Of a stretch of 64,000 bases of DNA, positions 1 through 64,000 are shown in pieces. The notes below the pieces were generated by a model, which had not been told where the DNA came from, made no database searches, and saw only the letters and a program-made list of their open reading frames with translations. The translations under genes were made by a program, and so were the position numbers. The stretch is from contig NZ_JAPDOG010000012.1 in NCBI RefSeq assembly GCF_026013545.1, positions 1-64,000 on the forward strand, read 5' to 3'. Position 1 is the first letter of the stretch; each line of letters begins with the position of its first letter. Source of the stretch: Defluviimonas salinarum. Its GTDB lineage: Bacteria > Pseudomonadota > Alphaproteobacteria > Rhodobacterales > Rhodobacteraceae.

Positions 1-38
1 TCCATCTGCTCGTCCGTCAGCCAGAAAAGATTGCTCAT
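1..38 (-). CDS. IS5-family transposase, N-terminal fragment (runs off the window)
   Basis: Only the first dozen codons are visible. They read MSNLFWLTDEQM, the characteristic start of a large group of IS5-family DDE transposases in alphaproteobacteria. The protein would catalyse cut-and-paste movement of its own element. A second ATG lies immediately upstream (39-41), so the start could be three bases earlier. Nothing can be said about whether the rest is intact. Confidence 0.65.
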   Translation of the reverse strand, partial: MSNLFWLTDEQM

Positions 39-117
39 CATCAACCCCGTCAGTCTGGAGCCTTGAATCACCCGGCGGCGGCAGCTTCAAGCAGATCAAT
101 GGGTCCTGACCCTAACT
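1..117 (-). mobile_element. End of an IS5-type insertion sequence, cut by the window edge
   Basis: The reverse strand holds the first codons of an IS5-family transposase, preceded by about 80 noncoding bases that end near a partly palindromic GGGTCCTGACCC at about 102-113. Such a sequence is typical of the terminal inverted repeat of these elements. The rest of the element lies to the left of the window, so neither the other inverted repeat nor a target duplication can be checked. The exact boundary is an estimate. Confidence 0.6.
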
Positions 118-542
118 GAACGATCGTCTGCCACGAGTATGGCCCGGCCCGGCTGCGACGTCGCAGCCGGGTCATTGGCCGTGCCGGCGGTTATCGAACC
201 GCGAACCTCCGTTTGTGACGCGCTTGATCGAGCGCCCGTTGGTACATTCGCCGCACCGTTCGATGCAGGGTCCGTTCAGAGTTGTTGGATCGAAGCTACG
301 CTCGCCCTCGAATCTCTCCGGTCTTCGTTCCGCTCCGCCGAGGAGCGAATCGTGCTGCGCCGAAGACCACATGTGGCTTTCTGGCCTGAGCGCGAACGCC
401 TCACACTTCCCGTCCAGCCCGTGTCTTCACGTGCCTATGCACCGCTTACAAAACTTTTGCCGGGAAACGGCGGGCGGCGGGAACCACCCGCGGAGCATCT
501 TGCGCACCTGCCGGTCCGCGCCGCGTCGTGTTAGGATCAGGC
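118..542. other. Intergenic stretch without a supported gene
   Basis: About 425 bases separate the IS end from the LuxR-type regulator. Several overlapping reading frames of 66 to 131 codons exist on both strands. None has a recognisable domain, a convincing ribosome binding site or a preferred frame, so I do not call a gene. The segment presumably holds the promoter of the regulator at 543. Confidence 0.5.
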
Positions 543-2189
543 ATGTCGCAGGGTGAGGATATCAGGTCTGGCCGGCAGGCTTATTCGACGATGAGGTGGG
601 CGGAGGCTCATGCCCGCCTTTCGACCGCGGACGGCCTTGAGCGGCTGAAGGCGGCCGATATCGAGCGCTTGGGCAATGCAGCCTACCTTGTCGGCAGGGA
701 CGAGGAAGCCGTCCGGGTCTGGACACGGGCGCACAACTTTTATGTTGACGATGCGGATGTAGGACATGCTGTGCGCGTCGGTTTCCTACTAAGCCTTACG
801 TCCCTGCTCAGGGGAGAGATGTCGCAGGGCAACGGCTGGCTCGCGCGCATCCAGCGGCTGCTGGAGACTGCCACCGGCTACCCTGCAGAGCAGGGGCTTT
901 CCCGGCTGCTGATGGCGATCAGACAGATGTTCGGCGGCGATCCGGACGGAGCGTTGCCATCGTTCGACGCCGCCGTGGCGGTAGGGACGCAGGAACGGGA
1001 TCCGGACCTTCTCGCACTCGCACTCCTGTGCCGAGGGCAGGCACTTGTTGCCACGGGCCGAGCGCCAGAGGGTGCCGCTAGCCTCGATGAGGCGATGGTC
1101 TCGGTCACTGGCGGGCAGGTCTCTCCGATCCTCAGCGGCATCATCTATTGCGCGGTCATCCTGACCTGCCAGAGCCTATTCGACAGCGAACGGTCGAGGG
1201 AATGGACCGCCGTCTTCGATGACTGGTGCGGGGGTCAGCCCGATCTGGTGCCGTTTCGCGGGCAATGCCTGATACATCGCTCCGAAATCCTCCAGATGAA
1301 AGGCGACTGGTCAGGTGCCATGACGGCCGCTGATCGCGCCTGCCACTGGCTAGCGGACCGGACAGAGGCGACGGTGGGCCGCGCGTACTATCAGAAAGGT
1401 GAGATGCACCGACTTCTCGGCGATTGCGACGCAGCCGAAGCGTGCTACGAGCGCGCGCTGAGGCAAGGGGTAAACCCGCAACCGGGCCGAGCACTTTTGC
1501 GGCTTGCAAAAGGGCAGGCGGAGGCCGCGTTGGCAACGATCCGCACAGCATGCGGGTCGCGTTATGGGGCACCGGCTGTTCCGGGCGATCCGGAGCGGCT
1601 GAAGTTGCTCGGCCCCTCCGTCGAGATCTGTCTTGCGGCCGGCGAAACCGGGACCGCCGTTGCCGCGGCGGAGGAACTCTCCGGTTGGGCGAGCGCCCTC
1701 GGAACACCGCTCGTTCAGGCGACCTCTGCGCACGCGACGGGTGCGGTGCTTGCCTCGACCGGTGATCGCGACGCTGCGCTGGCGGAGTTCTCTGGGGCTC
1801 TCGCTCTCTGGCAACGCCTCGCCATACCGTACGAAGCCGCACGGACTCGCGCTCGCCTCACTGGACTGTACCACGATCTAGGTGACGACGATTCCGCCGA
1901 GGCGCATCGCCGGATTGCCGAGGCGACGTTCAGCGACCTCGGCGCAAGCCACGATCTGTCGGGCGTCGTCAGGACGCTGCGGGGCGGAACCTCCTGTGGC
2001 CTCACCTGCAGGCATATCGACGTGCTGCGACTGCTGGCGGATGGCAGGACAAACCGCGAGATCGCGGCGGAACTTGGCATAAGCAGGCATACGGTGGCGC
2101 GTCACATGAGCAATATCTTCGACAAGACTGGCGTTTCATCGCGTGCCGCAGCGGTTGCCTTCGCGCATAAGAACAGGCTGCTTTCCTGA
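543..2189 (+). CDS. LuxR-type transcriptional regulator with TPR-like body
   Basis: This 548-residue protein has a long helical, TPR-like region and a C-terminal GerE/LuxR helix-turn-helix. The last 60 residues contain LTCRHIDVLRLLADGRTNRE followed by IAAELGISRHTVARHM, the normal LuxR DNA-recognition pattern. I see no Walker A motif, so it is not a full MalT/LAL ATPase. Helix pairs such as AEACYERALRQG near residue 300 resemble TPR units. The frame is open from a GTG at 528, but the ATG at 543 follows AGGATCAGGC and is preferred. The next gene lies downstream on the same strand after 116 bases and encodes a methyltransferase, which it may control. The signal it senses is unknown. Confidence 0.85.
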   Translation: MSQGEDIRSGRQAYSTMRWAEAHARLSTADGLERLKAADIERLGNAAYLVGRDEEAVRVWTRAHNFYVDDADVGHAVRVGFLLSLTSLLRGEMSQGNGWLARIQRLLETATGYPAEQGLSRLLMAIRQMFGGDPDGALPSFDAAVAVGTQERDPDLLALALLCRGQALVATGRAPEGAASLDEAMVSVTGGQVSPILSGIIYCAVILTCQSLFDSERSREWTAVFDDWCGGQPDLVPFRGQCLIHRSEILQMKGDWSGAMTAADRACHWLADRTEATVGRAYYQKGEMHRLLGDCDAAEACYERALRQGVNPQPGRALLRLAKGQAEAALATIRTACGSRYGAPAVPGDPERLKLLGPSVEICLAAGETGTAVAAAEELSGWASALGTPLVQATSAHATGAVLASTGDRDAALAEFSGALALWQRLAIPYEAARTRARLTGLYHDLGDDDSAEAHRRIAEATFSDLGASHDLSGVVRTLRGGTSCGLTCRHIDVLRLLADGRTNREIAAELGISRHTVARHMSNIFDKTGVSSRAAAVAFAHKNRLLS

Positions 2190-2305
2190 CAGCGGAATGG
2201 TCAGGATTGACCATGTCCAGCGTCGGGCGATGGCAAGGACGGGCGAAGAAACTGGCCGTGCCGCCCATTAGACTTCTCTCGTCGCTTTCATCGGGAGGAC
2301 CGGGC

Positions 2306-3115
2306 ATGGAACAGAGCTACGCCACGACCAACTACGGTGGTGATGCCCCCTGCAACTACCAGAAATTCTTCGTCCCCAGCATCGGCCGACCTGTCGCCGA
2401 GGATCTTGTGGCCCAAGCCAACCTGAAGTCCGGTGAGCACGTCCTCGATGTTGGCTGCGGCACCGGCGTCGTCACCCGCATGGCGGCTGGGCAAGTCTTG
2501 CCGGGCGGCACGGTCACAGGACTCGACCTGAACCAAGGTATGCTGGCCACCGCGCGTGTGAACACCGCCCCGGAAATCGGCATCGATTGGGTCGAGGCGG
2601 ACGCGGCGGCGATCCCGTTGGACGATGCATTGTTCGATGTCGTGCTTTGCCAGATGAGCCTGCAGTTCATAACCAACAAGATCGCCGCGCTGCGCGAGAT
2701 GCGCCGCGTCCTGAAGCCGTCTGGCCGGATCCTTCTGAACGTGCCCGGGCCGAAGCCGTTACTCTTCGCGGCAATGAACGACAGCATCGCCCGCCGACTG
2801 TCGCAGGACGCGGCGGCGTTCCTCGATCTCGTCTTCGCCATGCATGATCCGGCGGAGTTGAGGGACCTGTTCGAGAGTGCGGGGTTCAAAGACGTCAGCG
2901 TGACCGCGGTGCCGAAGGTTCTGACGGTTCCGAAGCCTGAGGAATTCCTCTGGCAGTATGTCCATAGCAGCCCGATGGCCTCCGACGCGATGGACATGGC
3001 TCCGTCAGCCCGGCAGGCGCTGGAAGATGAGGTCTGCCCGAAGTGGTCAGAATTCGTGGACGGGGGAAAGATGCAGTTCAAGGTCGGGATTACGACTGTT
3101 CGCGCGAGCGCCTGA
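2306..3115 (+). CDS. Class I SAM-dependent methyltransferase
   Basis: The protein has 269 residues. Motif I (VLDVGCGTGVVTRMA) lies near residue 50, an acidic residue that would hold the ribose is in VTGLDLNQGML, and a later VLCQMSLQF resembles motif IV. These mark a Rossmann-fold methyltransferase of the UbiE/Methyltransf_11 type acting on a small molecule. The substrate cannot be deduced. The frame opens 33 codons earlier, but the ATG at 2306 has a clear GGGAGGA ribosome site six bases upstream. It sits between a LuxR-type regulator and an NTF2-fold protein, with only 18 bases to the latter, so those two probably share a transcript. Confidence 0.85.
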   Translation: MEQSYATTNYGGDAPCNYQKFFVPSIGRPVAEDLVAQANLKSGEHVLDVGCGTGVVTRMAAGQVLPGGTVTGLDLNQGMLATARVNTAPEIGIDWVEADAAAIPLDDALFDVVLCQMSLQFITNKIAALREMRRVLKPSGRILLNVPGPKPLLFAAMNDSIARRLSQDAAAFLDLVFAMHDPAELRDLFESAGFKDVSVTAVPKVLTVPKPEEFLWQYVHSSPMASDAMDMAPSARQALEDEVCPKWSEFVDGGKMQFKVGITTVRASA

Positions 3116-3133
3116 GGTTAGGGGAGCAGAGCA

Positions 3134-3586
3134 ATGACAATTGATCCAACGGAAGTCGAACGCATCATTCACGATATCCATGATTTCTTCACCGACTGGG
3201 TCGGCGGCCGCTGCCCCAGCGATGACGACACTTTCCGCCGACGCGCGCTCGATTACATCTCTGACGACCTTGTCGCAATCTTTCCGGCCGGGAGGAGCTT
3301 CGGAAAGGCGGATTTCGAGGGGTATATGACCGGAATATACGGCTCGAATCCCGATTTCCGCATCAAGATCAAAGACGTGCAGGTTCGTCATCTCGGAGCC
3401 GACATGGCGGTCGTGACCTACCAAGAATGGCAGCGCGGTGCGAAGGACTCTGACGATCCGGAGAATGGACGTGTCACGACCATGGTTCTCGGGAAGGGCG
3501 CAGGGGATCGAGGCTTAACGATCCTGCAGGTTCATGAAACGTGGCTGCCGGAAGAAGTGGTGGCGAAGGGAGATTTCGATTTCTGA
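3134..3586 (+). CDS. NTF2/SnoaL-like fold protein
   Basis: This 150-residue protein has the layout of the NTF2-like superfamily (DUF4440/SnoaL-like). An N-terminal helix (IDPTEVERIIHDIHDFF) is followed by an aromatic-rich segment and strands ending in ILQVHETWLP. The ATG at 3134 is preceded by GGGGAGCAGAGCA, a good ribosome site. Members of this fold are either small enzymes (isomerases, cyclases) or ligand-binding regulators, and the sequence does not decide between these. Its position 18 bases after the methyltransferase suggests joint function, perhaps modification of the same small molecule. Confidence 0.75.
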   Translation: MTIDPTEVERIIHDIHDFFTDWVGGRCPSDDDTFRRRALDYISDDLVAIFPAGRSFGKADFEGYMTGIYGSNPDFRIKIKDVQVRHLGADMAVVTYQEWQRGAKDSDDPENGRVTTMVLGKGAGDRGLTILQVHETWLPEEVVAKGDFDF

Positions 3587-4028
3587 CCCACCAGGCGAAC
3601 GCAGTTCCGGCCGCTTGATGTGCATCGCGATCAAGTGGCTCCTGTCCGCCAGCTTGGGATAAGCTGAGACCGCGAAGCTGTCGTTTGCTGAGTTGGTTCT
3701 GGATCTCCGCTCTGGGCCGCACTCGTCGAACGGGGGTATTGTGATCGCGAACTCCTGCGGCGCGGAGATTGTCGGCTTCGAGCCCTGCTTCACGAATGCT
3801 GCACATTGCCTGAATGGCGGCGAAGCTCCAATTGCAGACATTGGCCGTGTCGATGAGGAACCTTGATTACCGTTCATCGTGACGTCTGCCGCAGCTTCCG
3901 CAAGCCGGACATTGGCGGGCAATACATCCAAACCGGATGTCTCCCAAGTTGAGGAACTTCGACATTGAACGAGCGGCCAAGAATTGCACCAGGCCGCTCG
4001 CTGCTGAGAGTACCTAGTCCAACTAACC
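3587..4028. other. Intergenic stretch, no supported gene
   Basis: A 139-codon frame on the minus strand (about 3515-3931) overlaps the end of the NTF2-like gene and has no ribosome site. Its low-complexity composition resembles spurious products often predicted in decayed alphaproteobacterial intergenic DNA, though I cannot test that here. The stretch lies between an intact gene and a broken TRAP permease, in keeping with a degraded accessory segment. Confidence 0.45.
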
Positions 4029-4545
4029 CTATTTGGTGATGATCTCTGGCCCCATGAAGGTGTTTGGGAGGAACGTCGAAATCAAGTGTACATAGGTGAC
4101 TATGATCAGGAAGACGAACAACACCGCCAGGAAAGGAAGGGCCGCCAGACGACCCGCATCATCGGTATGCCCGCGACACCGGAGGTCACGAAAAGGTTCA
4201 GGCCGACAGGCGGGGAGATCATCCCGGTCTCCATATTCACGACCATGATGATCCCGAGGTGACTTGGATCGATGCCGAGCTCAATGGCGATCGGGAACAC
4301 CAGCGGAGCAACGATCACCAGCAAGCCCAAGGACTCCATGAACTGGCCGCCGATCAGCAGGATGATGTTGACCACAACTAGGAACATCACCGGCCCCAGA
4401 CCTGCCGACAGCATTGCGTCGGCCACATGCTGGGGGATTTGCTCTTCGGTCAAAACGTGTTTGAGGATCAGCGCGTTCGCGATGACGAACAACAGCGTGA
4501 CCGTCAGCTTGCCGGCGTCCAGAACCGCCTGTGCTTCATGGCACT
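4029..4545 (-). pseudogene. TRAP transporter large permease (DctM), truncated and frameshifted remnant
   Basis: The minus strand encodes the C-terminal third of a DctM/SiaM-type permease: MFVIANALILKHVLTEEQIP, then hydrophobic segments, then PPVGLNLFVTSGVAGIPMM, a hallmark of the family. After MMRVV, at about 4150, the frame must shift by one base to continue as ALPFLAVLFVFLIIVTYV and reach a normal ending (GPEIITK) with stop at 4029-4031. The upstream side breaks off near 4545, where no earlier DctM sequence follows. The two-thirds missing at the N terminus include most membrane segments, so it cannot function. No neighbouring DctP or DctQ gene remains here. Confidence 0.85.
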
Positions 4546-4764
4546 TCCTCCTTCGTCCATTCAGAAGCGGAGGATTCCAGTTCGCAATGGCCCGGATCTT
4601 GGAGAGAAGGTCACTTCCACTACGACAGCCGCGATCAGCTTCGCAGCCATCTCGCCGACTTCACGGCGGCCTAAAGCTTCGCTTGCAGGCTCATCACCAT
4701 TGCAAACGCGATCCTCAAAACCGGAACGCCGTGGCGACATACTCTCGATGCATAGACACAGTTG

Positions 4765-5604
4765 CTAGCCAGCGTCTGCCTCAGTCGCTTTGGCCTCTTG
4801 GGATGGTTTTGCGGTCAATGGGCCGATGGCGATGACTGGCGTTCGATCGCTGATACCCTTGAGTTCCAGCGTCCTGGTCGAAAGCGATCCTGGTTCGCGC
4901 CCGGCATTCCGGAAAACTTCGGGCGTAGCGAGTGCCTCGCCCCGTTGGGCAGCGTGCGTGACTCGCGCCAAAAGGTTCACATCAAGGCCGAACGCGCTGA
5001 TGCTGAGCATATCGCCGTCATTTGTCGAGGCCGTGCCGATATAGGCCTTGCCGGTGTGGACGCCGATCCCCACCGTTGCCGCATCCGGCAGTTGCCGCAG
5101 CCGGTCGAGCACCAGATCGGCTGCCGCCAGGGCCTTGCGCGCGTGGTCGCTGCCGACAAACCCCGGCGGCCAGACTGCAAAGACTGAATCTCCCTGATAC
5201 TCCAGCACGAACCCGTCGGTGCGGGCAAGCGCATCGGACACCGCCGACCGCATGGCAAGGACGGTCCTGGCGAACTCGGAGGGCGACAGGCGCGACGACA
5301 GTTCGACCGAGTTCCGGACGTCGACCATCATCATCGACATGTTGACCTCCGCCCCTCCTGGAAAGGCCTTCATGAACGAATCGCAGGCGTTGCAGAAGTT
5401 CTTGTTGCGTTCGGACTGATGAAGGCCGGTCAGCCTGACCAGCCATCCGCCCAACCCGCCCATCGGTGCGTCGCAGAGTTTGCACCGCGGTTGGCCGGGC
5501 AGCCTTCCGTAGCGCGCCTGTTTCTTCGCCAGGACCGGATGCCCCTCGGCAAAGATCTGGTGCCAAAGTTCGGAGTTGCCTTCGCTGTGCGTCAGTTCGG
5601 ACAT
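4765..5604 (-). CDS. Class III nucleotidyl cyclase with N-terminal four-cysteine module
   Basis: This 279-residue soluble protein has a class III catalytic domain at about residues 88-265. The two metal-binding aspartates are D95 (MMVDVRNS) and D139 (YQGDSVFAV), exactly 44 apart as in Rv1625c. The transition-state pair N210 and R214 is present. The substrate-selecting positions are E135, where adenylate cyclases have Lys and guanylate cyclases Glu, and S203, normally Asp or Cys. The product could therefore be cGMP or remain open. Residues 41-74 carry CKLC and CNAC pairs, likely a zinc or Fe-S site acting as a redox or metal sensor. It is the last gene of a three-gene minus-strand run, 30 bases after the Cys/His-rich protein. 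Confidence 0.88.
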   Translation of the reverse strand: MSELTHSEGNSELWHQIFAEGHPVLAKKQARYGRLPGQPRCKLCDAPMGGLGGWLVRLTGLHQSERNKNFCNACDSFMKAFPGGAEVNMSMMMVDVRNSVELSSRLSPSEFARTVLAMRSAVSDALARTDGFVLEYQGDSVFAVWPPGFVGSDHARKALAAADLVLDRLRQLPDAATVGIGVHTGKAYIGTASTNDGDMLSISAFGLDVNLLARVTHAAQRGEALATPEVFRNAGREPGSLSTRTLELKGISDRTPVIAIGPLTAKPSQEAKATEADAG

Positions 5605-5634
5605 TTCGAATTTCTCCTGTTGGCCGGCGTCGTG

Positions 5635-6618
5635 CTATTTGTTCCTGAGCATCGACGAAGGAGTTGGGCTGACATCCAGACAGGCCTGGTCGTTGCGCAA
5701 GGTTTCCGGGCTGCAGCACACCCCGGTTCCAAAGAGGAATGTCTCGCCGGCGATGGCAGCGATCTCAGGAAGCATTCCCCGGTAGAGCAGCCTCAATTCG
5801 TCACCCGGCTTGAATGGCCATTTGCCCGGAATCGTCTGCTCACCCGTGTGTCTGTCCGTGAGCCGGACGGCTGGAAGCGTCACCACGACACCGGCTTCAA
5901 GTTGTGCGTCCGCCAGACCGTCCGGCCTTTTGGCCAGGCTCATCACATGGTCGTAGTCTGGACCAAAGGCGCAGGTCTCGAACGCATCGCTCTGGAGACG
6001 GCCGGTCTGCAAATTGGTGAGATGCGCTTCGCTATCCTTGCCGAACAGCAGATAGGTCGCGAACTCGGGCAATTGCAGATGATGTGCGAAGGGCCGAAAA
6101 GTGACGATGCGGTTCACCTCGACCTCGAAGTCGTCGATCAGCGGCAGCACACGATCGGGACTCCAGGGGTAGAAATGAGGGTTCTTTTCGTCCTCCTCCG
6201 TGAAGGGCGGGAGCCCCTGGAATATCTTCGCCCGATAGTTGCGCTTACGGCCCGCCGCGAGATCGGGGATGGTGAATTGGTCGGTTTCGGCGTTCGAAAG
6301 GATGAACCAGTCCTTGGGGTTCTGGCGTCGCGCAGTGTCCAGCTTTTTTGCGACCCAATCGGGAAGCGAGGCCTCGAAGACAAGCTGGTACTTGTGCTCC
6401 TCCATGTGGAACTGGGTCATGTGGACGGCAAAGACCGTCTCGTGACCCACGAGCGTCATTGCATGCTGGTGCGGCATGTTGTCGATGCGCGGGCTGCGCA
6501 TCCGGACCGGGTCCATGTCGTGTCCGTCATGGGAACGGCAATGCGGGCAGGTGCAGCCGGGCCCATGGGCGGTGTGTTCGGTCGCGTCTTCAGCTTTTCT
6601 TGCGGTCTTTTCGGGCAT
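5635..6618 (-). CDS. Cys/His-rich protein of unknown function
   Basis: The protein has 327 residues and I do not recognise the family. The N terminus is rich in Cys and His (HGPGCTCPHCRSHDGHDMD), suggesting a small metal site. The body is soluble and mixed alpha/beta, with no membrane segment or signal peptide. A second short motif near the C terminus reads GTGVCCSPETL. The frame extends 24 codons further, but the ATG at 6618 has GAGGAGG nine bases upstream and avoids overlap with the decarboxylase. It sits between the decarboxylase (52-base gap) and the cyclase (30-base gap), so it is probably cotranscribed with both and may be their partner or a metal-dependent sensor. Confidence 0.75.
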   Translation of the reverse strand: MPEKTARKAEDATEHTAHGPGCTCPHCRSHDGHDMDPVRMRSPRIDNMPHQHAMTLVGHETVFAVHMTQFHMEEHKYQLVFEASLPDWVAKKLDTARRQNPKDWFILSNAETDQFTIPDLAAGRKRNYRAKIFQGLPPFTEEDEKNPHFYPWSPDRVLPLIDDFEVEVNRIVTFRPFAHHLQLPEFATYLLFGKDSEAHLTNLQTGRLQSDAFETCAFGPDYDHVMSLAKRPDGLADAQLEAGVVVTLPAVRLTDRHTGEQTIPGKWPFKPGDELRLLYRGMLPEIAAIAGETFLFGTGVCCSPETLRNDQACLDVSPTPSSMLRNK

Positions 6619-6670
6619 CGGCTTGTTCCCTCCTCGCATCGGTCGAAGTCCTGGTCGTGCCGAGCCGGCT

Positions 6671-8941
6671 TCAAGGGGGGGTAAGGCCATGGCGCGTCAT
6701 CACGTTGTCCGCCGCCTCGGATGCCGTCGCGGCGAGCACCTTGACGATGCGGCCAACGAAATCGCCCGTTCCGCCCTCGCTGAGCCATGGGTTCTGAGTG
6801 GTGGAGATCAGGAAGCTTACCGGAACGCCCTCCTGCGGATCCGCGCCGGCACGGCGCGCGAACGTGTTGACGAAGGACTGACCGTAGGCCTTCGGATCAA
6901 AGCTTGAAGACGTGACGAACATCGGCGCGGTGGGGATCTGGCCACCGTTGAACGAATGCATGCTGAGCTTCTTGAAGATGCTGTCGTTCATCTCGTTCAT
7001 CAGAGCGACATCGCGATTTACCCCCTCGGCGGTGACGAAGTTGAATGCGTAGGTCACGATCGTCAGATCGGGGCCGATGTCACGGAAGAGCTTGAACAAG
7101 GCCGGGTCGCCGATGAGAGCATCCACCAGGTCCGCATCGGCCAAAGGCACGATCCGCCGGGCGATCAGGTCCTTCTGATCCGCTATGTCGTGTGTGGTCG
7201 CCGTGGCGTCCCGCTCGGCCGGAAGCTGCTGGAACGGCGCCAGGGTGAAATTCGCCCCATTCAAACCGACAAGTGCCGCGTAGAGGCGCTTGCTGTTGAA
7301 GATGCATCGGCCCAGCAGTCTGCCATAGCCGCTTCTGTCCGTCCGAATGACGCGGTGTGACAGATACACGGCCGCGGCGGCCGCGCCGGGTTTCGATCCT
7401 TCGATGCCGTAGAATCCGACCGCCGGGTCGACACCGCCATGATAGACCACCGGCGCCTTGAACGAGATCGTGTCGCGCATCGCGCCGTTGCGGTAGCAGA
7501 GCGACCCGGCCGGGTAGGGCACGAACCCGGATTTGTGCGGGTCGGTGGTGATCGTGTCAACGTGTCTGAGGGCAAGGAATTGCCGCATCACATAGGCGTT
7601 GAACATCATTCCCGGGGCCCTCTTGCCGTCCTTCAACAAGAGCGCATGATGCGGGTTTTCCTCGGTCTCTGTGACGGCCTGCAGTTCCTCATGCTCGGTT
7701 CCGTGATGTCTGGGCTTGCGCAGGAGAGAGGCGAAGTACCCGCCCCAAGCCGCGTCCGCATGCACCGAGAATTCCATGCCCATTTCCCGGCTTTCAGCGC
7801 GAAAGGACAGGATGTCCGCCAACGGATCGACGGCGCTTTCCTCGGTAGACCCCATGACCGCGGTCAGTTGCATCACGGGTCGCCGCTCGGCCAGGCAATG
7901 GTCAATCGCCTTGCGCAGTTCCACCGTGTCCATGCGTCCATCGAGATCGACCCGGATCGAAACCAGGGACGCCGACCCAAGGCCCGCCAGTGCCATGGCC
8001 TTGGCCCAAGAGTAATGCGCCGTCGCGGGCGCAATCAGCACGGGCGGCAACACGTCGGGCAGGTACCGGCGGTGGAACTCCATCAGCCCGAGAGACTGGA
8101 CCGAGGTTCGCGCCAGGGCGGCTTCGATGACAGAGGCCGGAAGGCCCGACGTGCGCGCGATACGTGTGGCCAGGCCGAGAACCTCGTCGAGCGGGAGGTT
8201 CAGCAGTTGCCAGGGCGAGAGCTCGAGAAGCCGTGCGCGCTCTCCCGAGAGCAGCCTCACGGTCGTCTGCCTGGCACCCGCCAGTTCCGGGTCCACGTCT
8301 ATTGCGCGGGCGAGGGCGACACCCAGATACTTGGTGTTGCGCGAAGCCCAGACGCTTTCGCAGTTCGCCACCGAGCCGTCGCAGGTGATATGCCCCCAGG
8401 GCCTTGTCGCGCCGTTTTCCGTCGCGTCGGCATCGGGCAACTCGAAACCGAGCATCCGGCACAGGTCGTCGCCGACCTCCATCTCGAAAAGAGTCGTGGC
8501 GGGCGACGCCTCGGCGGCGACGTTGTTCTGGTTGTAAAGTAGGGCGGCAATATAGCCGACCAATCCGGGAAGCGACTGGTCCCAGTACATGTGCGAAAGG
8601 TTGCGAAAGCTCGACAGCGGTATCGACCCCTGCAGGTAATGCAACATGTCGTTGACCGCGTCGGAAATGAACGCTTTGGAGTCAGCCAGGCTCTCGGGTG
8701 GGCCGGCTCCGAAAATGCCGGGATCGGAGGGCATGTAGGCCCGCCGCGCCTCGACGTTCGCATCGATCGCTTTTGCAACCAGCAATTTCAGAAAATCGAC
8801 GTTCTCGCCTTTCGGTCCCAGAAACCAGGTTTCGGGCGTCCCGTCACCGCGCCGGTCAAGGGAAAGTCGTGAGTTCTCGTGGGACAGCGCATCCGCGAGG
8901 GAAGCATGAAGTCGACCGTGCCTGCCGTGGTGCTTCGCCAT
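6671..8941 (-). CDS. Long group II pyridoxal-phosphate-dependent decarboxylase
   Basis: At 756 residues the protein is much longer than typical glutamate or aromatic amino acid decarboxylases (about 450-550). The PLP-binding lysine lies in TTDPHKSGFVPYPAGS at about residue 470, and HADAAWGGYFASL matches the His/Asp region that stacks on and pairs with the cofactor. N-terminal features such as LSHMYWDQSLPGLVGYIAALLYNQNN also fit the group II family. The C-terminal ~200 residues are an extension. A GTG at 8956 is an alternative start; neither start has a strong ribosome site. The gene heads a minus-strand trio with the Cys/His-rich protein and the cyclase. The substrate is unknown; the products would be an amine and CO2. 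Confidence 0.85.
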   Translation of the reverse strand: MAKHHGRHGRLHASLADALSHENSRLSLDRRGDGTPETWFLGPKGENVDFLKLLVAKAIDANVEARRAYMPSDPGIFGAGPPESLADSKAFISDAVNDMLHYLQGSIPLSSFRNLSHMYWDQSLPGLVGYIAALLYNQNNVAAEASPATTLFEMEVGDDLCRMLGFELPDADATENGATRPWGHITCDGSVANCESVWASRNTKYLGVALARAIDVDPELAGARQTTVRLLSGERARLLELSPWQLLNLPLDEVLGLATRIARTSGLPASVIEAALARTSVQSLGLMEFHRRYLPDVLPPVLIAPATAHYSWAKAMALAGLGSASLVSIRVDLDGRMDTVELRKAIDHCLAERRPVMQLTAVMGSTEESAVDPLADILSFRAESREMGMEFSVHADAAWGGYFASLLRKPRHHGTEHEELQAVTETEENPHHALLLKDGKRAPGMMFNAYVMRQFLALRHVDTITTDPHKSGFVPYPAGSLCYRNGAMRDTISFKAPVVYHGGVDPAVGFYGIEGSKPGAAAAAVYLSHRVIRTDRSGYGRLLGRCIFNSKRLYAALVGLNGANFTLAPFQQLPAERDATATTHDIADQKDLIARRIVPLADADLVDALIGDPALFKLFRDIGPDLTIVTYAFNFVTAEGVNRDVALMNEMNDSIFKKLSMHSFNGGQIPTAPMFVTSSSFDPKAYGQSFVNTFARRAGADPQEGVPVSFLISTTQNPWLSEGGTGDFVGRIVKVLAATASEAADNVMTRHGLTPP

Positions 8942-9041
8942 CGCAAGGGTACTCACAAGATTGGAAACAATTCTATTGGCGGGTTAAGTCTTAATTATGT
9001 CAAGGAAAAATGAAGTTTGATGAACTTTGCCCTCAAAAGCG

Positions 9042-9058
9042 CCAGCCCGAACGGCTGG
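9042..9058 (-). terminator. Probable terminator after the CRP-SulP pair
   Basis: CCAGCC and GGCTGG form a six-base-pair stem around a five-base loop. Read on the minus strand it is followed by CGCTTTTG. It lies about 110 bases beyond the SulP stop and would separate the CRP-SulP unit from the decarboxylase operon. The short T run makes it moderate evidence only. Confidence 0.45.
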
Positions 9059-9165
9059 TGTTCAATTTGCGGTAGAATAGTGCGCGCTTGACCGCTCCGA
9101 ATTGGAAATTGCCTTGGTTCGGTTGCGATCCGGAGCGACGTGGCGGCTGTCCGTCAACGCTGAAG

Positions 9166-11343
9166 CTAGTCGTCAAGCAAGAGCAGATTCGTTCTGGTGA
9201 CCTTTTCAGCCAACTCTCGCGCAATGGTTGCGTGAAGGATCGCTGCCAGATCGCGGTCGTCGCGCTCCAGCCGATCGAGCGTCGCAGCTGACAGGCATTG
9301 CACGACTACCGGGCCATCAGCCACGACACTGGCGCCACGCGCGGTGTGCAGATAACGAGCGATTTCCCCAACCATTGCCCCCTCTGTCAAAACCCTGACA
9401 CGCATTGCCCCGTCTTCGCCTCGATCCAGATAGACGCCGAGACGACCCTCCTCGACCACAAAGATGTCGCGCCCGTCACTACCCTGCCGGAAAAGCACCT
9501 CGCCCTTATTCAGCATCCGGACTTCGAAAAGCCCTGCAAGCTCGGGCATGCGCGGATGCGCGCCCGCCGCCGCCCGTAGGAGCTTCTCGAGGCCCCCGCC
9601 TTGGGCGTCGGAAATCGGACACTCGGCAAGCAGCGCTTCTTCGACCTGCTCCAGGGCGGATTCGAGTGTGTCAGAGCGGCCGAACCCGAATGCCTCATCA
9701 AAGTCGTTCCGCCAGAGTTCGAGCGCCGTTTTGACCTCTGTCGATAGCCCGCAGAGATGCACACGCAACCGGCGCGAAGGTGCGAGATATCCCAACTTGC
9801 CAAGTCCGGCGCAAGCAGAGGAATCCATTCCGGTCACGGCGGAAAAGTCGAGTATCAACCAATCCGGCCGGTTTTCGGTGCCTGCCCCTGAGGCATCGAC
9901 ACGGCGGGCGTAGACCTCTTCCAGCAATCGATCAACCGAGCCGAAGAAAAGGTAACCTTGAAGCCGTGCAAGGCGCACCCTGTTCCATGTGTCTCGCAAA
10001 CACGCCTCTCTGTCTGGCGAACGGTCGACGTTGCTGCGGCGCGGCTGCGTGGCGATATTGCGACGAATGATCGGAATCCGCACGTAGCTCAGAACAAAGC
10101 TGATCAGGGCGAACAGTATTCCTGCAAGAATCCCGAGGAACAGACCCGTCGTTGCCGTGACGGCGACAATGGCGACGACGGTCAGCCAGTCCTGCAACGT
10201 AAGATGCCTGCGGGGCGCGATCATCCAGTCCTCCAGCATCGAAAGCCCGATGAAAAGCAGCAGCCCCCCGGTGACGAAGACGGGCACCGCAGCGACCACC
10301 TGTGCGGCAAAGACACCCCCTGCGAGCACCACCGCGCAATAGGCCAGGGTCATGGCACGGCCGCGGGCGCCTAGCTTGTCGGCGAAAATCGTTGAGCCCG
10401 TCGAAACGAAACTGGTTACCCCGCCGAAAAGGCCAAGTGTGGCGTTGGTCAGCCCGCCAACCCGCAACTCCCGGTTCATGTCGAGATTGCTCCGTGTCGC
10501 AAGTTCGGTTCCGGACGTGTTCAGCAGGAATGCGATCACGTTGATCGCGACGACGACGGCAAGGCTCGGGCCGGCGTTAAGGATCTGGCTCCAATCGATC
10601 TGCGCCAGAAACGCCGGATCCGGTCCAGCCCGGTCGCCAGAGGACGTGACCGAGGGCAGGAGACCCATCTGCCGAGCGGCGTCCACATCCATGCCCAGAA
10701 ACGCAAGTGTCAGGTAGAAACCCGCGATGAACACTGTCAACACGATCATCATCGTCGCTGCACCGGTCCAGAGCCTCAGCGAAAGCATCATCGAAACCGC
10801 AAATGTGACCGCTGGCAGAGTGATCACGAGGTTCGTCCACATGGCATGCGGAAGGCCAAGGAGGTCGTCTGCATTCGCTACGATCATCAGGGCGGCACGT
10901 GTGAGGAGCCAACCGGAACTGGCAAGGAACCCCAGGGCGACGGGATAGGGCAACATGCGTACAATTCGGCCGGCGCCGAACTTGCCCATGCCGAAAAGGA
11001 CCGCGCCCGAGAGAAGTGTGGAAAGTCCGATCAAGGTAAGTGCTGTGGGCAATGGGTTGTTGCCAGCGCCGGCAATCGCCGCGGCAGCCGCGGCAGTGAC
11101 GGCGGCGAGGATCGCGATCGAGGAATCCTGCGCGATCCCCAGCGCGCCCTGCAACCCTCCCCAGCGCGCGATCGCCATCGTCGCCACCAATGTCGAGACC
11201 AGGAACAGCGTCGTCCCGATCCCGACGCCCGAAGCAAGCGGGCCGGCGAAGACAAAGGCCCCGATGGCGACACAATGCCCGAGCGCATCAACGCCGAGCG
11301 CAAAGCCGAGCAGCGCTGGACGGGCAATCGCAAGTCTCGTCAT
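9166..11343 (-). CDS. SulP-family anion transporter with STAS and cyclic-nucleotide-binding domains
   Basis: The protein has 725 residues. About 430 N-terminal residues are strongly hydrophobic with 10-14 membrane segments and the SulP pattern (ALLGFALGVDALGHCVAIG). A STAS domain follows (LILDFSAVTGMDSSACAGLG), with serines at the usual regulatory site. The last ~115 residues form a cyclic-nucleotide-binding fold. Its phosphate cassette is GEIARYLHTARGASV, with E660 and R669 at the positions that contact the cyclic phosphate in PKA and CRP. SulP proteins move sulfate, bicarbonate or organic anions; the ion here is not evident. The start at 11343 is chosen because it leaves 46 bases after the CRP-type gene. 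Direct gating by a cyclic nucleotide is an inference. Confidence 0.88.
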   Translation of the reverse strand: MTRLAIARPALLGFALGVDALGHCVAIGAFVFAGPLASGVGIGTTLFLVSTLVATMAIARWGGLQGALGIAQDSSIAILAAVTAAAAAAIAGAGNNPLPTALTLIGLSTLLSGAVLFGMGKFGAGRIVRMLPYPVALGFLASSGWLLTRAALMIVANADDLLGLPHAMWTNLVITLPAVTFAVSMMLSLRLWTGAATMMIVLTVFIAGFYLTLAFLGMDVDAARQMGLLPSVTSSGDRAGPDPAFLAQIDWSQILNAGPSLAVVVAINVIAFLLNTSGTELATRSNLDMNRELRVGGLTNATLGLFGGVTSFVSTGSTIFADKLGARGRAMTLAYCAVVLAGGVFAAQVVAAVPVFVTGGLLLFIGLSMLEDWMIAPRRHLTLQDWLTVVAIVAVTATTGLFLGILAGILFALISFVLSYVRIPIIRRNIATQPRRSNVDRSPDREACLRDTWNRVRLARLQGYLFFGSVDRLLEEVYARRVDASGAGTENRPDWLILDFSAVTGMDSSACAGLGKLGYLAPSRRLRVHLCGLSTEVKTALELWRNDFDEAFGFGRSDTLESALEQVEEALLAECPISDAQGGGLEKLLRAAAGAHPRMPELAGLFEVRMLNKGEVLFRQGSDGRDIFVVEEGRLGVYLDRGEDGAMRVRVLTEGAMVGEIARYLHTARGASVVADGPVVVQCLSAATLDRLERDDRDLAAILHATIARELAEKVTRTNLLLLDD

Positions 11344-11389
11344 GCGTCTGCCCTTGGACGGGTCAGACCGGGACCCGGTGCAACGCACT

Positions 11390-12103
11390 TCACTCGTCGC
11401 TCTCAGCAAGACTGCGCAGCGCGCCTAGGTCGCAGGTCCAAGTCCGCTCCTCCCGCACGAGAACGCGGTCCTCATGAAAGTCGTGCAATACCCGGTTGAT
11501 CTTGGGGCGGCTGGCGCCCAGGAACTGGCTGAGTTCTCCCTGTGTCAGGTCGATGGACAGATGCGCCGTCGGGTCTGCGTCGGAGCCGTTCAACTCCCTT
11601 ACTGCGAACAGAATGAACCGCGCGAGTCGTGCCTTCAGGTTGTGAAGCGCCAATCCCTCCAGGCGGTCATCGGTGTCGCGAACGATGTTGCAAAGATACT
11701 GGATCACGGCAACGTTCAGCTCCGGGAACCGCGAAGCGATGTCGCGATAGTTTCGCCGGCTCAGCACCAGTGCCTGCACGGCGCTGACGGCGGTGGCATC
11801 CGCCGTACGGACGCCGCCATCTAAGCAGGCGATTTCGCCTACCAGATCGCCGGGAGAGGCAATGCGGATCAGCAATTCGCGTCCGGCTGCCGAAACGATG
11901 GAAAGTCTTATTCGCCCGTCCGCAACGATTAGCATGTACGAGCCTTCGTCGCCCTTGGAAAAGACCGCTTCACCGGCGACCCAACTGCGCCTGTGGACGT
12001 GCCGCGCGATTTCGGCAAGAACCGGTTCGTCGAGATCGCAGAAGATGGGAACGGAGCGCAGGATCTCCGAGTCGTGATCGGCTATACGATCCCGGTCGCG
12101 CAT
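11390..12103 (-). CDS. CRP/FNR-family transcriptional regulator
   Basis: This 237-residue protein has an N-terminal cyclic-nucleotide-binding beta barrel and a C-terminal winged helix (LTQGELSQFLGASRPKINRV, residues 187-205). The phosphate cassette GEIACLDGGVR keeps E90 and R99 at the cAMP-contact positions of CRP. No FNR-type cysteine cluster is seen. The frame extends 84 codons further upstream, but the ATG at 12103 follows GGGGGTG and begins where family similarity starts. It is 46 bases upstream of the SulP transporter and probably controls it and perhaps the decarboxylase-cyclase trio. Confidence 0.87.
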   Translation of the reverse strand: MRDRDRIADHDSEILRSVPIFCDLDEPVLAEIARHVHRRSWVAGEAVFSKGDEGSYMLIVADGRIRLSIVSAAGRELLIRIASPGDLVGEIACLDGGVRTADATAVSAVQALVLSRRNYRDIASRFPELNVAVIQYLCNIVRDTDDRLEGLALHNLKARLARFILFAVRELNGSDADPTAHLSIDLTQGELSQFLGASRPKINRVLHDFHEDRVLVREERTWTCDLGALRSLAESDE

Positions 12104-12344
12104 GTGAGCACCCCCACCAATATACTGCGCAGGCTTCCGCGCTATATAGGACCGGCCGATGGCCCCAAGAGCAAGAGAATTTCGCAAAACGTTGGGGGAC
12201 GCCCCCGGGCATACGCATGTCTGCGTTCTCCCGCCCATCAGCGTGCGTCTGTTCCTTGGGTAACAGCCTGACTCTCGCGAATCCGGCATCCTTTCTTTCA
12301 CGCCACCCGCCGGTCGGGCGGCACGGGAAAGGATGGAGGTCACG

Positions 12345-12776
12345 ATGTTTGCCATGGGTTATGCAACTGCAGCTTGCCAGATCCTTCATCAACCGGATCT
12401 TGGTCCGGAGACGGAAATGGAATTGGAGGACAGGCTGTTTCGCGCCGAAGCGAAACGGATGGCCGCAATGACACGCAAGTCCGCCCGGGAGCGCATGAGC
12501 GAAGCGGCGGTGGCGCTCGTCCCTGCGAGCGTGAGGAAAGCCTGGGCCGAAAAGGCGCTCGAGCGGGAATTCGTGGCGAACTGCCGCCGGCTCAAGGAAC
12601 TGAGCCCGCATCTGCTGGACGATATCGGAGTCGAGGAAGTGATCGAGGAGCCGCAGGCTAGCCTGACAGAGCATGTCGCCACGTCCGTCAACCTCAGGGT
12701 GGCCGGCGTCAAAGAAAAGATCGGGCAGTTTTCTTCGCGGATCAACGAACACCCCGTATTAGCACAGAAAGCCTGA
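12345..12776 (+). CDS. DUF1127-like helical protein
   Basis: The protein has 143 residues, is highly charged and helical, and has no membrane segment. Near residue 88 it reads NCRRLKELSPHLLDDIGVEE, the pattern of the small DUF1127 proteins, but with about 85 residues before and 45 after it. The ATG at 12345 has GGATGGAGG a few bases upstream. It is divergent from the CRP-type regulator, sharing a 241-base intergenic region, so it may be a target of that regulator. Function unknown; short DUF1127 proteins in alphaproteobacteria have been linked to RNA turnover and phosphate or stress responses, which may not apply to this long form. Confidence 0.7.
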   Translation: MFAMGYATAACQILHQPDLGPETEMELEDRLFRAEAKRMAAMTRKSARERMSEAAVALVPASVRKAWAEKALEREFVANCRRLKELSPHLLDDIGVEEVIEEPQASLTEHVATSVNLRVAGVKEKIGQFSSRINEHPVLAQKA

Positions 12777-12976
12777 CGTTCAGGCTGTATTTCGGTGCTT
12801 GCGGACAGTGATGGTTATGTGACCGCCCCCCAACGGCTTCGAAGTGCCAAGGTGGGGTTGCAATGCTCGGAAGTGGAGGGCGGTCATGTCGGCGATGATC
12901 GGGGTCGGACACCATCTGTCGAACGGTGTGTAGGTTAGTATCCGGGGACTGGAGCGCGCCATTGCTCCCGGGCAGG

Positions 12977-13090
12977 TCAGGTGGCCTGTTTTGACCATTC
13001 CGGGGCGTTTCTCTCCTCGTACTGATCGGGGCTCAGCTTGCCGTGCGCGGTGTGGCGTTGCAGACGTTGTCGATGAAGGCGGGCATGCTG
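12977..13090 (-). pseudogene. IS3-family transposase (OrfB) C-terminal remnant
   Basis: The minus strand reads LPAFIDNVCNAT and, after a frame change, HGKLSPDQYEERNAPEWSKQ before a stop. These correspond to the end of IS3-family integrase-type transposases, which normally continue from a phrase like FIDTVYN to a GYLSP motif. The connection is out of frame and nothing of the catalytic DDE core remains upstream. Short GACCGCC/GGCGGTC repeats at 12820-12890 may be leftovers of the element end. Confidence 0.7.
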
Positions 13091-13428
13091 AGAGAAAAGG
13101 ACAGCGTGGACGATGGGGAAAGAAGATCAACGACGAGTTTTTGGTCGAGCTGTTGAAGGGCTGTGAACGGCCTGAGGGCCTGCTGGGCGACGGCGGTTTA
13201 ATGAAGGATCTGAAGAAGGCGTCGACGCAGCGTTTGCTGGGCGCCGGGTTGACGGAGCGTCTCGGCTGCGAGCGCGACGCGGAAACTCCTTCGGTGCAGG
13301 CGAACCGCCGGAACGGCACCAGTCGGAAGACCCTGAAGGGCGAGGACGGCTCCTTTGCGAACGAGGTGCCGCGGGACCGCGACGGTAGTTTCGAGCCCGG
13401 TCTGATCGCCAAGGGGTGTAGGATTTGA
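13090..13428 (+). pseudogene. IS256-family transposase N-terminal remnant
   Basis: The translation includes LKGCERPEGLLGDGGLMKDL, RLLGAGLTERLGCE and NGTSRKTLKGEDGSFANEVP followed by RDRDGSFEPGLIAKG. This is the conserved beginning of IS256-type mutator transposases (about 400 residues). It ends after about 90 residues of recognisable sequence and turns into unrelated DNA with an early stop. The DDE catalytic region is absent, so it is inactive. It abuts an IS3 remnant, and together they mark an old insertion hotspot upstream of the giant gene at 13729. Confidence 0.8.
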
Positions 13429-13594
13429 ATGGCCGCTTTCGCGACACTGCCGATCGGTTCGGCGTGAATCGGTTCGACGCACTCTGCACTGCCGAGACCC
13501 AACATTTCCTGACATCGGAACCTTGAGGGGAAACTCCCTCCCGCGTCGGGTTGGCGCGACAACGTCCTCCAAAGGGGTACTTCTTCGTCGTGAT

Positions 13595-13622
13595 ATTAAC
13601 CCAAAGGGCGAGGAGGTATAAT
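13595..13622 (+). promoter_or_regulatory. Possible promoter of the giant RTX/phosphoesterase gene
   Basis: ATTAAC at 13595-13600 and TATAAT at 13617-13622 are separated by 16 bases in a locally A+T-rich patch. They lie 107 bases upstream of the start of the next gene. The minus 35 element is weak, so this is a suggestion only. Confidence 0.3.
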
Positions 13623-13728
13623 ACCCCATTGATATTCCGCGTGGTCCAGCTGGGGATACACCCAGAATTTCGCTTGGAAATCAATTCATTCGCCATTTTT
13701 TCAACCAGTCACTCGAGGGGAAGTCGGC

Positions 13729-16700
13729 ATGTGTCCGCCCAATGTCATCGTTGGAACCGAGTTTGAAGACGGACTCTCTGGCTTCGCGGACGATGACCTG
13801 GTGTTCGGCCTCGACGGGAATGACACCCTGGCAGGGAACGGCGGCAACGACATTCTCGATGGCGGGTCGGGGAATGACCTTCTCGACGGAGGCGACGGAG
13901 ACGACACTCTGGTCGGCGCCACCGGCAATGATGAGCTGATCGGAGGATCCGGACGGGACACCTTCGTCATCCGGTCCGACCCGGCAAGCGCCGACACGAT
14001 CCATGACTTCACGTCCGAGGACTGGCTCGGCATCGATGCGGCGGAGTTCGGGCTGACGGAAGGCAATGGGCTGACAGGCGGCCGGCTGGATCCGGACTGG
14101 TTCGTCGTCGGCCCGTCTGCAACCGCCATCGGTCATGGCCAGTTCGTGTTCACCGGCGGGGCCGAGCCGTACTTGCTGTGGGATCCGGACGGAGCCGGCC
14201 CCGCAGCCGCTGTGACCATCGCGAGCTTCGCGCCGAATTCCACCGTGACGGCCAGCCAGTTCACGATCCTCTCCGCCGCGCCGGAGATCACCAGCGCCGC
14301 CTCGGTCTCGGTGGCCGAGAGCCAGACGGCGGCGCTCGACGTCGAGGCCCAGGACGATCTCGACGCCGAGGGTTCGGGGCTGACCTATGCGCTGACCGGC
14401 GGCGCCGATGCCGCGCAGTTCGCGATCGATCCCGATACCGGCGCGCTCAGCTTCCTCAGCCCGCCCGATGTGGCGGCGCCGGCCGACACCGATGGCGACA
14501 ATGTCTACGAGGTCCGGGTCACGGTGACAGACACGGACGGGCTCTCCACCCGCCAGGATCTTGCAGTGACCGTGACCGCCGCGCCGACCTCGGGCGGCTC
14601 CGCCACCGCGCTCGCCGCGACCGCCATTGCGCCGAACGTCTTCGAGACGCGGGTGACCGCGAGCGCCGACGATGTCGAAGAGCGCAATACCGGCTCGATC
14701 TATACCAACAGCACCGATCTCGAACTGTCCGTGGATGGCGCCAAGGGCGCGCAGACGATCGGGATCCGCTTCACCGGCATCGCCATTCCCAAGGACGCGG
14801 TGATTACCAACGCCTGGATTCAGTTCCAGACCGACGAGTCCGACATCGGCGCGGTGTCGCTGGAGATTCGCGGGCAGGCCAGCGACGACGCGGCGACTTA
14901 CTCGCGGACCAAGTTCGACGTTTCGTCGCGCCCCATCACCGATGCGGCGGTGATCTGGACCCCGCCCGACTGGACCATCATCGGCGCGGCAGACGCCGGC
15001 CAGCAGACGCCGGATCTCGCCGCGATCGTTCAGGAGATCATCAGCCGGCCCGGCTGGGTCGCGGACAACGGCATCGCCTTCGTCATTACCGGCAGCGGCA
15101 CGCGCACGGCCGAGTCCTTCGACGGGAACGCGGCCGCGGCGCCGCTGCTCCATATCGAGTGGCTGCCGGCCGAGGGCGGCGAACCGCCTGTCATCACCAC
15201 TCCTGCCACCGCCTCGGTGGCCGAGAACCAGACCGCGGTGCTCGACGTCGACGCCCAGGACGATCTCGACACCGAGGGCGCGGGGCTGACCTATGCGCTT
15301 ACCGGCGGGGCCGATGCCGCGCATTTCGCGATCGACCCGGACACCGGGGTGCTCAGCTTCAACTCCCCGCCCGACTTCGAGGCGCCGACCGATAGCGACA
15401 GCGACAATGTCTACGGCGTTCAGGTCACTGTGACGGACTCACGCGGGCTTACGGCCAGCCAGGACATCGCCGTGACGGTGACCGGTGTCAACGAGGCGCC
15501 GGAAATCACCAGCGCCGCCGCGGTCTCTATGACCGAGGGCGGGACCATCGCCGCCGACGTCGCGGCGCTCGATGATATCGATGCCGAGGGCGCGGGACTG
15601 ACCTACGCGCTGACGGGGGGCGCCGATCAGGGGCATTTCGCGCTTGATCCCGACACCGGAGTTCTCAGCTTCCACAGCCCGCCCGCCTTCAACGCGCCCG
15701 GCGATGCCGACGGCGACAACCGCTACGAGGTTCAGGTTACGGTGACCGACAGCGGCGGGCTCCCGACGAGCCAGGACATCGTCGTGACCGTGACCAGGAT
15801 CAACGCCGCCCCTGAGATCACCACTCCATCGGCGGCCTTGGTGGTCGAGAACCAGACCGCGGTGATCGACGTCGAAGCCCAGGACGATCTCGACACAGAG
15901 GGCGCGGGGCTGACCTACTCGATTACCGGGGGCGCCGACGCCGCGCGCTTCTCGATCCACCCCGACACCGGCGCGCTCAGCTTCCTCAATCCGCCCGACT
16001 TCGAGGCGCCGGATGATGCCGACGGCGACAACCGCTACGAGGTTCAGGTTACGGTGACCGACAGCGGCGGGCTCCCGACGAGCCAGGACATCGTCGTGAC
16101 CGTGACCGGTGTCAACGAGGCGCCGGAGATCACCAGTGCTGCCGCAGTCTCGGTGACCGAAGGTGGAACCACAGCCGCCGACGTCGCGGCCCAGGACGAT
16201 ATCGACACCGAGGGCGCGGGGCTTGTCTATACGCTGACCGGAGGCGCCGATGTCGCGCTCTTCGCGCTTGATCCCGACACCGGAGTTCTCAGCTTCCACA
16301 GCCCACCCGCCTTCGACGCGCCGGGCGATGCCGACGGCGACAATGTCTACGAGGTTCAGGTCACGGTGACGGACTCGGGCACGCTGACGGCAAGCCAGGA
16401 TCTCGCGATCACGGTGACCAAGGCTAACGCCGCCCCGGAAATCACCAGCGCGTCCGCGATCTCCGCGGCCGAGAACCAGACCGCGGTGATCGACGTCGAA
16501 GCCCAGGACGATTTCGACACCGAGGGCGCGGGGCTGACCTATGCGCTGACCGGCGGGGCCGACCGGGGGCACTTCTCGATTGATCCCGACACCGGGGTTC
16601 TCAGCTTCAATAGCCCGCCCGACTTCGAGGCGCCGGGCGACGCCGACACCGACAATGTCTACGAGGTCCAGGTCACGGTGACCGACGCGGGCGGGCTCCC

Positions 16701-19700
16701 GGCCACCCAGGACATCGCCGTGACGGTGACCGATGTCGTCGAGAACGTGACGCCGGTGACGTTCGAGCAAAGGGTGAGTTCGGGTGCCGACGACATCGAG
16801 CAAAGACCCTCGGGCTCGATCTACACCAACAGCAGCGATCTCGAACTGATCAATGACGGCGGCAACCTGCAGACGGTCGGGATCCGTTTCAACGCGATCG
16901 GTATCCCGCAGGGATCCATCATCACCAACGCCTACATTCAGTTCAAGACCGACGAGGTGAGCACCGGCGCCGCCTCGCTGGAGATCCGTGGCGACGACAG
17001 CGACAATGCCGCGCCGTTCACCAGCACTCCGGGGATTCTGTCCGCGCGCATGACGACGGACGCATCCGCGTTGTGGGTGCCACCCGACTGGACCGTCAGG
17101 GGCGAGGCCGGCGACGCCCAGCGCACCCCGAATTTGACGGCGATCGTGCAGGAGATCGTGAACCGGTCAGGCTGGACCGACCTCAACTCGATGGCCTTCA
17201 TCATCACCGGCACCGGCACCCGCACGGCCGAAGCCTTTGAGGGCGACGCAACCGGCGCGCCGCTCCTGCACATCGAATTCCTGCCGCCGCAACAGACCGA
17301 GGCGCCCCAGGTCGACCTGGACGGGCCCGGCGGCGGCACCGGCTATAGTACGACCTATCTGGAAAACGCCGCGGCGGTCGCGATTGCCGGAGCGGATGTG
17401 CTGATCACGGACGGCGACAGCACCCATCTGGTGGGCGCGACCATCGTACTGACGAACCCGCAGCAGGGCGATGTCCTGTCGGTCGATACCGCGGGGCTGC
17501 CGTCCGGCATCTCGGTCGACTCCAGTTCGACGGCGGACCGGATCGTCCTGACCGGCCTCGCACCGCTCGCGGATTACCAGACGGCGTTGCAGCGCATCCT
17601 GTTCCAGAACTCGAGCGAGACGCCCGACCCGACCCAGCGGACGGTCGAGGTCACGGTCTCGGACGGGATCTCCCCGTCCAATGCGGCACTCGCCACGATC
17701 GCGATCGACCGCGCCCCGGACCCGGTGCGTGACGCTGTATCGACCACGCCGGACACGCCGGCCGTCATCAGCGATGTGCTGGCAAACGACGACCCCGGCG
17801 ACGGGCCGGCCAGCGTCACCGGCTTTGACAGCGTCAGCTCGGCAGGCGGAACGGTGATCGCCGGTGCCAACAACAGCTTCAGCTATACGCCCCCGGCCGG
17901 CTTCATCGGCTCGGATTCCTTCACCTACACGATCACCGACTTCGACGGCGACAGCGCGACCGGCCTCGTCACCATCGCGGTCGGCGTGAACGCGCCGCCG
18001 ACGGCGGTCGTTCTCACATCCGCGGGGCCGTTCACGGAGAATATTTCCGGCGCCATCGCGGGTACTCTGGGCGCGAGCGACCCGGATCAGGGCGACACCC
18101 ACATCTTCTCGGTCAGCGACCCGCGCTTCGAGGTCGTCGGCAACCTGCTCAAGCTCAAGGACGGCGTGCGGATCGACTTCGAGAAGGAACCGGTCGTCGC
18201 ACTCGACGTGACGGCCACGGATTCCGGCGGGCTGTCGGTGACCGAAACCATCCTGATCGATGTCGCGGACGTCGCCGAGATCCGGTTTGCCGCGTTCGGG
18301 GACTGGGCCGACGGCGCCGGCACGGCCGCTGTCGCCAATCTGGTCAGGAACCTCAATGCCGAATTCATTGTGACGACGGGAGACAATATCTATAACCCGC
18401 TTGACACGGTCGACAGTCAGATTGGCCAGTTCTACTCCGACTATATCGGCAACTATTCCGGCGCATATGGGTCGGGGAGTTCCGTCAACCACTTCTTCCC
18501 CGCGCTCGGAAACCACGATTACAGTGAAGGACTGTTCGCCGAGTATATCGACTACTTCACCCTGCCGGGCAACGAGCGCTATTACGACTTCGAAATCGGC
18601 CCCGTGCATTTCTTTGCGGTGAACAGCAACGGCGAGGAACTGGACGGCTCAAGCAGCAGTTCAGTGCAGGGCCAATGGTTGCAGAACGCGCTGGCCGCTT
18701 CGACGTCGACGTTCAAGATCGTGTATTTCCATCATTCGGCCTATTCCTCCGGCGACAGCCACGGATCGACGACGTCCTTGCAGTGGCCATTCGAGGATTG
18801 GGGCGCGACAGCGGTCCTTAACGGCCACGACCATACCTACGAACGCATCCTACGCGACGATAATGGCGACGGCGAGGTGCTTCCCTACTTCGTCACCGGG
18901 CTCGGAGGACACGGAATAACCGGCTTCGCAACGCCAATCGGCGGCAGCGAGGTCCGCTACAACGGCGACTACGGCACCATGCTCGTCCAAGCCAGCGAGA
19001 CCAGCATCACGTTCGAGTTCTGGTCGGTCGCGGGCGGCGGCACCCTGATCGACAGCTACACGATCGACGCGCTGGCTGTTCCCGGAGGCGGATCGGCGCC
19101 ATCGGTGGTCGCGCAATACTCCATGGCCGCCTATGGCATTCCCGACCCGTCGGGCCTCGCCTATGACCCGTTCACGGACAGCTTCCTTCTCTCGGACTCC
19201 GAGATCGACGAGGAGCCGCATTTCGATTTCACCGACATCTTCCGCCTGACCCGCGCCGGCTTCCTGCAGGAGAGCTACACACCGAGTTCATTCACCGACG
19301 AGCCGACCGGACTGGCCATAGACGCCGTGGACCAGCTGATGTTCATCTCCGACGACGACACGCGCGAGATCTATGTCGTGGACCCCGACGACCCGACGAC
19401 GCTGCTGTATTCCTTCGACGCGATCGCGCTCGGCGCGAACGATCCGGAAGATACGGCGGTCGACGCCGCGAACGATCGCTTGTTCATTCTCAGCGGCGAA
19501 ACGGATCACAAGATCGTCGAAACGGACTACACCGGGTCACAGGTATACTCCACGCTGGTGCTGTCGAGTTCCTGGGACGTCGAAGCCCTCGCATATGACA
19601 GCAATGAGGACGTCTTCTACGTCGGGGGCGGGTTCAGCGATCACGTCTGGAAAGTCGACCGCGATGGGAACATCCTCGCAGATATGGATCTCCTGAAAGA

Positions 19701-19908
19701 CTATCGAAATCCGATCACTGACACGCGTGTTCATGTCAAGGACATCGAGCTTGCACCGGCCAGCGATGGCAGCGGCGAGACGCATATCTACGTCGCGGAC
19801 TTCGGCAACAGCCACGTGATGGACGGGTATCTCTACGAGATCGATCCGGGCGACCTCATCACGACCCCGTGGTCGACGCCGATCCCGAGCGACGAACTGA
19901 TTGCCTGA
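13729..19908 (+). CDS. Giant RTX/cadherin-repeat protein with metallophosphoesterase and propeller-like domain
   Basis: This is a 2,059-residue protein. Residues 20-75 are RTX nonapeptides ([20 protein letters not shown]). Cadherin-like repeats lie at 184-285 and 486-1004. Two copies of a beta domain beginning VFETRV or TFEQRV occur at about 302-481 and 1008-1188. Ig/cadherin-like spacers precede a calcineurin-type phosphoesterase at about 1519-1783, where GDWADG, GDNIYNP, GNHDYS, HHSAYSSG and NGHDHTYER supply the metal ligands. Residues 1790-2059 form repeats like the SdiA-regulated/phytase-like propeller. No Sec signal is visible, and RTX proteins normally leave by a type I system. RTX repeats at the N terminus, rather than near the C-terminal signal, are unusual. 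The ATG at 13729 has GAGGGGA upstream. IS remnants flank both sides. Confidence 0.88.
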   Translation: MCPPNVIVGTEFEDGLSGFADDDLVFGLDGNDTLAGNGGNDILDGGSGNDLLDGGDGDDTLVGATGNDELIGGSGRDTFVIRSDPASADTIHDFTSEDWLGIDAAEFGLTEGNGLTGGRLDPDWFVVGPSATAIGHGQFVFTGGAEPYLLWDPDGAGPAAAVTIASFAPNSTVTASQFTILSAAPEITSAASVSVAESQTAALDVEAQDDLDAEGSGLTYALTGGADAAQFAIDPDTGALSFLSPPDVAAPADTDGDNVYEVRVTVTDTDGLSTRQDLAVTVTAAPTSGGSATALAATAIAPNVFETRVTASADDVEERNTGSIYTNSTDLELSVDGAKGAQTIGIRFTGIAIPKDAVITNAWIQFQTDESDIGAVSLEIRGQASDDAATYSRTKFDVSSRPITDAAVIWTPPDWTIIGAADAGQQTPDLAAIVQEIISRPGWVADNGIAFVITGSGTRTAESFDGNAAAAPLLHIEWLPAEGGEPPVITTPATASVAENQTAVLDVDAQDDLDTEGAGLTYALTGGADAAHFAIDPDTGVLSFNSPPDFEAPTDSDSDNVYGVQVTVTDSRGLTASQDIAVTVTGVNEAPEITSAAAVSMTEGGTIAADVAALDDIDAEGAGLTYALTGGADQGHFALDPDTGVLSFHSPPAFNAPGDADGDNRYEVQVTVTDSGGLPTSQDIVVTVTRINAAPEITTPSAALVVENQTAVIDVEAQDDLDTEGAGLTYSITGGADAARFSIHPDTGALSFLNPPDFEAPDDADGDNRYEVQVTVTDSGGLPTSQDIVVTVTGVNEAPEITSAAAVSVTEGGTTAADVAAQDDIDTEGAGLVYTLTGGADVALFALDPDTGVLSFHSPPAFDAPGDADGDNVYEVQVTVTDSGTLTASQDLAITVTKANAAPEITSASAISAAENQTAVIDVEAQDDFDTEGAGLTYALTGGADRGHFSIDPDTGVLSFNSPPDFEAPGDADTDNVYEVQVTVTDAGGLPATQDIAVTVTDVVENVTPVTFEQRVSSGADDIEQRPSGSIYTNSSDLELINDGGNLQTVGIRFNAIGIPQGSIITNAYIQFKTDEVSTGAASLEIRGDDSDNAAPFTSTPGILSARMTTDASALWVPPDWTVRGEAGDAQRTPNLTAIVQEIVNRSGWTDLNSMAFIITGTGTRTAEAFEGDATGAPLLHIEFLPPQQTEAPQVDLDGPGGGTGYSTTYLENAAAVAIAGADVLITDGDSTHLVGATIVLTNPQQGDVLSVDTAGLPSGISVDSSSTADRIVLTGLAPLADYQTALQRILFQNSSETPDPTQRTVEVTVSDGISPSNAALATIAIDRAPDPVRDAVSTTPDTPAVISDVLANDDPGDGPASVTGFDSVSSAGGTVIAGANNSFSYTPPAGFIGSDSFTYTITDFDGDSATGLVTIAVGVNAPPTAVVLTSAGPFTENISGAIAGTLGASDPDQGDTHIFSVSDPRFEVVGNLLKLKDGVRIDFEKEPVVALDVTATDSGGLSVTETILIDVADVAEIRFAAFGDWADGAGTAAVANLVRNLNAEFIVTTGDNIYNPLDTVDSQIGQFYSDYIGNYSGAYGSGSSVNHFFPALGNHDYSEGLFAEYIDYFTLPGNERYYDFEIGPVHFFAVNSNGEELDGSSSSSVQGQWLQNALAASTSTFKIVYFHHSAYSSGDSHGSTTSLQWPFEDWGATAVLNGHDHTYERILRDDNGDGEVLPYFVTGLGGHGITGFATPIGGSEVRYNGDYGTMLVQASETSITFEFWSVAGGGTLIDSYTIDALAVPGGGSAPSVVAQYSMAAYGIPDPSGLAYDPFTDSFLLSDSEIDEEPHFDFTDIFRLTRAGFLQESYTPSSFTDEPTGLAIDAVDQLMFISDDDTREIYVVDPDDPTTLLYSFDAIALGANDPEDTAVDAANDRLFILSGETDHKIVETDYTGSQVYSTLVLSSSWDVEALAYDSNEDVFYVGGGFSDHVWKVDRDGNILADMDLLKDYRNPITDTRVHVKDIELAPASDGSGETHIYVADFGNSHVMDGYLYEIDPGDLITTPWSTPIPSDELIA
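14281..16740 (+). repeat. Cadherin-like tandem repeats in the giant gene
   Basis: Six copies of a unit of about 305-320 bases begin near 14281, 15186, 15500, 15815, 16120 and 16435. The first is separated from the rest by another domain. Each encodes VxAQDDxDTEGAGLTYALTG followed by an FxxxPDTGxLSF strand and a DNVYEVQVTVTD strand. Long stretches are identical in DNA between units; for example, the block around 15700-15790 recurs at 16017-16107. This indicates recent duplication or gene conversion. Confidence 0.85.
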
Positions 19909-20046
19909 TCTGTGGTCACCGGGAAGATGCCGCCCGCGACAGTGAAAAACGAGCCGCCTTGAAACGCGATTTGGACCGTGTTGATAAAAGCGACTCGAAG
20001 AACGCACTGCTCGTCCTTCAATCTGGCATCTGTGAAGGAGACCAGC

Positions 20047-20139
20047 TTGGCACGAGGCCTGATGCCGGACGATGAGTGGTCGATTGATGAACGCTCTATC
20101 GTGGCCGTCCGCGCCCCGAATGAATGCAAGCGGATTTGA
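20047..20139 (+). pseudogene. IS5-family transposase N-terminal remnant
   Basis: The translation reads ARGLMPDDEWSIDERSIVAV followed by RAPNECKRI and a stop. It matches the start of a common IS5-family transposase, which normally begins MRGLM(T/S)DxEW and continues RAPNGRKP. Only about 30 of roughly 270 residues remain. It lies about 140 bases after the giant gene. Confidence 0.7.
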
Positions 20140-20269
20140 TCCCCGAAGTCCAGACCGTTTGAAGCTGGAGTGTTCCGCTATGTTTTAGGCGGGCAGTTCA
20201 CTTGGCGCGGAGCGTAAGTACGGGTGCAAATGAGTTCTCCCTGACGAATTCGGCATTGCGTATGTCGTT

Positions 20270-20411
20270 GCCCAATACTTGTTCAGGATCCTTGCGGATG
20301 CCGCCGAAAAGCTGGAGGCTTGGCGTAGATGCGACAACGAGCAACGGCCGCACGCGGCGCTCGAAAACTTGGCGCCGAACGCCTTTGCAGCCCTACCGAA
20401 ACCAGCCTGAA
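20270..20411 (+). pseudogene. IS3-family transposase (OrfB) C-terminal remnant
   Basis: The frame reads FRILADAAEKLEAWRRCDNE followed by QRPHAALENLAPNAFAALPK and a stop after KPA. The pattern of a helix ending in EAWRxxYNExRPHxAL, then a proline-rich tail, is the conserved end of IS3-family OrfB. No catalytic core precedes it. With the IS5 fragment next to it, it forms the right-hand group of transposon debris around the giant gene. I see no gene in the rest of 19909-20505. Confidence 0.78.
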
Positions 20412-20505
20412 AGGTCGCATGAAGCCCGGGCCATAGACGGCGAGAAGCCCGACGGCGCGAATGCCATAATCAAGGAGGGACCACTTTTCAGGAGGCGGGC
20501 CTGTT

Positions 20506-21291
20506 TCAGCGGTCTTCTGCGTTCTCCGCCGTCGCGGGTTCGGAGAGAAAATCCTCGATGAGCGAATGAAACAATGCAGGTTTTTCGAGATGTGCCGCAT
20601 GTGATGCGCCGGGAATTACGGAAAGACGCACATCAGGAAGATTGGTCCAGAGCGTCTCGACCTGCGGCCAGCGATATGAGCGATCGGCGTCGCCCCATAC
20701 CACAAGTGTTGGCATGGTAAGGCTTGTTAGCGCCGAACGCCCATCCCAAGCCGCCATCGCGCCTAGCCCAGCCTCGGCGGCCGGGCGGCGGGCGCAAGCG
20801 CCGATCTGGGTAACGAGCCGGTAACCTCGCGCCTCGGCACCTCTCTTGAACCAGGTCGCGCCGATCCGCCCGATCGTCGCCTCGACTCCATCGGTCAGCA
20901 GGCGCTCGCGCGAGGTTGCAATGGGCTCAAACCGGTCTGGCATCAAACCAAGCGGGCCGGTCCCATAGAGAATAAGCCGCAACACGCTTTGGGGCCGCAT
21001 GCGCGCCATTTCCTGAACGACCATGCCGCCCATGGAATGGCCAAGCAAGATGAAGTCGCCGACCGCCAGTTCGTCGAGCAAGCCGAATACCGCCTCGGCC
21101 ATTCCCGCGATGGTGTCGCATGCGGGACGATCGGCTGCTGCGCCGAACCCGGGTAGGTTCGGCGCAATCACGTCATACCGGTTCGAGAAATGGTCGAGCT
21201 CATGACGCCATTGCTCCGCCCCGCCAAGATAGCCATGCACCAGCACGAAGGAAGGCCCGCTGCCGGCGCGGAGGTAGGGTAGCCCGTCCAT
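20506..21291 (-). CDS. Alpha/beta hydrolase
   Basis: This 261-residue soluble hydrolase has the full catalytic layout. The nucleophile S86 is in LGHSMGG, the acid is probably in VVWGDADRSY, and the histidine is in GASHAAHLEKP. An oxyanion-hole motif LVHGYLGG lies near residue 18. It resembles carbon-carbon bond hydrolases and esterases of aromatic or lactone catabolism, but the substrate is not shown. Its start overlaps the DctM stop by one base, so it is the last gene of the TRAP operon. It may process the compound imported by that transporter. Confidence 0.85.
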   Translation of the reverse strand: MDGLPYLRAGSGPSFVLVHGYLGGAEQWRHELDHFSNRYDVIAPNLPGFGAAADRPACDTIAGMAEAVFGLLDELAVGDFILLGHSMGGMVVQEMARMRPQSVLRLILYGTGPLGLMPDRFEPIATSRERLLTDGVEATIGRIGATWFKRGAEARGYRLVTQIGACARRPAAEAGLGAMAAWDGRSALTSLTMPTLVVWGDADRSYRWPQVETLWTNLPDVRLSVIPGASHAAHLEKPALFHSLIEDFLSEPATAENAEDR

Positions 21292-22592
21292 CAGCGCATC
21301 TGGCCCGGGAGCCAGAGCGCAACGTCCGGCGCCACGATGAGGATCATGATCAGCAACACCATCGCCGCGATGAAGGGCAGGCAGCCCATGATGACGTCGC
21401 CGATGCTCACCTTGTCCCGACTGATCGCCTGAATCACGTAGAGGTTCAGTCCCACCGGCGGCGTCAGAACCGCAATTTCCATGGTGATCGTGTAGACCAC
21501 GCCGAACCAGATCAGGTCAAAGCCAGCCGCAGCCATCAGCGGAAAGATCGTCGGCAGGGTGATGAAGGTCATCGAGACCGGCTCGAGGAACATGCCCAGC
21601 ACGATGTAGAAGACGATGACGATCGCCAGCACCGTATAGGGTGACAGGTCGAAGGACAGGAACAGCTCGGTGAACTGCTGCGGCACCCGATAGTACGTGA
21701 GGACGAAGCCGAAGAGCACGCCAGCCGATAGCAAGAGCCCGAGATACCCCATCGTCCGCATAGTGGCGAAAAGTGCGTCCTTGAATCCTTGCCACGTCAG
21801 CCCGCCGACGCCAAAGGCCATGATCACCGTCAATAGCGCCGCCACCGCCGCGGCCTCGGTCGGCGTCGCGATGCCGGCATAGATGGCCACGGTGATAACG
21901 AGACCGATAAGGGCCACGGGGCCAACGGTGCCGAGGATCATCGTCAGCGGCATTTTCGCCGCGTCTTCGCTTGACGGAATATCGGCGGGCCGGAGCCTGC
22001 CCCAGATCAGCACAACGATGACGAAGCCGCTGACCAGGATGATGCCCGGAATGACCCCTGCGATGAACAGGTCGCCAATGCTCTGATCCGTGACGATGCC
22101 GTAAAACAGCAGGATCAGGCTGGGCGGGATGAGAACTGACAGGGTTCCGCCCGCGGCAAGAACGCCGGAAGAAAGCCGCTTGCCATAACCGAGACGCAGC
22201 ATCTCCGGCAGTGCCACGCCGCCGATGGTCAGTGCGCCGACCATAGATGACCCGCAGACCGCGCCGAAACCCGCGCTTGCACCGATGGAGCCGTAGGCGG
22301 CCGACCCCTTGAGCCGCACGCCCTGATGCAGGAACTGGTAGAGGTTCGGTCCGATGTTCGATTTGCCTATGAGTTCACCGAGGAAGACGAACAAGGGCAC
22401 CGCGAGAAGGATGTAGTCGATCCAGACCCCCCAGAGCTTCAGCTCGGTCGAGACGACAGAAGTCGACCATCCCTGGATGTCCCAGAGAAACGGCAGAGAC
22501 GCGGCGGCGAGCGCGAAGGGGATGGGCAGGCCGATAACGATGAAGATCATCAGCAGGATCAACAGCCCGAGACCGACGGAATACCACTCCAT
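21291..22592 (-). CDS. dctM: TRAP transporter large permease (DctM family)
   Basis: This 433-residue integral membrane protein has about 12-13 hydrophobic segments. Family hallmarks include GGVALPEMLRLGYGKRLSSG, SVLIPPSLILLFYGIVT and TPPVGLNLYVIQAI. It forms the sodium- or proton-coupled channel subunit of the TRAP system. The frame extends 35 codons further, but the ATG at 22592 overlaps the DctQ stop (TGATG) and starts MEWYSVGLGLLILLM as expected. Unlike the relic at 4029-4545, it appears complete. Confidence 0.95.
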   Translation of the reverse strand: MEWYSVGLGLLILLMIFIVIGLPIPFALAAASLPFLWDIQGWSTSVVSTELKLWGVWIDYILLAVPLFVFLGELIGKSNIGPNLYQFLHQGVRLKGSAAYGSIGASAGFGAVCGSSMVGALTIGGVALPEMLRLGYGKRLSSGVLAAGGTLSVLIPPSLILLFYGIVTDQSIGDLFIAGVIPGIILVSGFVIVVLIWGRLRPADIPSSEDAAKMPLTMILGTVGPVALIGLVITVAIYAGIATPTEAAAVAALLTVIMAFGVGGLTWQGFKDALFATMRTMGYLGLLLSAGVLFGFVLTYYRVPQQFTELFLSFDLSPYTVLAIVIVFYIVLGMFLEPVSMTFITLPTIFPLMAAAGFDLIWFGVVYTITMEIAVLTPPVGLNLYVIQAISRDKVSIGDVIMGCLPFIAAMVLLIMILIVAPDVALWLPGQMR

Positions 22593-23101
22593 CAGGCGTC
22601 TCCTTCCGAGGCGAGCGTCAGAACCAGGCGGAACAGCCTGAGCGCAACATAAAACGCGAACAGCAGAAGCGCCACCGCGCCCGGCGCCCAGAACCACCAG
22701 CGCGGCCAGTGCAGGATTTCCGATGCGACGCCCGAGTTGAAGGATCGGATCGTTGCGCTGACGCCCGCATAGGCCAGGAACACGCCGACACCCAGCATGA
22801 TCGCGTGGTTTATGATGGCGAAGACGTGCTGCACCCGCATCGAAAAGTGATCGACGAGCATCGTCACCTTCGGCATTGCATCCTCGCGGAGCGAGAAAGC
22901 GAGACCTGCGAAAGCGACGGGGAAAAGCAGCAGCGCGGTTGCCTCCGTCACCAGCCGGTCGGGTTTGCCCAAACCGTAACGCGTAAAGACCCCGTAGGAG
23001 ATCCAGAGCATCTGGATCAGCACGATGATCCCGCCGGCGGCGGCGGCCCAGACGACGATCCGCTCGATTCTTCGGATCAGATGGTCCAATCCCTCAGTCA
23101 T
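22592..23101 (-). CDS. dctQ: TRAP transporter small permease (DctQ family)
   Basis: This 169-residue protein has four hydrophobic segments, the usual DctQ topology. A DctQ-type loop (LPVAFAGLAFSLREDAMPKV in part) lies between segments two and three. It pairs with DctM in the inner membrane. It follows the binding-protein gene after a 72-base gap that contains a strong stem-loop, and it overlaps DctM by one base. Confidence 0.92.
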   Translation of the reverse strand: MTEGLDHLIRRIERIVVWAAAAGGIIVLIQMLWISYGVFTRYGLGKPDRLVTEATALLLFPVAFAGLAFSLREDAMPKVTMLVDHFSMRVQHVFAIINHAIMLGVGVFLAYAGVSATIRSFNSGVASEILHWPRWWFWAPGAVALLLFAFYVALRLFRLVLTLASEGDA

Positions 23102-23130
23102 AACTTGCCTCGCTTTGCCGGAACACGCGT

Positions 23131-23159
23131 GGCGGCCCCGGATGAGACGCGGGGCCGCC
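23131..23159 (-). other. Stem-loop between dctP and dctQ
   Basis: GGCGGCCCC and GGGGCCGCC form a perfect nine-base-pair stem around an 11-base loop, located in the gap after the binding-protein gene. There is no T run, so it is more likely a 3' stabiliser of the dctP message or a partial attenuator than a full terminator. Such elements commonly allow more binding protein than membrane subunits to be made. Confidence 0.65.
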
Positions 23160-23173
23160 GGGTGGTCGCACCG

Positions 23174-24157
23174 TCAGGGAGCGTGGCTTGCCAGAAGCTC
23201 GCGAACTTGGCCGGCCAGTTCGGCGCCGCAGGCCTCATCAACGGTTACATCCCACTTGTCCTTTACGCTTGCGATCAACGCACTGCTGGCCTCGGCCGAC
23301 AGGTTCTCTTCCGTCCCGCCCGCTGCAACCGCGGCTGCAACCTGCTCGTCCACCCAACCTTCATATTTCGGCTGAAGCCAGACTTCGGTCTCGGCGGCGG
23401 CCTCGGAGACCGCGGCCTGCTCTTCGGCCGTGAGCGCGTCGAACTTGTCCTTGTTCATCATGTAGATAATGTTGCCGTAGAACAGGTTCGCATTGACCAT
23501 GTGGGGCATGACGTCCCAAAGCTTCCAGGACGAATAGGTGGCGACGCCCATGTTGATCCCGTCGACGACGCCGCGCTCGGCGGACTGGAACACTTCCTTC
23601 GGTGCCACGAACACCGGTTCGCCGCCCCAGGTTTCGATCATCATCGACACGAGCGGGCCGATCGAGCGAACAAGCTTGCCGTCCAGCTTGCCGATGTCGC
23701 CCATTGGTTCCTCGAACCACCACTCCTGATCGTAGGAATAGTTCGAGTTGATAAGCGGCACGAGCCCCTGCTGTGCCGCCTCGTCACGGATGAGGTTGGC
23801 GTAGTCGGCGTCGAGTTTCGGCTGCTCGGACAGATCCACGAGCGCCGGGTAAAGTGACGTTACCGCGTAGCACGGCAGGCGATTGTCTGCATTGATCCAC
23901 GAGATATCCGAGACGCCGCCCTGAAGCGAGTCTACCCCCTCGGACCAGCCATGGAGCGTCGAGGACGGGAACACCTCTACCTTGACGCTGCCCCCGGTCT
24001 TTTCGGCGACCAGATCAGCGAAATGCACAAATCCTTCGTAGCGGATGTCGGCTTCGTTCACATAAGTACTGAGACGCACCGTGGTCTCTGCAACGGCAGG
24101 AAACGCGGCCATCGTAACAATGGCGAAGGCGGTAGTGCAGGTGAGCTTCGATGTCAT
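23174..24157 (-). CDS. dctP: TRAP transporter substrate-binding protein (DctP family)
   Basis: This 327-residue periplasmic protein has a Sec signal peptide (FAIVTMAAFPAVAET, cleavage likely after AVA). The mature part shows the DctP fold, with LVRSIGPLVSMMIETWGGEP containing the substrate-contact arginine and AERGVVDGINMGV as the usual hinge motif. It delivers an organic acid or related ligand to DctQM. The ATG at 24157 is preferred over one six bases earlier because GGGAG lies at good spacing from it. The gene is first in a four-gene operon with dctQ, dctM and a hydrolase, divergent from a LysR regulator. Confidence 0.93.
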   Translation of the reverse strand: MTSKLTCTTAFAIVTMAAFPAVAETTVRLSTYVNEADIRYEGFVHFADLVAEKTGGSVKVEVFPSSTLHGWSEGVDSLQGGVSDISWINADNRLPCYAVTSLYPALVDLSEQPKLDADYANLIRDEAAQQGLVPLINSNYSYDQEWWFEEPMGDIGKLDGKLVRSIGPLVSMMIETWGGEPVFVAPKEVFQSAERGVVDGINMGVATYSSWKLWDVMPHMVNANLFYGNIIYMMNKDKFDALTAEEQAAVSEAAAETEVWLQPKYEGWVDEQVAAAVAAGGTEENLSAEASSALIASVKDKWDVTVDEACGAELAGQVRELLASHAP

Positions 24158-24290
24158 GATCATCTCCCGGTTGAGAAGGCTCTTCGACGGTCTTTTGTGC
24201 CGTCAGCCTTTGCGGGCTGCGCCGGGCGCAGCCGGTAGGCAAGTCTAAGCAAGTGAAGGCGAACCGCGCCAATTCAAACATGTCATCCAA

Positions 24291-24309
24291 TCATGCCGAA
24301 ATTGCATGA
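24291..24309. promoter_or_regulatory. Candidate LysR operator in the divergent TRAP/LysR region
   Basis: TCATGC-CGAAATT-GCATGA is a perfect six-base inverted repeat with a seven-base spacer, containing the T-N11-A core of LysR boxes. It lies 41 bases upstream of the LysR start and about 135 bases upstream of dctP. That is the usual place for an autoregulatory site that also activates the divergent operon. Confidence 0.6.
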
Positions 24310-24350
24310 CGCTCGGAGCCGTGTAGCATGGCGCTGTCGAGGAGGAGGCG

Positions 24351-25235
24351 ATGGACCTGAATTGGTTGCAGGATTTTGCCTGTCTGGCGCGGACGTTGAA
24401 CTTCACGCGTGCGGCAGAGGAGCGGAACATCACCCAGCCCGCCTTCAGCCGCCGTATCAAGGCGCTGGAGAACTGGATCGGCGTCCCGCTGATCAAGCGA
24501 TCGACCTATCCCGTCCAGCTTTCGGAGGCTGGACAGCAATTCCTGCCCGTCGCGCGGAACGCCATCGCGGAACTCACCGATATGCGCCAGACGCTCCGAG
24601 CGCAGGAGCGGGGCGTCACCGCGTTTCAACGTTTCGCGGTGCTGCACACGATCTCCGTGAACTACCTCTCCCGGCGCATCGGCCAGATGGAGCAGGACAT
24701 TCCGAATCTGCGTGTCCGGGTGTATTCCGACAATCTGCGGACCTGCTGTCAGATGCTGTCAGACGGCACTTGCGACTTCCTGCTCTGCTATAGCCACCAG
24801 GACGTTCAGCCGATCTTCGACGAGGCGCAGTTCACGCGAAAAGACATCGGCACCGAAAAGATGTTCCCGGTAGCCCAGGCCGAGGCCGCAAGCCGGCACG
24901 GCTGGAATCTGGATGCCGCGAACGTCGCGCCGATACCCTATCTCGGATACGATCCCAGCAGCTTCCTTGGCGCCGTGGTCGACCAGACGATCGGACGCCG
25001 AGAAGCGCCGCTCGCCCTTCGCTACATGGACGCACTCACCGAAGCCATCAAACGCCGAACGCTGTCGGGCAGCGGCCTTTCCTGGCTTCCGGAAAGCGTG
25101 GTCGCTGAAGAGATGGCGGATGGTCGGATCGCGCGGGTCGGCGGAGAAAGTTGGGAAGCCACGCTGACGCTGTCGCTCTTCTGCTCGCTCGATCGTCTCG
25201 ACAAGACCGGTCGGGACGTCTGGGAAACCCTTTAA
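24351..25235 (+). CDS. LysR-family transcriptional regulator of the TRAP operon
   Basis: The protein has 294 residues. The N-terminal helix-turn-helix reads FTRAAEERNITQPAFSRRIK at about residue 18, followed by the linker helix and a two-lobed effector domain. The ATG at 24351 has GAGGAGG eight bases upstream. It is divergent from the dctPQM-hydrolase operon, and a LysR-type inverted repeat lies between them. It therefore probably senses the TRAP substrate or a product of the hydrolase. Confidence 0.92.
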   Translation: MDLNWLQDFACLARTLNFTRAAEERNITQPAFSRRIKALENWIGVPLIKRSTYPVQLSEAGQQFLPVARNAIAELTDMRQTLRAQERGVTAFQRFAVLHTISVNYLSRRIGQMEQDIPNLRVRVYSDNLRTCCQMLSDGTCDFLLCYSHQDVQPIFDEAQFTRKDIGTEKMFPVAQAEAASRHGWNLDAANVAPIPYLGYDPSSFLGAVVDQTIGRREAPLALRYMDALTEAIKRRTLSGSGLSWLPESVVAEEMADGRIARVGGESWEATLTLSLFCSLDRLDKTGRDVWETL

Positions 25236-25418
25236 ACAACCGCCCATCCATACCTGCCCCGTGCGCCCGGACCACATTCTTCGCCAAGTCCGGTCCGACG
25301 GGGTAATCTCCAACTCGATGGCCTCCCAAATTGGATCGTTGCGGTCCCGCCTTGGCAAATGGATTCCGCCGAATGGGCGGTTACACCATCAACGCCCATC
25401 CACTGCGTCGGCGGCAGA

Positions 25419-25577
25419 CTATGGCTTGCCGCCCATTTCGACCTGGACTTTCTTGCGGCGCCTGAAAGTTGCGACCGCCGCGCCCACCTTCAGGAAGATA
25501 TTGCCGCCGCTCGTTTGTGCCTTCGCCTGCCTGAGCGCAAATGTGATCTGCGCGTCCGTAAATCGTTCCTTCGGCAT
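25419..25577 (-). pseudogene. IS3-family OrfA remnant
   Basis: The minus strand begins MPKERFTDAQITFALRQAKA and continues to VGAAVATFRRRKK. This is the helix-turn-helix of IS3 OrfA (normally MKKxRFTEEQIxFALRQAE, with GVSEATFYRWKK). It is intact for about 45 residues and then departs from the family, and no OrfB follows. The surrounding 25,236-26,004 has no other supported gene. Confidence 0.8.
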
Positions 25578-26004
25578 CTGGACACTCCGTTCCTTTTGGA
25601 AATGTGCAGGGATACTCGCACCCCGCCCGGATCGGTTCTCAGGGTCAGGATCCTGCGAACAACCCTGGCCGCGGCCTCCCCGCGGCAGACGATGTGGACG
25701 CCGCCAACAGGGGCCTGCCGCGCAAGATCCGGCGCGCATTTCCCAACCCGCCTCGAGACCGGCAAATCTTTTCCGGGGAGGGAGAATCCCGGTCAAGAAC
25801 CGATTTGTGCCGCGGGGTGCTTGACCGCCCCCACGCGGCTAACTAGAAGGCGATCTGATCGCTGACAGTTCAGGTATAGATAGAATCACCCGTGATAACC
25901 GCCACAATCTGGGGCGGGTGTTTTGCCTTGCGCGGAATCAATTATCCCTCCGGTGGTTGGATTATCGCCGTGTTTGTTGTGTCAGGAAAGCTGGATGGAC
26001 AGGT

Positions 26005-28851
26005 ATGACTATCTTGGATGTTAACAGTCAGAACTCTACTCTTGTTGAAGGACGACATCCGTCCGTCGAAATCGAGACGCGGTATGGTCCTTTTTGCATC
26101 CCCGGCAGCTCAGACATAATCGGAAACTCCCTGCGTGAGTACGGGGAATGGGCGCAAGCCGAACTGGAAATACTTTTCCATTTTATGGCTTACGGCGAAA
26201 CCGTCGTCGACGGCGGAGCTTGTTTTGGAACACACGCGCGGGCGTTTTCGGAAAGAGTTGGCGTACGCGGACGGGTGATCTGTTTCGAGCCATCGGCCGA
26301 GAACCGGTCAGTGTTGGAACGGAATGCTGCACTTTCCGCTGTGCGGAACATCGACGTTCGGGCTCGTGGTCTCGCCGAAATGACGGGGCGCGGGCGCTTG
26401 ATTGAACCGCAGTGCGGGAATGCGGGCGGCATCCGGCTGGCGGCGGATGCGGAAGACGGCCCGGTCGAACTCGTGCGGCTCGACGATGAAATTGACGGCG
26501 CGGTGCACTTCATAAAGCTCGACCTTGAGGGGGGCGAACTCCCGGCCCTCAAGGGGGCGGCCCGAATTCTGGCCGATCACAGGCCGGTCGTGTTTAGTGA
26601 AGTGCTTGATGTCGGTCGCGGCCTCGATCTGCTGCGCCACATGCAGGGGCAGGGCTATTTTTGCTGCGGACTCAATACTCCCGCGTTCACGTCCGCCAAC
26701 TTCAATCACTCGGCACTCGACATTTTCTCCGGCGGGACGGAATGCGGCCTGTTGTTCCTGCCCTCCGAAAATGCGGCGAGGTTCTCCGAACGGATCGACG
26801 CACTTGCCCTACCACTCATCGAAACGGCCGATGATCTGGTGCTGCTGTTGCTCCAGCAACCCCAATACAGCCGCGAAACGCTTCGACGGCAGATCGCGGC
26901 GCGCCGGTTGCGGGTGCCTCCGGCATCGTGCGATTCGGAGCGCACCGAGGCTGAGGTTGCCGAGAGCCGGGAATCTGCCGGCCGTGCCAGGGCTGAGGCT
27001 GCGGAGAGTCGGGAGGCTGCCGACCGCGCTCGGGCCGAGGCTGCGGAGAGCCGGGAAGCTGCCGATCGCGCTCGGGCCGAGGTTGCCGAGAGCCGGGAAG
27101 CTGCCGACCGTGCCAGGGCTGAGGCTGCGGAGAGTCGGGAGGTTGCCGACCGCGCAATAACGGTGGCTGCTGAGAGCCGGGTTGCAGTCAATCGCGCCGA
27201 GGCAGCGGCCGCCGAGAGCCGGGATGTCGCCCGCCGCGCCGAAGCCGACTGTTCGCGGCGTTTTGGCATCGCGCAGGCGAGGCTGGACGAGTTGCACAAG
27301 CTGCATGAACAGTGGGGCGTTCAGCATGCCGCGGCATTGCGGCTTGCCAACCGGGCTCGGAAGTTCCCGTTTTCCCTTTACTTCTGGTTGAATGCCCGCC
27401 ACCGCCGCGCCACGCGCAGTCTGCTCCGGTCCGCCGATATGCCGAATCTGGTTCAGGCGCGGATCACGCAGCTCAAGACCATCTTCGACGCTCCGCCGCC
27501 AAAACCGGCGCCAAAACCGCTAGCTCGGACCAGCAGCAAGCAGGTCGAGGTCCTGCGCGCGATTTCGTCCCGGATCGGACAGTCCGTACTGGCGCCGCTG
27601 CCCGAGATCCTCGAAGCGGTGCTCGAGGCGGAAGCGATTACCTTCGCACTCGCGCAGGCAAGCAAACAGGTTGTCGTGAGCGTGTCGCACGACAACTACC
27701 TGAAAGTTACCGGCGGTACGCAGATCTGCATTCAGATCGAGGCCGCCCGCGCCGCGACCGCCGGCATGGCTTATCTGAACATTCACCCGGTGCGCACTTG
27801 CACAGCGCTGCTGCCGGAAAGCGAGACCGACACGGCCGTGTTCCGCCTGACGCTGGACGGTTCCGTGATCGGGGTGGCACGGTATGCCGACATAATGGCG
27901 GCGGTAGAAAGCCTGACGGTTCTGGGGAAAAGCTTCCGGTTCGTCGTCCATCACCTGCTTGGCCACGCTCCCGAGGCGGTCGCGCGGCTGATCGAGGCAG
28001 GCGGAGACAGCCGCTGCTGTTTCTGGCTCCACGACTTCTTCGCCGCCTGCCAGAGCTACACGTTGATGCGCAACACCATCAGCTATTGCGGCGCGCCCGG
28101 CGTCGGATCGCCGGCGTGTGGAATCTGCGTCTTTGGCGCTTCCCGCGCCGCGCATATGCAGCGCCTCAGAGAGTTCTTCGACCGGATTGCTGTGACGGCG
28201 CTGGCGCCGTCTCAGGTCGCCGCGGATGTCTGGACCAGAGCCTGCGATTACAGGCTGCACGACGTGGTCGTGCAACCGCACATCACTCTTGACGCGGTGG
28301 CTCGGCCAAAGCCGTTGCCAAGCCTCGGTCGTGCGGATGCCGCGCCGATCAGGGTTGCGTTCGTTGGGGCGCCGGTCGCCCACAAGGGCTGGCTCGAATT
28401 CGAACGGCTGGTCGCGGATCATTCCGCCAGCACGGAAATCGAGTTCCACTATTTCGGGCGTCATGAGGTCAAGCTGGATATCGCCAGGCATTACGTCGCG
28501 GCGTCGTCCGAAGCGCCCGATGCGATGACCCGCGCGCTGACCGCAGCCGGCATCGATTTCGTTCTTCATTTCGCAGGTTGGCCTGAGACCTTTTCGTTGA
28601 CCGCCGCCGAGGCGCTGGCGAGCCATGCCTTCGTTGTGACGGACGTGCGCTCGGGTAATGTCGCGGCGTTGGTGCAAGCCACGGGCCGCGGTGTGGTGAT
28701 GGACTCTGCAGACGCCGTGTCGGAGTGGCTCAACAGTTCCGAGTGCCGCGACCTGGCGCTGCGAGTCCGCGAGCAGCGGCGAGCCGAGACCTTGCACGCC
28801 CGATACAGCGATATGGCGATACCAACTCTTCAAAGAATGACCGCGGCATGA
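26005..28851 (+). CDS. FkbM methyltransferase - coiled coil - glycosyltransferase fusion
   Basis: This protein has 948 residues in three parts. Residues about 60-230 are an FkbM-type methyltransferase (VVDGGACFGTHARAFSERVG, RVICFEPSAENRSVL, IKLDLEGGELPALKGA). Residues 316-413 are seven 14-residue coiled-coil units of the form AEAAESREAADRAR. From about 555 to the end is a GT4-like glycosyltransferase, opening VVVSVSHDNYLKVTGGTQIC and later showing FVGAPVAHKGW and WPETFSLTAAEALASHAFVV. The frame continues 29 codons upstream, but the ATG at 26005 is followed by plausible sequence. The next gene, another glycosyltransferase, overlaps by four bases. A role in methylated surface glycan or glycoprotein synthesis is likely. 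Confidence 0.85.
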   Translation: MTILDVNSQNSTLVEGRHPSVEIETRYGPFCIPGSSDIIGNSLREYGEWAQAELEILFHFMAYGETVVDGGACFGTHARAFSERVGVRGRVICFEPSAENRSVLERNAALSAVRNIDVRARGLAEMTGRGRLIEPQCGNAGGIRLAADAEDGPVELVRLDDEIDGAVHFIKLDLEGGELPALKGAARILADHRPVVFSEVLDVGRGLDLLRHMQGQGYFCCGLNTPAFTSANFNHSALDIFSGGTECGLLFLPSENAARFSERIDALALPLIETADDLVLLLLQQPQYSRETLRRQIAARRLRVPPASCDSERTEAEVAESRESAGRARAEAAESREAADRARAEAAESREAADRARAEVAESREAADRARAEAAESREVADRAITVAAESRVAVNRAEAAAAESRDVARRAEADCSRRFGIAQARLDELHKLHEQWGVQHAAALRLANRARKFPFSLYFWLNARHRRATRSLLRSADMPNLVQARITQLKTIFDAPPPKPAPKPLARTSSKQVEVLRAISSRIGQSVLAPLPEILEAVLEAEAITFALAQASKQVVVSVSHDNYLKVTGGTQICIQIEAARAATAGMAYLNIHPVRTCTALLPESETDTAVFRLTLDGSVIGVARYADIMAAVESLTVLGKSFRFVVHHLLGHAPEAVARLIEAGGDSRCCFWLHDFFAACQSYTLMRNTISYCGAPGVGSPACGICVFGASRAAHMQRLREFFDRIAVTALAPSQVAADVWTRACDYRLHDVVVQPHITLDAVARPKPLPSLGRADAAPIRVAFVGAPVAHKGWLEFERLVADHSASTEIEFHYFGRHEVKLDIARHYVAASSEAPDAMTRALTAAGIDFVLHFAGWPETFSLTAAEALASHAFVVTDVRSGNVAALVQATGRGVVMDSADAVSEWLNSSECRDLALRVREQRRAETLHARYSDMAIPTLQRMTAA
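26950..27243 (+). repeat. Seven 42-base tandem repeats encoding a coiled coil
   Basis: Seven in-frame copies of a 42-base unit encode 14 residues each (two heptads), such as AEAAESREAADRAR. The first five are nearly identical in DNA; the last two have diverged. Loss or gain of one unit keeps the frame, so the length of the linker between the methyltransferase and glycosyltransferase domains could vary among strains. Confidence 0.9.
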
Positions 28852-29882
28852 AAGTCCACGCCTATACAAGCTTTTCGTTCAGCTACCTGAATCGTGCCCG
28901 TGTGCTTGCCAGTTCGCTGCGCAGGCAGCACCCCGATTGGGTGATCTGGGCTGTGATCACGGACCATCCACCCCCGGGCTTCCGGTTCAACGCCGCCGAC
29001 GAAGATTTCGACCGGGTCGTTACCGCCGACGAGCTGTTCGGCGATATCACCGAGCCCTGGCTGTTTCGTCACGACATCGTCGAGGCATGCACGGCGGTCA
29101 AGGGGCGCGCGCTTCTGCATATCATGGAGCAACCGGACGCGGAGAAGATCGTCTATTTCGACCCTGACATCGCGGTATTCGGCCCGATGCAGCCGGTCGT
29201 GGATCTTCTGGATGACTGGTCGATCGTGCTGACCCCTCACCAAACCACTCCCGACACCGAAGAAATGGCCGTGCGCGACAACGAGATCACCTCGCTGCAC
29301 TATGGCACCTACAACCTCGGTTTCCTGGCTGTTCGTAACGATGCCGAAGCGCGCGCGTTTGCCGAATGGTGGACTGCGCGGCTACACACGTGGTGCGTCG
29401 ATCGGCTGGATATCGGGGTCTTCGTCGATCAGAAGTGGTGCAACCTGATCCCCTGCTATTTCGATAGCGTCAAGGTGCTGCGCGATCCGGGTTACAATGT
29501 TGCCAGCTGGAACCTCAGCCACCGGAGGGTCACGATCCCGGCGGACGGATCGATCCTGGTCAACGGCGTGCCGCTGCGGTTCTACCACTTCACCAAGCTC
29601 GGTCCTGTCGGCGACACGATGACCGAGCGCTACGCAAAGGACAATTTCGAGGTTCACGAAGTCTGGGCCTGGTATCGGCGCGAAGTCGAACGTTTCACAG
29701 ATCAACTGATCCCAAAGGGGTGGTGGTACTACGGCATATTCCGTGACGGATCACCAATTCCCAAATCGGCGCGCGAGCTGTTCCGCGATCGTGCCGACCT
29801 GCAGAAGGCATTCCCGAATCCATTCAAGACGGACTTTCGAGAGTGGTTGGTAAAAAACACCAAACTGATCGCGAACGCCTAG
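28848..29882 (+). CDS. Nucleotide-sugar glycosyltransferase (GT-A/GT8-like)
   Basis: The 344-residue protein begins MKVHAYTSFSFSYLNRARVL and shows the GT-A acceptor layout. The DxD-type metal and sugar-nucleotide motif is YFDPDIAVF. HYGTYNLGFLAVRN and the late FYHFTKLGP fit GT8-like transferases that read a nascent glycan. The start overlaps the stop of the FkbM-glycosyltransferase fusion (ATGA), indicating translational coupling. The donor sugar is unknown. Confidence 0.83.
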   Translation: MKVHAYTSFSFSYLNRARVLASSLRRQHPDWVIWAVITDHPPPGFRFNAADEDFDRVVTADELFGDITEPWLFRHDIVEACTAVKGRALLHIMEQPDAEKIVYFDPDIAVFGPMQPVVDLLDDWSIVLTPHQTTPDTEEMAVRDNEITSLHYGTYNLGFLAVRNDAEARAFAEWWTARLHTWCVDRLDIGVFVDQKWCNLIPCYFDSVKVLRDPGYNVASWNLSHRRVTIPADGSILVNGVPLRFYHFTKLGPVGDTMTERYAKDNFEVHEVWAWYRREVERFTDQLIPKGWWYYGIFRDGSPIPKSARELFRDRADLQKAFPNPFKTDFREWLVKNTKLIANA

Positions 29883-30546
29883 GTTCCAGGTGACGGCGAC
29901 GCGGTCGTCGATGCGGTCCGGCGAAGTCGTGCGGTCGGTCTCAACCGTCACCACGGTGCTTGGCGTGGCCCCCGTGATCAGCATGCCCGCGCGAGACCTT
30001 TGCCGGCCGGACGATCACGCCATTGAGCCCTGGTTTCCAATGTTGTGCAGCCGGTGTGCGTGATTGATCGCGGTGAGCGCTATCTGCCGGGGCGCGTTCC
30101 GGCAGTCGCGATCTCGGCCGTGCTTGCCGGGTCCCGATGATGGGGTTACCGGGCGGCGGCAGCGCGGCGACGGGGTGTCACCGCGATGCGCACTCGACGC
30201 GGCAACGCGATTCAAGCCGCGCTGTGTAACTCCGGCGGGGACGCAGGCGCGTCGGCTTCGCATCGTTCACGGCGGTGTTCGCGGAAAGACCGTCCAAGAT
30301 CGCTCCAAGCGAATTCCGCCGGTCGCCGATCGGGTTAATGCTGCAGGGAACCGTGATTTCGGCAAATTGGTGATCACAAGATTTTTTTATGTGATCACAA
30401 ATTCGATCTTTATCGCTAACGCGTGAGGATTCGTCGTTTTTGCGCCATAAGCGACGTGACATGAGCGGGATTTGCGGTCATGAAGTACTCGATGCCCGCC
30501 GGCGTTTCTGCGCTGCCGCGAGGCTGAGGCAAGAGAGGGACCGACC
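29883..30546. other. Intergenic region upstream of the sdh operon
   Basis: These 664 bases contain no reading frame with domain similarity or a convincing ribosome site. Base composition changes from G+C-rich to A+T-rich at about 30,355-30,420. That patch holds a pair of palindromes described separately and probably the sdh promoter. Confidence 0.55.
30370..30398. promoter_or_regulatory. Paired palindromes upstream of sdhC
   Basis: GTGATCAC occurs at 30370-30377 and again at 30391-30398. Each is a perfect eight-base palindrome. The starts are 21 bases apart, two turns of DNA, so both face the same side. An A+T-rich spacer (AAGATTTTTTTAT) separates them. They lie about 150 bases before the sdhC start, in the only A+T-rich part of the region. 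They look like a tandem operator for a dimeric regulator, perhaps of GntR or CRP type; the regulator cannot be named. Confidence 0.6.
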
Positions 30547-30930
30547 ATGGCCGACGTCAACCGGGGCAACCGTCCGCTGTCGCCGCATCTCCAGATCTAT
30601 CGCTGGCAGGTGCCGATGCTCACCTCGATCCTGACCCGGATCAGCGGCAACGCGCTGGTCGTGGCGGCGGCCCTGATCGTCTGGTGGCTCCTGGCGGCGG
30701 CGACGAGCGAAAGCTATTTCGCCGTGGCCGACGCGGTCTTGAGATCATGGCTCGGCAAGCTGGTCTTCCTCGGCTCCATCTGGGCGATCTGGTACCACTT
30801 CCTCGCCGGGCTCCGGCATCTTTACTACGACAGCGGCCGCGGCCTCGACATTCCGACCGCCGAGAAGCTCGGCTGGGGCTGCATCATCGGATCGGTCGTG
30901 CTGACCCTTCTCACCGTCATCATCCTCTGA
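30547..30930 (+). CDS. sdhC: Succinate dehydrogenase cytochrome b556 subunit
   Basis: This 127-residue membrane anchor begins NRGNRPLSPHLQIYRWQVPM, the conserved SdhC N terminus with the SH residues near the quinone site. Three transmembrane segments follow, and HFLAGLRHLYYD contains the conserved haem-ligand histidine region. It anchors the dehydrogenase in the inner membrane and passes electrons to ubiquinone. It is the first gene of the operon, with sdhD 12 bases later. Confidence 0.96.
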   Translation: MADVNRGNRPLSPHLQIYRWQVPMLTSILTRISGNALVVAAALIVWWLLAAATSESYFAVADAVLRSWLGKLVFLGSIWAIWYHFLAGLRHLYYDSGRGLDIPTAEKLGWGCIIGSVVLTLLTVIIL

Positions 30931-30942
30931 GGGAGCAGGACC

Positions 30943-31314
30943 ATGCGTTACCTCACTGACCGCAAGCGCGCAGAGGGCCTCGGCTCGGCCAAGTCCGGCA
31001 CGCTGCATCACTGGCACATGATGGTCTCGGCCGTCGGGCTGGCGATCCTCGTGCCGCTCTTCATCTTCACCTTTGGCGACATCCTCGGCGCGCCCCATGA
31101 GGAGGTCGTCGCCTATTACAGCCGGCCCTTCCCGGCGATCGTCGCGGGGCTGACGATCCTGATCGGCCTTTACCACTTCAAGAACGGCGCCCAGATCGCG
31201 ATCGAGGACTATACCCACGGGATCGTCCGCAAGCTCTCGATCATCGCGGTGACCTGCTTTTCCTACGGCCTGATGGCCACCGGGCTTTACGCGCTGATCC
31301 GGCTCGCGCTCTGA
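30943..31314 (+). CDS. sdhD: Succinate dehydrogenase hydrophobic membrane anchor subunit
   Basis: This 123-residue protein has three transmembrane segments and the SdhD pattern HHWHMMVSAVGLAILVPL, then LYHFKNGAQIAIEDYTHG, with histidines near the haem and quinone site. It pairs with SdhC. It is 12 bases after sdhC and 12 before sdhA. Confidence 0.95.
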   Translation: MRYLTDRKRAEGLGSAKSGTLHHWHMMVSAVGLAILVPLFIFTFGDILGAPHEEVVAYYSRPFPAIVAGLTILIGLYHFKNGAQIAIEDYTHGIVRKLSIIAVTCFSYGLMATGLYALIRLAL

Positions 31315-31326
31315 GGGACTGACAAG

Positions 31327-33129
31327 ATGACTGCTTATCCGTACGAAGTTCACGAATACGACGTGGTCGTGGTCGGCGCCGGCGGCGCGGGGCTCCGGGC
31401 GACGCTCGGCATGGCCGAGCAAGGGCTGCGCACGGCCTGCGTGACCAAGGTTTTCCCGACCCGCTCGCACACGGTCGCGGCGCAGGGCGGCATCGCGGCC
31501 AGCCTGGGCAACATGGGGCCGGACAGCTGGCAGTGGCACATGTACGACACCGTGAAGGGGTCGGACTGGCTCGGCGATACCGACGCGATGGAATACCTCG
31601 CCCGCGAGGCGCCGAAGGCGGTCTACGAGCTTGAGCATTACGGCGTGCCGTTCTCCCGCACCGAGGAGGGCAAGATCTACCAGCGCCCCTTCGGCGGCCA
31701 CACGACCGAGTTCGGCGAGGGGCCCCCCGTGCAGCGCACCTGTGCGGCCGCCGACCGCACCGGCCACGCGATCCTTCACACGCTCTACGGCCAGTCCCTG
31801 AAGAACAACGCCGAGTTCTTCATCGAGTATTTCGCGCTCGATCTGATCGTCACCGATGGCCGCTGCACCGGCATCGTCGCGTGGAAGCTCGATGACGGCA
31901 CGATCCATGTCTTCAACGCGAAGATGGTTGTGCTCGCGACAGGCGGCTACGGCCGCGCCTATTTCTCCGCGACCTCGGCCCATACCTGCACCGGCGACGG
32001 CGGCGGCATGGTGGCGCGGGCGGGTCTGCCGCTTCAGGACATGGAATTCGTGCAGTTCCACCCGACCGGCATCTACGGTTCGGGCTGCCTCATCACCGAA
32101 GGCGCGCGCGGCGAGGGCGGGTACCTCACCAACTCCGAGGGCGAGCGGTTCATGGAGCGCTACGCGCCGACCTACAAGGACCTCGCGAGCCGCGACGTCG
32201 TCTCGCGCTGCATGACGATCGAGATCCGCGAGGGCAGGGGTGTCGGTGCGGAGGGCGATCACATCCACCTCCACCTCAACCACCTGCCGCCCGAGACCTT
32301 GCACGAGCGTCTGCCCGGCATCTCGGAATCGGCGAAGATCTTCGCCGGCGTCGATGTGACCAAGGAGCCGATCCCGGTCCTGCCGACGGTGCATTACAAC
32401 ATGGGCGGCATCCCGACGAACTACTGGGGCGAGGTGCTGAACCCCACGAAGGACAGCCCCGACGCGGTCTTCCCGGGCCTGATGGCGGTGGGCGAGGCCG
32501 GCTGCGCAAGCGTCCACGGCGCCAACCGGCTCGGGTCGAACTCGCTCATCGACCTCGTCGTGTTCGGCCGCGCCGCCGCGATCCGCGCGGGCGAGGTGGT
32601 GGACCCGAAGGAGCGCAACCAGCCCGTCAACAGGGCGGAGGTCGACCAGGCGCTTTCGCGCTTCGACGGCTTCCGCAATGCCAAGGGCGCCGTGCCGACG
32701 GCCGAGTTGCGCCTTGAGATGCAGAAGACGATGCAGGCCGATGCCGCGGTCTTCCGCACCGACAAGACGCTCGCCGAAGGGGTCGGGAAGATGCAGAAGG
32801 TCGCCGCCAAGATGGACGACCTTGCCGTCACCGACCGCTCGCTGGTCTGGAACTCCGACCTGATGGAGACGCTGGAACTGGCGAACCTGATGCCGAACGC
32901 GCTTGCGACCATCGTCGCCGCCGAGGCGCGCAAGGAAAGCCGCGGCGCGCATGCGCACGAGGACTACCCCAAGCGCGACGACGCGACCTGGCGGGTGCAT
33001 TCGCTGGCCCATGTCGACGGCGCCAGGGTCACGCTCTCGACCCGGCCGGTGCATCTCGACCCGCTGACGACCGAGAAGGAGGGCGGGATCGACCTCAAGA
33101 AGATCGCGCCGAAGGCGAGGGTCTATTGA
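31327..33129 (+). CDS. sdhA: Succinate dehydrogenase flavoprotein subunit
   Basis: This 600-residue flavoprotein oxidises succinate to fumarate in the TCA cycle and respiratory complex II. The FAD-binding motif [20 protein letters not shown] is at residue 14. The covalent FAD histidine lies in [36 protein letters not shown] carries the catalytic arginine, and the C-terminal capping region is complete. The length is normal. Its stop overlaps the next ATG by one base. Confidence 0.98.
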
Positions 33130-33824
33130 TGCGCAGAGACAGTCGAGTCGCGTTCATAATCCTCGGGGCGACCGTGGCGCTGACCGCATGCGGCTCGCCG
33201 AAGGCGGATATTGCGACCTCGTGTTTGTTCGAGGTCAACCCGCCCGGCGCCTATACCTATCCCGGTGGCGTTGCGGCGCCGACGGTGACGCCGGCCGAAG
33301 GTGGCACCGCGGAAGGGGCCGCGGCGGTGAACGCCTGCATTCAACGCCGCGCGGCGGCGCTGGGGGCGCCAATCGCTACGTCCGCCTCGGCGCCGGACGG
33401 TGCGTCTGCCGCGTCGGCCTCGACCCCGATCCGGGAGTATAACGCCGTCCAGAGCGGCGGTGGCATGACGGTGCGGACCTATACCTACGGCACGCCGCCC
33501 GCCGCGGCCGCGCCGGGGGCGCCGACGACCGATCTCGCCTATACGCCGCGCCAGCGCGGCGCGGCCGCGATGACCGGCGGCGCGGGCTATCGCGGCTCCT
33601 ATCTCGAAGGCGGCACCGGCACGGCCACCTACGCTGCCGACGTGGTGCCGACGCGCGCCGCGGCGCCGAAGCCCGCCAAGGGCAAGCTGCCGCTGCCGGT
33701 CGAATACCCGCTCCTGCCCGGCGATGCCGAACGGTGGAACTCGCTGACGCTCGCCGAGCAGCAGCGCGCGCTCCTGTTCCTCAAGGACGGTTCCACGATC
33801 GGCGCTTCACTGAGGACCGACTGA
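33129..33824 (+). CDS. Lipoprotein-like protein within the sdh operon
   Basis: The protein has 231 residues. The N terminus is a hydrophobic signal ending in a lipobox (VALTACGS), so it should be a lipid-anchored periplasmic or outer-membrane protein. The remainder is rich in Ala, Gly, Pro and Thr, with no recognised domain. It overlaps sdhA (TGATG) and the next small gene by one base. It may be important for complex II assembly or may simply be cotranscribed. Similar small genes occupy this place in related genera, but I cannot confirm homology here. Confidence 0.75.
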   Translation: MRRDSRVAFIILGATVALTACGSPKADIATSCLFEVNPPGAYTYPGGVAAPTVTPAEGGTAEGAAAVNACIQRRAAALGAPIATSASAPDGASAASASTPIREYNAVQSGGGMTVRTYTYGTPPAAAAPGAPTTDLAYTPRQRGAAAMTGGAGYRGSYLEGGTGTATYAADVVPTRAAAPKPAKGKLPLPVEYPLLPGDAERWNSLTLAEQQRALLFLKDGSTIGASLRTD

Positions 33825-34135
33825 TGCGGATCCCTGTCGCCCTTGCCGCCGTCGGCCTGCTGCCCGGCTGTGTCGCGGTCATCACCGCCGACGCGACGCG
33901 CAAGGAATCGCGGCTGGCGATCGACAAGGTGCTGTCTGCCGAACGGCCCGACCTGCCCGCCGAAGCTGGCGGTTGCGTGCTGAAGGCGATGACATTGCCC
34001 GAAAGCGTGCAGCTCGGCCTCGCCGACAACTACAAGGCGGTCTCGGCCGAGAACCGCGCGCTGATCCTGTCCTATGCCGACCGCCCGAAGGCGGCGGCCT
34101 GCATCGCCGCCCTGCCGGCGGCGGCCACCGAATGA
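33824..34135 (+). CDS. Small lipoprotein-like protein within the sdh operon
   Basis: The 103-residue protein has a signal MRIPVALAAVGLLPGC ending in a lipobox-like LPGC. The mature part is about 85 residues, largely helical, with two further cysteines (GGCVLKAM and AAACIAAL) that could form a disulfide. I do not recognise the family. It starts within the stop of the preceding gene (TGATG) and ends 35 bases before sdhB. Confidence 0.7.
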   Translation: MRIPVALAAVGLLPGCVAVITADATRKESRLAIDKVLSAERPDLPAEAGGCVLKAMTLPESVQLGLADNYKAVSAENRALILSYADRPKAAACIAALPAAATE

Positions 34136-34170
34136 CACGCGCCCAGACCCGCGAGCAAAGGGGATAGCCC

Positions 34171-34950
34171 ATGGTCCAGTTCACCCTTCCGAAGAACTCG
34201 AAGATGCGGGTCGGCAAGACCTGGCCGAAGCCCGCCGGCGCGACCAATGTCCGCAAGTTCCAGATCTACCGCTGGGATCCCGATACCGGTGAGAACCCGC
34301 GTGTCGACACCTATTTCCTCGACATGGACAAGTGCGGGCCGATGGTTCTGGACGCGCTGATTAAGATCAAGAACGAGATCGACCCGACGCTGACCTTCCG
34401 TCGCTCCTGCCGGGAAGGCATCTGCGGCTCCTGCGCGATGAACATCGACGGGATCAACACGCTCGCCTGCATCTACGGGCTCGACGAGATCACCGGCGAC
34501 GTGAAGATCTATCCCCTGCCGCACATGCCGGTGGTGAAGGACCTGATCCCGGATCTGACGCATTTCTACGCCCAGCACGCCTCGATCATGCCCTGGCTCG
34601 AGACCAAGACCAACCGGCCTGCGAAGGAGTGGCGCCAGTCGATCGAGGACCGCAAGAAGCTCGACGGGCTCTACGAATGCGTGATGTGCGCCTCCTGCTC
34701 GACCTCGTGCCCGAGCTACTGGTGGAACGGCGACCGCTACCTCGGCCCGGCCGCGCTCCTGCACGCCTACCGCTGGATCATCGACAGCCGCGACGAGGCC
34801 ACCGGCGAGCGGCTCGACCAGCTCGAGGATCCATTCAAGCTCTACCGCTGCCACACGATCATGAACTGCGCCAAGACCTGCCCGAAGGGTCTCAACCCCG
34901 CCAAGGCCATCGCCGAGATCAAGCGGCTGATGGTCGAACGCGTGGTCTGA
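34171..34950 (+). CDS. sdhB: Succinate dehydrogenase iron-sulfur subunit
   Basis: This 259-residue protein carries all three clusters. [21 protein letters not shown] binds the [2Fe-2S] centre, the [12 protein letters not shown] group binds [4Fe-4S], and the [14 protein letters not shown] group completes the [3Fe-4S] site. It links SdhA to the membrane subunits. The ATG follows AAAGGGGATAGCCC. It is the last gene of the operon. Confidence 0.97.
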
Positions 34951-34965
34951 GCGGGGCCGCCCGGC

Positions 34966-35430
34966 CTAGTTCAGCGGATGGGCGCTCCAGTCGGTGCGCG
35001 AGATCGACCAGACCCGCGCGAGCGACGGACAGCAGCGCGGGTCATTGGGGCCGAGGACGGTCGTCGTGACCTCGATCTGGTCCGGCAGGAACTGCGCGTT
35101 TCGCGGCTCCATGCCAAAGACGTTGCTGACCGTGCGGTTCATGGAGAAGCCGGCGTCACCGCGCGCGTAGTACGCCACCCTGATGTCCACATTGCCCGCC
35201 GATCCGACGATCTCCGGATAGACGACGCCGATCGCCTCTCGCGCGAGTGCAGGATCGGGATTGTCGGGAAGCCAGGCGAAGGCCGCGATTTCTTGTCCGG
35301 GTGCGAGGGTCTGGATCAGGAAGCCCCGGACATCACCCCAGCCGGACAGATCCTGGGCTGTCGCGGCAGTCGCGAACGTTGCGGCGCAGAGCGCGGCGGC
35401 GAGGAGTCGCAGGCCAGAACGCAGAGTCAT
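34966..35430 (-). CDS. Exported protein of unknown function
   Basis: This 154-residue protein has a Sec signal (LRLLAAALCAATFATAATAQ, cleavage likely after ATA). The mature region is a compact beta-rich domain containing DPRCCPSLARV near the end. I do not recognise the family, although small exported proteins with paired cysteines like this are common in alphaproteobacteria. The frame extends 19 codons further; the ATG at 35430 is five bases after GGGAGG. It is convergent with sdhB. Confidence 0.7.
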   Translation of the reverse strand: MTLRSGLRLLAAALCAATFATAATAQDLSGWGDVRGFLIQTLAPGQEIAAFAWLPDNPDPALAREAIGVVYPEIVGSAGNVDIRVAYYARGDAGFSMNRTVSNVFGMEPRNAQFLPDQIEVTTTVLGPNDPRCCPSLARVWSISRTDWSAHPLN

Positions 35431-35588
35431 GGAGGCCTCCCCCGGGGGTGATTGACCTTCGGGAAAGTGTGAACGTGGGCGCGCCACGGGTCAATGCACC
35501 AGCGCGGATCGGCGCCCTTAACGCGGAGTCATTCCCGGTCTATATGGCAGATGTCGCTCCGCCCCTTCAGCCGCCGGAATCCGCGCCC

Positions 35589-35831
35589 ATGGCCCTCATC
35601 GACCGAGCGAAGATCAAGGCGCTTGCGAAACGCAGCCGGCGCTTCCTCGCGCGCGTCAACCGCAAGGTGCCACCGGGGCTGCGGACGGTGCTCGGGCTGC
35701 TCCTGATCGTGGGCGGCTTTCTCGGCTTCCTGCCGGTGCTCGGCTTCTGGATGATCCCGCTCGGGATCGGCGTCGTCTGGCTCGACATCCGCGCCTTCCG
35801 CAAGGGACGGCGCAACCGGACCGGCCGCTAG
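35589..35831 (+). CDS. Small membrane protein
   Basis: The 80-residue protein has a basic N terminus and one or two hydrophobic segments (TVLGLLLIVGGFLGFLPVLG, then FWMIPLGIGVVWLDI). It ends in a basic tail. Function unknown. An in-frame ATG at 35544 would add 15 residues; ribosome sites do not settle the choice. It ends four bases inside the convergent gene at 35828. Confidence 0.65.
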   Translation: MALIDRAKIKALAKRSRRFLARVNRKVPPGLRTVLGLLLIVGGFLGFLPVLGFWMIPLGIGVVWLDIRAFRKGRRNRTGR

Positions 35832-36397
35832 CCAGCCTCGGCGGGAACGATCTCGACCTCCGACTTCGCCAGCCGCCGGTAGAGCGTCAGCCGCCGGTGG
35901 ATCGGCCACCAGTCGTAGAGCAGCGTCTCGAGCGGCCGCCAGTTCGAGACCCAGCCGAGGATCGCGAGGCCCTCCCCGAGAAACTGCGTGAGCGGCGAGG
36001 CGCCGATCAGCGCCGGCAGCGACTCGCGGATCAGCAGGCAGAGCGCGAGCACCGAGAGGCCGATCGCGAGGTAGCGGCGCCCCATGCGGAACTGTTCGCG
36101 GCGGTCACGCGCCTCCGAGTCCGCCCAGTAGGTGAAGTTGGCGCGGATCGCCGCCGCGACATCGCCGGCGCCGGCGCGGGCCGCCTCCGGCCCCGGCAGG
36201 TGCAGGCGCAGCCGGAAGGCCGCGTCCGACGGGTATTCCCGCGCCCAGCCGACGATGTAGTCAAGCGCCTTGGGGTCGAGGTCGCGGTCATGGAACGGCG
36301 AGGGGTCGAGCGACTCGAACAGCGACTCGATACGCGCGATGCGGACATCGATGGTGACGACCGGCGCGGACGGTTTCGGCATGGGGTTCTCCGGCAT
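35828..36397 (-). CDS. Membrane-associated protein of unknown function
   Basis: This 189-residue protein has a soluble N-terminal half (ALDYIVGWAREYPSDAAFRL) and two hydrophobic segments around residues 108-150. A short basic C-terminal tail follows (WWPIHRRLTLYRRLAKSE). The organisation is reminiscent of small membrane-anchored proteins that sit next to sdh or ileS in related bacteria, but I cannot assign a role. The ATG at 36397 may be replaced by one five codons later. Confidence 0.65.
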   Translation of the reverse strand: MPENPMPKPSAPVVTIDVRIARIESLFESLDPSPFHDRDLDPKALDYIVGWAREYPSDAAFRLRLHLPGPEAARAGAGDVAAAIRANFTYWADSEARDRREQFRMGRRYLAIGLSVLALCLLIRESLPALIGASPLTQFLGEGLAILGWVSNWRPLETLLYDWWPIHRRLTLYRRLAKSEVEIVPAEAG

Positions 36398-36445
36398 GGG
36401 ACCGGCGGATATTACATCTCCGCGCGGCGCGTGCTAGGGCAGGGC

Positions 36446-36634
36446 ATGCCGATCCTGCTTCTGATCCTGCTCCTCGGCGTCTTCACCTATCTCTGGCTCG
36501 CGCGCCGGGGCAAGACGCTGACACGCGCCTGCCGCTGGCGGCTCGACCGCGCGCTCGGAGCGGACCGCTATCGCTGCGCCGCCTGCGGCGCGGTCACGAC
36601 CGGCGCGCCGCGCCATTGCCTGCGCGGGGACTGA
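36446..36634 (+). CDS. Small membrane-anchored zinc-ribbon-like protein
   Basis: This 62-residue protein opens with a hydrophobic helix (MPILLLILLLGVFTYLWLAR). A short basic stretch follows, then a C-terminal YRCAACGAVTTGAPRHC with three cysteines and one histidine that could bind a metal. AGGGCAGGGC precedes the ATG. Function unknown. It converges with the haemoglobin gene after six bases. Confidence 0.6.
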   Translation: MPILLLILLLGVFTYLWLARRGKTLTRACRWRLDRALGADRYRCAACGAVTTGAPRHCLRGD

Positions 36635-36640
36635 CCGCGG

Positions 36641-37048
36641 TCAGACCAGTTTCGGGATGCCGCCGGGCAGGGTTGCGGCCTCCACCAGCCCGTAGCGCAG
36701 CCCCCGACCGATGCGGTGGGCGAGCGCGGACCATTGCGCGGCGGTCTCGGGCGCGAGTTCGTGCCGGAGCACGGAGTCGAAGAGCCCGAGCCAGGGGTCG
36801 AACATGCCGGGCCGGACGTTGCCGGCCTCCTGGTGGACCGCCATCGGGTTGCCATCGTAGCCGCGCTCGTAGAGGATCGCGTTGCGCCAGAAGGCGGCGA
36901 TCTTCACCTCGTGCGCGGGCCAATCCTTGACATGCGCCGCGAAGACCGGGCCGAGGCCGGGATGCTCCCGGACGCTGGCATAGAAGGTCGCGACTACGCG
37001 GTCGATCTCCTCGGGGGTCACGGAAAAGCGCGGGGGGATGGCGGGCAT
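36641..37048 (-). CDS. Group III truncated haemoglobin
   Basis: The 135-residue globin fits the short group III family. FSVTPEEIDRVVATFYASVR lies at the start, F and Y residues are at the expected distal positions, and the proximal haem ligand is probably the histidine in PMAVHQEAGN or LAHRIG. Family members bind O2 or NO and aid NO detoxification or microaerobic respiration. The start at 37048 follows AAAGGA. It is followed upstream by a flavin-type oxidase-fold gene on the same strand (66-base gap). Confidence 0.85.
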   Translation of the reverse strand: MPAIPPRFSVTPEEIDRVVATFYASVREHPGLGPVFAAHVKDWPAHEVKIAAFWRNAILYERGYDGNPMAVHQEAGNVRPGMFDPWLGLFDSVLRHELAPETAAQWSALAHRIGRGLRYGLVEAATLPGGIPKLV

Positions 37049-37114
37049 TGCGGTTCCTTTCGGCGCGATCCTGCCCGCTTCCGACGCTCCCCGCAATGCG
37101 CCGCTTTGCCGCCG

Positions 37115-37753
37115 TCACTCGTCGTAGAGCCGCTTCTCCTCGTTGTCCTTCATCGACTGCTCCACGTCTTCGAGCGTCCGTTCGAGCTTCGCATGTTCGA
37201 TGAGCGCCTGCGCATAGGTCGGCAGCCCGTCGGTCGGCGCCGCCTGATCCGGCTGCCAGAGACGCGAGCGGATCACCGACTTGCCGCAATGGTAGAAAGC
37301 CTCCTCCACCCGCACGAGGATCGCGAATTCCGGCACCCGGCCATTGATCGCCATCGTCTCGCGAAGCGCGCGGTCGCGGACAACGCGGGCGGAACCGTTG
37401 ACGCGCACCACCTCGTTGCGGTTCGGCACCATGAACATCAGCCCGATGCGTCCGGTCTCGAGGATGTTGGCGAAGGTGTCGAAGCGGTGGTTGCCCGGCC
37501 GGTCGGGGATCGCCAGCGTCCAGTCGTCCACCACCTTGACGAAGCCCGCCGGATCGCCCTTCGGGGCGACATCGACGCGGCCCTCCCGGTCGTGGGTGCC
37601 GATCGTCACGAAGGGCGAGCGTTCGATCCAGACCCGCACGATGGGGTCGATCCGGTCGATGATCTTGCCGGTCTGCGAGGCGAATTCGTCGGGGATGACC
37701 GAGCGGATCTCGTTCAGGCTCGCCACGACGGCAGTCGGTTCGTAAGGGGCCAT
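37115..37753 (-). CDS. Pyridoxamine 5'-phosphate oxidase-family (flavin reductase-fold) protein
   Basis: The 212-residue protein has the split-barrel FMN-binding fold: FVTIGTHDREGRVDVAPKGD, then RFDTFANILETGRIGLMFMV, then GSARVVRD. These are the signature positions of the MSMEG_1061-type pyridoxamine oxidase-like family. Members bind FMN or F420-like cofactors; the substrate is unknown. The C-terminal tail (EDVEQSMKDNEEKRLYDE) is charged. It probably shares a transcript with the globin. Confidence 0.85.
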   Translation of the reverse strand: MAPYEPTAVVASLNEIRSVIPDEFASQTGKIIDRIDPIVRVWIERSPFVTIGTHDREGRVDVAPKGDPAGFVKVVDDWTLAIPDRPGNHRFDTFANILETGRIGLMFMVPNRNEVVRVNGSARVVRDRALRETMAINGRVPEFAILVRVEEAFYHCGKSVIRSRLWQPDQAAPTDGLPTYAQALIEHAKLERTLEDVEQSMKDNEEKRLYDE

Positions 37754-37835
37754 GCGACACCTCCTTTACCTCGGAGCACATGGGAATTATAGCACGGGCC
37801 ATGATGTGTCTGCAGCACGGCATACGAATTACGAA

Positions 37836-37863
37836 CCCGGCGCTCTGAACAAGAGACGCCGGG
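37836..37863 (+). other. Stem-loop in the ileS leader
   Basis: CCCGGCGCTCT pairs with AGAG-A-CGCCGGG around a five-base loop, giving an 11-base-pair stem with one bulged A. It ends 64 bases before the ileS start. No T run follows it. It may be a leader structure or a boundary with the divergent oxidase gene; its role is unknown. Confidence 0.4.
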
Positions 37864-37927
37864 CAAAGGTGTCCGAGACTTCGCACCGCCCCATAGACCG
37901 CGACAGACCGACCAGAAGGACACCCCG

Positions 37928-40855
37928 ATGTGCGCCGATAAGACCGATATGCACCCCGATTACCGCAGCACCGTCTTCCTGCCCGAGACCGATTTCCCGA
38001 TGCGCGCAGGCCTGCCGCAGCGCGAGCCGGACTGGCTCGCCCGGTGGGAGCGGATCGGCGTCTACGACCGGCTGCGCGAGAAGCAGGGCCGGGTGCCCTT
38101 CACGCTGCATGACGGCCCGCCCTACGCCAACGGCCACCTCCATATCGGCCACGCGCTGAACAAGGTCCTGAAGGACATGGTGGTGCGCTCACAGCAGATG
38201 ATGGGCAAGGACGCGCGCTATGTGCCGGGATGGGACTGCCACGGCCTGCCGATCGAATGGAAGATCGAGGAGCAGTACCGCAAGAAGGGGCTGAACAAGG
38301 ACGACGTCGATGTCGTCGCCTTCCGCCAGGAATGCCGCAAGTTCGCGGAAGGCTGGATCGACGTCCAGCGCGAGGAGTTCAAGCGGCTCGGCGTGACCGG
38401 CAACTGGGCCGATCCCTATCTCACGATGGACTATCACGCCGAGGCGGTGATCGCCGAGGAGTTCCTGAAGTTCCTGATGAACGGCTCGCTCTATCAGGGC
38501 TCCAAACCCGTGATGTGGTCACCGGTCGAGAAGACCGCGCTCGCCGAGGCCGAGGTCGAGTATCACGACCATACCAGCCACACGATCTGGGTGCGGTTTC
38601 CGCCGCGGATCGTGGGTGACAGTGGTTCAACGGTGCCGTCCGATCTGCTGTCGGCGTCGGTCGTGATCTGGACCACCACCCCGTGGACGATCCCGCAGAA
38701 CCGTGCCGTCGCCTTCAATCCCGAGATCGCCTACGGGCTCTACGAGGTCGTTTCGGTCGGCGAGAACGCCTCCGCCAGGCCCGGCGAAACGGTCATTCTC
38801 GCGGATAACCTTGCCGCGCAGGTCTTCACCGCTGCGCGCGTCGAAGAGTTCAAAAAGCTCCGCGATGTTCCCGCTTCTCAACTCGAGATGCTGACGCTGT
38901 CGCATCCTTTGGACCGCGTCGAGGGCGCCAACGGCGAATGGGATTACAACGTCCCGATGCTGCCCGGCGACCATGTCACCGATGATACCGGCACCGGCTT
39001 CGTCCACACCGCTCCCTCGCACGGCGACGACGACTACCAACTCGGGCTGAAGTACGGCCTCAAGATGACCTACAACGTCATGGAGGACGGCTCCTACCGC
39101 GCCGATCTGCCGCTCTTCGGCGGCGAGGCGATCATCACCGCCGAGGGCAAGGAAGGCCCGGCCAACGTCTCGGTGATCAAGCAGCTTGCTTGGGCGGGCA
39201 AGCTCTTCGCCAAGGGCAAGGTCAAGCATTCCTATCCGCACAGCTGGCGCTCGAAGGCGCCGCTCATCTACCGGAACACGCCGCAATGGTTCGTCGCCAT
39301 CGACGCCAAGCTCGGCGACGGCATGGGCGAGTACGGCGACACGATCCGCGCCCGTGCGCTCAAATCCATCGACGAGTTGGTCGCCTGGACCCCGAAGACC
39401 GGGCGCAATCGGCTCCACTCGATGATCGAGGCGCGGCCCGACTGGGTGCTCTCGCGCCAGCGCGCCTGGGGCGTGCCGCTGACTTGCTTCGTCCGCAAGG
39501 GCGCGATGCCGACCGATCCGGACTTCCTCCTGCGCGATCCGGCGGTCAACGCCCGCATCGTCGCGGCCTTCGAGGCCGAGGGCGCCGATGTCTGGTATCG
39601 CGAGGGCTTCAAGGAGCAGGTGCTCGGCAATGACCACGATGCGGCGGCCTACGAGCAGGTCTTCGACGTGCTCGACGTCTGGTTCGATTCCGGCTCGACC
39701 CATGCCTTCGTGCTGCGCGACCGGCCCGACGGGACCAAGGACGGCATCGCCGACCTCTATCTTGAAGGCACCGACCAGCATCGCGGCTGGTTCCATTCCT
39801 CGATGCTGCAGGCCTGCGGCACCAAGGGCCGGGCGCCCTATCACGGCGTCCTGACCCATGGCTTCACGCTCGACGAGAAGGGCATGAAGATGTCGAAGTC
39901 GCTCGGCAATACCGTCGCCCCGCAGGAGGTCATCGACGAATACGGCGCCGATATCCTGCGCCTCTGGGTGGCGCAGTCGGACTACACGGTGGACCTTCGC
40001 ATCGGCAAGGAGATCCTGAAGGGCACCGCCGACAGCTACCGACGGCTCCGCAACACCATGCGGTTCCTCCTCGGCAACCTCGCCGGCTTCTCCGAGGCCG
40101 AGCGCGTCGATCCCGCCGAGATGCCGGAACTCGAACGCTGGGTCCTGCACCGGCTGGCCGAGTTGGATCACACCGTCCGCAAGGGTTACGCGAAATACGA
40201 CTTCCAGGGCGTGTTCCAGACCCTCTTCACCTTCTGCACCGTCGACCTCTCGGCGATCTATTTCGACATCCGCAAGGACGTGCTGTATTGCGACGGCGCG
40301 GACAGTATCGACCGCCGCGCGACGCGGGCCGTGCTCGACCTGCTGTTCCACCGGCTCGCGACCTGGCTCGCGCCGATCCTCGTCTTCACGATGGAGGATG
40401 TCTGGCTCTCGCGCTTTGCCGGCGAGGACACCTCGGTCCATCTCGTCGACATGCCCGAGACGCCGGCCGACTGGCTCGACGAGCCGCTCGCGCAGAAATG
40501 GGAAAAGATCCGCCGGGTCCGCCGGGTGGTGACGGCGGCGCTGGAGGTGCAGCGCACCGCCAAGGTCATCGGCGCCTCGCTCGAGGCTGCCCCGGTCGTC
40601 CATGTCGAGGATGCCGAGACGCTGAAGGCGCTGCAATCGGTGCCCTTCGCGGACATCTGCATAACGTCGGGCATGAGCCTCACTGCTGACCCGGTGCCGC
40701 AGGAGGCGTTCCGCCTGCCCGAAGTGCCGGGCGTCGGTGTCGTCTTCGAGGCGGCCGACGGCGAGAAGTGTCAGCGGTGCTGGAAGATCCTGCCGGACGT
40801 CGGCAGCCACGGCCACGACGGTACCTGCGCGCGCTGTGACGACGTTTTGGGTTGA
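37928..40855 (+). CDS. ileS: Isoleucyl-tRNA synthetase
   Basis: This 975-residue class I synthetase charges tRNA-Ile. The HIGH motif is HLHIGH at residues 70-75 and KMSKS is at 654-658. The C-terminal zinc module KCQRCWK...CARC is present, showing the bacterial IleS1 type, with the CP1 editing domain between. The ATG at 37928 follows AGAAGGACACCCC and gives a normal length. It is followed by a strong terminator. Confidence 0.98.
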   Translation: MCADKTDMHPDYRSTVFLPETDFPMRAGLPQREPDWLARWERIGVYDRLREKQGRVPFTLHDGPPYANGHLHIGHALNKVLKDMVVRSQQMMGKDARYVPGWDCHGLPIEWKIEEQYRKKGLNKDDVDVVAFRQECRKFAEGWIDVQREEFKRLGVTGNWADPYLTMDYHAEAVIAEEFLKFLMNGSLYQGSKPVMWSPVEKTALAEAEVEYHDHTSHTIWVRFPPRIVGDSGSTVPSDLLSASVVIWTTTPWTIPQNRAVAFNPEIAYGLYEVVSVGENASARPGETVILADNLAAQVFTAARVEEFKKLRDVPASQLEMLTLSHPLDRVEGANGEWDYNVPMLPGDHVTDDTGTGFVHTAPSHGDDDYQLGLKYGLKMTYNVMEDGSYRADLPLFGGEAIITAEGKEGPANVSVIKQLAWAGKLFAKGKVKHSYPHSWRSKAPLIYRNTPQWFVAIDAKLGDGMGEYGDTIRARALKSIDELVAWTPKTGRNRLHSMIEARPDWVLSRQRAWGVPLTCFVRKGAMPTDPDFLLRDPAVNARIVAAFEAEGADVWYREGFKEQVLGNDHDAAAYEQVFDVLDVWFDSGSTHAFVLRDRPDGTKDGIADLYLEGTDQHRGWFHSSMLQACGTKGRAPYHGVLTHGFTLDEKGMKMSKSLGNTVAPQEVIDEYGADILRLWVAQSDYTVDLRIGKEILKGTADSYRRLRNTMRFLLGNLAGFSEAERVDPAEMPELERWVLHRLAELDHTVRKGYAKYDFQGVFQTLFTFCTVDLSAIYFDIRKDVLYCDGADSIDRRATRAVLDLLFHRLATWLAPILVFTMEDVWLSRFAGEDTSVHLVDMPETPADWLDEPLAQKWEKIRRVRRVVTAALEVQRTAKVIGASLEAAPVVHVEDAETLKALQSVPFADICITSGMSLTADPVPQEAFRLPEVPGVGVVFEAADGEKCQRCWKILPDVGSHGHDGTCARCDDVLG

Positions 40856-40889
40856 GGCACGCCGCGATCCGAAGATGAGGCACGGCGAG

Positions 40890-40915
40890 CGGGCGCGATA
40901 GTCGCGCCCGTTTCC
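40890..40915 (+). terminator. ileS terminator
   Basis: CGGGCGCGA and TCGCGCCCG form a perfect nine-base-pair stem with a three-base loop, followed by TTTCCG. It lies 35 bases after the ileS stop and separates it from the convergent TetR gene. Confidence 0.7.
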
Positions 40916-40916
40916 G

Positions 40917-41504
40917 TTATGCCCTGGTCCCGCCGGGCAGGAGCCAGGCTTGCAGCAGCTCCGCCAGCATCTCCTGCAAGGTTTGTTTCTGGTGCAGGGC
41001 GCAGAAATGCAGCGCGATGACATGGATCAGGAAGGCCTGCACGCCCGATGAGAGTAGCGCGGGCGTAACATCCCTGCGGAAGAGGCCGAGCGCCAGCCAC
41101 TCGCCCAGCACCTGATCCGTGCGGGCGAAGGTCTGCGCGATCGGGCCGATCTCGGCCTTCCCCGCCGCGCCTGAATGGCGCAGGATCAGGTCGAAGACAT
41201 AGCGTTCGGAAATCATCACCGCGACCAGCGGCATCAGCGCCTCGATGATCGCCGGCACGTCGGCGGGCGCGGGCAGCGCCTCGATCCGGTCGAGCGCGGC
41301 GTCGATCCGTGTGCCGATCAAGAGTTCGAGCAACGCCTCCTTGTCGCGGAAATGGGCGAAGAACGTGCCCTTGGCGACGCCGGCGCGCAGAACCACCTCC
41401 TCGACCCGCATCGCCTCGTACCCCGCCTCGGCAATGACCTCTTCGGCCGCCGCGATCAGCCGCGCGCGGGTCTCGAGGGTTCGCTTCTGGACGGCTCGGG
41501 TCAT
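40917..41504 (-). CDS. TetR-family transcriptional repressor
   Basis: This 195-residue protein has the TetR DNA-binding domain at the N terminus (RARLIAAAEEVIAEAGYEAM, then AGVAKGTFFAHFRDKEALLE) and a helical ligand domain. It is divergent from a flavodoxin-fold oxidoreductase. Three near-identical palindromes lie between them, so it very probably represses that gene and itself. The inducer is unknown; reactive quinones or electrophiles are possible given the target. Confidence 0.9.
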   Translation of the reverse strand: MTRAVQKRTLETRARLIAAAEEVIAEAGYEAMRVEEVVLRAGVAKGTFFAHFRDKEALLELLIGTRIDAALDRIEALPAPADVPAIIEALMPLVAVMISERYVFDLILRHSGAAGKAEIGPIAQTFARTDQVLGEWLALGLFRRDVTPALLSSGVQAFLIHVIALHFCALHQKQTLQEMLAELLQAWLLPGGTRA

Positions 41505-41524
41505 GCTGCCTTCTAGCGCATGTT

Positions 41525-41588
41525 TTGACCGCGGTCAAATTTATAATTGACCGCGGTCAGTTTCCTTTATAATAGTGACCTCGGTCAA
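41525..41588 (+). promoter_or_regulatory. Three operator palindromes and promoter between TetR and oxidoreductase genes
   Basis: TTGACCGCGGTCAA (41525-41538), TTGACCGCGGTCAG (41547-41560) and GTGACCTCGGTCAA (41575-41588) repeat the same palindrome at 22- and 28-base steps. TATAAT lies at 41542-41547 and 41568-41573, between the copies, so bound repressor would cover the core promoter. A TTGACC minus 35 element overlaps the second copy, 15 bases before the second TATAAT. Confidence 0.8.
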
Positions 41589-41603
41589 TTTAAGGGGGCG
41601 ATC

Positions 41604-42197
41604 ATGTCGGCGAAACGCATCTTCATTCTCAACGGTCATCCCGGGGCGGTGTCGCTGTCGCGCAGCCTTGCCGAGATCTACGCCCGCGCCGCCCGGGCCG
41701 CCGGCCACGAGGTTCGGGTGGTGCATCTGAGCGAACTGGAGTTCGATGCCGACTTCGGTCAGGGCAGTTTCCAGGATCCGAAGCCGCTGGAACCCGTGCT
41801 GGAGAACGTGATGCGGGATCTGTCTTGGTCCAATCACTTTGTGCTGGCGATGCCGATGTGGTGGGGCGGACTGCCGGCCAAGCTCAAGGGGCTGATCGAC
41901 CGCAGCTTCCTGCCGGGGACCACGTTCGACACCCGTGCGACGACCCGGCTCGGCATGCCCTCGCCGCTTCTGACCGGGCGCAGCGCGCGGGTCATCGTGA
42001 CATCGGACACGCCGGGCTGGTTCCAGCGGCTGATATACCGCAACGCCCTGATCCATCAGCTTCGCGGCCAGGTGCTCGGTTTCGTCGGCATTCGCCCGGC
42101 TCGCTTCACCTGGTTTTCCGGCGCGAGCCATCCCGCCGAGGGACTCGTGGACCGCTGGGCACGGACCGTGGAAGGTCTGGGCGCGCGGGCATGTTGA
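41604..42197 (+). CDS. Flavodoxin-fold NAD(P)H oxidoreductase
   Basis: This 197-residue protein belongs to the NAD(P)H quinone oxidoreductase family. Its opening RIFILNGHPG is the phosphate-binding loop for FMN or FAD, and MPMWWGGLPAKLKGLIDRSF is the conserved isoalloxazine-binding motif. It reduces quinones or other electrophiles. The ATG at 41604 follows AAGGGGGCGATC. It is divergent from the TetR gene and controlled through three operators. Confidence 0.88.
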   Translation: MSAKRIFILNGHPGAVSLSRSLAEIYARAARAAGHEVRVVHLSELEFDADFGQGSFQDPKPLEPVLENVMRDLSWSNHFVLAMPMWWGGLPAKLKGLIDRSFLPGTTFDTRATTRLGMPSPLLTGRSARVIVTSDTPGWFQRLIYRNALIHQLRGQVLGFVGIRPARFTWFSGASHPAEGLVDRWARTVEGLGARAC

Positions 42198-42230
42198 CGC
42201 TTCGACCCGCTGGCGAGGCGAAGGTTTCGC

Positions 42231-42437
42231 TCAGAGAGCGTCCCAGCAGCCGAACCGGGCGCGGAGGTCGTCGCGGGTCAGGCCCATATCGTCGATCAGA
42301 TGATCGTCGCCCCGCCGCAGGAGCGCGCGGATGCGCGCCCGGGCAGCCCGGCGGTCGCGCCAGTCGGCGAGGACCCTGCCGATCGGCCGGGGCGGCAGGA
42401 CAGTGGAAAGGCGGTATCGGACGATCCGGTGCAGCAT
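42231..42437 (-). CDS. DUF1127 domain protein
   Basis: This 68-residue basic protein has the DUF1127 core, ADWRDRRAARARIRALLRRG, followed by DDHLIDDMGLTRDDLR. Such small proteins are numerous in alphaproteobacteria and have been connected with RNA metabolism and stress. It is divergent from the LysR regulator downstream, which may control it; the shared region is about 90 bases. Confidence 0.85.
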   Translation of the reverse strand: MLHRIVRYRLSTVLPPRPIGRVLADWRDRRAARARIRALLRRGDDHLIDDMGLTRDDLRARFGCWDAL

Positions 42438-42530
42438 GGCGGACTCCTTCTCTCTGGCCCCAGTCTCGGTCGCCTTAATGCATCAGAAAAACGAATAGAA
42501 TTTATGCAAGGAATCAGTCAGGCTGATGAC

Positions 42531-43412
42531 ATGGCCCATCCGCCCGACAGCGATCTCCTGCGCAGTTTCCTCGCCATCGCCGAGGCCGGCAGCGTGACAG
42601 CCGCGGCCGAGCGGCTCGGCCGCACGCAATCGGCCGTATCGATGCAGATCGCGCGGCTGGAGGAGAACCTCGGCCAACAGCTTTTCGACCGGCTGCCGCG
42701 CGGCGTGGCGCTGACCGCGCGCGGCGCGCAGCTCCTGCCCTATGCTCGCCGCGTCACCGGGCTGATCGAGGAGGCGGCCACCGCGCTGCGCTCGCGCCCG
42801 CTCGACGGGCCGGTGCGGATCGGCATCCCGCAGGACTACAGCGAAACCGTGCTGCCGGGCATCCTGTCGGCCTTCTCCCGGCGCTATCCGGCGGTCGAGG
42901 TCACCGTGCGGCTTGACTATTCGGTGCCGCAGCTCAAGGCGATGGCGGCGGGCGAGCTCGACCTCGCCGTGGTGTTCGAATGGAAGCCCGCCGGCACGAA
43001 GGGCGAGATACTCTGCGTCGAGCCGACGGTCTGGGTAACGTCGGACCGCCACGCCCAGCACCTGCAGACCCCGCTGCCGATCGCGGTCTATTTCAGCTCC
43101 GACTGGTGCCAGGCCAACATGATCGCCTCGCTCGACCGGCATGGCATCCCGTACCGGGTGGCCTTCGAATGCGACACGGTGGGCGGGTTCTTCGCGGCCG
43201 TACGTTCCGGCCTTGCCGTCGTCGCGCTGTCGCGCAGCACGATCCCGGATGGCTGCCGCGAACTGACGCTGGCGGAGGGGTTCCCGGCGGTGGATTCCTC
43301 CTCCGTCATGCTGCACCGCTCCTCGCGCGGCACCTCGCCGGCGGTCGATGCGCTGGCCGAGGCGATCCGCGTCGCCTTCCGGCCGGGCGCATTCACGGAG
43401 GTGGAGGGATGA
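42531..43412 (+). CDS. LysR-family transcriptional regulator
   Basis: The 293-residue protein has an N-terminal helix-turn-helix (GSVTAAAERLGRTQSAVSMQ) and a two-lobed effector domain. Start choice is uncertain: an ATG at 42504 would add nine residues, and the frame is open further upstream to 42300. 42531 gives a normal LysR start (MAHPPDSDLLRSFLAIAE). Its stop overlaps the ogt start (ATGA), so the two are coupled. It is divergent from the DUF1127 gene. Confidence 0.88.
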   Translation: MAHPPDSDLLRSFLAIAEAGSVTAAAERLGRTQSAVSMQIARLEENLGQQLFDRLPRGVALTARGAQLLPYARRVTGLIEEAATALRSRPLDGPVRIGIPQDYSETVLPGILSAFSRRYPAVEVTVRLDYSVPQLKAMAAGELDLAVVFEWKPAGTKGEILCVEPTVWVTSDRHAQHLQTPLPIAVYFSSDWCQANMIASLDRHGIPYRVAFECDTVGGFFAAVRSGLAVVALSRSTIPDGCRELTLAEGFPAVDSSSVMLHRSSRGTSPAVDALAEAIRVAFRPGAFTEVEG

Positions 43413-43867
43413 TCCGCAAGGCCGCCTGGGAAAGCCCGCTTGGCCGGCTGGTCCTGACCGAGGCGGACGGCGCCCTGATCCGGCTCGAATGGAGCGCGGA
43501 GGCGGTTCCCGCCGCGGGCTCCGACCTCCTCACCGAGGCGTGCTGCCAGCTTGCCGCCTATTTCGGCGGCAGCCGCCGCGCGTTCGACCTCCCCGTCGCC
43601 TTCGCGCCGGGCCTGACCGGGCGGGTCCAGCGGGCGATGTGCGCGATCCCCTTCGGCGAGACCCGCACCTACGGTGATCTCGCACGTGATCTCGGCGTGC
43701 CGGCGCAGGCGGTGGGACAGGCCTGCGGCGCCAATCCGGTGCCGGTGATCGTGCCCTGCCACCGGGTGCTCGGCGCGTCCGGCCTCGGCGGCTTTTCCGC
43801 GCCCGGCGGGGTCGAGACCAAGGTCGCGCTCCTCAAACACGAGGGCGCCGCCTCGCTCCTGATCTGA
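43409..43867 (+). CDS. ogt: Methylated-DNA-protein cysteine S-methyltransferase
   Basis: This 152-residue DNA-repair protein has the active-site cysteine C117 in VPVIVPCHRV and the Asn-Pro of ACGANPVPV. The helix-turn-helix region is TYGDLARDLGVPAQAVGQAC. It removes O6-alkylguanine by transfer to itself. The start overlaps the LysR stop by four bases. Confidence 0.93.
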   Translation: MIRKAAWESPLGRLVLTEADGALIRLEWSAEAVPAAGSDLLTEACCQLAAYFGGSRRAFDLPVAFAPGLTGRVQRAMCAIPFGETRTYGDLARDLGVPAQAVGQACGANPVPVIVPCHRVLGASGLGGFSAPGGVETKVALLKHEGAASLLI

Positions 43868-43924
43868 AGCGGCGCCATCAAGTGTCTGTCGGCCTGACGG
43901 CGGTTCGCTCGCCCGCGCGGCCGG

Positions 43925-44920
43925 TCAGCTCGCGGGTTCGATCGCGGGGAAGGTCCAGCTGCCGTCCAGAAGTTCGGGCCGCGGCTGGTACATGCGGATC
44001 GCATAGCTCCAGTCCGGCGTGATCGGGATGCAGTTCGCCCGGCCATCCTCGCAGCCGCCGAAATGGAGCGTGTAGCCGCCGTCCTCATCCGGCGCGGCGG
44101 TGACGTTGTTGTAGCTGTTGCGGCCAAGGTCGTTGGCCGCCAGATAGCCGTCGGAATTGTAGACCGTGATCGACCAGAACGCGTCCACGGGCACGTCCTT
44201 GACGGTGACGGCATGCGGGGTCGCGCCATCGTTCGCGCTGACGCTGTCTATCAGGTAATAGGCGGCACTGACCGGCAGGCCACCCCAGCCGGCGGCAGCT
44301 CCGACGAGATGGTCCACGGGCCGCGTCTCCTCCACGGAGCCGAAGGCATAGGTGGAATCGAAGCCGAGTGCGGCGACATCGTTGAGCGCCTTGCGGATCA
44401 CGGCGAGCTTGTCGAGATTCCAGTCCGGCGCCTCGAACGGTCCGGCCCCGCCGCCGGCGATCTCGATCGCGTCCTGCGCCGCATGGGCCTTGGCGACGTC
44501 GTCGGGATCGTTGACATCGACGAAGGTGCGGATGAGCACGATGGCGAACCGCGATCCGACCGTCTCCTCCGTCAGGTCGTAGGCGCCCGGCCGGGTCTCG
44601 ACGAACATGTAGTGATCCTGATTGATCACATGCATAGACATGTAGCGTCCGCCGATTTCCGGCATCGTGAAGGTGACGGGTTCCGACAGGTCGAGGACGA
44701 CGGAGGAATAGAGCGTATCCTGGTTGCTGCGGATCACCGTCTGGTTCGCGACCGTCGTCGGTTCGCGCAGATGGGCGATCTTGCCAACCTCGAGACCCTG
44801 GCTTTCCATGTTCAGGCGGATCATGTGATCCGTCTCGGCCCGCACGAAGGTTTCGACATTGACCTCCTGGGCCGAAGCGGCGATCGGCGCAAGCAGTGCG
44901 ATTGCCAGCAAATATCTCAT
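43925..44920 (-). CDS. Exported DUF1254/DUF1214 protein (second of a tandem pair)
   Basis: The 331-residue protein begins with a signal peptide (LLAIALLAPIAASAQ). The N-terminal half is DUF1254 (NQDTLYSSVVLDLS, then YMSMHVINQDHYM) and the C-terminal half is DUF1214 (FWSITVYNSDGYLAANDLGR, then LLDGSWTFP). The biochemical role of the family is not established. It starts 17 bases after the paralogous gene, and the two would share a transcript. The ATG at 44920 follows AAAGGA. Confidence 0.88.
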   Translation of the reverse strand: MRYLLAIALLAPIAASAQEVNVETFVRAETDHMIRLNMESQGLEVGKIAHLREPTTVANQTVIRSNQDTLYSSVVLDLSEPVTFTMPEIGGRYMSMHVINQDHYMFVETRPGAYDLTEETVGSRFAIVLIRTFVDVNDPDDVAKAHAAQDAIEIAGGGAGPFEAPDWNLDKLAVIRKALNDVAALGFDSTYAFGSVEETRPVDHLVGAAAGWGGLPVSAAYYLIDSVSANDGATPHAVTVKDVPVDAFWSITVYNSDGYLAANDLGRNSYNNVTAAPDEDGGYTLHFGGCEDGRANCIPITPDWSYAIRMYQPRPELLDGSWTFPAIEPAS

Positions 44921-44937
44921 CCTGACGTCCTTTTCTG

Positions 44938-45999
44938 TCAATTCAGGGGCTTCGCTTCGGGAAATGCCCAGCTCCCATCAAGGATTTCCGGGCCGGGCCG
45001 GTAGAGGCGCACGGTGTAGTTCCAGCCGTCCATGACCGGCAGGCAGTTCACCCGGCCATCGTCGCATCCGCCGAGATGCACCGTCATCGAGCCGTCTTCG
45101 TTGCGGGCCCCGGTCACGGAGTTGATGTTGTACGCGCCGAGGTCGTTCTTCTCGAAGAAGCCGGCGCGATTGTAGAGGCTGATGGACCAGAACGCGCCCA
45201 CCGGCACGTCGGCGGGCACGTCGATCCGGTAGTCCCCGACCGGCAGTCCCGGATCCACGTTGACGTAGAACGCCTCGGACTCGGGCAGGCCGCCCCAGCC
45301 GCCGGCCGTGCCGATGAAGTGGCGCACCGGGCCGACCTCGCCCCGCGCGCCGAACATGCCGGCACTGTCCGGAACATAGGGGCCGAGGCCGAGGATCGCC
45401 CGGACGAGGCCCTCGAAATCTTCCTCGCTGTAATCGGGCACGATGAAGGTCTTCGCCGAGCCCGCCGCGACCGTCATCTGGTCCTGGATCGCGTTCACGG
45501 CGGCGACATCCTCCGGATCGGCCGCGTCCACGAGCACGCGCATGAAGACGATGACATAGGGCGTGCCGAACGTTTCCATGTCGAGCGTGTAGCTGCCGCC
45601 TCCGAAGAAAACCTCGTCGATGTAGTGGTCCTGGTTGACCACCATTGCCGTCATGTAGCGGTCGCCCACGTCGGGCAGCGTCAGCGTGGCGCCTTCGCTG
45701 ATGTCGATGACCGCGGTGCTGTAGAGCGTATCGCGGTTCATCCGGATCGTCGGCTGGCTCTCGACCGGCGTTGGTGCCCGGAAATGGAAGAACCGGTTCA
45801 CTCCGCCCGCAAGGGCCTCGTATTTCCCGAGCTCGAAATCCGTGGCCGCACGGATGAAATTGTCGATGGTGACGGGGATTTCCCGGGCTTCAACGAGGGC
45901 GTTCAGCGTGTTGTCCGGACTTTGCGCGCCGATTGGCGACGCGATCAGGGCAGCGCTGGTTGCAAGAGCTGTGGCAGTGGATACGATCCATCTCTTCAT
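44938..45999 (-). CDS. Exported DUF1254/DUF1214 protein (first of a tandem pair)
   Basis: This 353-residue paralogue of the following gene has a signal peptide (TATALATSAALIASPIGAQS), then DUF1254 (MNRDTLYSTAVIDIS) and DUF1214 (FWSISLYNRAGFFEKNDLGA, then LDGSWAFP). Tandem duplication followed by divergence is apparent from their equal domain order. The start follows TTGGAGGGATCGCA. An FNR-type box with a well-placed minus 10 element lies upstream, so expression may be oxygen-regulated. Confidence 0.88.
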   Translation of the reverse strand: MKRWIVSTATALATSAALIASPIGAQSPDNTLNALVEAREIPVTIDNFIRAATDFELGKYEALAGGVNRFFHFRAPTPVESQPTIRMNRDTLYSTAVIDISEGATLTLPDVGDRYMTAMVVNQDHYIDEVFFGGGSYTLDMETFGTPYVIVFMRVLVDAADPEDVAAVNAIQDQMTVAAGSAKTFIVPDYSEEDFEGLVRAILGLGPYVPDSAGMFGARGEVGPVRHFIGTAGGWGGLPESEAFYVNVDPGLPVGDYRIDVPADVPVGAFWSISLYNRAGFFEKNDLGAYNINSVTGARNEDGSMTVHLGGCDDGRVNCLPVMDGWNYTVRLYRPGPEILDGSWAFPEAKPLN

Positions 46000-46051
46000 T
46001 GCGATCCCTCCAAGGGTTGTCGCAGCGCGAAGGCTACATGTACTCGCCTCT

Positions 46052-46101
46052 CTTATAGCGCCGCTCCGGCGCCTTGGACTTGACCGGGATCAAGGCGCCG
46101 G
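46052..46101 (-). promoter_or_regulatory. FNR-type promoter of the DUF1254 pair
   Basis: Read on the minus strand, TTGATCCCGGTCAA (46093-46080) matches the FNR consensus TTGAT-N4-ATCAA with one change. TATAAG lies at 46057-46052. If transcription begins near 46045, the box is centred at minus 41.5, the class II activation position. The box lies within the loop and flanks of an inverted repeat with 11-base arms (46066-46076 and 46091-46101). The start codon is about 46 bases further on. Confidence 0.65.
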
Positions 46102-46297
46102 TTGCGCGGAAAGCGAGCCAACTCCAATCAGTTATGCCATGCCCAGCGGTTTCTGCAAATGGTGCCGCGAGCATTCACGCGCGCACTGCGCAAAGGCATG
46201 GGCCGGTGCCCGGCCTGTGGCCCATCGCATGACGCGTGGTGAATACTCGGTGTACCGCAGCCCGGTGGCGGCCGAAGGCCGCGCCGGTGCCACCGTG

Positions 46298-46756
46298 TCA
46301 GGTGATGGCTTCGAGCCGCTCCTTCGACATCTCACCCGGCACGATCGTGATCGGGATCGGCAGGCTGCCGGAGTTCTTCGACATCTGGGTGACGAGCGGT
46401 CCGGGGCCGCCCTTGTCGGTGCCAGCGCCCAGGACGAGAACGCCGATCTCGGGGTCTTCCGTGATCTGGGCGAAAATCTCGTTCATCGGCTCGCCCTCGC
46501 GGATGACGAGTTCGGGCTCGATTCCCTGGCGGTCGCGCATCCATTTGGCGAAGACCTCGTAATGCGCCTCGATCCGCTCGCGTGCCTCGGCCCGCATGAT
46601 GTCGCCGACGCCGATCCAGTGTTGGAACTCCTCGGGCGGGATCACCGCGAGGATCGTGACGCCGGCGCCGGTATGCGCGGCGCGCAGCGCCGCGAACCGC
46701 ATCGCGTTCAGGCATTCGCGGCTGTCGTCGAGAACGACCAGGAACTTGCGCATCAT
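46298..46756 (-). CDS. Universal stress protein
   Basis: This 152-residue UspA-fold protein has the beginning KFLVVLDDSRECLNAMRFAA and an ATP-binding-like motif VLGAGTDKGGPGPLV near the C terminus. Members accumulate under starvation or oxygen limitation. It is transcribed toward the FNR-box region but does not lie directly behind it. A second ATG at codon 2 is an equal start. Confidence 0.85.
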   Translation of the reverse strand: MMRKFLVVLDDSRECLNAMRFAALRAAHTGAGVTILAVIPPEEFQHWIGVGDIMRAEARERIEAHYEVFAKWMRDRQGIEPELVIREGEPMNEIFAQITEDPEIGVLVLGAGTDKGGPGPLVTQMSKNSGSLPIPITIVPGEMSKERLEAIT

Positions 46757-47002
46757 ATTCCCCTGTGTGGCGCCGCGATCATGGCGGTTGCGGCCGCGAT
46801 TGGCAACGGACCTTGCGCGATCGCGCTGGCTTTCGCCGGCCCGGCGGCCGACGCCGGGGCGCGTATGATCACAGATCGATCAGGCCGTGGGGCCGCCGGA
46901 TCGGCATCCGTGATTCGCTTCGATTGTAGAGACTTTGCGGGTTTTCCGGCCCGCCGAGAGGCGCCGCCTTAGGGGATTCTAAAGCCGACCCGCCTTCACT
47001 GG

Positions 47003-49429
47003 ATGCGGGTGAAGACAAATCGGGTGGCAAACGTGGTTGGCCTCCAACATGTGGCGACGTTGCTTGACGGCACGTTGTCCTTCGGCGCTCGCGTGTCGGG
47101 CTGTGCGACGCTGACGACGGCGTCGGGCACTTACCTCTATGCCGGGGCGCAGCCCGGGCTGGGGATATCCTCCTATCGGCTGGCGCCCGGTGCGGCGGCC
47201 ACGTCTTACGGCTGGGCCCCTTACCCGGCGGGTTCGGACCTCACCGGCCTGACACGGCTCGATGTCCTGCAGACCGGAAGCCAGACGGTGCTGTTGGCCT
47301 CGGCGCGGTTCGGGGCGACGCTCGACGGCAGGATCCTCGGTGGCGACGGCGCTTTCGGTTCCGTCACGGGCTTTTCCGGCGGCGGCGGAAGCGATGGCGC
47401 GCTGTCCGATCTGGCGACGATCCGGATCGGGACGACGAGCTGGATCTACGGCGTCACGCCGGGTTCAGACCGGATCAAGGCCTGGTCGTTGCCGGACGGG
47501 TCGGCCGCGTTGACCCCGTCGGCGGGCTTCGTCGATACTGCCGACAGCCTCTCTGTAGACGTTACCGCGATGACGACCGCGACGGTCGATGGCGAACGCT
47601 GGCTTTTCGTGGCATCGGGCTGTGAGGACGGCGTGTCGAGCTTTCGCATCGCCGGAGACGGATCGCTGCAGTTACACGCAGCGATTGGGGCGCGCGACGG
47701 GCTTGGCATCGACGCGCCGAGCGCGCTGCAGACGGCCGCGTTCGGGTCGGTCCAGTACCTGATCGTCGCCGGCATGGGCAGTTCCTCGATTTCGGTCCTG
47801 CGGGTGGAGGCCGACCGGCTGATGCCGACCGATCACGTCACGGATACGCTGGCGACCCGGTTTCAGTCGGTGGCAGCACTCGACACCGTTACCGTCTCGG
47901 GACGGACCTATGTGATCGCGGGCGGGGCTGACGACGGCATCTCGGTTTTCCAGCTGCTGCCCGATGGCCGACTGATCCTCTTGACGAGTATCACCGATAC
48001 CAAGGCGACGGCGCTGTCGGCGGTTGCCGCGATCGAGGCGGTCGCCGTCGCGGGCGAGATCCAGATCTTTACCGCGTCGGGGGACGAAAACGGGCTCAGC
48101 CAGTTCCGGCTTGAGCTTGGCGCGCCGGGGCTGAACCTCAATGGCGATGAGGCGGATGACGTCCTGACCGGCGCTGCGGCCGACGACGTGATTCTCGGCG
48201 GCAGCGGAAACGATCTGCTTCAGGGCGGCGGCGGCGACGACATCCTCGTTGACGGCGCGGGGAGCGATACGCTCAGCGGCGGCGCGGGACGGGATCTTTT
48301 CGTCCTGCTGACCGATGGCGCGCCCGACCGGATCACCGATTTCGACATCAACTATGACCGGCTCGACCTGTCGGACTTCACGCTTCTATACTCCGTCTCG
48401 GCACTGAAGATCACCAGCACCGCGATCGGCGCGACGATCACCTACGGCGATGAGGTGGTGGAGATCGTCTCATCGACCTATTCACCGCTGGCGGCGGCCC
48501 AGTTCACCAATGCGAACACGATCAACCTGCCCCGGTCACCGCTTCAGCAGATCGTCGCGGGGCGGGTCGAGGCTGGAACGCCCGGCGACGACAGGCTGAT
48601 CGGTTCGGTTTTCGATGATCGGCTCGATGGTCAGGCGGGCAATGACTTGCTTCGGGGCGCTGCCGGCAACGACGTCCTCACCGGCGGCGCGGGGGGCGAC
48701 ACGCTGGATGGCGGCACCGGGCTCGACTACGCGGACTACGCGAGGGCGGGCGCTGCGGTCCGCGTCGATCTCATCGAGCCGGGCTTGAATTCCGGCGACG
48801 CGGCCGGAGATGTTTATTTCGGTATCGAAGGGCTGATCGGTTCGTCCCACGACGACGACCTGCGCGGCGATGGCGGGGATAACAGGATTGCCGGGCGGGA
48901 CGGTGCGGATAGTATTCTCGGCCGCCACGGGGACGACCGTCTCGATGGCGGTAACGGCGACGATACGCTTCAGGGCGGAGAAGGCGCCGATACGCTGGTC
49001 GGCGGGAACGGCTTCGACTTCGCCGACTACTCCGATTCGCCGACCGGCCTCGTCGTCGACCTAGCCGATTCGAGCCGCAACACCGCGATCGCCGCCGGAG
49101 ACCGCTTCTCGGGGATCGAGGCGGTGGTCGGGTCGTGGTTTGCCGATTGGCTGAGCGGCGACGACGGCGTGAACTGGATCTTCGCCGGAAGCGGCGACGA
49201 CCGGCTGGCCGGCGGCGGCGGCGATGACGTGCTGGACGGCGGGGCCGGGAACGATGTCCTGTCGGGCGGGGAGGAGGCGGACCGTCTCATCGGCGGGGAC
49301 GGGACCGACACCGCCAGCTACGGCGACTCGGCTGACGGCCGACCTGATATTGCCTTCGGTCAATACCGGGATGGCGGCGGGCGATACGTTCGTCGGGATC
49401 GAGAAACTCGAAGGCTCGCCCGGCAATGA
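47003..49429 (+). CDS. RTX-type calcium-binding protein, N-terminal part of a gene broken by an 8-base deletion
   Basis: As it stands this reads 808 residues. Residues 1-370 are repeated beta strands of propeller type ([20 protein letters not shown] and similar), and from about 380 come RTX nonapeptides ([20 protein letters not shown]). No Sec signal is visible. Near 49331 an eight-base deletion relative to the other repeat units shifts the frame. The last 35 residues are then unrelated, and the protein loses its C-terminal repeats and export signal. The undamaged gene would run to 51716, about 1,570 residues. Either the gene is a pseudogene, or the base loss is an assembly error. Confidence 0.8.
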
Positions 49430-51716
49430 CGTGCTGCGCGGCGACGACGGCGTCAACGGGATCTTCGGCGCGGCGGGCGACGACGTCCTCGTCGGCCGCG
49501 GCGGCGCCGATTACCTCCTCGGCGGCGACGGCGCCGACGTGCTGGACGGCGGGGCGGGGAACGACGTCCTGTACGGCGGCTGGGGGGCGGACCGTTTCAT
49601 CGGCGGTGACGGGACCGACACGGCCAGCTACAGCGACTCGGCGACGGGGCTGACGGTCGACCTGGTTTGGTATTGGGTCAATACCGGGATGGCGGCGGGC
49701 GACACGTTCATCGGGGTCGAAAAGCTCGAAGGCTCGTCCGGCAATGACGTGCTGCGCGGCGACGACGGTGTCAACGGGATCTTCGGCGGGGGCGGCGGCG
49801 ACCTGCTCGCGGGCCGTGGGGGAACGGATTACCTCCTCGGCGGCGACGGCAACGACGTGCTGGACGGCGGGGCGGGGGACGACGTCCTGTACGGCGGCTG
49901 GGGGGCGGACCGTTTCATCGGCGGGGACGGGACCGACACGGCCAGCTACAGCGACTCGGCGACGGGGCTGACGGTCGACCTAGTTTGGTATTGGGTCAAT
50001 ACCGGGATGGCGGCGGGCGACACGTTCATCGGGGTCGAAAAGCTCGAAGGCTCGTCCGGCAATGACGTGCTGCGCGGCGACGACGGTGTCAACGGGATAA
50101 TCGGCGGGGGCGGCGATGACGTGCTCGCGGGATGCGGCGGCGATGACGTGCTGGACGGCGGGGCCGGGAACGATATCCTGTACGGCGGCTGGGGGGCGGA
50201 TCGTTTCATCGGCGGGGACGGGACCGACACGGCCAGCTACAGCGACTCGGCGACGGGGCTGACGGTCGACCTGGTTTGGTATTGGGTCAATACCGGGATG
50301 GCGGCGGGCGATACGTTCGTCGGGATCGAGAAACTCGAAGGCTCGCCCGGCAATGACGTGCTGCGCGGCGACGACGGCGTCAACGGGATCTTCGGCGCGG
50401 CGGGCGACGACGTCCTCGTCGGCCGCGGCGGCGCCGATTACCTCCTCGGCGGCGACGGCGCCGACGTGCTGGACGGCGGGGCGGGGAACGACGTCCTGTA
50501 CGGCGGCTGGGGGGCGGACCGTTTCATCGGCGGTGACGGGACCGACACGGCCAGCTACAGCGACTCGGCGACGGGGCTGACGGTCGACCTGGTTTGGTAT
50601 TGGGTCAATACCGGGATGGCGGCGGGCGACACGTTCATCGGGGTCGAAAAGCTCGAAGGCTCGTCCGGCAATGACGTGCTGCGCGGCGACGACGGTGTCA
50701 ACGGGATCTTCGGCGGGGGCGGCGGCGACCTGCTCGCGGGCCGTGGGGGAACGGATTACCTCCTCGGCGGCGACGGCAACGACGTGCTGGACGGCGGGGC
50801 CGGGAACGATGTCCTGTACGGCGGCTGGGGGGCGGACCGTTTCATCGGAGGGGACGGGACCGACACGGCCAGCTACAGCGACTCGGCGACGGGGCTGACG
50901 GTCGACCTGCTGTCGCCATCGACCAATACCGGGATGGCGGCGGGCGACACGTTCGTCGGAGTCGAAAAGCTCGAAGGCTCATCCGGCAATGACGTTCTGT
51001 GCGGCGACGACGGCGTCAACGGGATCTTCGGCGCGGGGGGCGACGACCTGCTCGTGGGACGCGGCGGCGCCGATTACCTCCTCGGCGGCGACGGCAACGA
51101 CGTGCTGGACGGCGGGGCGGGGAATGATTTCCTGTACGGTGGTTGGGGGGCGGACCGTCTCATCGGAGGGGACGGGACCGACAGCGCTTGCTACGGCGAC
51201 TCGGCGACGGGGCTGACGGTCGACCTGCTGTCGCCGTCGACCAATACCGGGATGGCGGAAGGCGATACGTTCGTCGGGATCGAGAAACTCGAAGGCTCGT
51301 TCGGGAATGACGTGCTGCGCGGTGACGATGGCGTCAACGGATTGTTCGGCGCGGGCGGCGACGACCTGCTCGTGGGCCGCGGCGGCGCCGACTACCTCCT
51401 CGGCGCTGACGGCAACGACGTGCTGGATGGCGGAGCGGGGAACGATTTCCTGTTCGGCGGTTCCGGGGCGGATACTTTCGTCTTTGCGGGGGGCGGCGGT
51501 TCCGATCAGGTGATGGACTTCGAACTCGGTCGCGACAGTCTCCGGTTCGGTGCCGAGTTGCTGGGTGTCCCGGTGATGACCGGAGCCGAGCTGATCGCCG
51601 CGCATGCCAGCGTCACCGCGCAAGGAGTCCAGTTCCAGTTCGACGGCGGCGAACAGGTTCTGGTGCATGGCGTCATGGATCCGCAGGAGCTGCTCGGCTA
51701 CATCCTGTTTGGCTGA
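49330..51716 (+). pseudogene. RTX-type calcium-binding protein, C-terminal part out of frame with its N terminus
   Basis: This stretch continues the preceding protein in a different frame. It consists of 318-base units encoding RTX nonapeptides ([20 protein letters not shown]) plus the phrase [20 protein letters not shown]. It ends with a typical RTX C-terminal domain ([19 protein letters not shown]) and a short hydrophobic tail LLGYILFG, the expected type I secretion signal. An internal ATG at 49371 could start a separate protein but has no ribosome site, so it is more likely untranslated. Confidence 0.8.
49371..51570 (+). repeat. 318-base tandem RTX repeat array
   Basis: The phrase ATGGCGGCGGG or a close variant begins at 49371, 49689, 50007, 50298, 50616, 50934 and 51252. 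Steps are 318 bases, apart from one of 291 that lacks 27 bases, the size of one nine-residue RTX unit. About 510 bases from 49361 to 49871 recur identically 927 bases later, showing recent duplication or gene conversion. Confidence 0.9.
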
Positions 51717-52148
51717 ACGCGCGGTGCGGCGAGTGAAAGTGCAGGACGGGGTCGGCATTCGCCTCTCCTCGCGAGAGATCACCGTGCGCGGCGGAAGCTC
51801 CCGCCGTCGCGATCGTCGTGCGATGCACGGCGGGCTCACCGTCGGGCATCAAAGATCCGCGCTTTCCGGCGAAATACCCCCTGTTTCGCCGTCAAGGGAC
51901 GGTCATGGCGGCAAAATACCTGGGAAAAGCGGCACGGGCGGGAGGCGCGAAGTCCATCGCCGGAGAGAAGGCGAAACCGAGGAACCCTCAGGGGTTCACG
52001 TTTCTGACGCAAGGATCCGGCGGCGGAGAGCAATTCGACCTTCGGGATCACCCGCTGTGCCCGGTTCCTCGCGACCCTTCCGGCTTCGCGTCCGACAAAG
52101 CGGCCTGTAACCCGCGCGCCGGTTCCCCCTTGGGATGCCGGACGGGGA
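51717..52148. other. Intergenic region without a supported gene
   Basis: Several short frames are open, including one from ATG 51905 (MAAKYLGKAARAGGAKS) and one on the minus strand at 51836-52051. None has a recognised domain, and codon use does not favour any. No terminator-like hairpin with a T run is seen after the RTX gene. Confidence 0.5.
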
Positions 52149-52634
52149 TCAGCCCGCTTCGGCCAGGAGCGCGCGCAGGTCGAGCGGCCGCGTCACCATC
52201 GCGAGGGCACCCGCGGAGTCGCGCGGCCACTCGGCTTCCGGCCTATCTCGGTAGAGCTCGACGCCGTTGCCGTCCGGGTCCGAGAGATAGAGCGCCTCGC
52301 TGACGCCGTGGTCGGATGCCCCGTCGAGCGGATAGTCCGCTTCGACAAGGCGCTTCAGCACCGCCGCGAGCGCGGCCCGCGACGGATAGAGAAAGGCGGT
52401 GTGGTAAAGCCCGGTATGGCCGGGCGCTGGCGCCGTGCCGCCCTTGCTCTCCCAGGTGTTGAGGCCGATGTGGTGGTGGTAGCCTCCAGCCGACAGGAAG
52501 GCGGCGCCGGTACCGTATTTCTGGGTCACGGCAAAGCCGAGCAGCCCGGAGTAGAACGCGATGGCGCGGTCGAGATCGGCAACCTTAAGGTGGACATGCC
52601 CGATGCGGGTTTCCGGCGGTGCTGTGTAGCTCAT
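52149..52634 (-). CDS. VOC-family (glyoxalase/extradiol dioxygenase-fold) protein
   Basis: This 161-residue protein has two beta-alpha-beta-beta-beta modules. The metal ligands expected in the family are the histidine in GHVHLKV, one in YHHHIGLNTW, and the glutamate in NGVELYRDRP. It could act as a glyoxalase, a dioxygenase or a resistance protein; the sequence resembles the CatE-like group. The ATG at 52634 is preferred to one at 52643, because GAAGGGG then lies about nine bases upstream. Confidence 0.85.
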   Translation of the reverse strand: MSYTAPPETRIGHVHLKVADLDRAIAFYSGLLGFAVTQKYGTGAAFLSAGGYHHHIGLNTWESKGGTAPAPGHTGLYHTAFLYPSRAALAAVLKRLVEADYPLDGASDHGVSEALYLSDPDGNGVELYRDRPEAEWPRDSAGALAMVTRPLDLRALLAEAG

Positions 52635-52717
52635 TGAGGTCATCCCCTTCCATTGTGCAGCCAGTCTAGCTTGTTAACTGGACGCACAGAACTTGCGATT
52701 TCGCAGGGATGTTGTGC

Positions 52718-52748
52718 GAAAAAAGCAAAACCCCCGGCGAGCCGGGGG
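52718..52748 (-). terminator. Terminator on the trpS strand
   Basis: CCCCCGGC and GCCGGGGG form an eight-base-pair stem with a GA loop. Read on the minus strand it is followed by TTTTGCTTTTTT, a classic intrinsic terminator. It lies about 145 bases after the trpS stop. Confidence 0.8.
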
Positions 52749-52891
52749 CCCGCGGAAGGCCGGGGGAATGGCCCCGCGGTGCTGTCCGGTGTCATCCGGG
52801 GGGCGCCGGGGAGGCCGCGACCGGGGAAAGCATCTGTACCAGACAGCGGCATCCTGCCCGCGAATTGAAACGGCCGCGTGACGGTCCGCCG

Positions 52892-53929
52892 TCAGGTTCT
52901 ACGCGAGCGGATCAGGCCGACGATGTCGTAGGTCTGCGCGAGGATCGGCTCTGCGATCGCATTGGCGCGCGCGGCGCCGTCACCGAGGATGCGGTCGATC
53001 TCCGCCGGATCCGCCATCAGCCGCTTCATCTCGTCCGCAATGGGAGAGAGCTTCGACACGGCGAGATCGGCGAGCGCCGGCTTGAAGGTGCCGAAGCCCT
53101 GGCCGGCATATTCCGCCACCACCGCCTCGGGCGTCATCTCGGCAAGGGCCGCGTAGATGTTGACGAGGTTCCGCGCCTCGGGCCGGTCCTTCAGCCCCTC
53201 GAGCGTCTCGGGCAGGGGCTCGGAATCGGTCCGCGCCTTGCGGAACTTCTGCGCGACCGTGTCGGCATCGTCGGTGAGGTTGATCCGGCTCGCATCCGAG
53301 GGATCGGATTTCGACATCTTCTTGGAGCCGTCGCGCAGCGACATGACCCGCGTGGCGGCGCCCTCGATCACCGGCTGGGTGACGGGGAAGAAATCCACCT
53401 TGAAGTCGTGGTTGAACTTGATCGCGATGTCGCGGGTCAGCTCGACATGCTGCTTCTGGTCCTCGCCCACGGGCACATGGGTTGCGTGGTAGAGAAGGAT
53501 GTCGGCCGCCATCAGCGAGGGATAGGCGAAAAGCCCGAGCGAGGCCTTCTCGGCATCCTTGCCGGCCTTGTCCTTCCACTGCGTCATGCGGTTCATCCAG
53601 CCCATGCGGGCGACGCAGTTGAATATCCAGCCAAGCTCGGCATGGCCCGGCACCTGGGACTGGTTGAACAGGATCGATCGCTTCGGATCGAGCCCCGAGG
53701 CGATGTAGCTGGCCGCAAGCTCGCGCGTGGCGTTCTGCAGGTCGACGGGGTCTTGCCAGACCGTGATCGCGTGCAGGTCGACGATGCAGTAGATCGTCTC
53801 GATGCCGCTGTTCTGCATCTCCACGAAGCGCTTCACCGCACCGAGGTAGTTCCCCAGCTGCAAGTGGTTCGTCGGCTGGATGCCGGAAAACACGCGCGGG
53901 GTGAATTTGGACTTCGCCGCGTCGGTCAT
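52892..53929 (-). CDS. trpS: Tryptophanyl-tRNA synthetase
   Basis: This 345-residue class Ic synthetase has a HIGH-like [12 protein letters not shown] and the signature [10 protein letters not shown]. It charges tRNA-Trp. The frame is open much further upstream, but the ATG at 53929 has a GGGGA ribosome site and gives normal length. It is divergent from the rhomboid-like gene. Confidence 0.97.
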
Positions 53930-54010
53930 GACTGTCCCCATAGGTTCGTCTGGAAATTTTCGCCCCGCTCGCGTATCGCAGGGGCAGAGCCCCGTCAACA
54001 AGGAGACCCC

Positions 54011-54697
54011 ATGCGCGACGGTTACGATGAAGCGCCCCTCAATCCGCTGCCGCCGGTCATCTGGCTTCTGGTGCTGCCGATCGTGGCGATGGAGGTGGTG
54101 TTGAACGCGGGCACCTACGGGTTTACCGGCAGCGCCGACGCCATTGGCTGGCGCAGCGACGCGCTGCAGCGCTTCGCGCTGTCGCCGATGATGCTCGACC
54201 AGATGCTCGCCACGGGGCGCGTCGATGGCGACTACCTGATGCGCTTCGTTACCTATCCCTTCGTGCATGGCAATCTCACGCATGCGCTCTTCGCCGGGGT
54301 GTTCATCCTCGCGCTCGGCAAGTTCGTGGCCGAGGTCTACCGGGCCTGGGCGGTGCTGGCCGTCTTCTTCGGCGGGGTGATCGCCGGCGGGCTCGCCTAT
54401 TCGCTGGTGCCGGGGCTACAGGTGGCGCTCTATGGCGCCTATCCCGGGGCCTACGGGCTGATCGGCGCCTTCACCTTCATTCTCTGGGCGCGGCTCGGGG
54501 CGGAACAGGCCAACCGCGGCCGCGCCTTCACGCTGATCGGGTTCCTACTTGGCATCCAGCTTCTTTTCGGTGCGATCTTCGGCGGCGCGCCGGACTGGAT
54601 TGCCGATCTGGCGGGCTTCGGCGCGGGCTTCCTGCTGTCGTTCGTCGTGGCGCCGGGCGGGCTTGCCCATCTCTTAAAGGTGATCCGTCAGCGCTGA
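54011..54697 (+). CDS. Rhomboid-like membrane protein lacking catalytic residues
   Basis: This 228-residue protein has six hydrophobic segments. The rhomboid HxNxxH motif is intact ([13 protein letters not shown]86 and H91). The active-site GxSG segment reads [11 protein letters not shown] with no serine at the expected place, and the C-terminal catalytic histidine position is aspartate (D199, [11 protein letters not shown]). It should therefore be a proteolytically inactive pseudo-rhomboid, possibly a chaperone or adaptor. The ATG follows AAGGAGACCCC. Its end overlaps the murJ end by 10 bases. Confidence 0.85.
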
Positions 54698-56232
54698 CGC
54701 GAGAGGCCGGAGCGGAAGTCAGCGATCCGGAAGGCACCGAAAGCGTAGGCGGCAAGACCGAAGACCGCCATGCCGGCAAGGATCAGGACCGTCAGCGCCC
54801 AGTAGCGGTGGCCGTGTGCGGAAAGCTGGTCGGCGAGCGCGGTCTCGGCCAGCCAGAGGAAGAGCCCCATCACCGCCGAGGCAAGCACCGTGCGCGGCAG
54901 GCGGCGGCGGAGCCTTTCGTCGGCGCGGGCGGCCTCGCCCATCTTCCGGGTTCCCCACCAGAGCTGGACGGTCATCGCCCAGCCGGCGAGCGTGGTGCCC
55001 CAGGCAGCGGCGATGAAGCCGAGGAAGGGCGCGAGCCCGATGGCAAGCACGGCGTTCACGACCATCGACCAGAGCGCGAAGCGGAACGGCGTCGCGGTGT
55101 CCTCACGGGCGAAGTAGAGGGGTTGCAGCACCTTTTGCAGCACGAAGGCGGGCAGCCCCAGCCCGTAGACGGCGAGCGCCAGCGCCGTCGGCGCGCTGTC
55201 GGCCGCGTCAAAGGCGCCGCGTTCGTAGAGGACCGAGATCAGCGGCAGCGGGATCACCATGAGCGCGACGCCCGCCGGAACGGTCAGAAACAGCGCGAAC
55301 TCGGTGGCGCGCGAGAGCGCGTAGCGGCTGCCGAACGTGTCCTCGGCCTTCAGCCGGCGCGACAGGTCGGGCAGGAGCACGATGCCGATGGCGATGCCGA
55401 CGACGCCCAGGGGAAGTTGGTAGAGCCGGTCGGCATAGGAGAGCCAGGCGATGCCGCCCTCGAAGAAGCTGCCGACCTGGCGGCCGACGAGGAGGTTGAT
55501 CTGCACCACGCCGCCGGCCATGACCGCCGGTCCGGCGATGGTGAGAAGCCGCTTCAGGTCCGGCGTCATCCGGGGCCGCCTGAACTTCAGGGCGAAGCCC
55601 ATCCGCGCCGCCGCGACCCAGACCAGCGCGAGCTGGGCGAGCCCGGTCACCGGTGTCGCCCAGGCCATCGTGAGGCCCATGTCCCAGCCCAGCCGGTCGG
55701 CCATCACCATGGCGACGATAAAGATGATGTTGAGCAGCACCGGCGCGCCCGCCGCCGCGATGAACCGCCCGCCCGCGTTCAGAAGGCCGGAAAGCAGTGC
55801 CGTCAGCGAGATGAAGAAGATGTAGGGAAAGCAGATGCGGCCGTATTCGACCGCGAGCGGCAGCCGCTCGTCCCCGGCGAAACCGCCCGCCATGGCGAGG
55901 ACCAGCCAGGGCATCGCCACCATCGCCACGAGCGAGACGATGAGGACCACGAAGGCGAGCCCGGCGAAGGCGTCCTCGGCGAAGCCCTTGGGATCCTCAC
56001 CGGCCTCGAGTTTTTTCGAGAAGAGCGGCACGAAGGCGGTGTTGAACGCGCCTTCCGCGAAGAAGCGGCGGAACATGTTCGGCAGCGTGAAGGCCACCAG
56101 GAAGGCCTCGGCCACCGGCCCGGTGCCGAGATAGGCGGCGATCAGCACGTCGCGGACGAAGCCCGCGATGCGGCTCAACAGGGTCCAGGCGCCGACCGTG
56201 AGGAAGCCGCGAACGAGACGGATCGGTTTCAT
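54688..56232 (-). CDS. murJ: Lipid II flippase MurJ
   Basis: This 514-residue protein has 13-14 membrane segments and begins LVRGFLTVGAWTLLSRIAGF. The central cavity arginines are likely included in VRDVLIA and the FRRFFAEGAFNTAFVPLFSK motif, the hallmark of MurJ/MviN. It moves lipid-linked peptidoglycan precursor across the inner membrane. The start overlaps the glnD stop by four bases. Confidence 0.96.
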   Translation of the reverse strand: MKPIRLVRGFLTVGAWTLLSRIAGFVRDVLIAAYLGTGPVAEAFLVAFTLPNMFRRFFAEGAFNTAFVPLFSKKLEAGEDPKGFAEDAFAGLAFVVLIVSLVAMVAMPWLVLAMAGGFAGDERLPLAVEYGRICFPYIFFISLTALLSGLLNAGGRFIAAAGAPVLLNIIFIVAMVMADRLGWDMGLTMAWATPVTGLAQLALVWVAAARMGFALKFRRPRMTPDLKRLLTIAGPAVMAGGVVQINLLVGRQVGSFFEGGIAWLSYADRLYQLPLGVVGIAIGIVLLPDLSRRLKAEDTFGSRYALSRATEFALFLTVPAGVALMVIPLPLISVLYERGAFDAADSAPTALALAVYGLGLPAFVLQKVLQPLYFAREDTATPFRFALWSMVVNAVLAIGLAPFLGFIAAAWGTTLAGWAMTVQLWWGTRKMGEAARADERLRRRLPRTVLASAVMGLFLWLAETALADQLSAHGHRYWALTVLILAGMAVFGLAAYAFGAFRIADFRSGLSRQR

Positions 56233-59018
56233 TCGCCGCGCGCCCGCTCCGCGCCCTCGGTGATCGCCGTGCGCAGCTTGCGTTCCAGCGCTTCCTGCTT
56301 CGACCGCGTATGCAGTTTCAACCCGAACATGTCCTTGACGTAGAAGGAGTCGACGACCTGCGCGCCATAGGTCGCGATCACAGCACTCGCGATGTAGATG
56401 TTGTTCGCCGCGAGGGTGCGCGTCAGGTCGTAGAGCAGCCCCGGCCGGTCGCGGGTGTCGACCTCGATGATCGTGTAGATTTCCGAGCCCTCGTTGTCGA
56501 AGGTGATGTGGGTCGGGAACTGGAACTGCCGTTCGCGTTTCTTGATCTTGTCGCGGTCCTTGAGCGCCTCGCGCGCCACGACCTCGCCCTTCAGCGTCTT
56601 TTCGATCATCGCGCGCAGCCGCGGCAGGCGGTCGGTCTCGTAGGGATGGCCCTCGGCGTCCTGAACCCAGAAGACGGCCGTCGCGTAGCCGTCCTTCGAG
56701 GTGTAGGTCCGCGCGTCGACGACGTTGGCGCCGACCAGCGCCAGTGCGCCCGCGAGGCGCGAGAAGATGCCCGGATGGTCGCCGAGCGCGAAGCAGGCGC
56801 GGGTCGCGTCGTGGTCCGGGTCCGGCTTGATGTCGATGCGGATCGCGTCGTCGGGAATGTCCTTCAGGAGGTTCGCGAAGACGACTTGGGTATCGGTGGA
56901 GAGCCCCTGCCAGTAGGGATCGTAATGCCGCGCGGTCTCCCGCCTTACGTCCTTGGTGTCCCAGTCCGCCAGACGCTCGCGCAGCGCGCGTTTCGACTCG
57001 TCCTGACGCTTGCTCATGTTCAGCGTCTCGAGCCCGGCTTCGAGCGCGTCAGAGGTGTCGGCATGGAGACGGCGCAGCAGCATCGCCTTCCAGTTGTTCC
57101 AGGTGTTCGGCCCGACGCCGCGGATGTCGCAGACCGTGAGCACGGTCAGAAGATCGAGCCGTTTCTTGGTCTTCACGACCTTGGCGAAGTCACGCACCGT
57201 GCGCGGATCGGAGAGGTCGCGCTTCTGGGCCATGTCGGACATGAAGAGGTGATAGCGGACGAGCCATTCGACCGTCTCGCATTCCTCTGCATTGAGCCCC
57301 AGCCGCGGCGCCACCTTGCGCGCGATCTGGGCGCCGAGGATCGAATGATCCTCCGGCCGGCCCTTGCCGATGTCGTGCAGGAGAAGCGCGACGTAGAGCA
57401 CCCGCCGGTTCACGCCGGCATCGAGGATCGAGGAGGACAGCGGAAGTTCCTCGATCAACTCCTTCCTCTCGATCTGCGCGAGGGTGGAGATCGTCTGAAT
57501 CGTGTGCTCGTCTACCGTGTAGTGGTGGTAGACATTGAACTGCATCATCGCGACGATCGGCTCGAACTCCGGGATGAAGGCCGAGAGGACGCCAAGCTCG
57601 TTCATGCGTCGGAGCGCGCGCTCGGGATTGCCGTGTTTCAGGAGGAGGTCGAGGAAGATCCGCGTCGCCTCGCGGTCCTCGCGCATCTCGTCGTCGATCG
57701 TGTCGAGATGCGCAGTGACGATGCGCATCGCGTCGGGATGGATCAGGTAGCCGGTCCTGAGGCCTTCCTCGAACAAGCGGAGCAGGTTCAGCTTGTCTTT
57801 CAGGAATGCCTTCTCGTCGACGATCGTGATACGTCCGCGCTCGATCCGGAACCCCTCGCGGGTCTTGCGCCGCCGGCGCAAGAAGCCCGCCAGCATCGCC
57901 TCGCGCTTGACGTGGCGCGCCTCGAGCGCGGTCAGGAAGACCCGCGTCAGCTCGCCCACATGGGTGGCGTGGCGGAAATAATCCTGCATGAAATGCTCGA
58001 CCGCGCGACGGCCGCCGGCGTCGGAATAGCCCATGCGACGTGCGACCTCGACCTGGAGGTCGAAGGTCAGCTGGTCCTGGGCGCGGTTCGTGATCAGGTG
58101 CAGGTGGCAGCGCACCGCCCAGAGGAAATCCTCGGCGGCGGCGAAGTTGTCGTATTCCTCGCGCCGCAGGAGCCCCTGGTCGACCAGTTCGGCCGACTGC
58201 CGGACGCCGTGGATGTACTTGCCGATCCAGTAGAGCGTCTGCAGGTCGCGAAGCCCGCCCTTGCCCTCCTTGACGTTTGGTTCGAGCACGTAGCGCTGAC
58301 CGCCCTGCCGCTTGTGGCGCTCGGCCCGTTCGGTGAGCTTGGCCTCGATGAACTCGGCGCCCGTGCTCTTGAAGAGCTCGTTGCGGAGCTTGAGCCGAAG
58401 TTCGGCCGCGAGCGGCTGGTGACCTGCGATGAAGCGGCGCTCGAGCAGCGCGGTGCGGATCGTGTAATCCTCGCGCCCGAGCCGCAGGCAGTCCTTCACG
58501 GTGCGGCTCGAATGGCCGACCTTCAGCCGCAGGTCCCACAGTATATATAGCATGGATTCGATCACGCTCTCGGCCCAGGCGGTGACCTTCCACGGCGTCA
58601 GGAAGAGCAGATCGACATCGGATTGCGGCGCCATCTCGGCACGGCCGTAGCCGCCGACGGCCATGACCGCGATATGCTCGGCCTCGGTCGGATTGGCGCG
58701 GGGATGCAGGACATCGGTGACGACCGAGTAGACCGCACGGACGATTGCGTCGGTGAGCGCGGCATAGGCTCGCACCGAGATCGAGGCGGCGCGGGGATGG
58801 GTGGAGAAGTCGGCCGCGACCGCGTCGAGCACGGAGCGGCGGGCCTCGGCGAGTTCGTGGACGATGGCGGCGCGCTGGGCGCGGCTGTCGCCGGCCGCCG
58901 TGGCCGCGGCGGCGAGGCGGCCGGCGAAGCTGGCCGTGTCGAAGATCGGGTGGTCGCCGATGGCGGCGGGAAGTCCGACCTGCGGCTCTATCGCCGCCGG
59001 ATCAGAATCCCGCGCCAC
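56229..59018 (-). CDS. glnD: PII uridylyltransferase/uridylyl-removing enzyme
   Basis: This protein of about 929 residues has a nucleotidyltransferase domain (GGYGRAEMAPQSDVDLLFL), an HD phosphohydrolase domain (LLLHDIGKGRPEDHS) and two C-terminal ACT domains that bind glutamine. It uridylylates and deuridylylates PII in response to nitrogen status. The GTG at 59018 is preferred over a TTG at 59042; either overlaps the preceding lipoprotein gene. It is coupled to murJ. Confidence 0.95.
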   Translation of the reverse strand: MARDSDPAAIEPQVGLPAAIGDHPIFDTASFAGRLAAAATAAGDSRAQRAAIVHELAEARRSVLDAVAADFSTHPRAASISVRAYAALTDAIVRAVYSVVTDVLHPRANPTEAEHIAVMAVGGYGRAEMAPQSDVDLLFLTPWKVTAWAESVIESMLYILWDLRLKVGHSSRTVKDCLRLGREDYTIRTALLERRFIAGHQPLAAELRLKLRNELFKSTGAEFIEAKLTERAERHKRQGGQRYVLEPNVKEGKGGLRDLQTLYWIGKYIHGVRQSAELVDQGLLRREEYDNFAAAEDFLWAVRCHLHLITNRAQDQLTFDLQVEVARRMGYSDAGGRRAVEHFMQDYFRHATHVGELTRVFLTALEARHVKREAMLAGFLRRRRKTREGFRIERGRITIVDEKAFLKDKLNLLRLFEEGLRTGYLIHPDAMRIVTAHLDTIDDEMREDREATRIFLDLLLKHGNPERALRRMNELGVLSAFIPEFEPIVAMMQFNVYHHYTVDEHTIQTISTLAQIERKELIEELPLSSSILDAGVNRRVLYVALLLHDIGKGRPEDHSILGAQIARKVAPRLGLNAEECETVEWLVRYHLFMSDMAQKRDLSDPRTVRDFAKVVKTKKRLDLLTVLTVCDIRGVGPNTWNNWKAMLLRRLHADTSDALEAGLETLNMSKRQDESKRALRERLADWDTKDVRRETARHYDPYWQGLSTDTQVVFANLLKDIPDDAIRIDIKPDPDHDATRACFALGDHPGIFSRLAGALALVGANVVDARTYTSKDGYATAVFWVQDAEGHPYETDRLPRLRAMIEKTLKGEVVAREALKDRDKIKKRERQFQFPTHITFDNEGSEIYTIIEVDTRDRPGLLYDLTRTLAANNIYIASAVIATYGAQVVDSFYVKDMFGLKLHTRSKQEALERKLRTAITEGAERARGE

Positions 59019-60174
59019 CGAAGCTTCTCGGGGCAGGATCAATCACGACCACCTGTGCGTTCTGGATCTGGGCCACGGCAAGGCCGCGTTCATTGGTGCC
59101 GTCGGCGCGAAGCCGGAACACGCCGTTCACGCCGGCGAAGCCCGAACCCTGCGTCAGCGCCGCGGCCGACAGGGCATTCGCGTTGCCGCGTTTCACGAGC
59201 GCGCCGATCGCGGCGATTCCGTCATAGGCAAGGCCGGCGATCGGGTGCGGCGGTTCGCCATAGGCCGCCGTGAAGCGGGACTGGAACTGCTGCGTGAGGC
59301 CCGGATCAGGCATCGCGAACCAGCCGCCCTGGACGCCCGGCATCGAGAGCGTTTGCGGCGGGATGTCCCAGCGTGTGAGGCCGATGAACTGCGTCGTCTG
59401 GTTGCTGACCCCCGCCTCGGGCAGGAGCTGGGCAAGAAGCGGCAGCGCGCCCGCCGTGTCGGCGGTGAAGAAGATCGCGTTGGCGCCCGAGGAGTTGACC
59501 GTCGAGGCGATCGCCGGGGCGGCATTGATCACGCCCTGCTGCGAGAACTCGTAGGTCGCGGTTCCGGCGATGGAGGCGCCGGACCCAGCCGCCGCGCTCT
59601 CGATCGCGCGCCGGCCGAGGTCGCCGCCGGGGGTCCGGTCATGCACGACCATGATCCGGTTGCGGCCCTGGCGCGCCGCGAAGCGCATGAGCCGGGTGGC
59701 GGTGTTCTGGAACGTCGGGCCGAGCACGAAGACGTTGCCGCCGGCGATGTCGGTGTTGTTGGAGAAGGACAGGACGTTCACGCCGCTGCCCGCGACCGCG
59801 ACCCCGGCGGCATTGGCCGCTTCCGCGAAGACCGGGCCGAGGATGATCTTCGCGCCCTCGTCGACCGCGCGCCGCGCCGTGCTCGCGGCGACCGCCGGGC
59901 TGGAACCCGCGTTGTAGACGCGCAGGTCGATCTGCACGCCGTTGAGGTCGGCGATCGCGAGGTCAGCGGCCTGCTTGAGGTTGCGCGCAAGCACCTCGTC
60001 GCCCGAGTTTCCCGACCCGCCGGGCAGGATCAGCGCGACCGGAACCGGCGCGCTCGTGTCGATGGTCGGGCCACGGCCGGATGGCACGGGTTCGCAGGCG
60101 CCGAGCATCAGGGCGGCGGCAAGAAAAGCGGCGCGGGTCAATGCCTTGCGGCGGGTGCTCAAAACGGCGAACAT
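59002..60174 (-). CDS. LpoA-like penicillin-binding-protein activator (periplasmic-binding fold lipoprotein)
   Basis: This 390-residue lipoprotein has the signal ALTRAAFLAAALMLGACEP, with the lipidated cysteine at LGAC. The mature part resembles type I periplasmic-binding proteins and LpoA (VPVALILPGGSGNSGDEVLA, then ITGLAYDGIAAIGALVK-type repeats). It probably activates peptidoglycan synthesis at the outer membrane. The start at 60174 skips an eight-residue extension. It shares a divergent region with rsmI. Confidence 0.85.
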   Translation of the reverse strand: MFAVLSTRRKALTRAAFLAAALMLGACEPVPSGRGPTIDTSAPVPVALILPGGSGNSGDEVLARNLKQAADLAIADLNGVQIDLRVYNAGSSPAVAASTARRAVDEGAKIILGPVFAEAANAAGVAVAGSGVNVLSFSNNTDIAGGNVFVLGPTFQNTATRLMRFAARQGRNRIMVVHDRTPGGDLGRRAIESAAAGSGASIAGTATYEFSQQGVINAAPAIASTVNSSGANAIFFTADTAGALPLLAQLLPEAGVSNQTTQFIGLTRWDIPPQTLSMPGVQGGWFAMPDPGLTQQFQSRFTAAYGEPPHPIAGLAYDGIAAIGALVKRGNANALSAAALTQGSGFAGVNGVFRLRADGTNERGLAVAQIQNAQVVVIDPAPRSFGGAGF

Positions 60175-60268
60175 GGGTCTGTCCTCGGGTCCGGTCATAG
60201 GGCGCAGGGTGTCGGCGAGACTATGCGTTCCGCCGGACGAAGTAAACGCAGGAGCATCAAGAACGGCG

Positions 60269-61129
60269 ATGACCGGCCAAGCACAGACACTGGCCCCGGG
60301 CCTCTACTTTCTGGCGACGCCGATCGGCGCCGCGCGCGACGTCACGCTCCGGGCACTCGACATCCTCGCGAGCGCCGACGTGATCGCGGCGGAAGACACG
60401 CGGACCCTGCGGCACCTGATGGATATCCACGGCATCGCACTCGGCGATCGCCCGCTCTTATCCTATCATGATCACAACGGCGAAAGGGTCCGGCCGCGGA
60501 TCCTCGCGGCCTTGGCCGAGGGCAAGTCGGTCGCCTATGCCTCCGAGGCCGGCACGCCGCTCGTGGCCGATCCCGGCTATCAGCTCGGGCGCGCCGCGAT
60601 CGCGGCAGGGCACCTCGTCATCGCCGCGCCGGGGCCGTCGGCGGCGCTGGCGGCGCTCACCGTTTCGGGCCTGCCATCGGACAGGTTCATGTTCGCCGGT
60701 TTCCCGCCGTCGGGTGCGGGCCAGAGGCGGCAGTGGCTGGCGGAACTGGCCGCGGTTCCGGCGACGCTGATCCTCTACGAATCGCCCAAGCGGATTCGGG
60801 AATTGTTAGCGGATCTGGCGGTAAGCTTCGGAGCGGAACGGCAAGCTGCGGTCTGCCGCGAATTGACGAAGCGATTCGAGGAAGTCACCCGAGGGTCTCT
60901 GGCCGAGCTCGCGGCGGCCTTCGCGGATCGGAGCGTGAAGGGCGAGATTGCCGTCGTGATCGACCGGGCGCGGGCCAGGGCGGCCGATCCGGCGGAGATC
61001 GAGCGGGCACTGAGGGAGGCGCTGGAATGCCATTCGACGAAGGATGCGGCGGCGGTGGTCGCGGAAGCGCTCGGTTTGCCGCGTCGGCAGGTCTACCAGA
61101 TCGCGCTGAAACTCGGCGACGACGACTGA
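60269..61129 (+). CDS. rsmI: 16S rRNA 2'-O-ribose C1402 methyltransferase
   Basis: The 286-residue protein begins LYFLATPIGAARDVTLRALD and has EDTRTLRHLM and SEAGTPLVADPGY motifs of the RsmI group of the SPOUT-like tetrapyrrole methylase family. It 2'-O-methylates C1402 in the ribosomal decoding centre. The ATG at 60269 fits the family. The yraN frame begins within its last codons. Confidence 0.95.
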   Translation: MTGQAQTLAPGLYFLATPIGAARDVTLRALDILASADVIAAEDTRTLRHLMDIHGIALGDRPLLSYHDHNGERVRPRILAALAEGKSVAYASEAGTPLVADPGYQLGRAAIAAGHLVIAAPGPSAALAALTVSGLPSDRFMFAGFPPSGAGQRRQWLAELAAVPATLILYESPKRIRELLADLAVSFGAERQAAVCRELTKRFEEVTRGSLAELAAAFADRSVKGEIAVVIDRARARAADPAEIERALREALECHSTKDAAAVVAEALGLPRRQVYQIALKLGDDD

Positions 61130-61479
61130 CGGGCGCGGTCGCCCATCACGGCGGCCGGGCGGCCGAGGACCAGGTCGAGGCGCTCTACACTGGCGCAGGG
61201 TATCAAATCGCGGCGCGGCGCTGGCGCGGCCGGGGCGGCGAGATCGACCTGATCGCGCGGGACGGGAACGTCGTGGTCTTCATCGAGGTCAAGCGCGCGG
61301 CAACCCACGCCTGCGCGGCCGAGCGGCTGTCCGCGCGGCAGGCGGAGCGCATCTACCGGACGGCGTCGGAGTTCCTCGAGGGCGAGCCGGCGGGGCAGGA
61401 CAGCGAGGTCCGGTTCGATGTCGCTTTGGTTGATGGCCAGGGCAGGATCGAGCTTGTTCGAAACGCGATCGGAGTCTGA
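61126..61479 (+). CDS. yraN: UPF0102 family protein YraN
   Basis: The 117-residue protein has the nuclease-like UPF0102 motif [17 protein letters not shown] followed by VVFIEVKRA, with Glu/Asp and Lys of a PD-(D/E)xK-type site. It belongs to the usual rsmI-yraN pair. No ATG, GTG or TTG is found at the right place. I infer a CTG start at 61126 that overlaps the rsmI stop as CTGA; the nearest in-frame ATG (61027) would add 33 residues that look unlike the family. Confidence 0.8.
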
Positions 61480-61550
61480 TCGCGGATTGCATCCCGCCGC
61501 CGGCTCGGTCATCAATCGGGACCGGTCGTAGCAGAGAAAGGCGGGCGCGC

Positions 61551-62498
61551 ATGGCACTCAAGGTCGCGGTCCAGATGGATCCCATCGAGCGCATCAACAT
61601 CGATGCGGATTCGACCTTCCGCATCGCGCTCGAGGCGCAGGCGCGCGGGCATGAGCTGTTCTACTACACGCCGGGCCGGCTGTGCTATCGCGAGGGCCGG
61701 GTGACCGCTTATGGCTGGTCGCTCGAGGTGCGGCGCGAAAAAGGGAACCACTTCACGCTCGGAACCGAGACCGAGGTCGATCTGGCCGATTACGACGTGG
61801 TCTGGCTGCGCCAGGATCCGCCCTTCGACATGGGCTACATCACAACGACCCACATTCTCGACATGATCCACCCGAAGACGCTCGTGGTGAACGATCCGTT
61901 CTGGGTGCGGAACTACCCCGAGAAGCTGCTCGTCCTCAACTTCCCGGAGCTCACGCCGCCGACGCTGATCGCCCGTGACCTCGATGCAATCCGCGCATTC
62001 AAGGCGCGTCACGGCGACATCATCCTCAAGCCGCTCTACGGCAATGGCGGTGCGGGTGTGTTCCGGCTCGACCCGAATGACCGCAATCTCGCGTCGCTGC
62101 ACGAGCTCTTCATCGGCATCAGCCGCGAGCCGCTCATCGCCCAGAAATATGTGCCCGCCGTGGTCAAGGGCGACAAGCGCATCATCCTCGTCGATGGCGA
62201 GCCCGTCGGCGCTATCAACCGGATCCCGGCCGAGGGCGAGACCCGGTCGAACATGCATGTTGGTGGCCGGCCGGAGCCGGTCGGGCTGACCGAGCGCGAT
62301 CGCGAGATTTGCGCCGCTATCGGGCCGACGCTGCGCGAGAAGGGTCAGGTCTTCGTCGGGATCGATGTGATCGGTGACTGGCTGACCGAGATCAACGTGA
62401 CCTCGCCCACGGGGATTCAGGAGCTCGAACGCTTCGACGGGACCAATGCCGCGGCAAAGATCTGGGAGGCGATCGAGGCGAAGCTGGCTGCGCGGTGA
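61551..62498 (+). CDS. gshB: Glutathione synthetase
   Basis: This 315-residue enzyme has the ATP-grasp fold. The N-terminal substrate domain begins [20 protein letters not shown]. Later motifs include [15 protein letters not shown] (nucleotide binding) and [17 protein letters not shown], the conserved ending. It joins gamma-glutamylcysteine and glycine. The ATG at 61551 fits the normal length. Its stop overlaps the next gene start (GTGA). Confidence 0.97.
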
Positions 62499-63438
62499 AC
62501 CTGCGGCTGCGTCTGTTGAACGCTGCCCTGGTGGCTGTCGTCAAGCCGCAGCTTCGCCACATGTCCAACCCCCTCGCGGCCCGGCGCGGCTTCGAGCGGT
62601 TCGCGCGGGCGTTCCTGGCCCGGCCGAGCGGTGTCATCGTCGAGCGGGAGCATCCTGAAGAGGCTCCAGAGCTTTTCTGGCATCGCCCCGCCGCGGGGCG
62701 GCCCAAAGTTCTGATCTACTTTCACGGCGGCGGTTACATCGCCGGCTCTCCGCGGACCCATCACGGCCTGCTGGCCTCGCTCGCGAAGGTCGCCGGCATC
62801 GCCGTCTGCACGCCGCGCTATCGGCTCGCCCCGGAGCACCCTTTCCCGGCCGCGCAGGATGACGCCTACGCGGCCTGGCGGCACCTGCGCCAGACGGGTT
62901 TCGCACCCCGCGACATTGCGCTTGCCGGCGACAGCGCGGGTGGGGGGCTTGCGCTGTCGCTGGTCGCGCGGCTCTGCGCCGAGCACACGCCGCCCGCCGC
63001 CGTGGCGGTCTTTCGCCCCGGACGGACCTGACGGGATCGGGCGCCTCCTGCCGAACCAACGCCGGGCGGGATCCGTTTCTGCCGGTTGAGCGGCTCGCCG
63101 AGCTTGCGGGCCATGCGCTGGCCGGGCACGATCCGCGCGACCCGCTCGTCTCGCCGCTCTTTGCCGGGTTTCCGGCCTCTCCGCCGGTCTTCTTCGCGGT
63201 CTCCGAAACCGAAGTGCTGCTCGATGACACGATGCGACTTGCCCGGAGGCTCGAGGCGGAGGGGGTGGAGACGGAGCTTCAGGTCAGCCCCGATAGCCCG
63301 CATGCCTGGCCGATCTTCGTCGGCCGCATTCCCGAGGCGGATGCAACCGTCGCGCAGGCCGCGACCTTCCTCGCCCGCCATCTCGGCCTCGCTGGGGGCA
63401 GGCTCACCGCTTCTCCTGAACGCTCAGCCGGTAGCTGA
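62495..63438 (+). pseudogene. HSL-type alpha/beta hydrolase, frameshifted
   Basis: The first 178 residues carry YFHGGGYIAGSP (oxyanion hole) and the nucleophile elbow ALAGDSAGGGLALSL of hormone-sensitive-lipase-like esterases. At about 63011 a single missing T gives a stop. With one base added, the sequence continues FSPRTDLTGSGASCRTNAG and reaches the acid and histidine (PDSPHAWPIF), ending at 63438. It is therefore either a pseudogene or a base-call error in a run of T. The end overlaps the convergent ComM gene by about 35 bases. Confidence 0.8.
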
Positions 63439-64000
63439 CGGCCTCGGCCACATGGGGCTTTCGGACCGCCTCGGACCCGGCCAGATCGGCGATGGTGCGG
63501 GCGACCCGCAGGATCCGGTGGTAGCCGCGGGCCGAGAGCCCGAAGCGGTCCGCGACGCGGGCGAGCAGGTCCCTCCCTTCGGGATCGGGGCACGCCACTT
63601 CTTCCAGAAGCCGCCCCTCGACATCGGCATTGACCCGGACCTCGGGATGGCCCGCGAAGCGCGCCGTCTGCGCCGCCCGCGCGGCGGCGACGCGTTCGGC
63701 GACCGTGGCAGAGGCGTCCCCGGTCTCGGGCAGGTCGAGATCGGTATAGGCAACCGGCGGCACCTCGACCCGAAGGTCGATCCGGTCCATCAGCGGTCCC
63801 GAGATGCGGCCGAGATAGTCCTCGCCGCATTGCGGGACGCGGGCGCAGGCGCGCGACGGATCGGTCAGGTAGCCGCATTTGCAGGGATTGGCGGCGGCGA
63901 CCAGGAGGAAGCGGCAGGGATAGCGGATATGGGCGTTGGCGCGGGCCACGACGACCTCGCCGGTCTCGATCGGCTGGCGCAGCGTTTCGAGCACGGCGCG
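63404..64000 (-). CDS. comM: YifB/ComM-type Mg-chelatase-like ATPase, C-terminal part (runs off the window)
   Basis: The visible 198 residues contain FLLVAAANPCKCGYL and SGPLMDRIDLRVEVP, the sensor and hinge segments of AAA+ ATPases of the Mg-chelatase type. The C-terminal helical domain follows (FGLSARGYHRILRVARTIAD). ComM helps branch migration during natural transformation. The Walker motifs lie outside the window. Confidence 0.92.
   Translation of the reverse strand, partial: RAVLETLRQPIETGEVVVARANAHIRYPCRFLLVAAANPCKCGYLTDPSRACARVPQCGEDYLGRISGPLMDRIDLRVEVPPVAYTDLDLPETGDASATVAERVAAARAAQTARFAGHPEVRVNADVEGRLLEEVACPDPEGRDLLARVADRFGLSARGYHRILRVARTIADLAGSEAVRKPHVAEAVSYRLSVQEKR

What the first reader, a model, noticed from the sequence alone, without database searches (positions are those of the whole stretch)
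4765..12103. Candidate cyclic-nucleotide circuit linking a cyclase, a decarboxylase, a gated anion transporter and a CRP-type regulator
The locus contains the enzyme that would make a cyclic nucleotide (cyclase at 4765-5604) and two proteins that would bind it (the SulP-STAS-CNB protein and the CRP-type regulator). Both receptors keep the Glu and Arg that hold the cyclic phosphate (E660/R669 and E90/R99). The genes lie on one strand as two apparent units, CRP-SulP and decarboxylase-unknown-cyclase, separated by a possible terminator. A decarboxylase releases CO2, some class III cyclases respond to bicarbonate, and SulP proteins can carry bicarbonate. That invites a CO2/bicarbonate-sensing model, which is speculation. 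I know of no described system with this set of five genes.
Basis: partly seen in the sequence, partly recalled or inferred. Interest (0 to 1): 0.75.

Follow-up and report, generated by a model that had tools for sequence, protein, structure and literature searches.

The report
Cyclase, CRP and split decarboxylase cassette
A rare, scattered bacterial gene cassette couples an amino-acid decarboxylase, whose partner protein resembles a domain fused to the enzyme in a psilocybin mushroom, to its own cyclic-nucleotide enzyme and usually a nearby regulator, suggesting a self-contained signalling switch.

Summary
The five genes are real. The conserved core is decarboxylase - "unknown" - class III cyclase, contiguous in 13 of 13 relatives of the unknown, with a CRP-type gene in the fetched flank of 11 of 13. 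The SulP-STAS-CNB transporter is near 1 of 13 and shows no linkage in 295 genomes; the CO2/bicarbonate model gains no support. The "unknown" resembles the C-terminal appendage domain of the Psilocybe noncanonical decarboxylase 6ebn: its only PDB fold matches below E 0.001 are the two chains of 6ebn, and a joined profile aligns into the start of that domain. So the decarboxylase is probably a split form of the fungal type. Related decarboxylases carry FIST proteins and a different class III cyclase. Perfect TGTGA-N6-TCACA sites stand near the cassette in 6 of 13 relatives, among few genome-wide. Best reading: a private cyclic-nucleotide/CRP switch with the decarboxylase as output. The window's copy lacks such a site and has an altered recognition helix. 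Signal, nucleotide, substrate and wiring are inferred.

The parts
4765..5604 (-). class III nucleotide cyclase with an N-terminal Cys4 motif (C41, C44, C71, C74)
   Evidence: Pfam PF00211 21.5 bits, cut-off 21.9; 14-member alignment A2 with D95, D139 and R214 invariant and N210 in 13 of 14; profile matches PDB class III cyclases; only PF00211 match in the 5.0 Mb genome at E<=1e-3
5635..6618 (-). probable stand-alone homologue of the C-terminal appendage domain of the Psilocybe noncanonical aromatic amino acid decarboxylase; proposed decarboxylase subunit
   Evidence: no Pfam match for the window protein and no NCBIfam match; AF2 model hits only 6ebn below E 0.001 (1.4e-7 and 3.0e-7); joined profile aligns on into 6ebn up to residue 768; none of 5000 shuffles of that stretch scores as well against profile A3
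6671..8956 (-). PLP-dependent decarboxylase homologous to the catalytic domain of 6ebn
   Evidence: phmmer E 5.1e-124 to 6ebn residues 25-719; H314, D401, K475 and Y481 invariant in A1 (their roles are recalled)
9037..9060 (-). hairpin CCAGCC..GGCTGG followed by CGCTTTT: possible terminator between the two units
   Evidence: inverted repeat, tail; not reported by the terminator scan
9166..11343 (-). SulP-STAS-CNB anion transporter; neighbour, probably not part of the conserved cassette
   Evidence: Pfam; near 1 of 13 relatives; no linkage in 295 genomes
11390..12103 (-). CRP-type regulator with the Glu90/Arg99 motif; recognition helix SRPKINR where 9 of 10 other aligned cassette CRPs have RE...R
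   Evidence: Pfam; A5 alignment; best match in the whole genome to a cassette CRP from another genus, 9.2e-32 against 4.0e-12 for the next

Best explanation
The locus holds a sporadically distributed, probably portable cassette: a split noncanonical amino-acid decarboxylase (catalytic subunit plus a separate C-terminal-domain subunit) and a class III cyclase in one operon, with a CRP-type receptor near it in most relatives. Proposed working: a signal, perhaps read by the conserved Cys4 domain of the cyclase, sets cyclic-nucleotide output; the neighbouring CRP binds the product through its Glu/Arg pocket, binds TGTGA-N6-TCACA operators at the cassette, and acts on its own gene, the decarboxylase operon or an adjoining secreted-type/P47-like operon. 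The decarboxylase is then mainly an output that makes an amine, and its small partner supports its activity as in the fungal enzyme. Supported here by computation: gene order, the likeness of the partner to the fungal domain, conserved active-site residues, and operators concentrated at the locus in several relatives. Inferred: the signal, the nucleotide, the substrate, the direction of regulation, and that the two proteins form a complex. The window copy is a variant with a SulP-CNB gene between CRP and decarboxylase and no consensus operator.
For: Contiguous decarboxylase-partner-cyclase in 13 of 13 relatives, gaps from -47 to 149 bases. CRP-type gene in the flank of 11 of 13 (profile built from ten of them plus the window's; with the window CRP alone as tblastn query 10 of 13), while seven genomes hold 8 to 21 HTH_Crp_2 matches each in 3.6-5.0 Mb, so about one such match per 280 kb. 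The window CRP is the best match in its genome to a cassette CRP. In 3 of 6 cassette genomes searched (G000, G555, G358) the cassette cyclase is the only PF00211 match, and no class I cyclase was found in 7 of 7 genomes. Perfect operators in 6 of 13 relatives (nine sites) against 0 to 0.1 per locus in shuffles. Genome-wide perfect sites: 2 of 4 (G555), 2 of 3 (G438) and 1 of 1 (G483, 64% complete) lie at the cassette. Partner. Loss of activity without the domain and partial rescue in trans in the fungal enzyme: PMC13062060 (passages; introduction). Related decarboxylases keep a class III cyclase, of another kind, downstream.
Against: Window: no TGTGA-N6-TCACA within one mismatch in 64 kb, the one perfect site of its genome is elsewhere, and its CRP shares only 23-32% identity with ten others. 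L008 and L018 have no CRP near; L008, L009, L011, L013 and L018 have no site within one mismatch; G526 and G022 have perfect sites but none at the cassette, G361 and G358 have none. The partner profile alone finds no PDB sequence at E<=10, and its fold match is moderate (TMq 0.48, model pLDDT 70). The two-domain model was too weak to show docking (pTM 0.46, TM 0.27). The acidic calcium ligands E637/E638 of the fungal site A align with N670/G671 in the window (ligands from PMC13062060), so calcium activation is not predicted. The partner was not found with the FIST-type decarboxylases, so it is not always needed. The cyclase lacks the usual adenine-recognition Lys (E, Q or A).
Confidence: 0.55

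Rival explanations
1. The decarboxylase and its partner are the sensor: substrate or amine binding is relayed to the cyclase, and CRP carries the signal onward.
For: The cyclase is always last in the same operon (13 of 13), and class III cyclases of two kinds are found with related decarboxylases. The partner has many invariant His/Glu/Asp.
Against: The partner is explained as an enzyme domain. Sites in front of the decarboxylase operon in L010 (perfect), L016 and L020 (one mismatch) would make it an output. In the related cassettes FIST proteins, a family with sensor members, take the place before the cyclase.
Confidence: 0.17
2. The neighbouring CRP answers to another ligand (for instance heme, NO or oxygen), and the cyclase product serves other receptors.
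For: CRP/FNR relatives vary in ligand (recalled); FIST proteins in the related cassette belong to a family reported to bind NO or heme (PMC8846402, passages).
Against: The Glu is kept in 10 of 10 aligned CRPs with letters there and the Arg in 11 of 11; the operators match the cAMP-CRP consensus (consensus recalled).
Confidence: 0.15
3. One reading: a CO2/bicarbonate circuit with the gated SulP transporter.
For: SulP-STAS-CNB near the operon in the window and L010; the cyclase has Ser where bicarbonate-responsive cyclases have Thr (class rule recalled).
Against: SulP-CNB not seen near 12 of 13 relatives (some flanks are short) and not linked in 295 genomes; the L022 cyclase has Asp there.
Confidence: 0.03
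4. Chance or hitch-hiking neighbourhood without functional coupling.
For: The cassette is sporadic: the unknown is in 7 of 295 family genomes and 1 of 289 class genomes, the window's own.
Against: Same order in 13 of 13 relatives whose unknown proteins share 40-64% identity with the window's; in three genomes the only class III cyclase found.
Confidence: 0.02

Closest known systems
Psilocybe cubensis noncanonical aromatic amino acid decarboxylase (PcncAAAD, PDB 6ebn)
   Same: catalytic domain homologous over 25-719; the small partner has 6ebn as its only fold match below E 0.001 and aligns at the start of the C-terminal domain
   Different: two genes in the window and 13 of 13 relatives; acidic calcium ligands of site A on the catalytic side are not kept in the window; sits with a cyclase and usually a CRP
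Bacterial tyrosine decarboxylases (5hsi, 7cwx; TIGR03811)
   Same: same PLP decarboxylase branch (TIGR03811 280 bits; 5hsi E 3.8e-68)
   Different: far below the TIGR03811 cut-off of 905 bits; the match stops at residue 565 of 761; a partner gene follows
cAMP-CRP regulation (E. coli type)
   Same: CRP-type protein, Glu/Arg pocket, and TGTGA-N6-TCACA sites in relatives
   Different: 0 to 4 perfect sites per genome in 8 genomes, concentrated at the cassette in G555, G438 and G483; class III rather than class I cyclase
Cyanobacterial and pseudomonad class III cyclases (2w01, 1wc0, 3r5g)
   Same: catalytic domain, metal Asp pair, Asn and Arg
   Different: Cys4 stretch before the domain; the residue aligned with the base-recognition Lys is E, Q or A, and Thr is Ser (2w01 itself has Glu there)

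Membership tests
Class III nucleotide cyclase | two metal-binding Asp, transition-state Asn and Arg | tested here: met
   D95, D139 and R214 invariant, N210 in 13 of 14 in A2; roles recalled
Class III adenylate cyclase (cAMP) | Lys plus Asp/Thr pair for adenine | tested here: not met
   E in 3, Q in 3, A in 8 of 14; Ser in 14 of 14 (register)
PcncAAAD-type decarboxylase, catalytic part | homology over the whole N-terminal domain and PLP residues | tested here: met
   25-719 of 6ebn; H314, D401, K475 invariant
PcncAAAD appendage domain | fold of the C-terminal domain | tested here: met
   only fold hits below E 0.001 are the two chains of 6ebn, TMq 0.48 and 0.46; the aligned range is not printed by the tool
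PcncAAAD appendage domain | sequence similarity to the C-terminal domain | tested here: inconclusive
   for: joined profile aligns to residue 768, none of 5000 shuffles as good (stretch chosen because it aligned); against: partner profile alone finds nothing at E<=10
PcncAAAD appendage domain | calcium site A acidic ligands on the catalytic side | tested here: not met
   E637/E638 align with N670/G671 in the window (alignment)
PcncAAAD | domain needed for activity | not testable with these tools
   reported for the fungal enzyme (PMC13062060)
cNMP-binding CRP | Glu and Arg of the phosphate-binding motif | tested here: met
   E90/R99 in the window; Glu 10 of 10 with letters, Arg 11 of 11 in A5; the CRP of L009 was not aligned
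cAMP-CRP operator recognition (window copy) | TGTGA-N6-TCACA at the locus | tested here: not met
   none within one mismatch in 64 kb; perfect sites in 6 of 13 relatives

The most novel reading that the evidence does not exclude
An undescribed kind of portable second-messenger cassette in which a split fungal-type aromatic amino acid decarboxylase is wired to a private cyclase, private CRP and private operators. The cyclase, lacking the adenine-recognition Lys, may make a nucleotide other than cAMP, and decarboxylase state may feed back on it. Cyclases of two different kinds were recruited by related decarboxylases.
Probability: 0.25. Interest if true: 0.85.

Novelty: new variant of a known kind. 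Interest (0 to 1): 0.7.

Why it matters
It turns an unassigned protein family into a testable decarboxylase subunit and suggests that the mushroom enzyme's appendage domain also exists as a separate bacterial protein. It also offers a compact cyclic-nucleotide circuit (cyclase, receptor, operator, output) in genomes where, in three of six searched, no other class III cyclase was found, so the nucleotide, the signal and the regulon could be worked out from one locus.

Tried and rejected
SulP-CNB as part of the circuit: rejected. CO2/bicarbonate sensing: no support. Unknown (profile A3) versus the L022 FIST protein, the Rhizobium 317-aa neighbour and an SC52 neighbour by hhalign: no similarity. 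Palindrome shared between the window's CRP and decarboxylase upstream regions: none found. tRNA and Rfam scans of the window: nothing. Fused bacterial forms: none seen in the genomes with a match, 8 of 295 and 8 of 398, two of them the same (open frames 616-801 aa). Docking of partner on decarboxylase by a two-domain model: inconclusive. Plasmid search with the unknown: no match. Literature: (this gene set) returned no paper; one search returned 19 with at least three of four terms, of which the 8 listed are not on this by title and abstract start; (bacterial forms of the fungal domain) listed 12 of 8,660 and 10 of 55,897, and I saw none on it among those listed. These searches cover only the open PMC library; the original PcncAAAD paper was not seen, only its account in PMC13062060.
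Full report
What is there. The five genes exist as described, all on the minus strand, with the domains claimed. The Glu/Arg pairs of both CNB domains are in place. The window lies in a 5.0 Mb, 88-contig genome. The relatives found in the genome collection are six Rhodobacterales contigs and two gammaproteobacterial MAGs, by record title.

Linkage. The unknown protein is rare: 7 of 295 genomes of the family, 1 of 289 of the class, that one being the window's own, and none in 72,556 plasmid records. Eight relatives came from the genome collection and six from the family search; one of these (L003) is the same contig as L014, which leaves 13 distinct relatives. In all 13 the decarboxylase, the unknown and the cyclase are contiguous in the same order on one strand (L013 is cut within the decarboxylase), with gaps of -47 to 149 bases. 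A CRP-type gene lies in the fetched flank of 11 of 13, not in L008 and L018 (the profile was built from ten of these CRPs plus the window's; the window CRP alone finds 10 of 13). For scale, seven genomes hold 8 to 21 HTH_Crp_2 matches at E<=0.001 (102 in about 28.6 Mb), or about 0.07 per 20 kb. A SulP-CNB gene is near 1 of 13, L010 (the flanks of L009 and L013 are short). Among the 295 family genomes the decarboxylase profile finds 8: the seven that have the unknown, plus G022. SulP-CNB relatives occur in 20 of 295, of which only the window's own genome is among those eight. The transporter is therefore an occasional neighbour.

The unknown protein. Sequence alone gives no family for the window protein (among the other 13 members only two weak Pfam matches, E 0.081 and 0.27, one member each) and no PDB relative at E<=10. 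The decarboxylase's best solved relative is 6ebn, the Psilocybe noncanonical aromatic amino acid decarboxylase, over residues 25-719 of 1013 (E 5.1e-124). An AF2 model of the unknown (mean pLDDT 70, pTM 0.72) gives exactly two PDB matches below E 0.001, both chains of 6ebn (1.4e-7 and 3.0e-7; next 2.4e-3). Foldseek does not print the range, but a profile of decarboxylase and unknown joined through a natural in-frame pair (L009) aligns to 6ebn from 23 to 768, past the domain border at 717/718 (border from PMC13062060), matching the start of the unknown to the start of the appendage domain. Scored on its own with the A3 profile, this stretch gets 12.1 bits and none of 5000 shuffles reaches it (best 10.0); the stretch was chosen because it aligned, so this is supportive, not independent. 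In L009, L017 and L019 the two genes are in the same frame, with the decarboxylase stop and one to eight codons between them, as expected of a split or fused pair. PMC13062060 (abstract, introduction and passages seen) reports that the fungal enzyme loses all activity without this domain and partly regains it on co-expression. I therefore read the unknown as a decarboxylase subunit. Cautions: the acidic calcium ligands on the catalytic side are not kept in the window, and the two-domain model aligns colinearly with 6ebn (E 5.7e-45, 1096 columns) but with TM 0.27, rmsd 26 and pTM 0.46, so docking was not shown.

The cyclase. D95, D139 and R214 are invariant in 14 and N210 is kept in 13 of 14; a four-Cys motif (C41, C44, C71, C74) precedes the domain in all, except that C71 is unread (X) in L015. 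The residue aligned with the adenine-recognition Lys is Glu in 3, Gln in 3 and Ala in 8 of 14, and the Thr partner is Ser in 14 of 14, so the product cannot be predicted. In the window's genome, G555 and G358 it is the only PF00211 match at E<=0.001; G361 and G438 have 2, G526 16, G022 10. The cassette cyclases of the first kind match PF00211 weakly (22.3 bits in the window), so other divergent cyclases could be missed. No class I cyclase in 7 of 7 genomes.

A related cassette. Plasmid relatives of the decarboxylase (27 records) include a Rhodobacteraceae plasmid (L021) and five Aliiroseovarius crassostreae plasmids, one of which was looked at (L022). In L022 the order is CRP, decarboxylase, FIST protein, cyclase; in L021 decarboxylase, S9 peptidase, FIST_N and FIST_C as two genes, cyclase. 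G022 has decarboxylase, S9 peptidase, FIST, cyclase. The L022 and L021 cyclases match PF00211 strongly (E 2.5e-43 and 1.3e-41) with an HNOBA stretch, and this kind is distant from profile A2 (hhalign 20% identity in L022; hmmsearch E 9.7e-8 in L021 and 5.7e-9 in L040). The L022 cyclase reads EKVKTIGD and FDVWGD, a Lys/Asp pair (my reading). In a 19-row tree the three decarboxylases form a clade at 99/99 and the 14 of the first kind a fork at 81/81; one of the two outside rows has a very long branch. The partner was not found in G022 or the three plasmid records at E<=10 (that call had no positive control). FIST proteins have been linked to NO or heme (PMC8846402, passages). In Rhizobium a decarboxylase relative has no annotated cyclase within the 8 kb flanks shown.

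The receptor and its operators. Among 11 aligned CRPs the Glu is kept in 10 of 10 with letters there and the Arg in 11 of 11. A CRP from the cassette of another genus (L012) finds the window's CRP as its best match in the whole genome (9.2e-32; next 4.0e-12). Scanning the loci for TGTGA-N6-TCACA gave nine perfect sites in 6 of 13 relatives: between CRP and a small secreted-type gene (L012, L014, L015), in front of secreted-type and P47-like genes (L017, two), between CRP and a P47-like gene and near the edge (L019, two), in front of the S9-decarboxylase operon and at the end of the CRP gene (L010, two). L016 (one) and L020 (three) have only one-mismatch sites, including one in front of the decarboxylase in each. 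L008, L009, L011, L013 and L018 have none. Shuffles (20 per locus, by two-base blocks) gave 0 to 0.1 perfect sites and 0.1 to 0.75 sites with at most one mismatch per relative's locus; a perfect site in L021 lies inside the annotated ABC-transporter gene. Genome-wide, perfect sites number 4 in G555 (2 at the cassette), 3 in G438 (2), 1 in G483 (1; 64% complete), 1 in the window's genome (0), 4 in G526 (0), 2 in G022 (0), none in G361 and G358: 5 of 15 in all. Against the reading for this window: no site within one mismatch in 64 kb, and its recognition helix reads SRPKINR, where 9 of 10 other aligned CRPs have RE...R and L016 has RE...K (likeness to E. coli CRP R180/E181/R185 is recalled).

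Mechanism and verdict. I favour a private cyclase-to-CRP switch with the split decarboxylase as output, at 0.55. The main doubts are direction (decarboxylase as sensor, 0.17) and ligand (0.15). I found no paper on this gene set in the searches named under Tried and rejected.

Noticed in passing
L012, L014, L015, L017, L019 (for example L014:12521-17907): P47-like genes stand beside the cassette (three in L014 by Pfam PF06597; the others by clustering or tblastn), with a small secreted-type gene that clusters in all five (a VPLPA-like tail was seen in L012's, name recalled) and consensus CRP sites among them. No toxin gene was looked for or fetched.
   Followed up: partly
L009:5485-7557, L010:5402-7519, L018:13247-15298, L021:10248-12299, L040:9900-11936: An S9-family peptidase gene is next to the decarboxylase in both kinds of cassette.
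   Followed up: partly
L021, L022, L040: A DUF4331 gene lies convergent to the cyclase in all three FIST-type cassettes seen.
   Followed up: no
window 13729-19908 +: 2059-residue protein with RTX repeats, cadherin-like and bacterial Ig domains and a calcineurin-like phosphoesterase domain, near the cassette.
   Followed up: no
window 5635-6618 -, residues 52, 66, 73, 75, 148, 179, 197, 199, 221, 223: Six His, two Glu and two Asp are invariant in 14 family members, suggesting a metal or ligand site; nothing of the kind is mentioned in the passages I saw on the fungal enzyme.
   Followed up: no
window 9166-11343 -: SulP-STAS-CNB relatives are scattered in the family (20 of 295 genomes at E<=1e-40, in 18 of which the match reaches the CNB part) and deserve their own look as possibly nucleotide-gated anion transporters.
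   Followed up: partly
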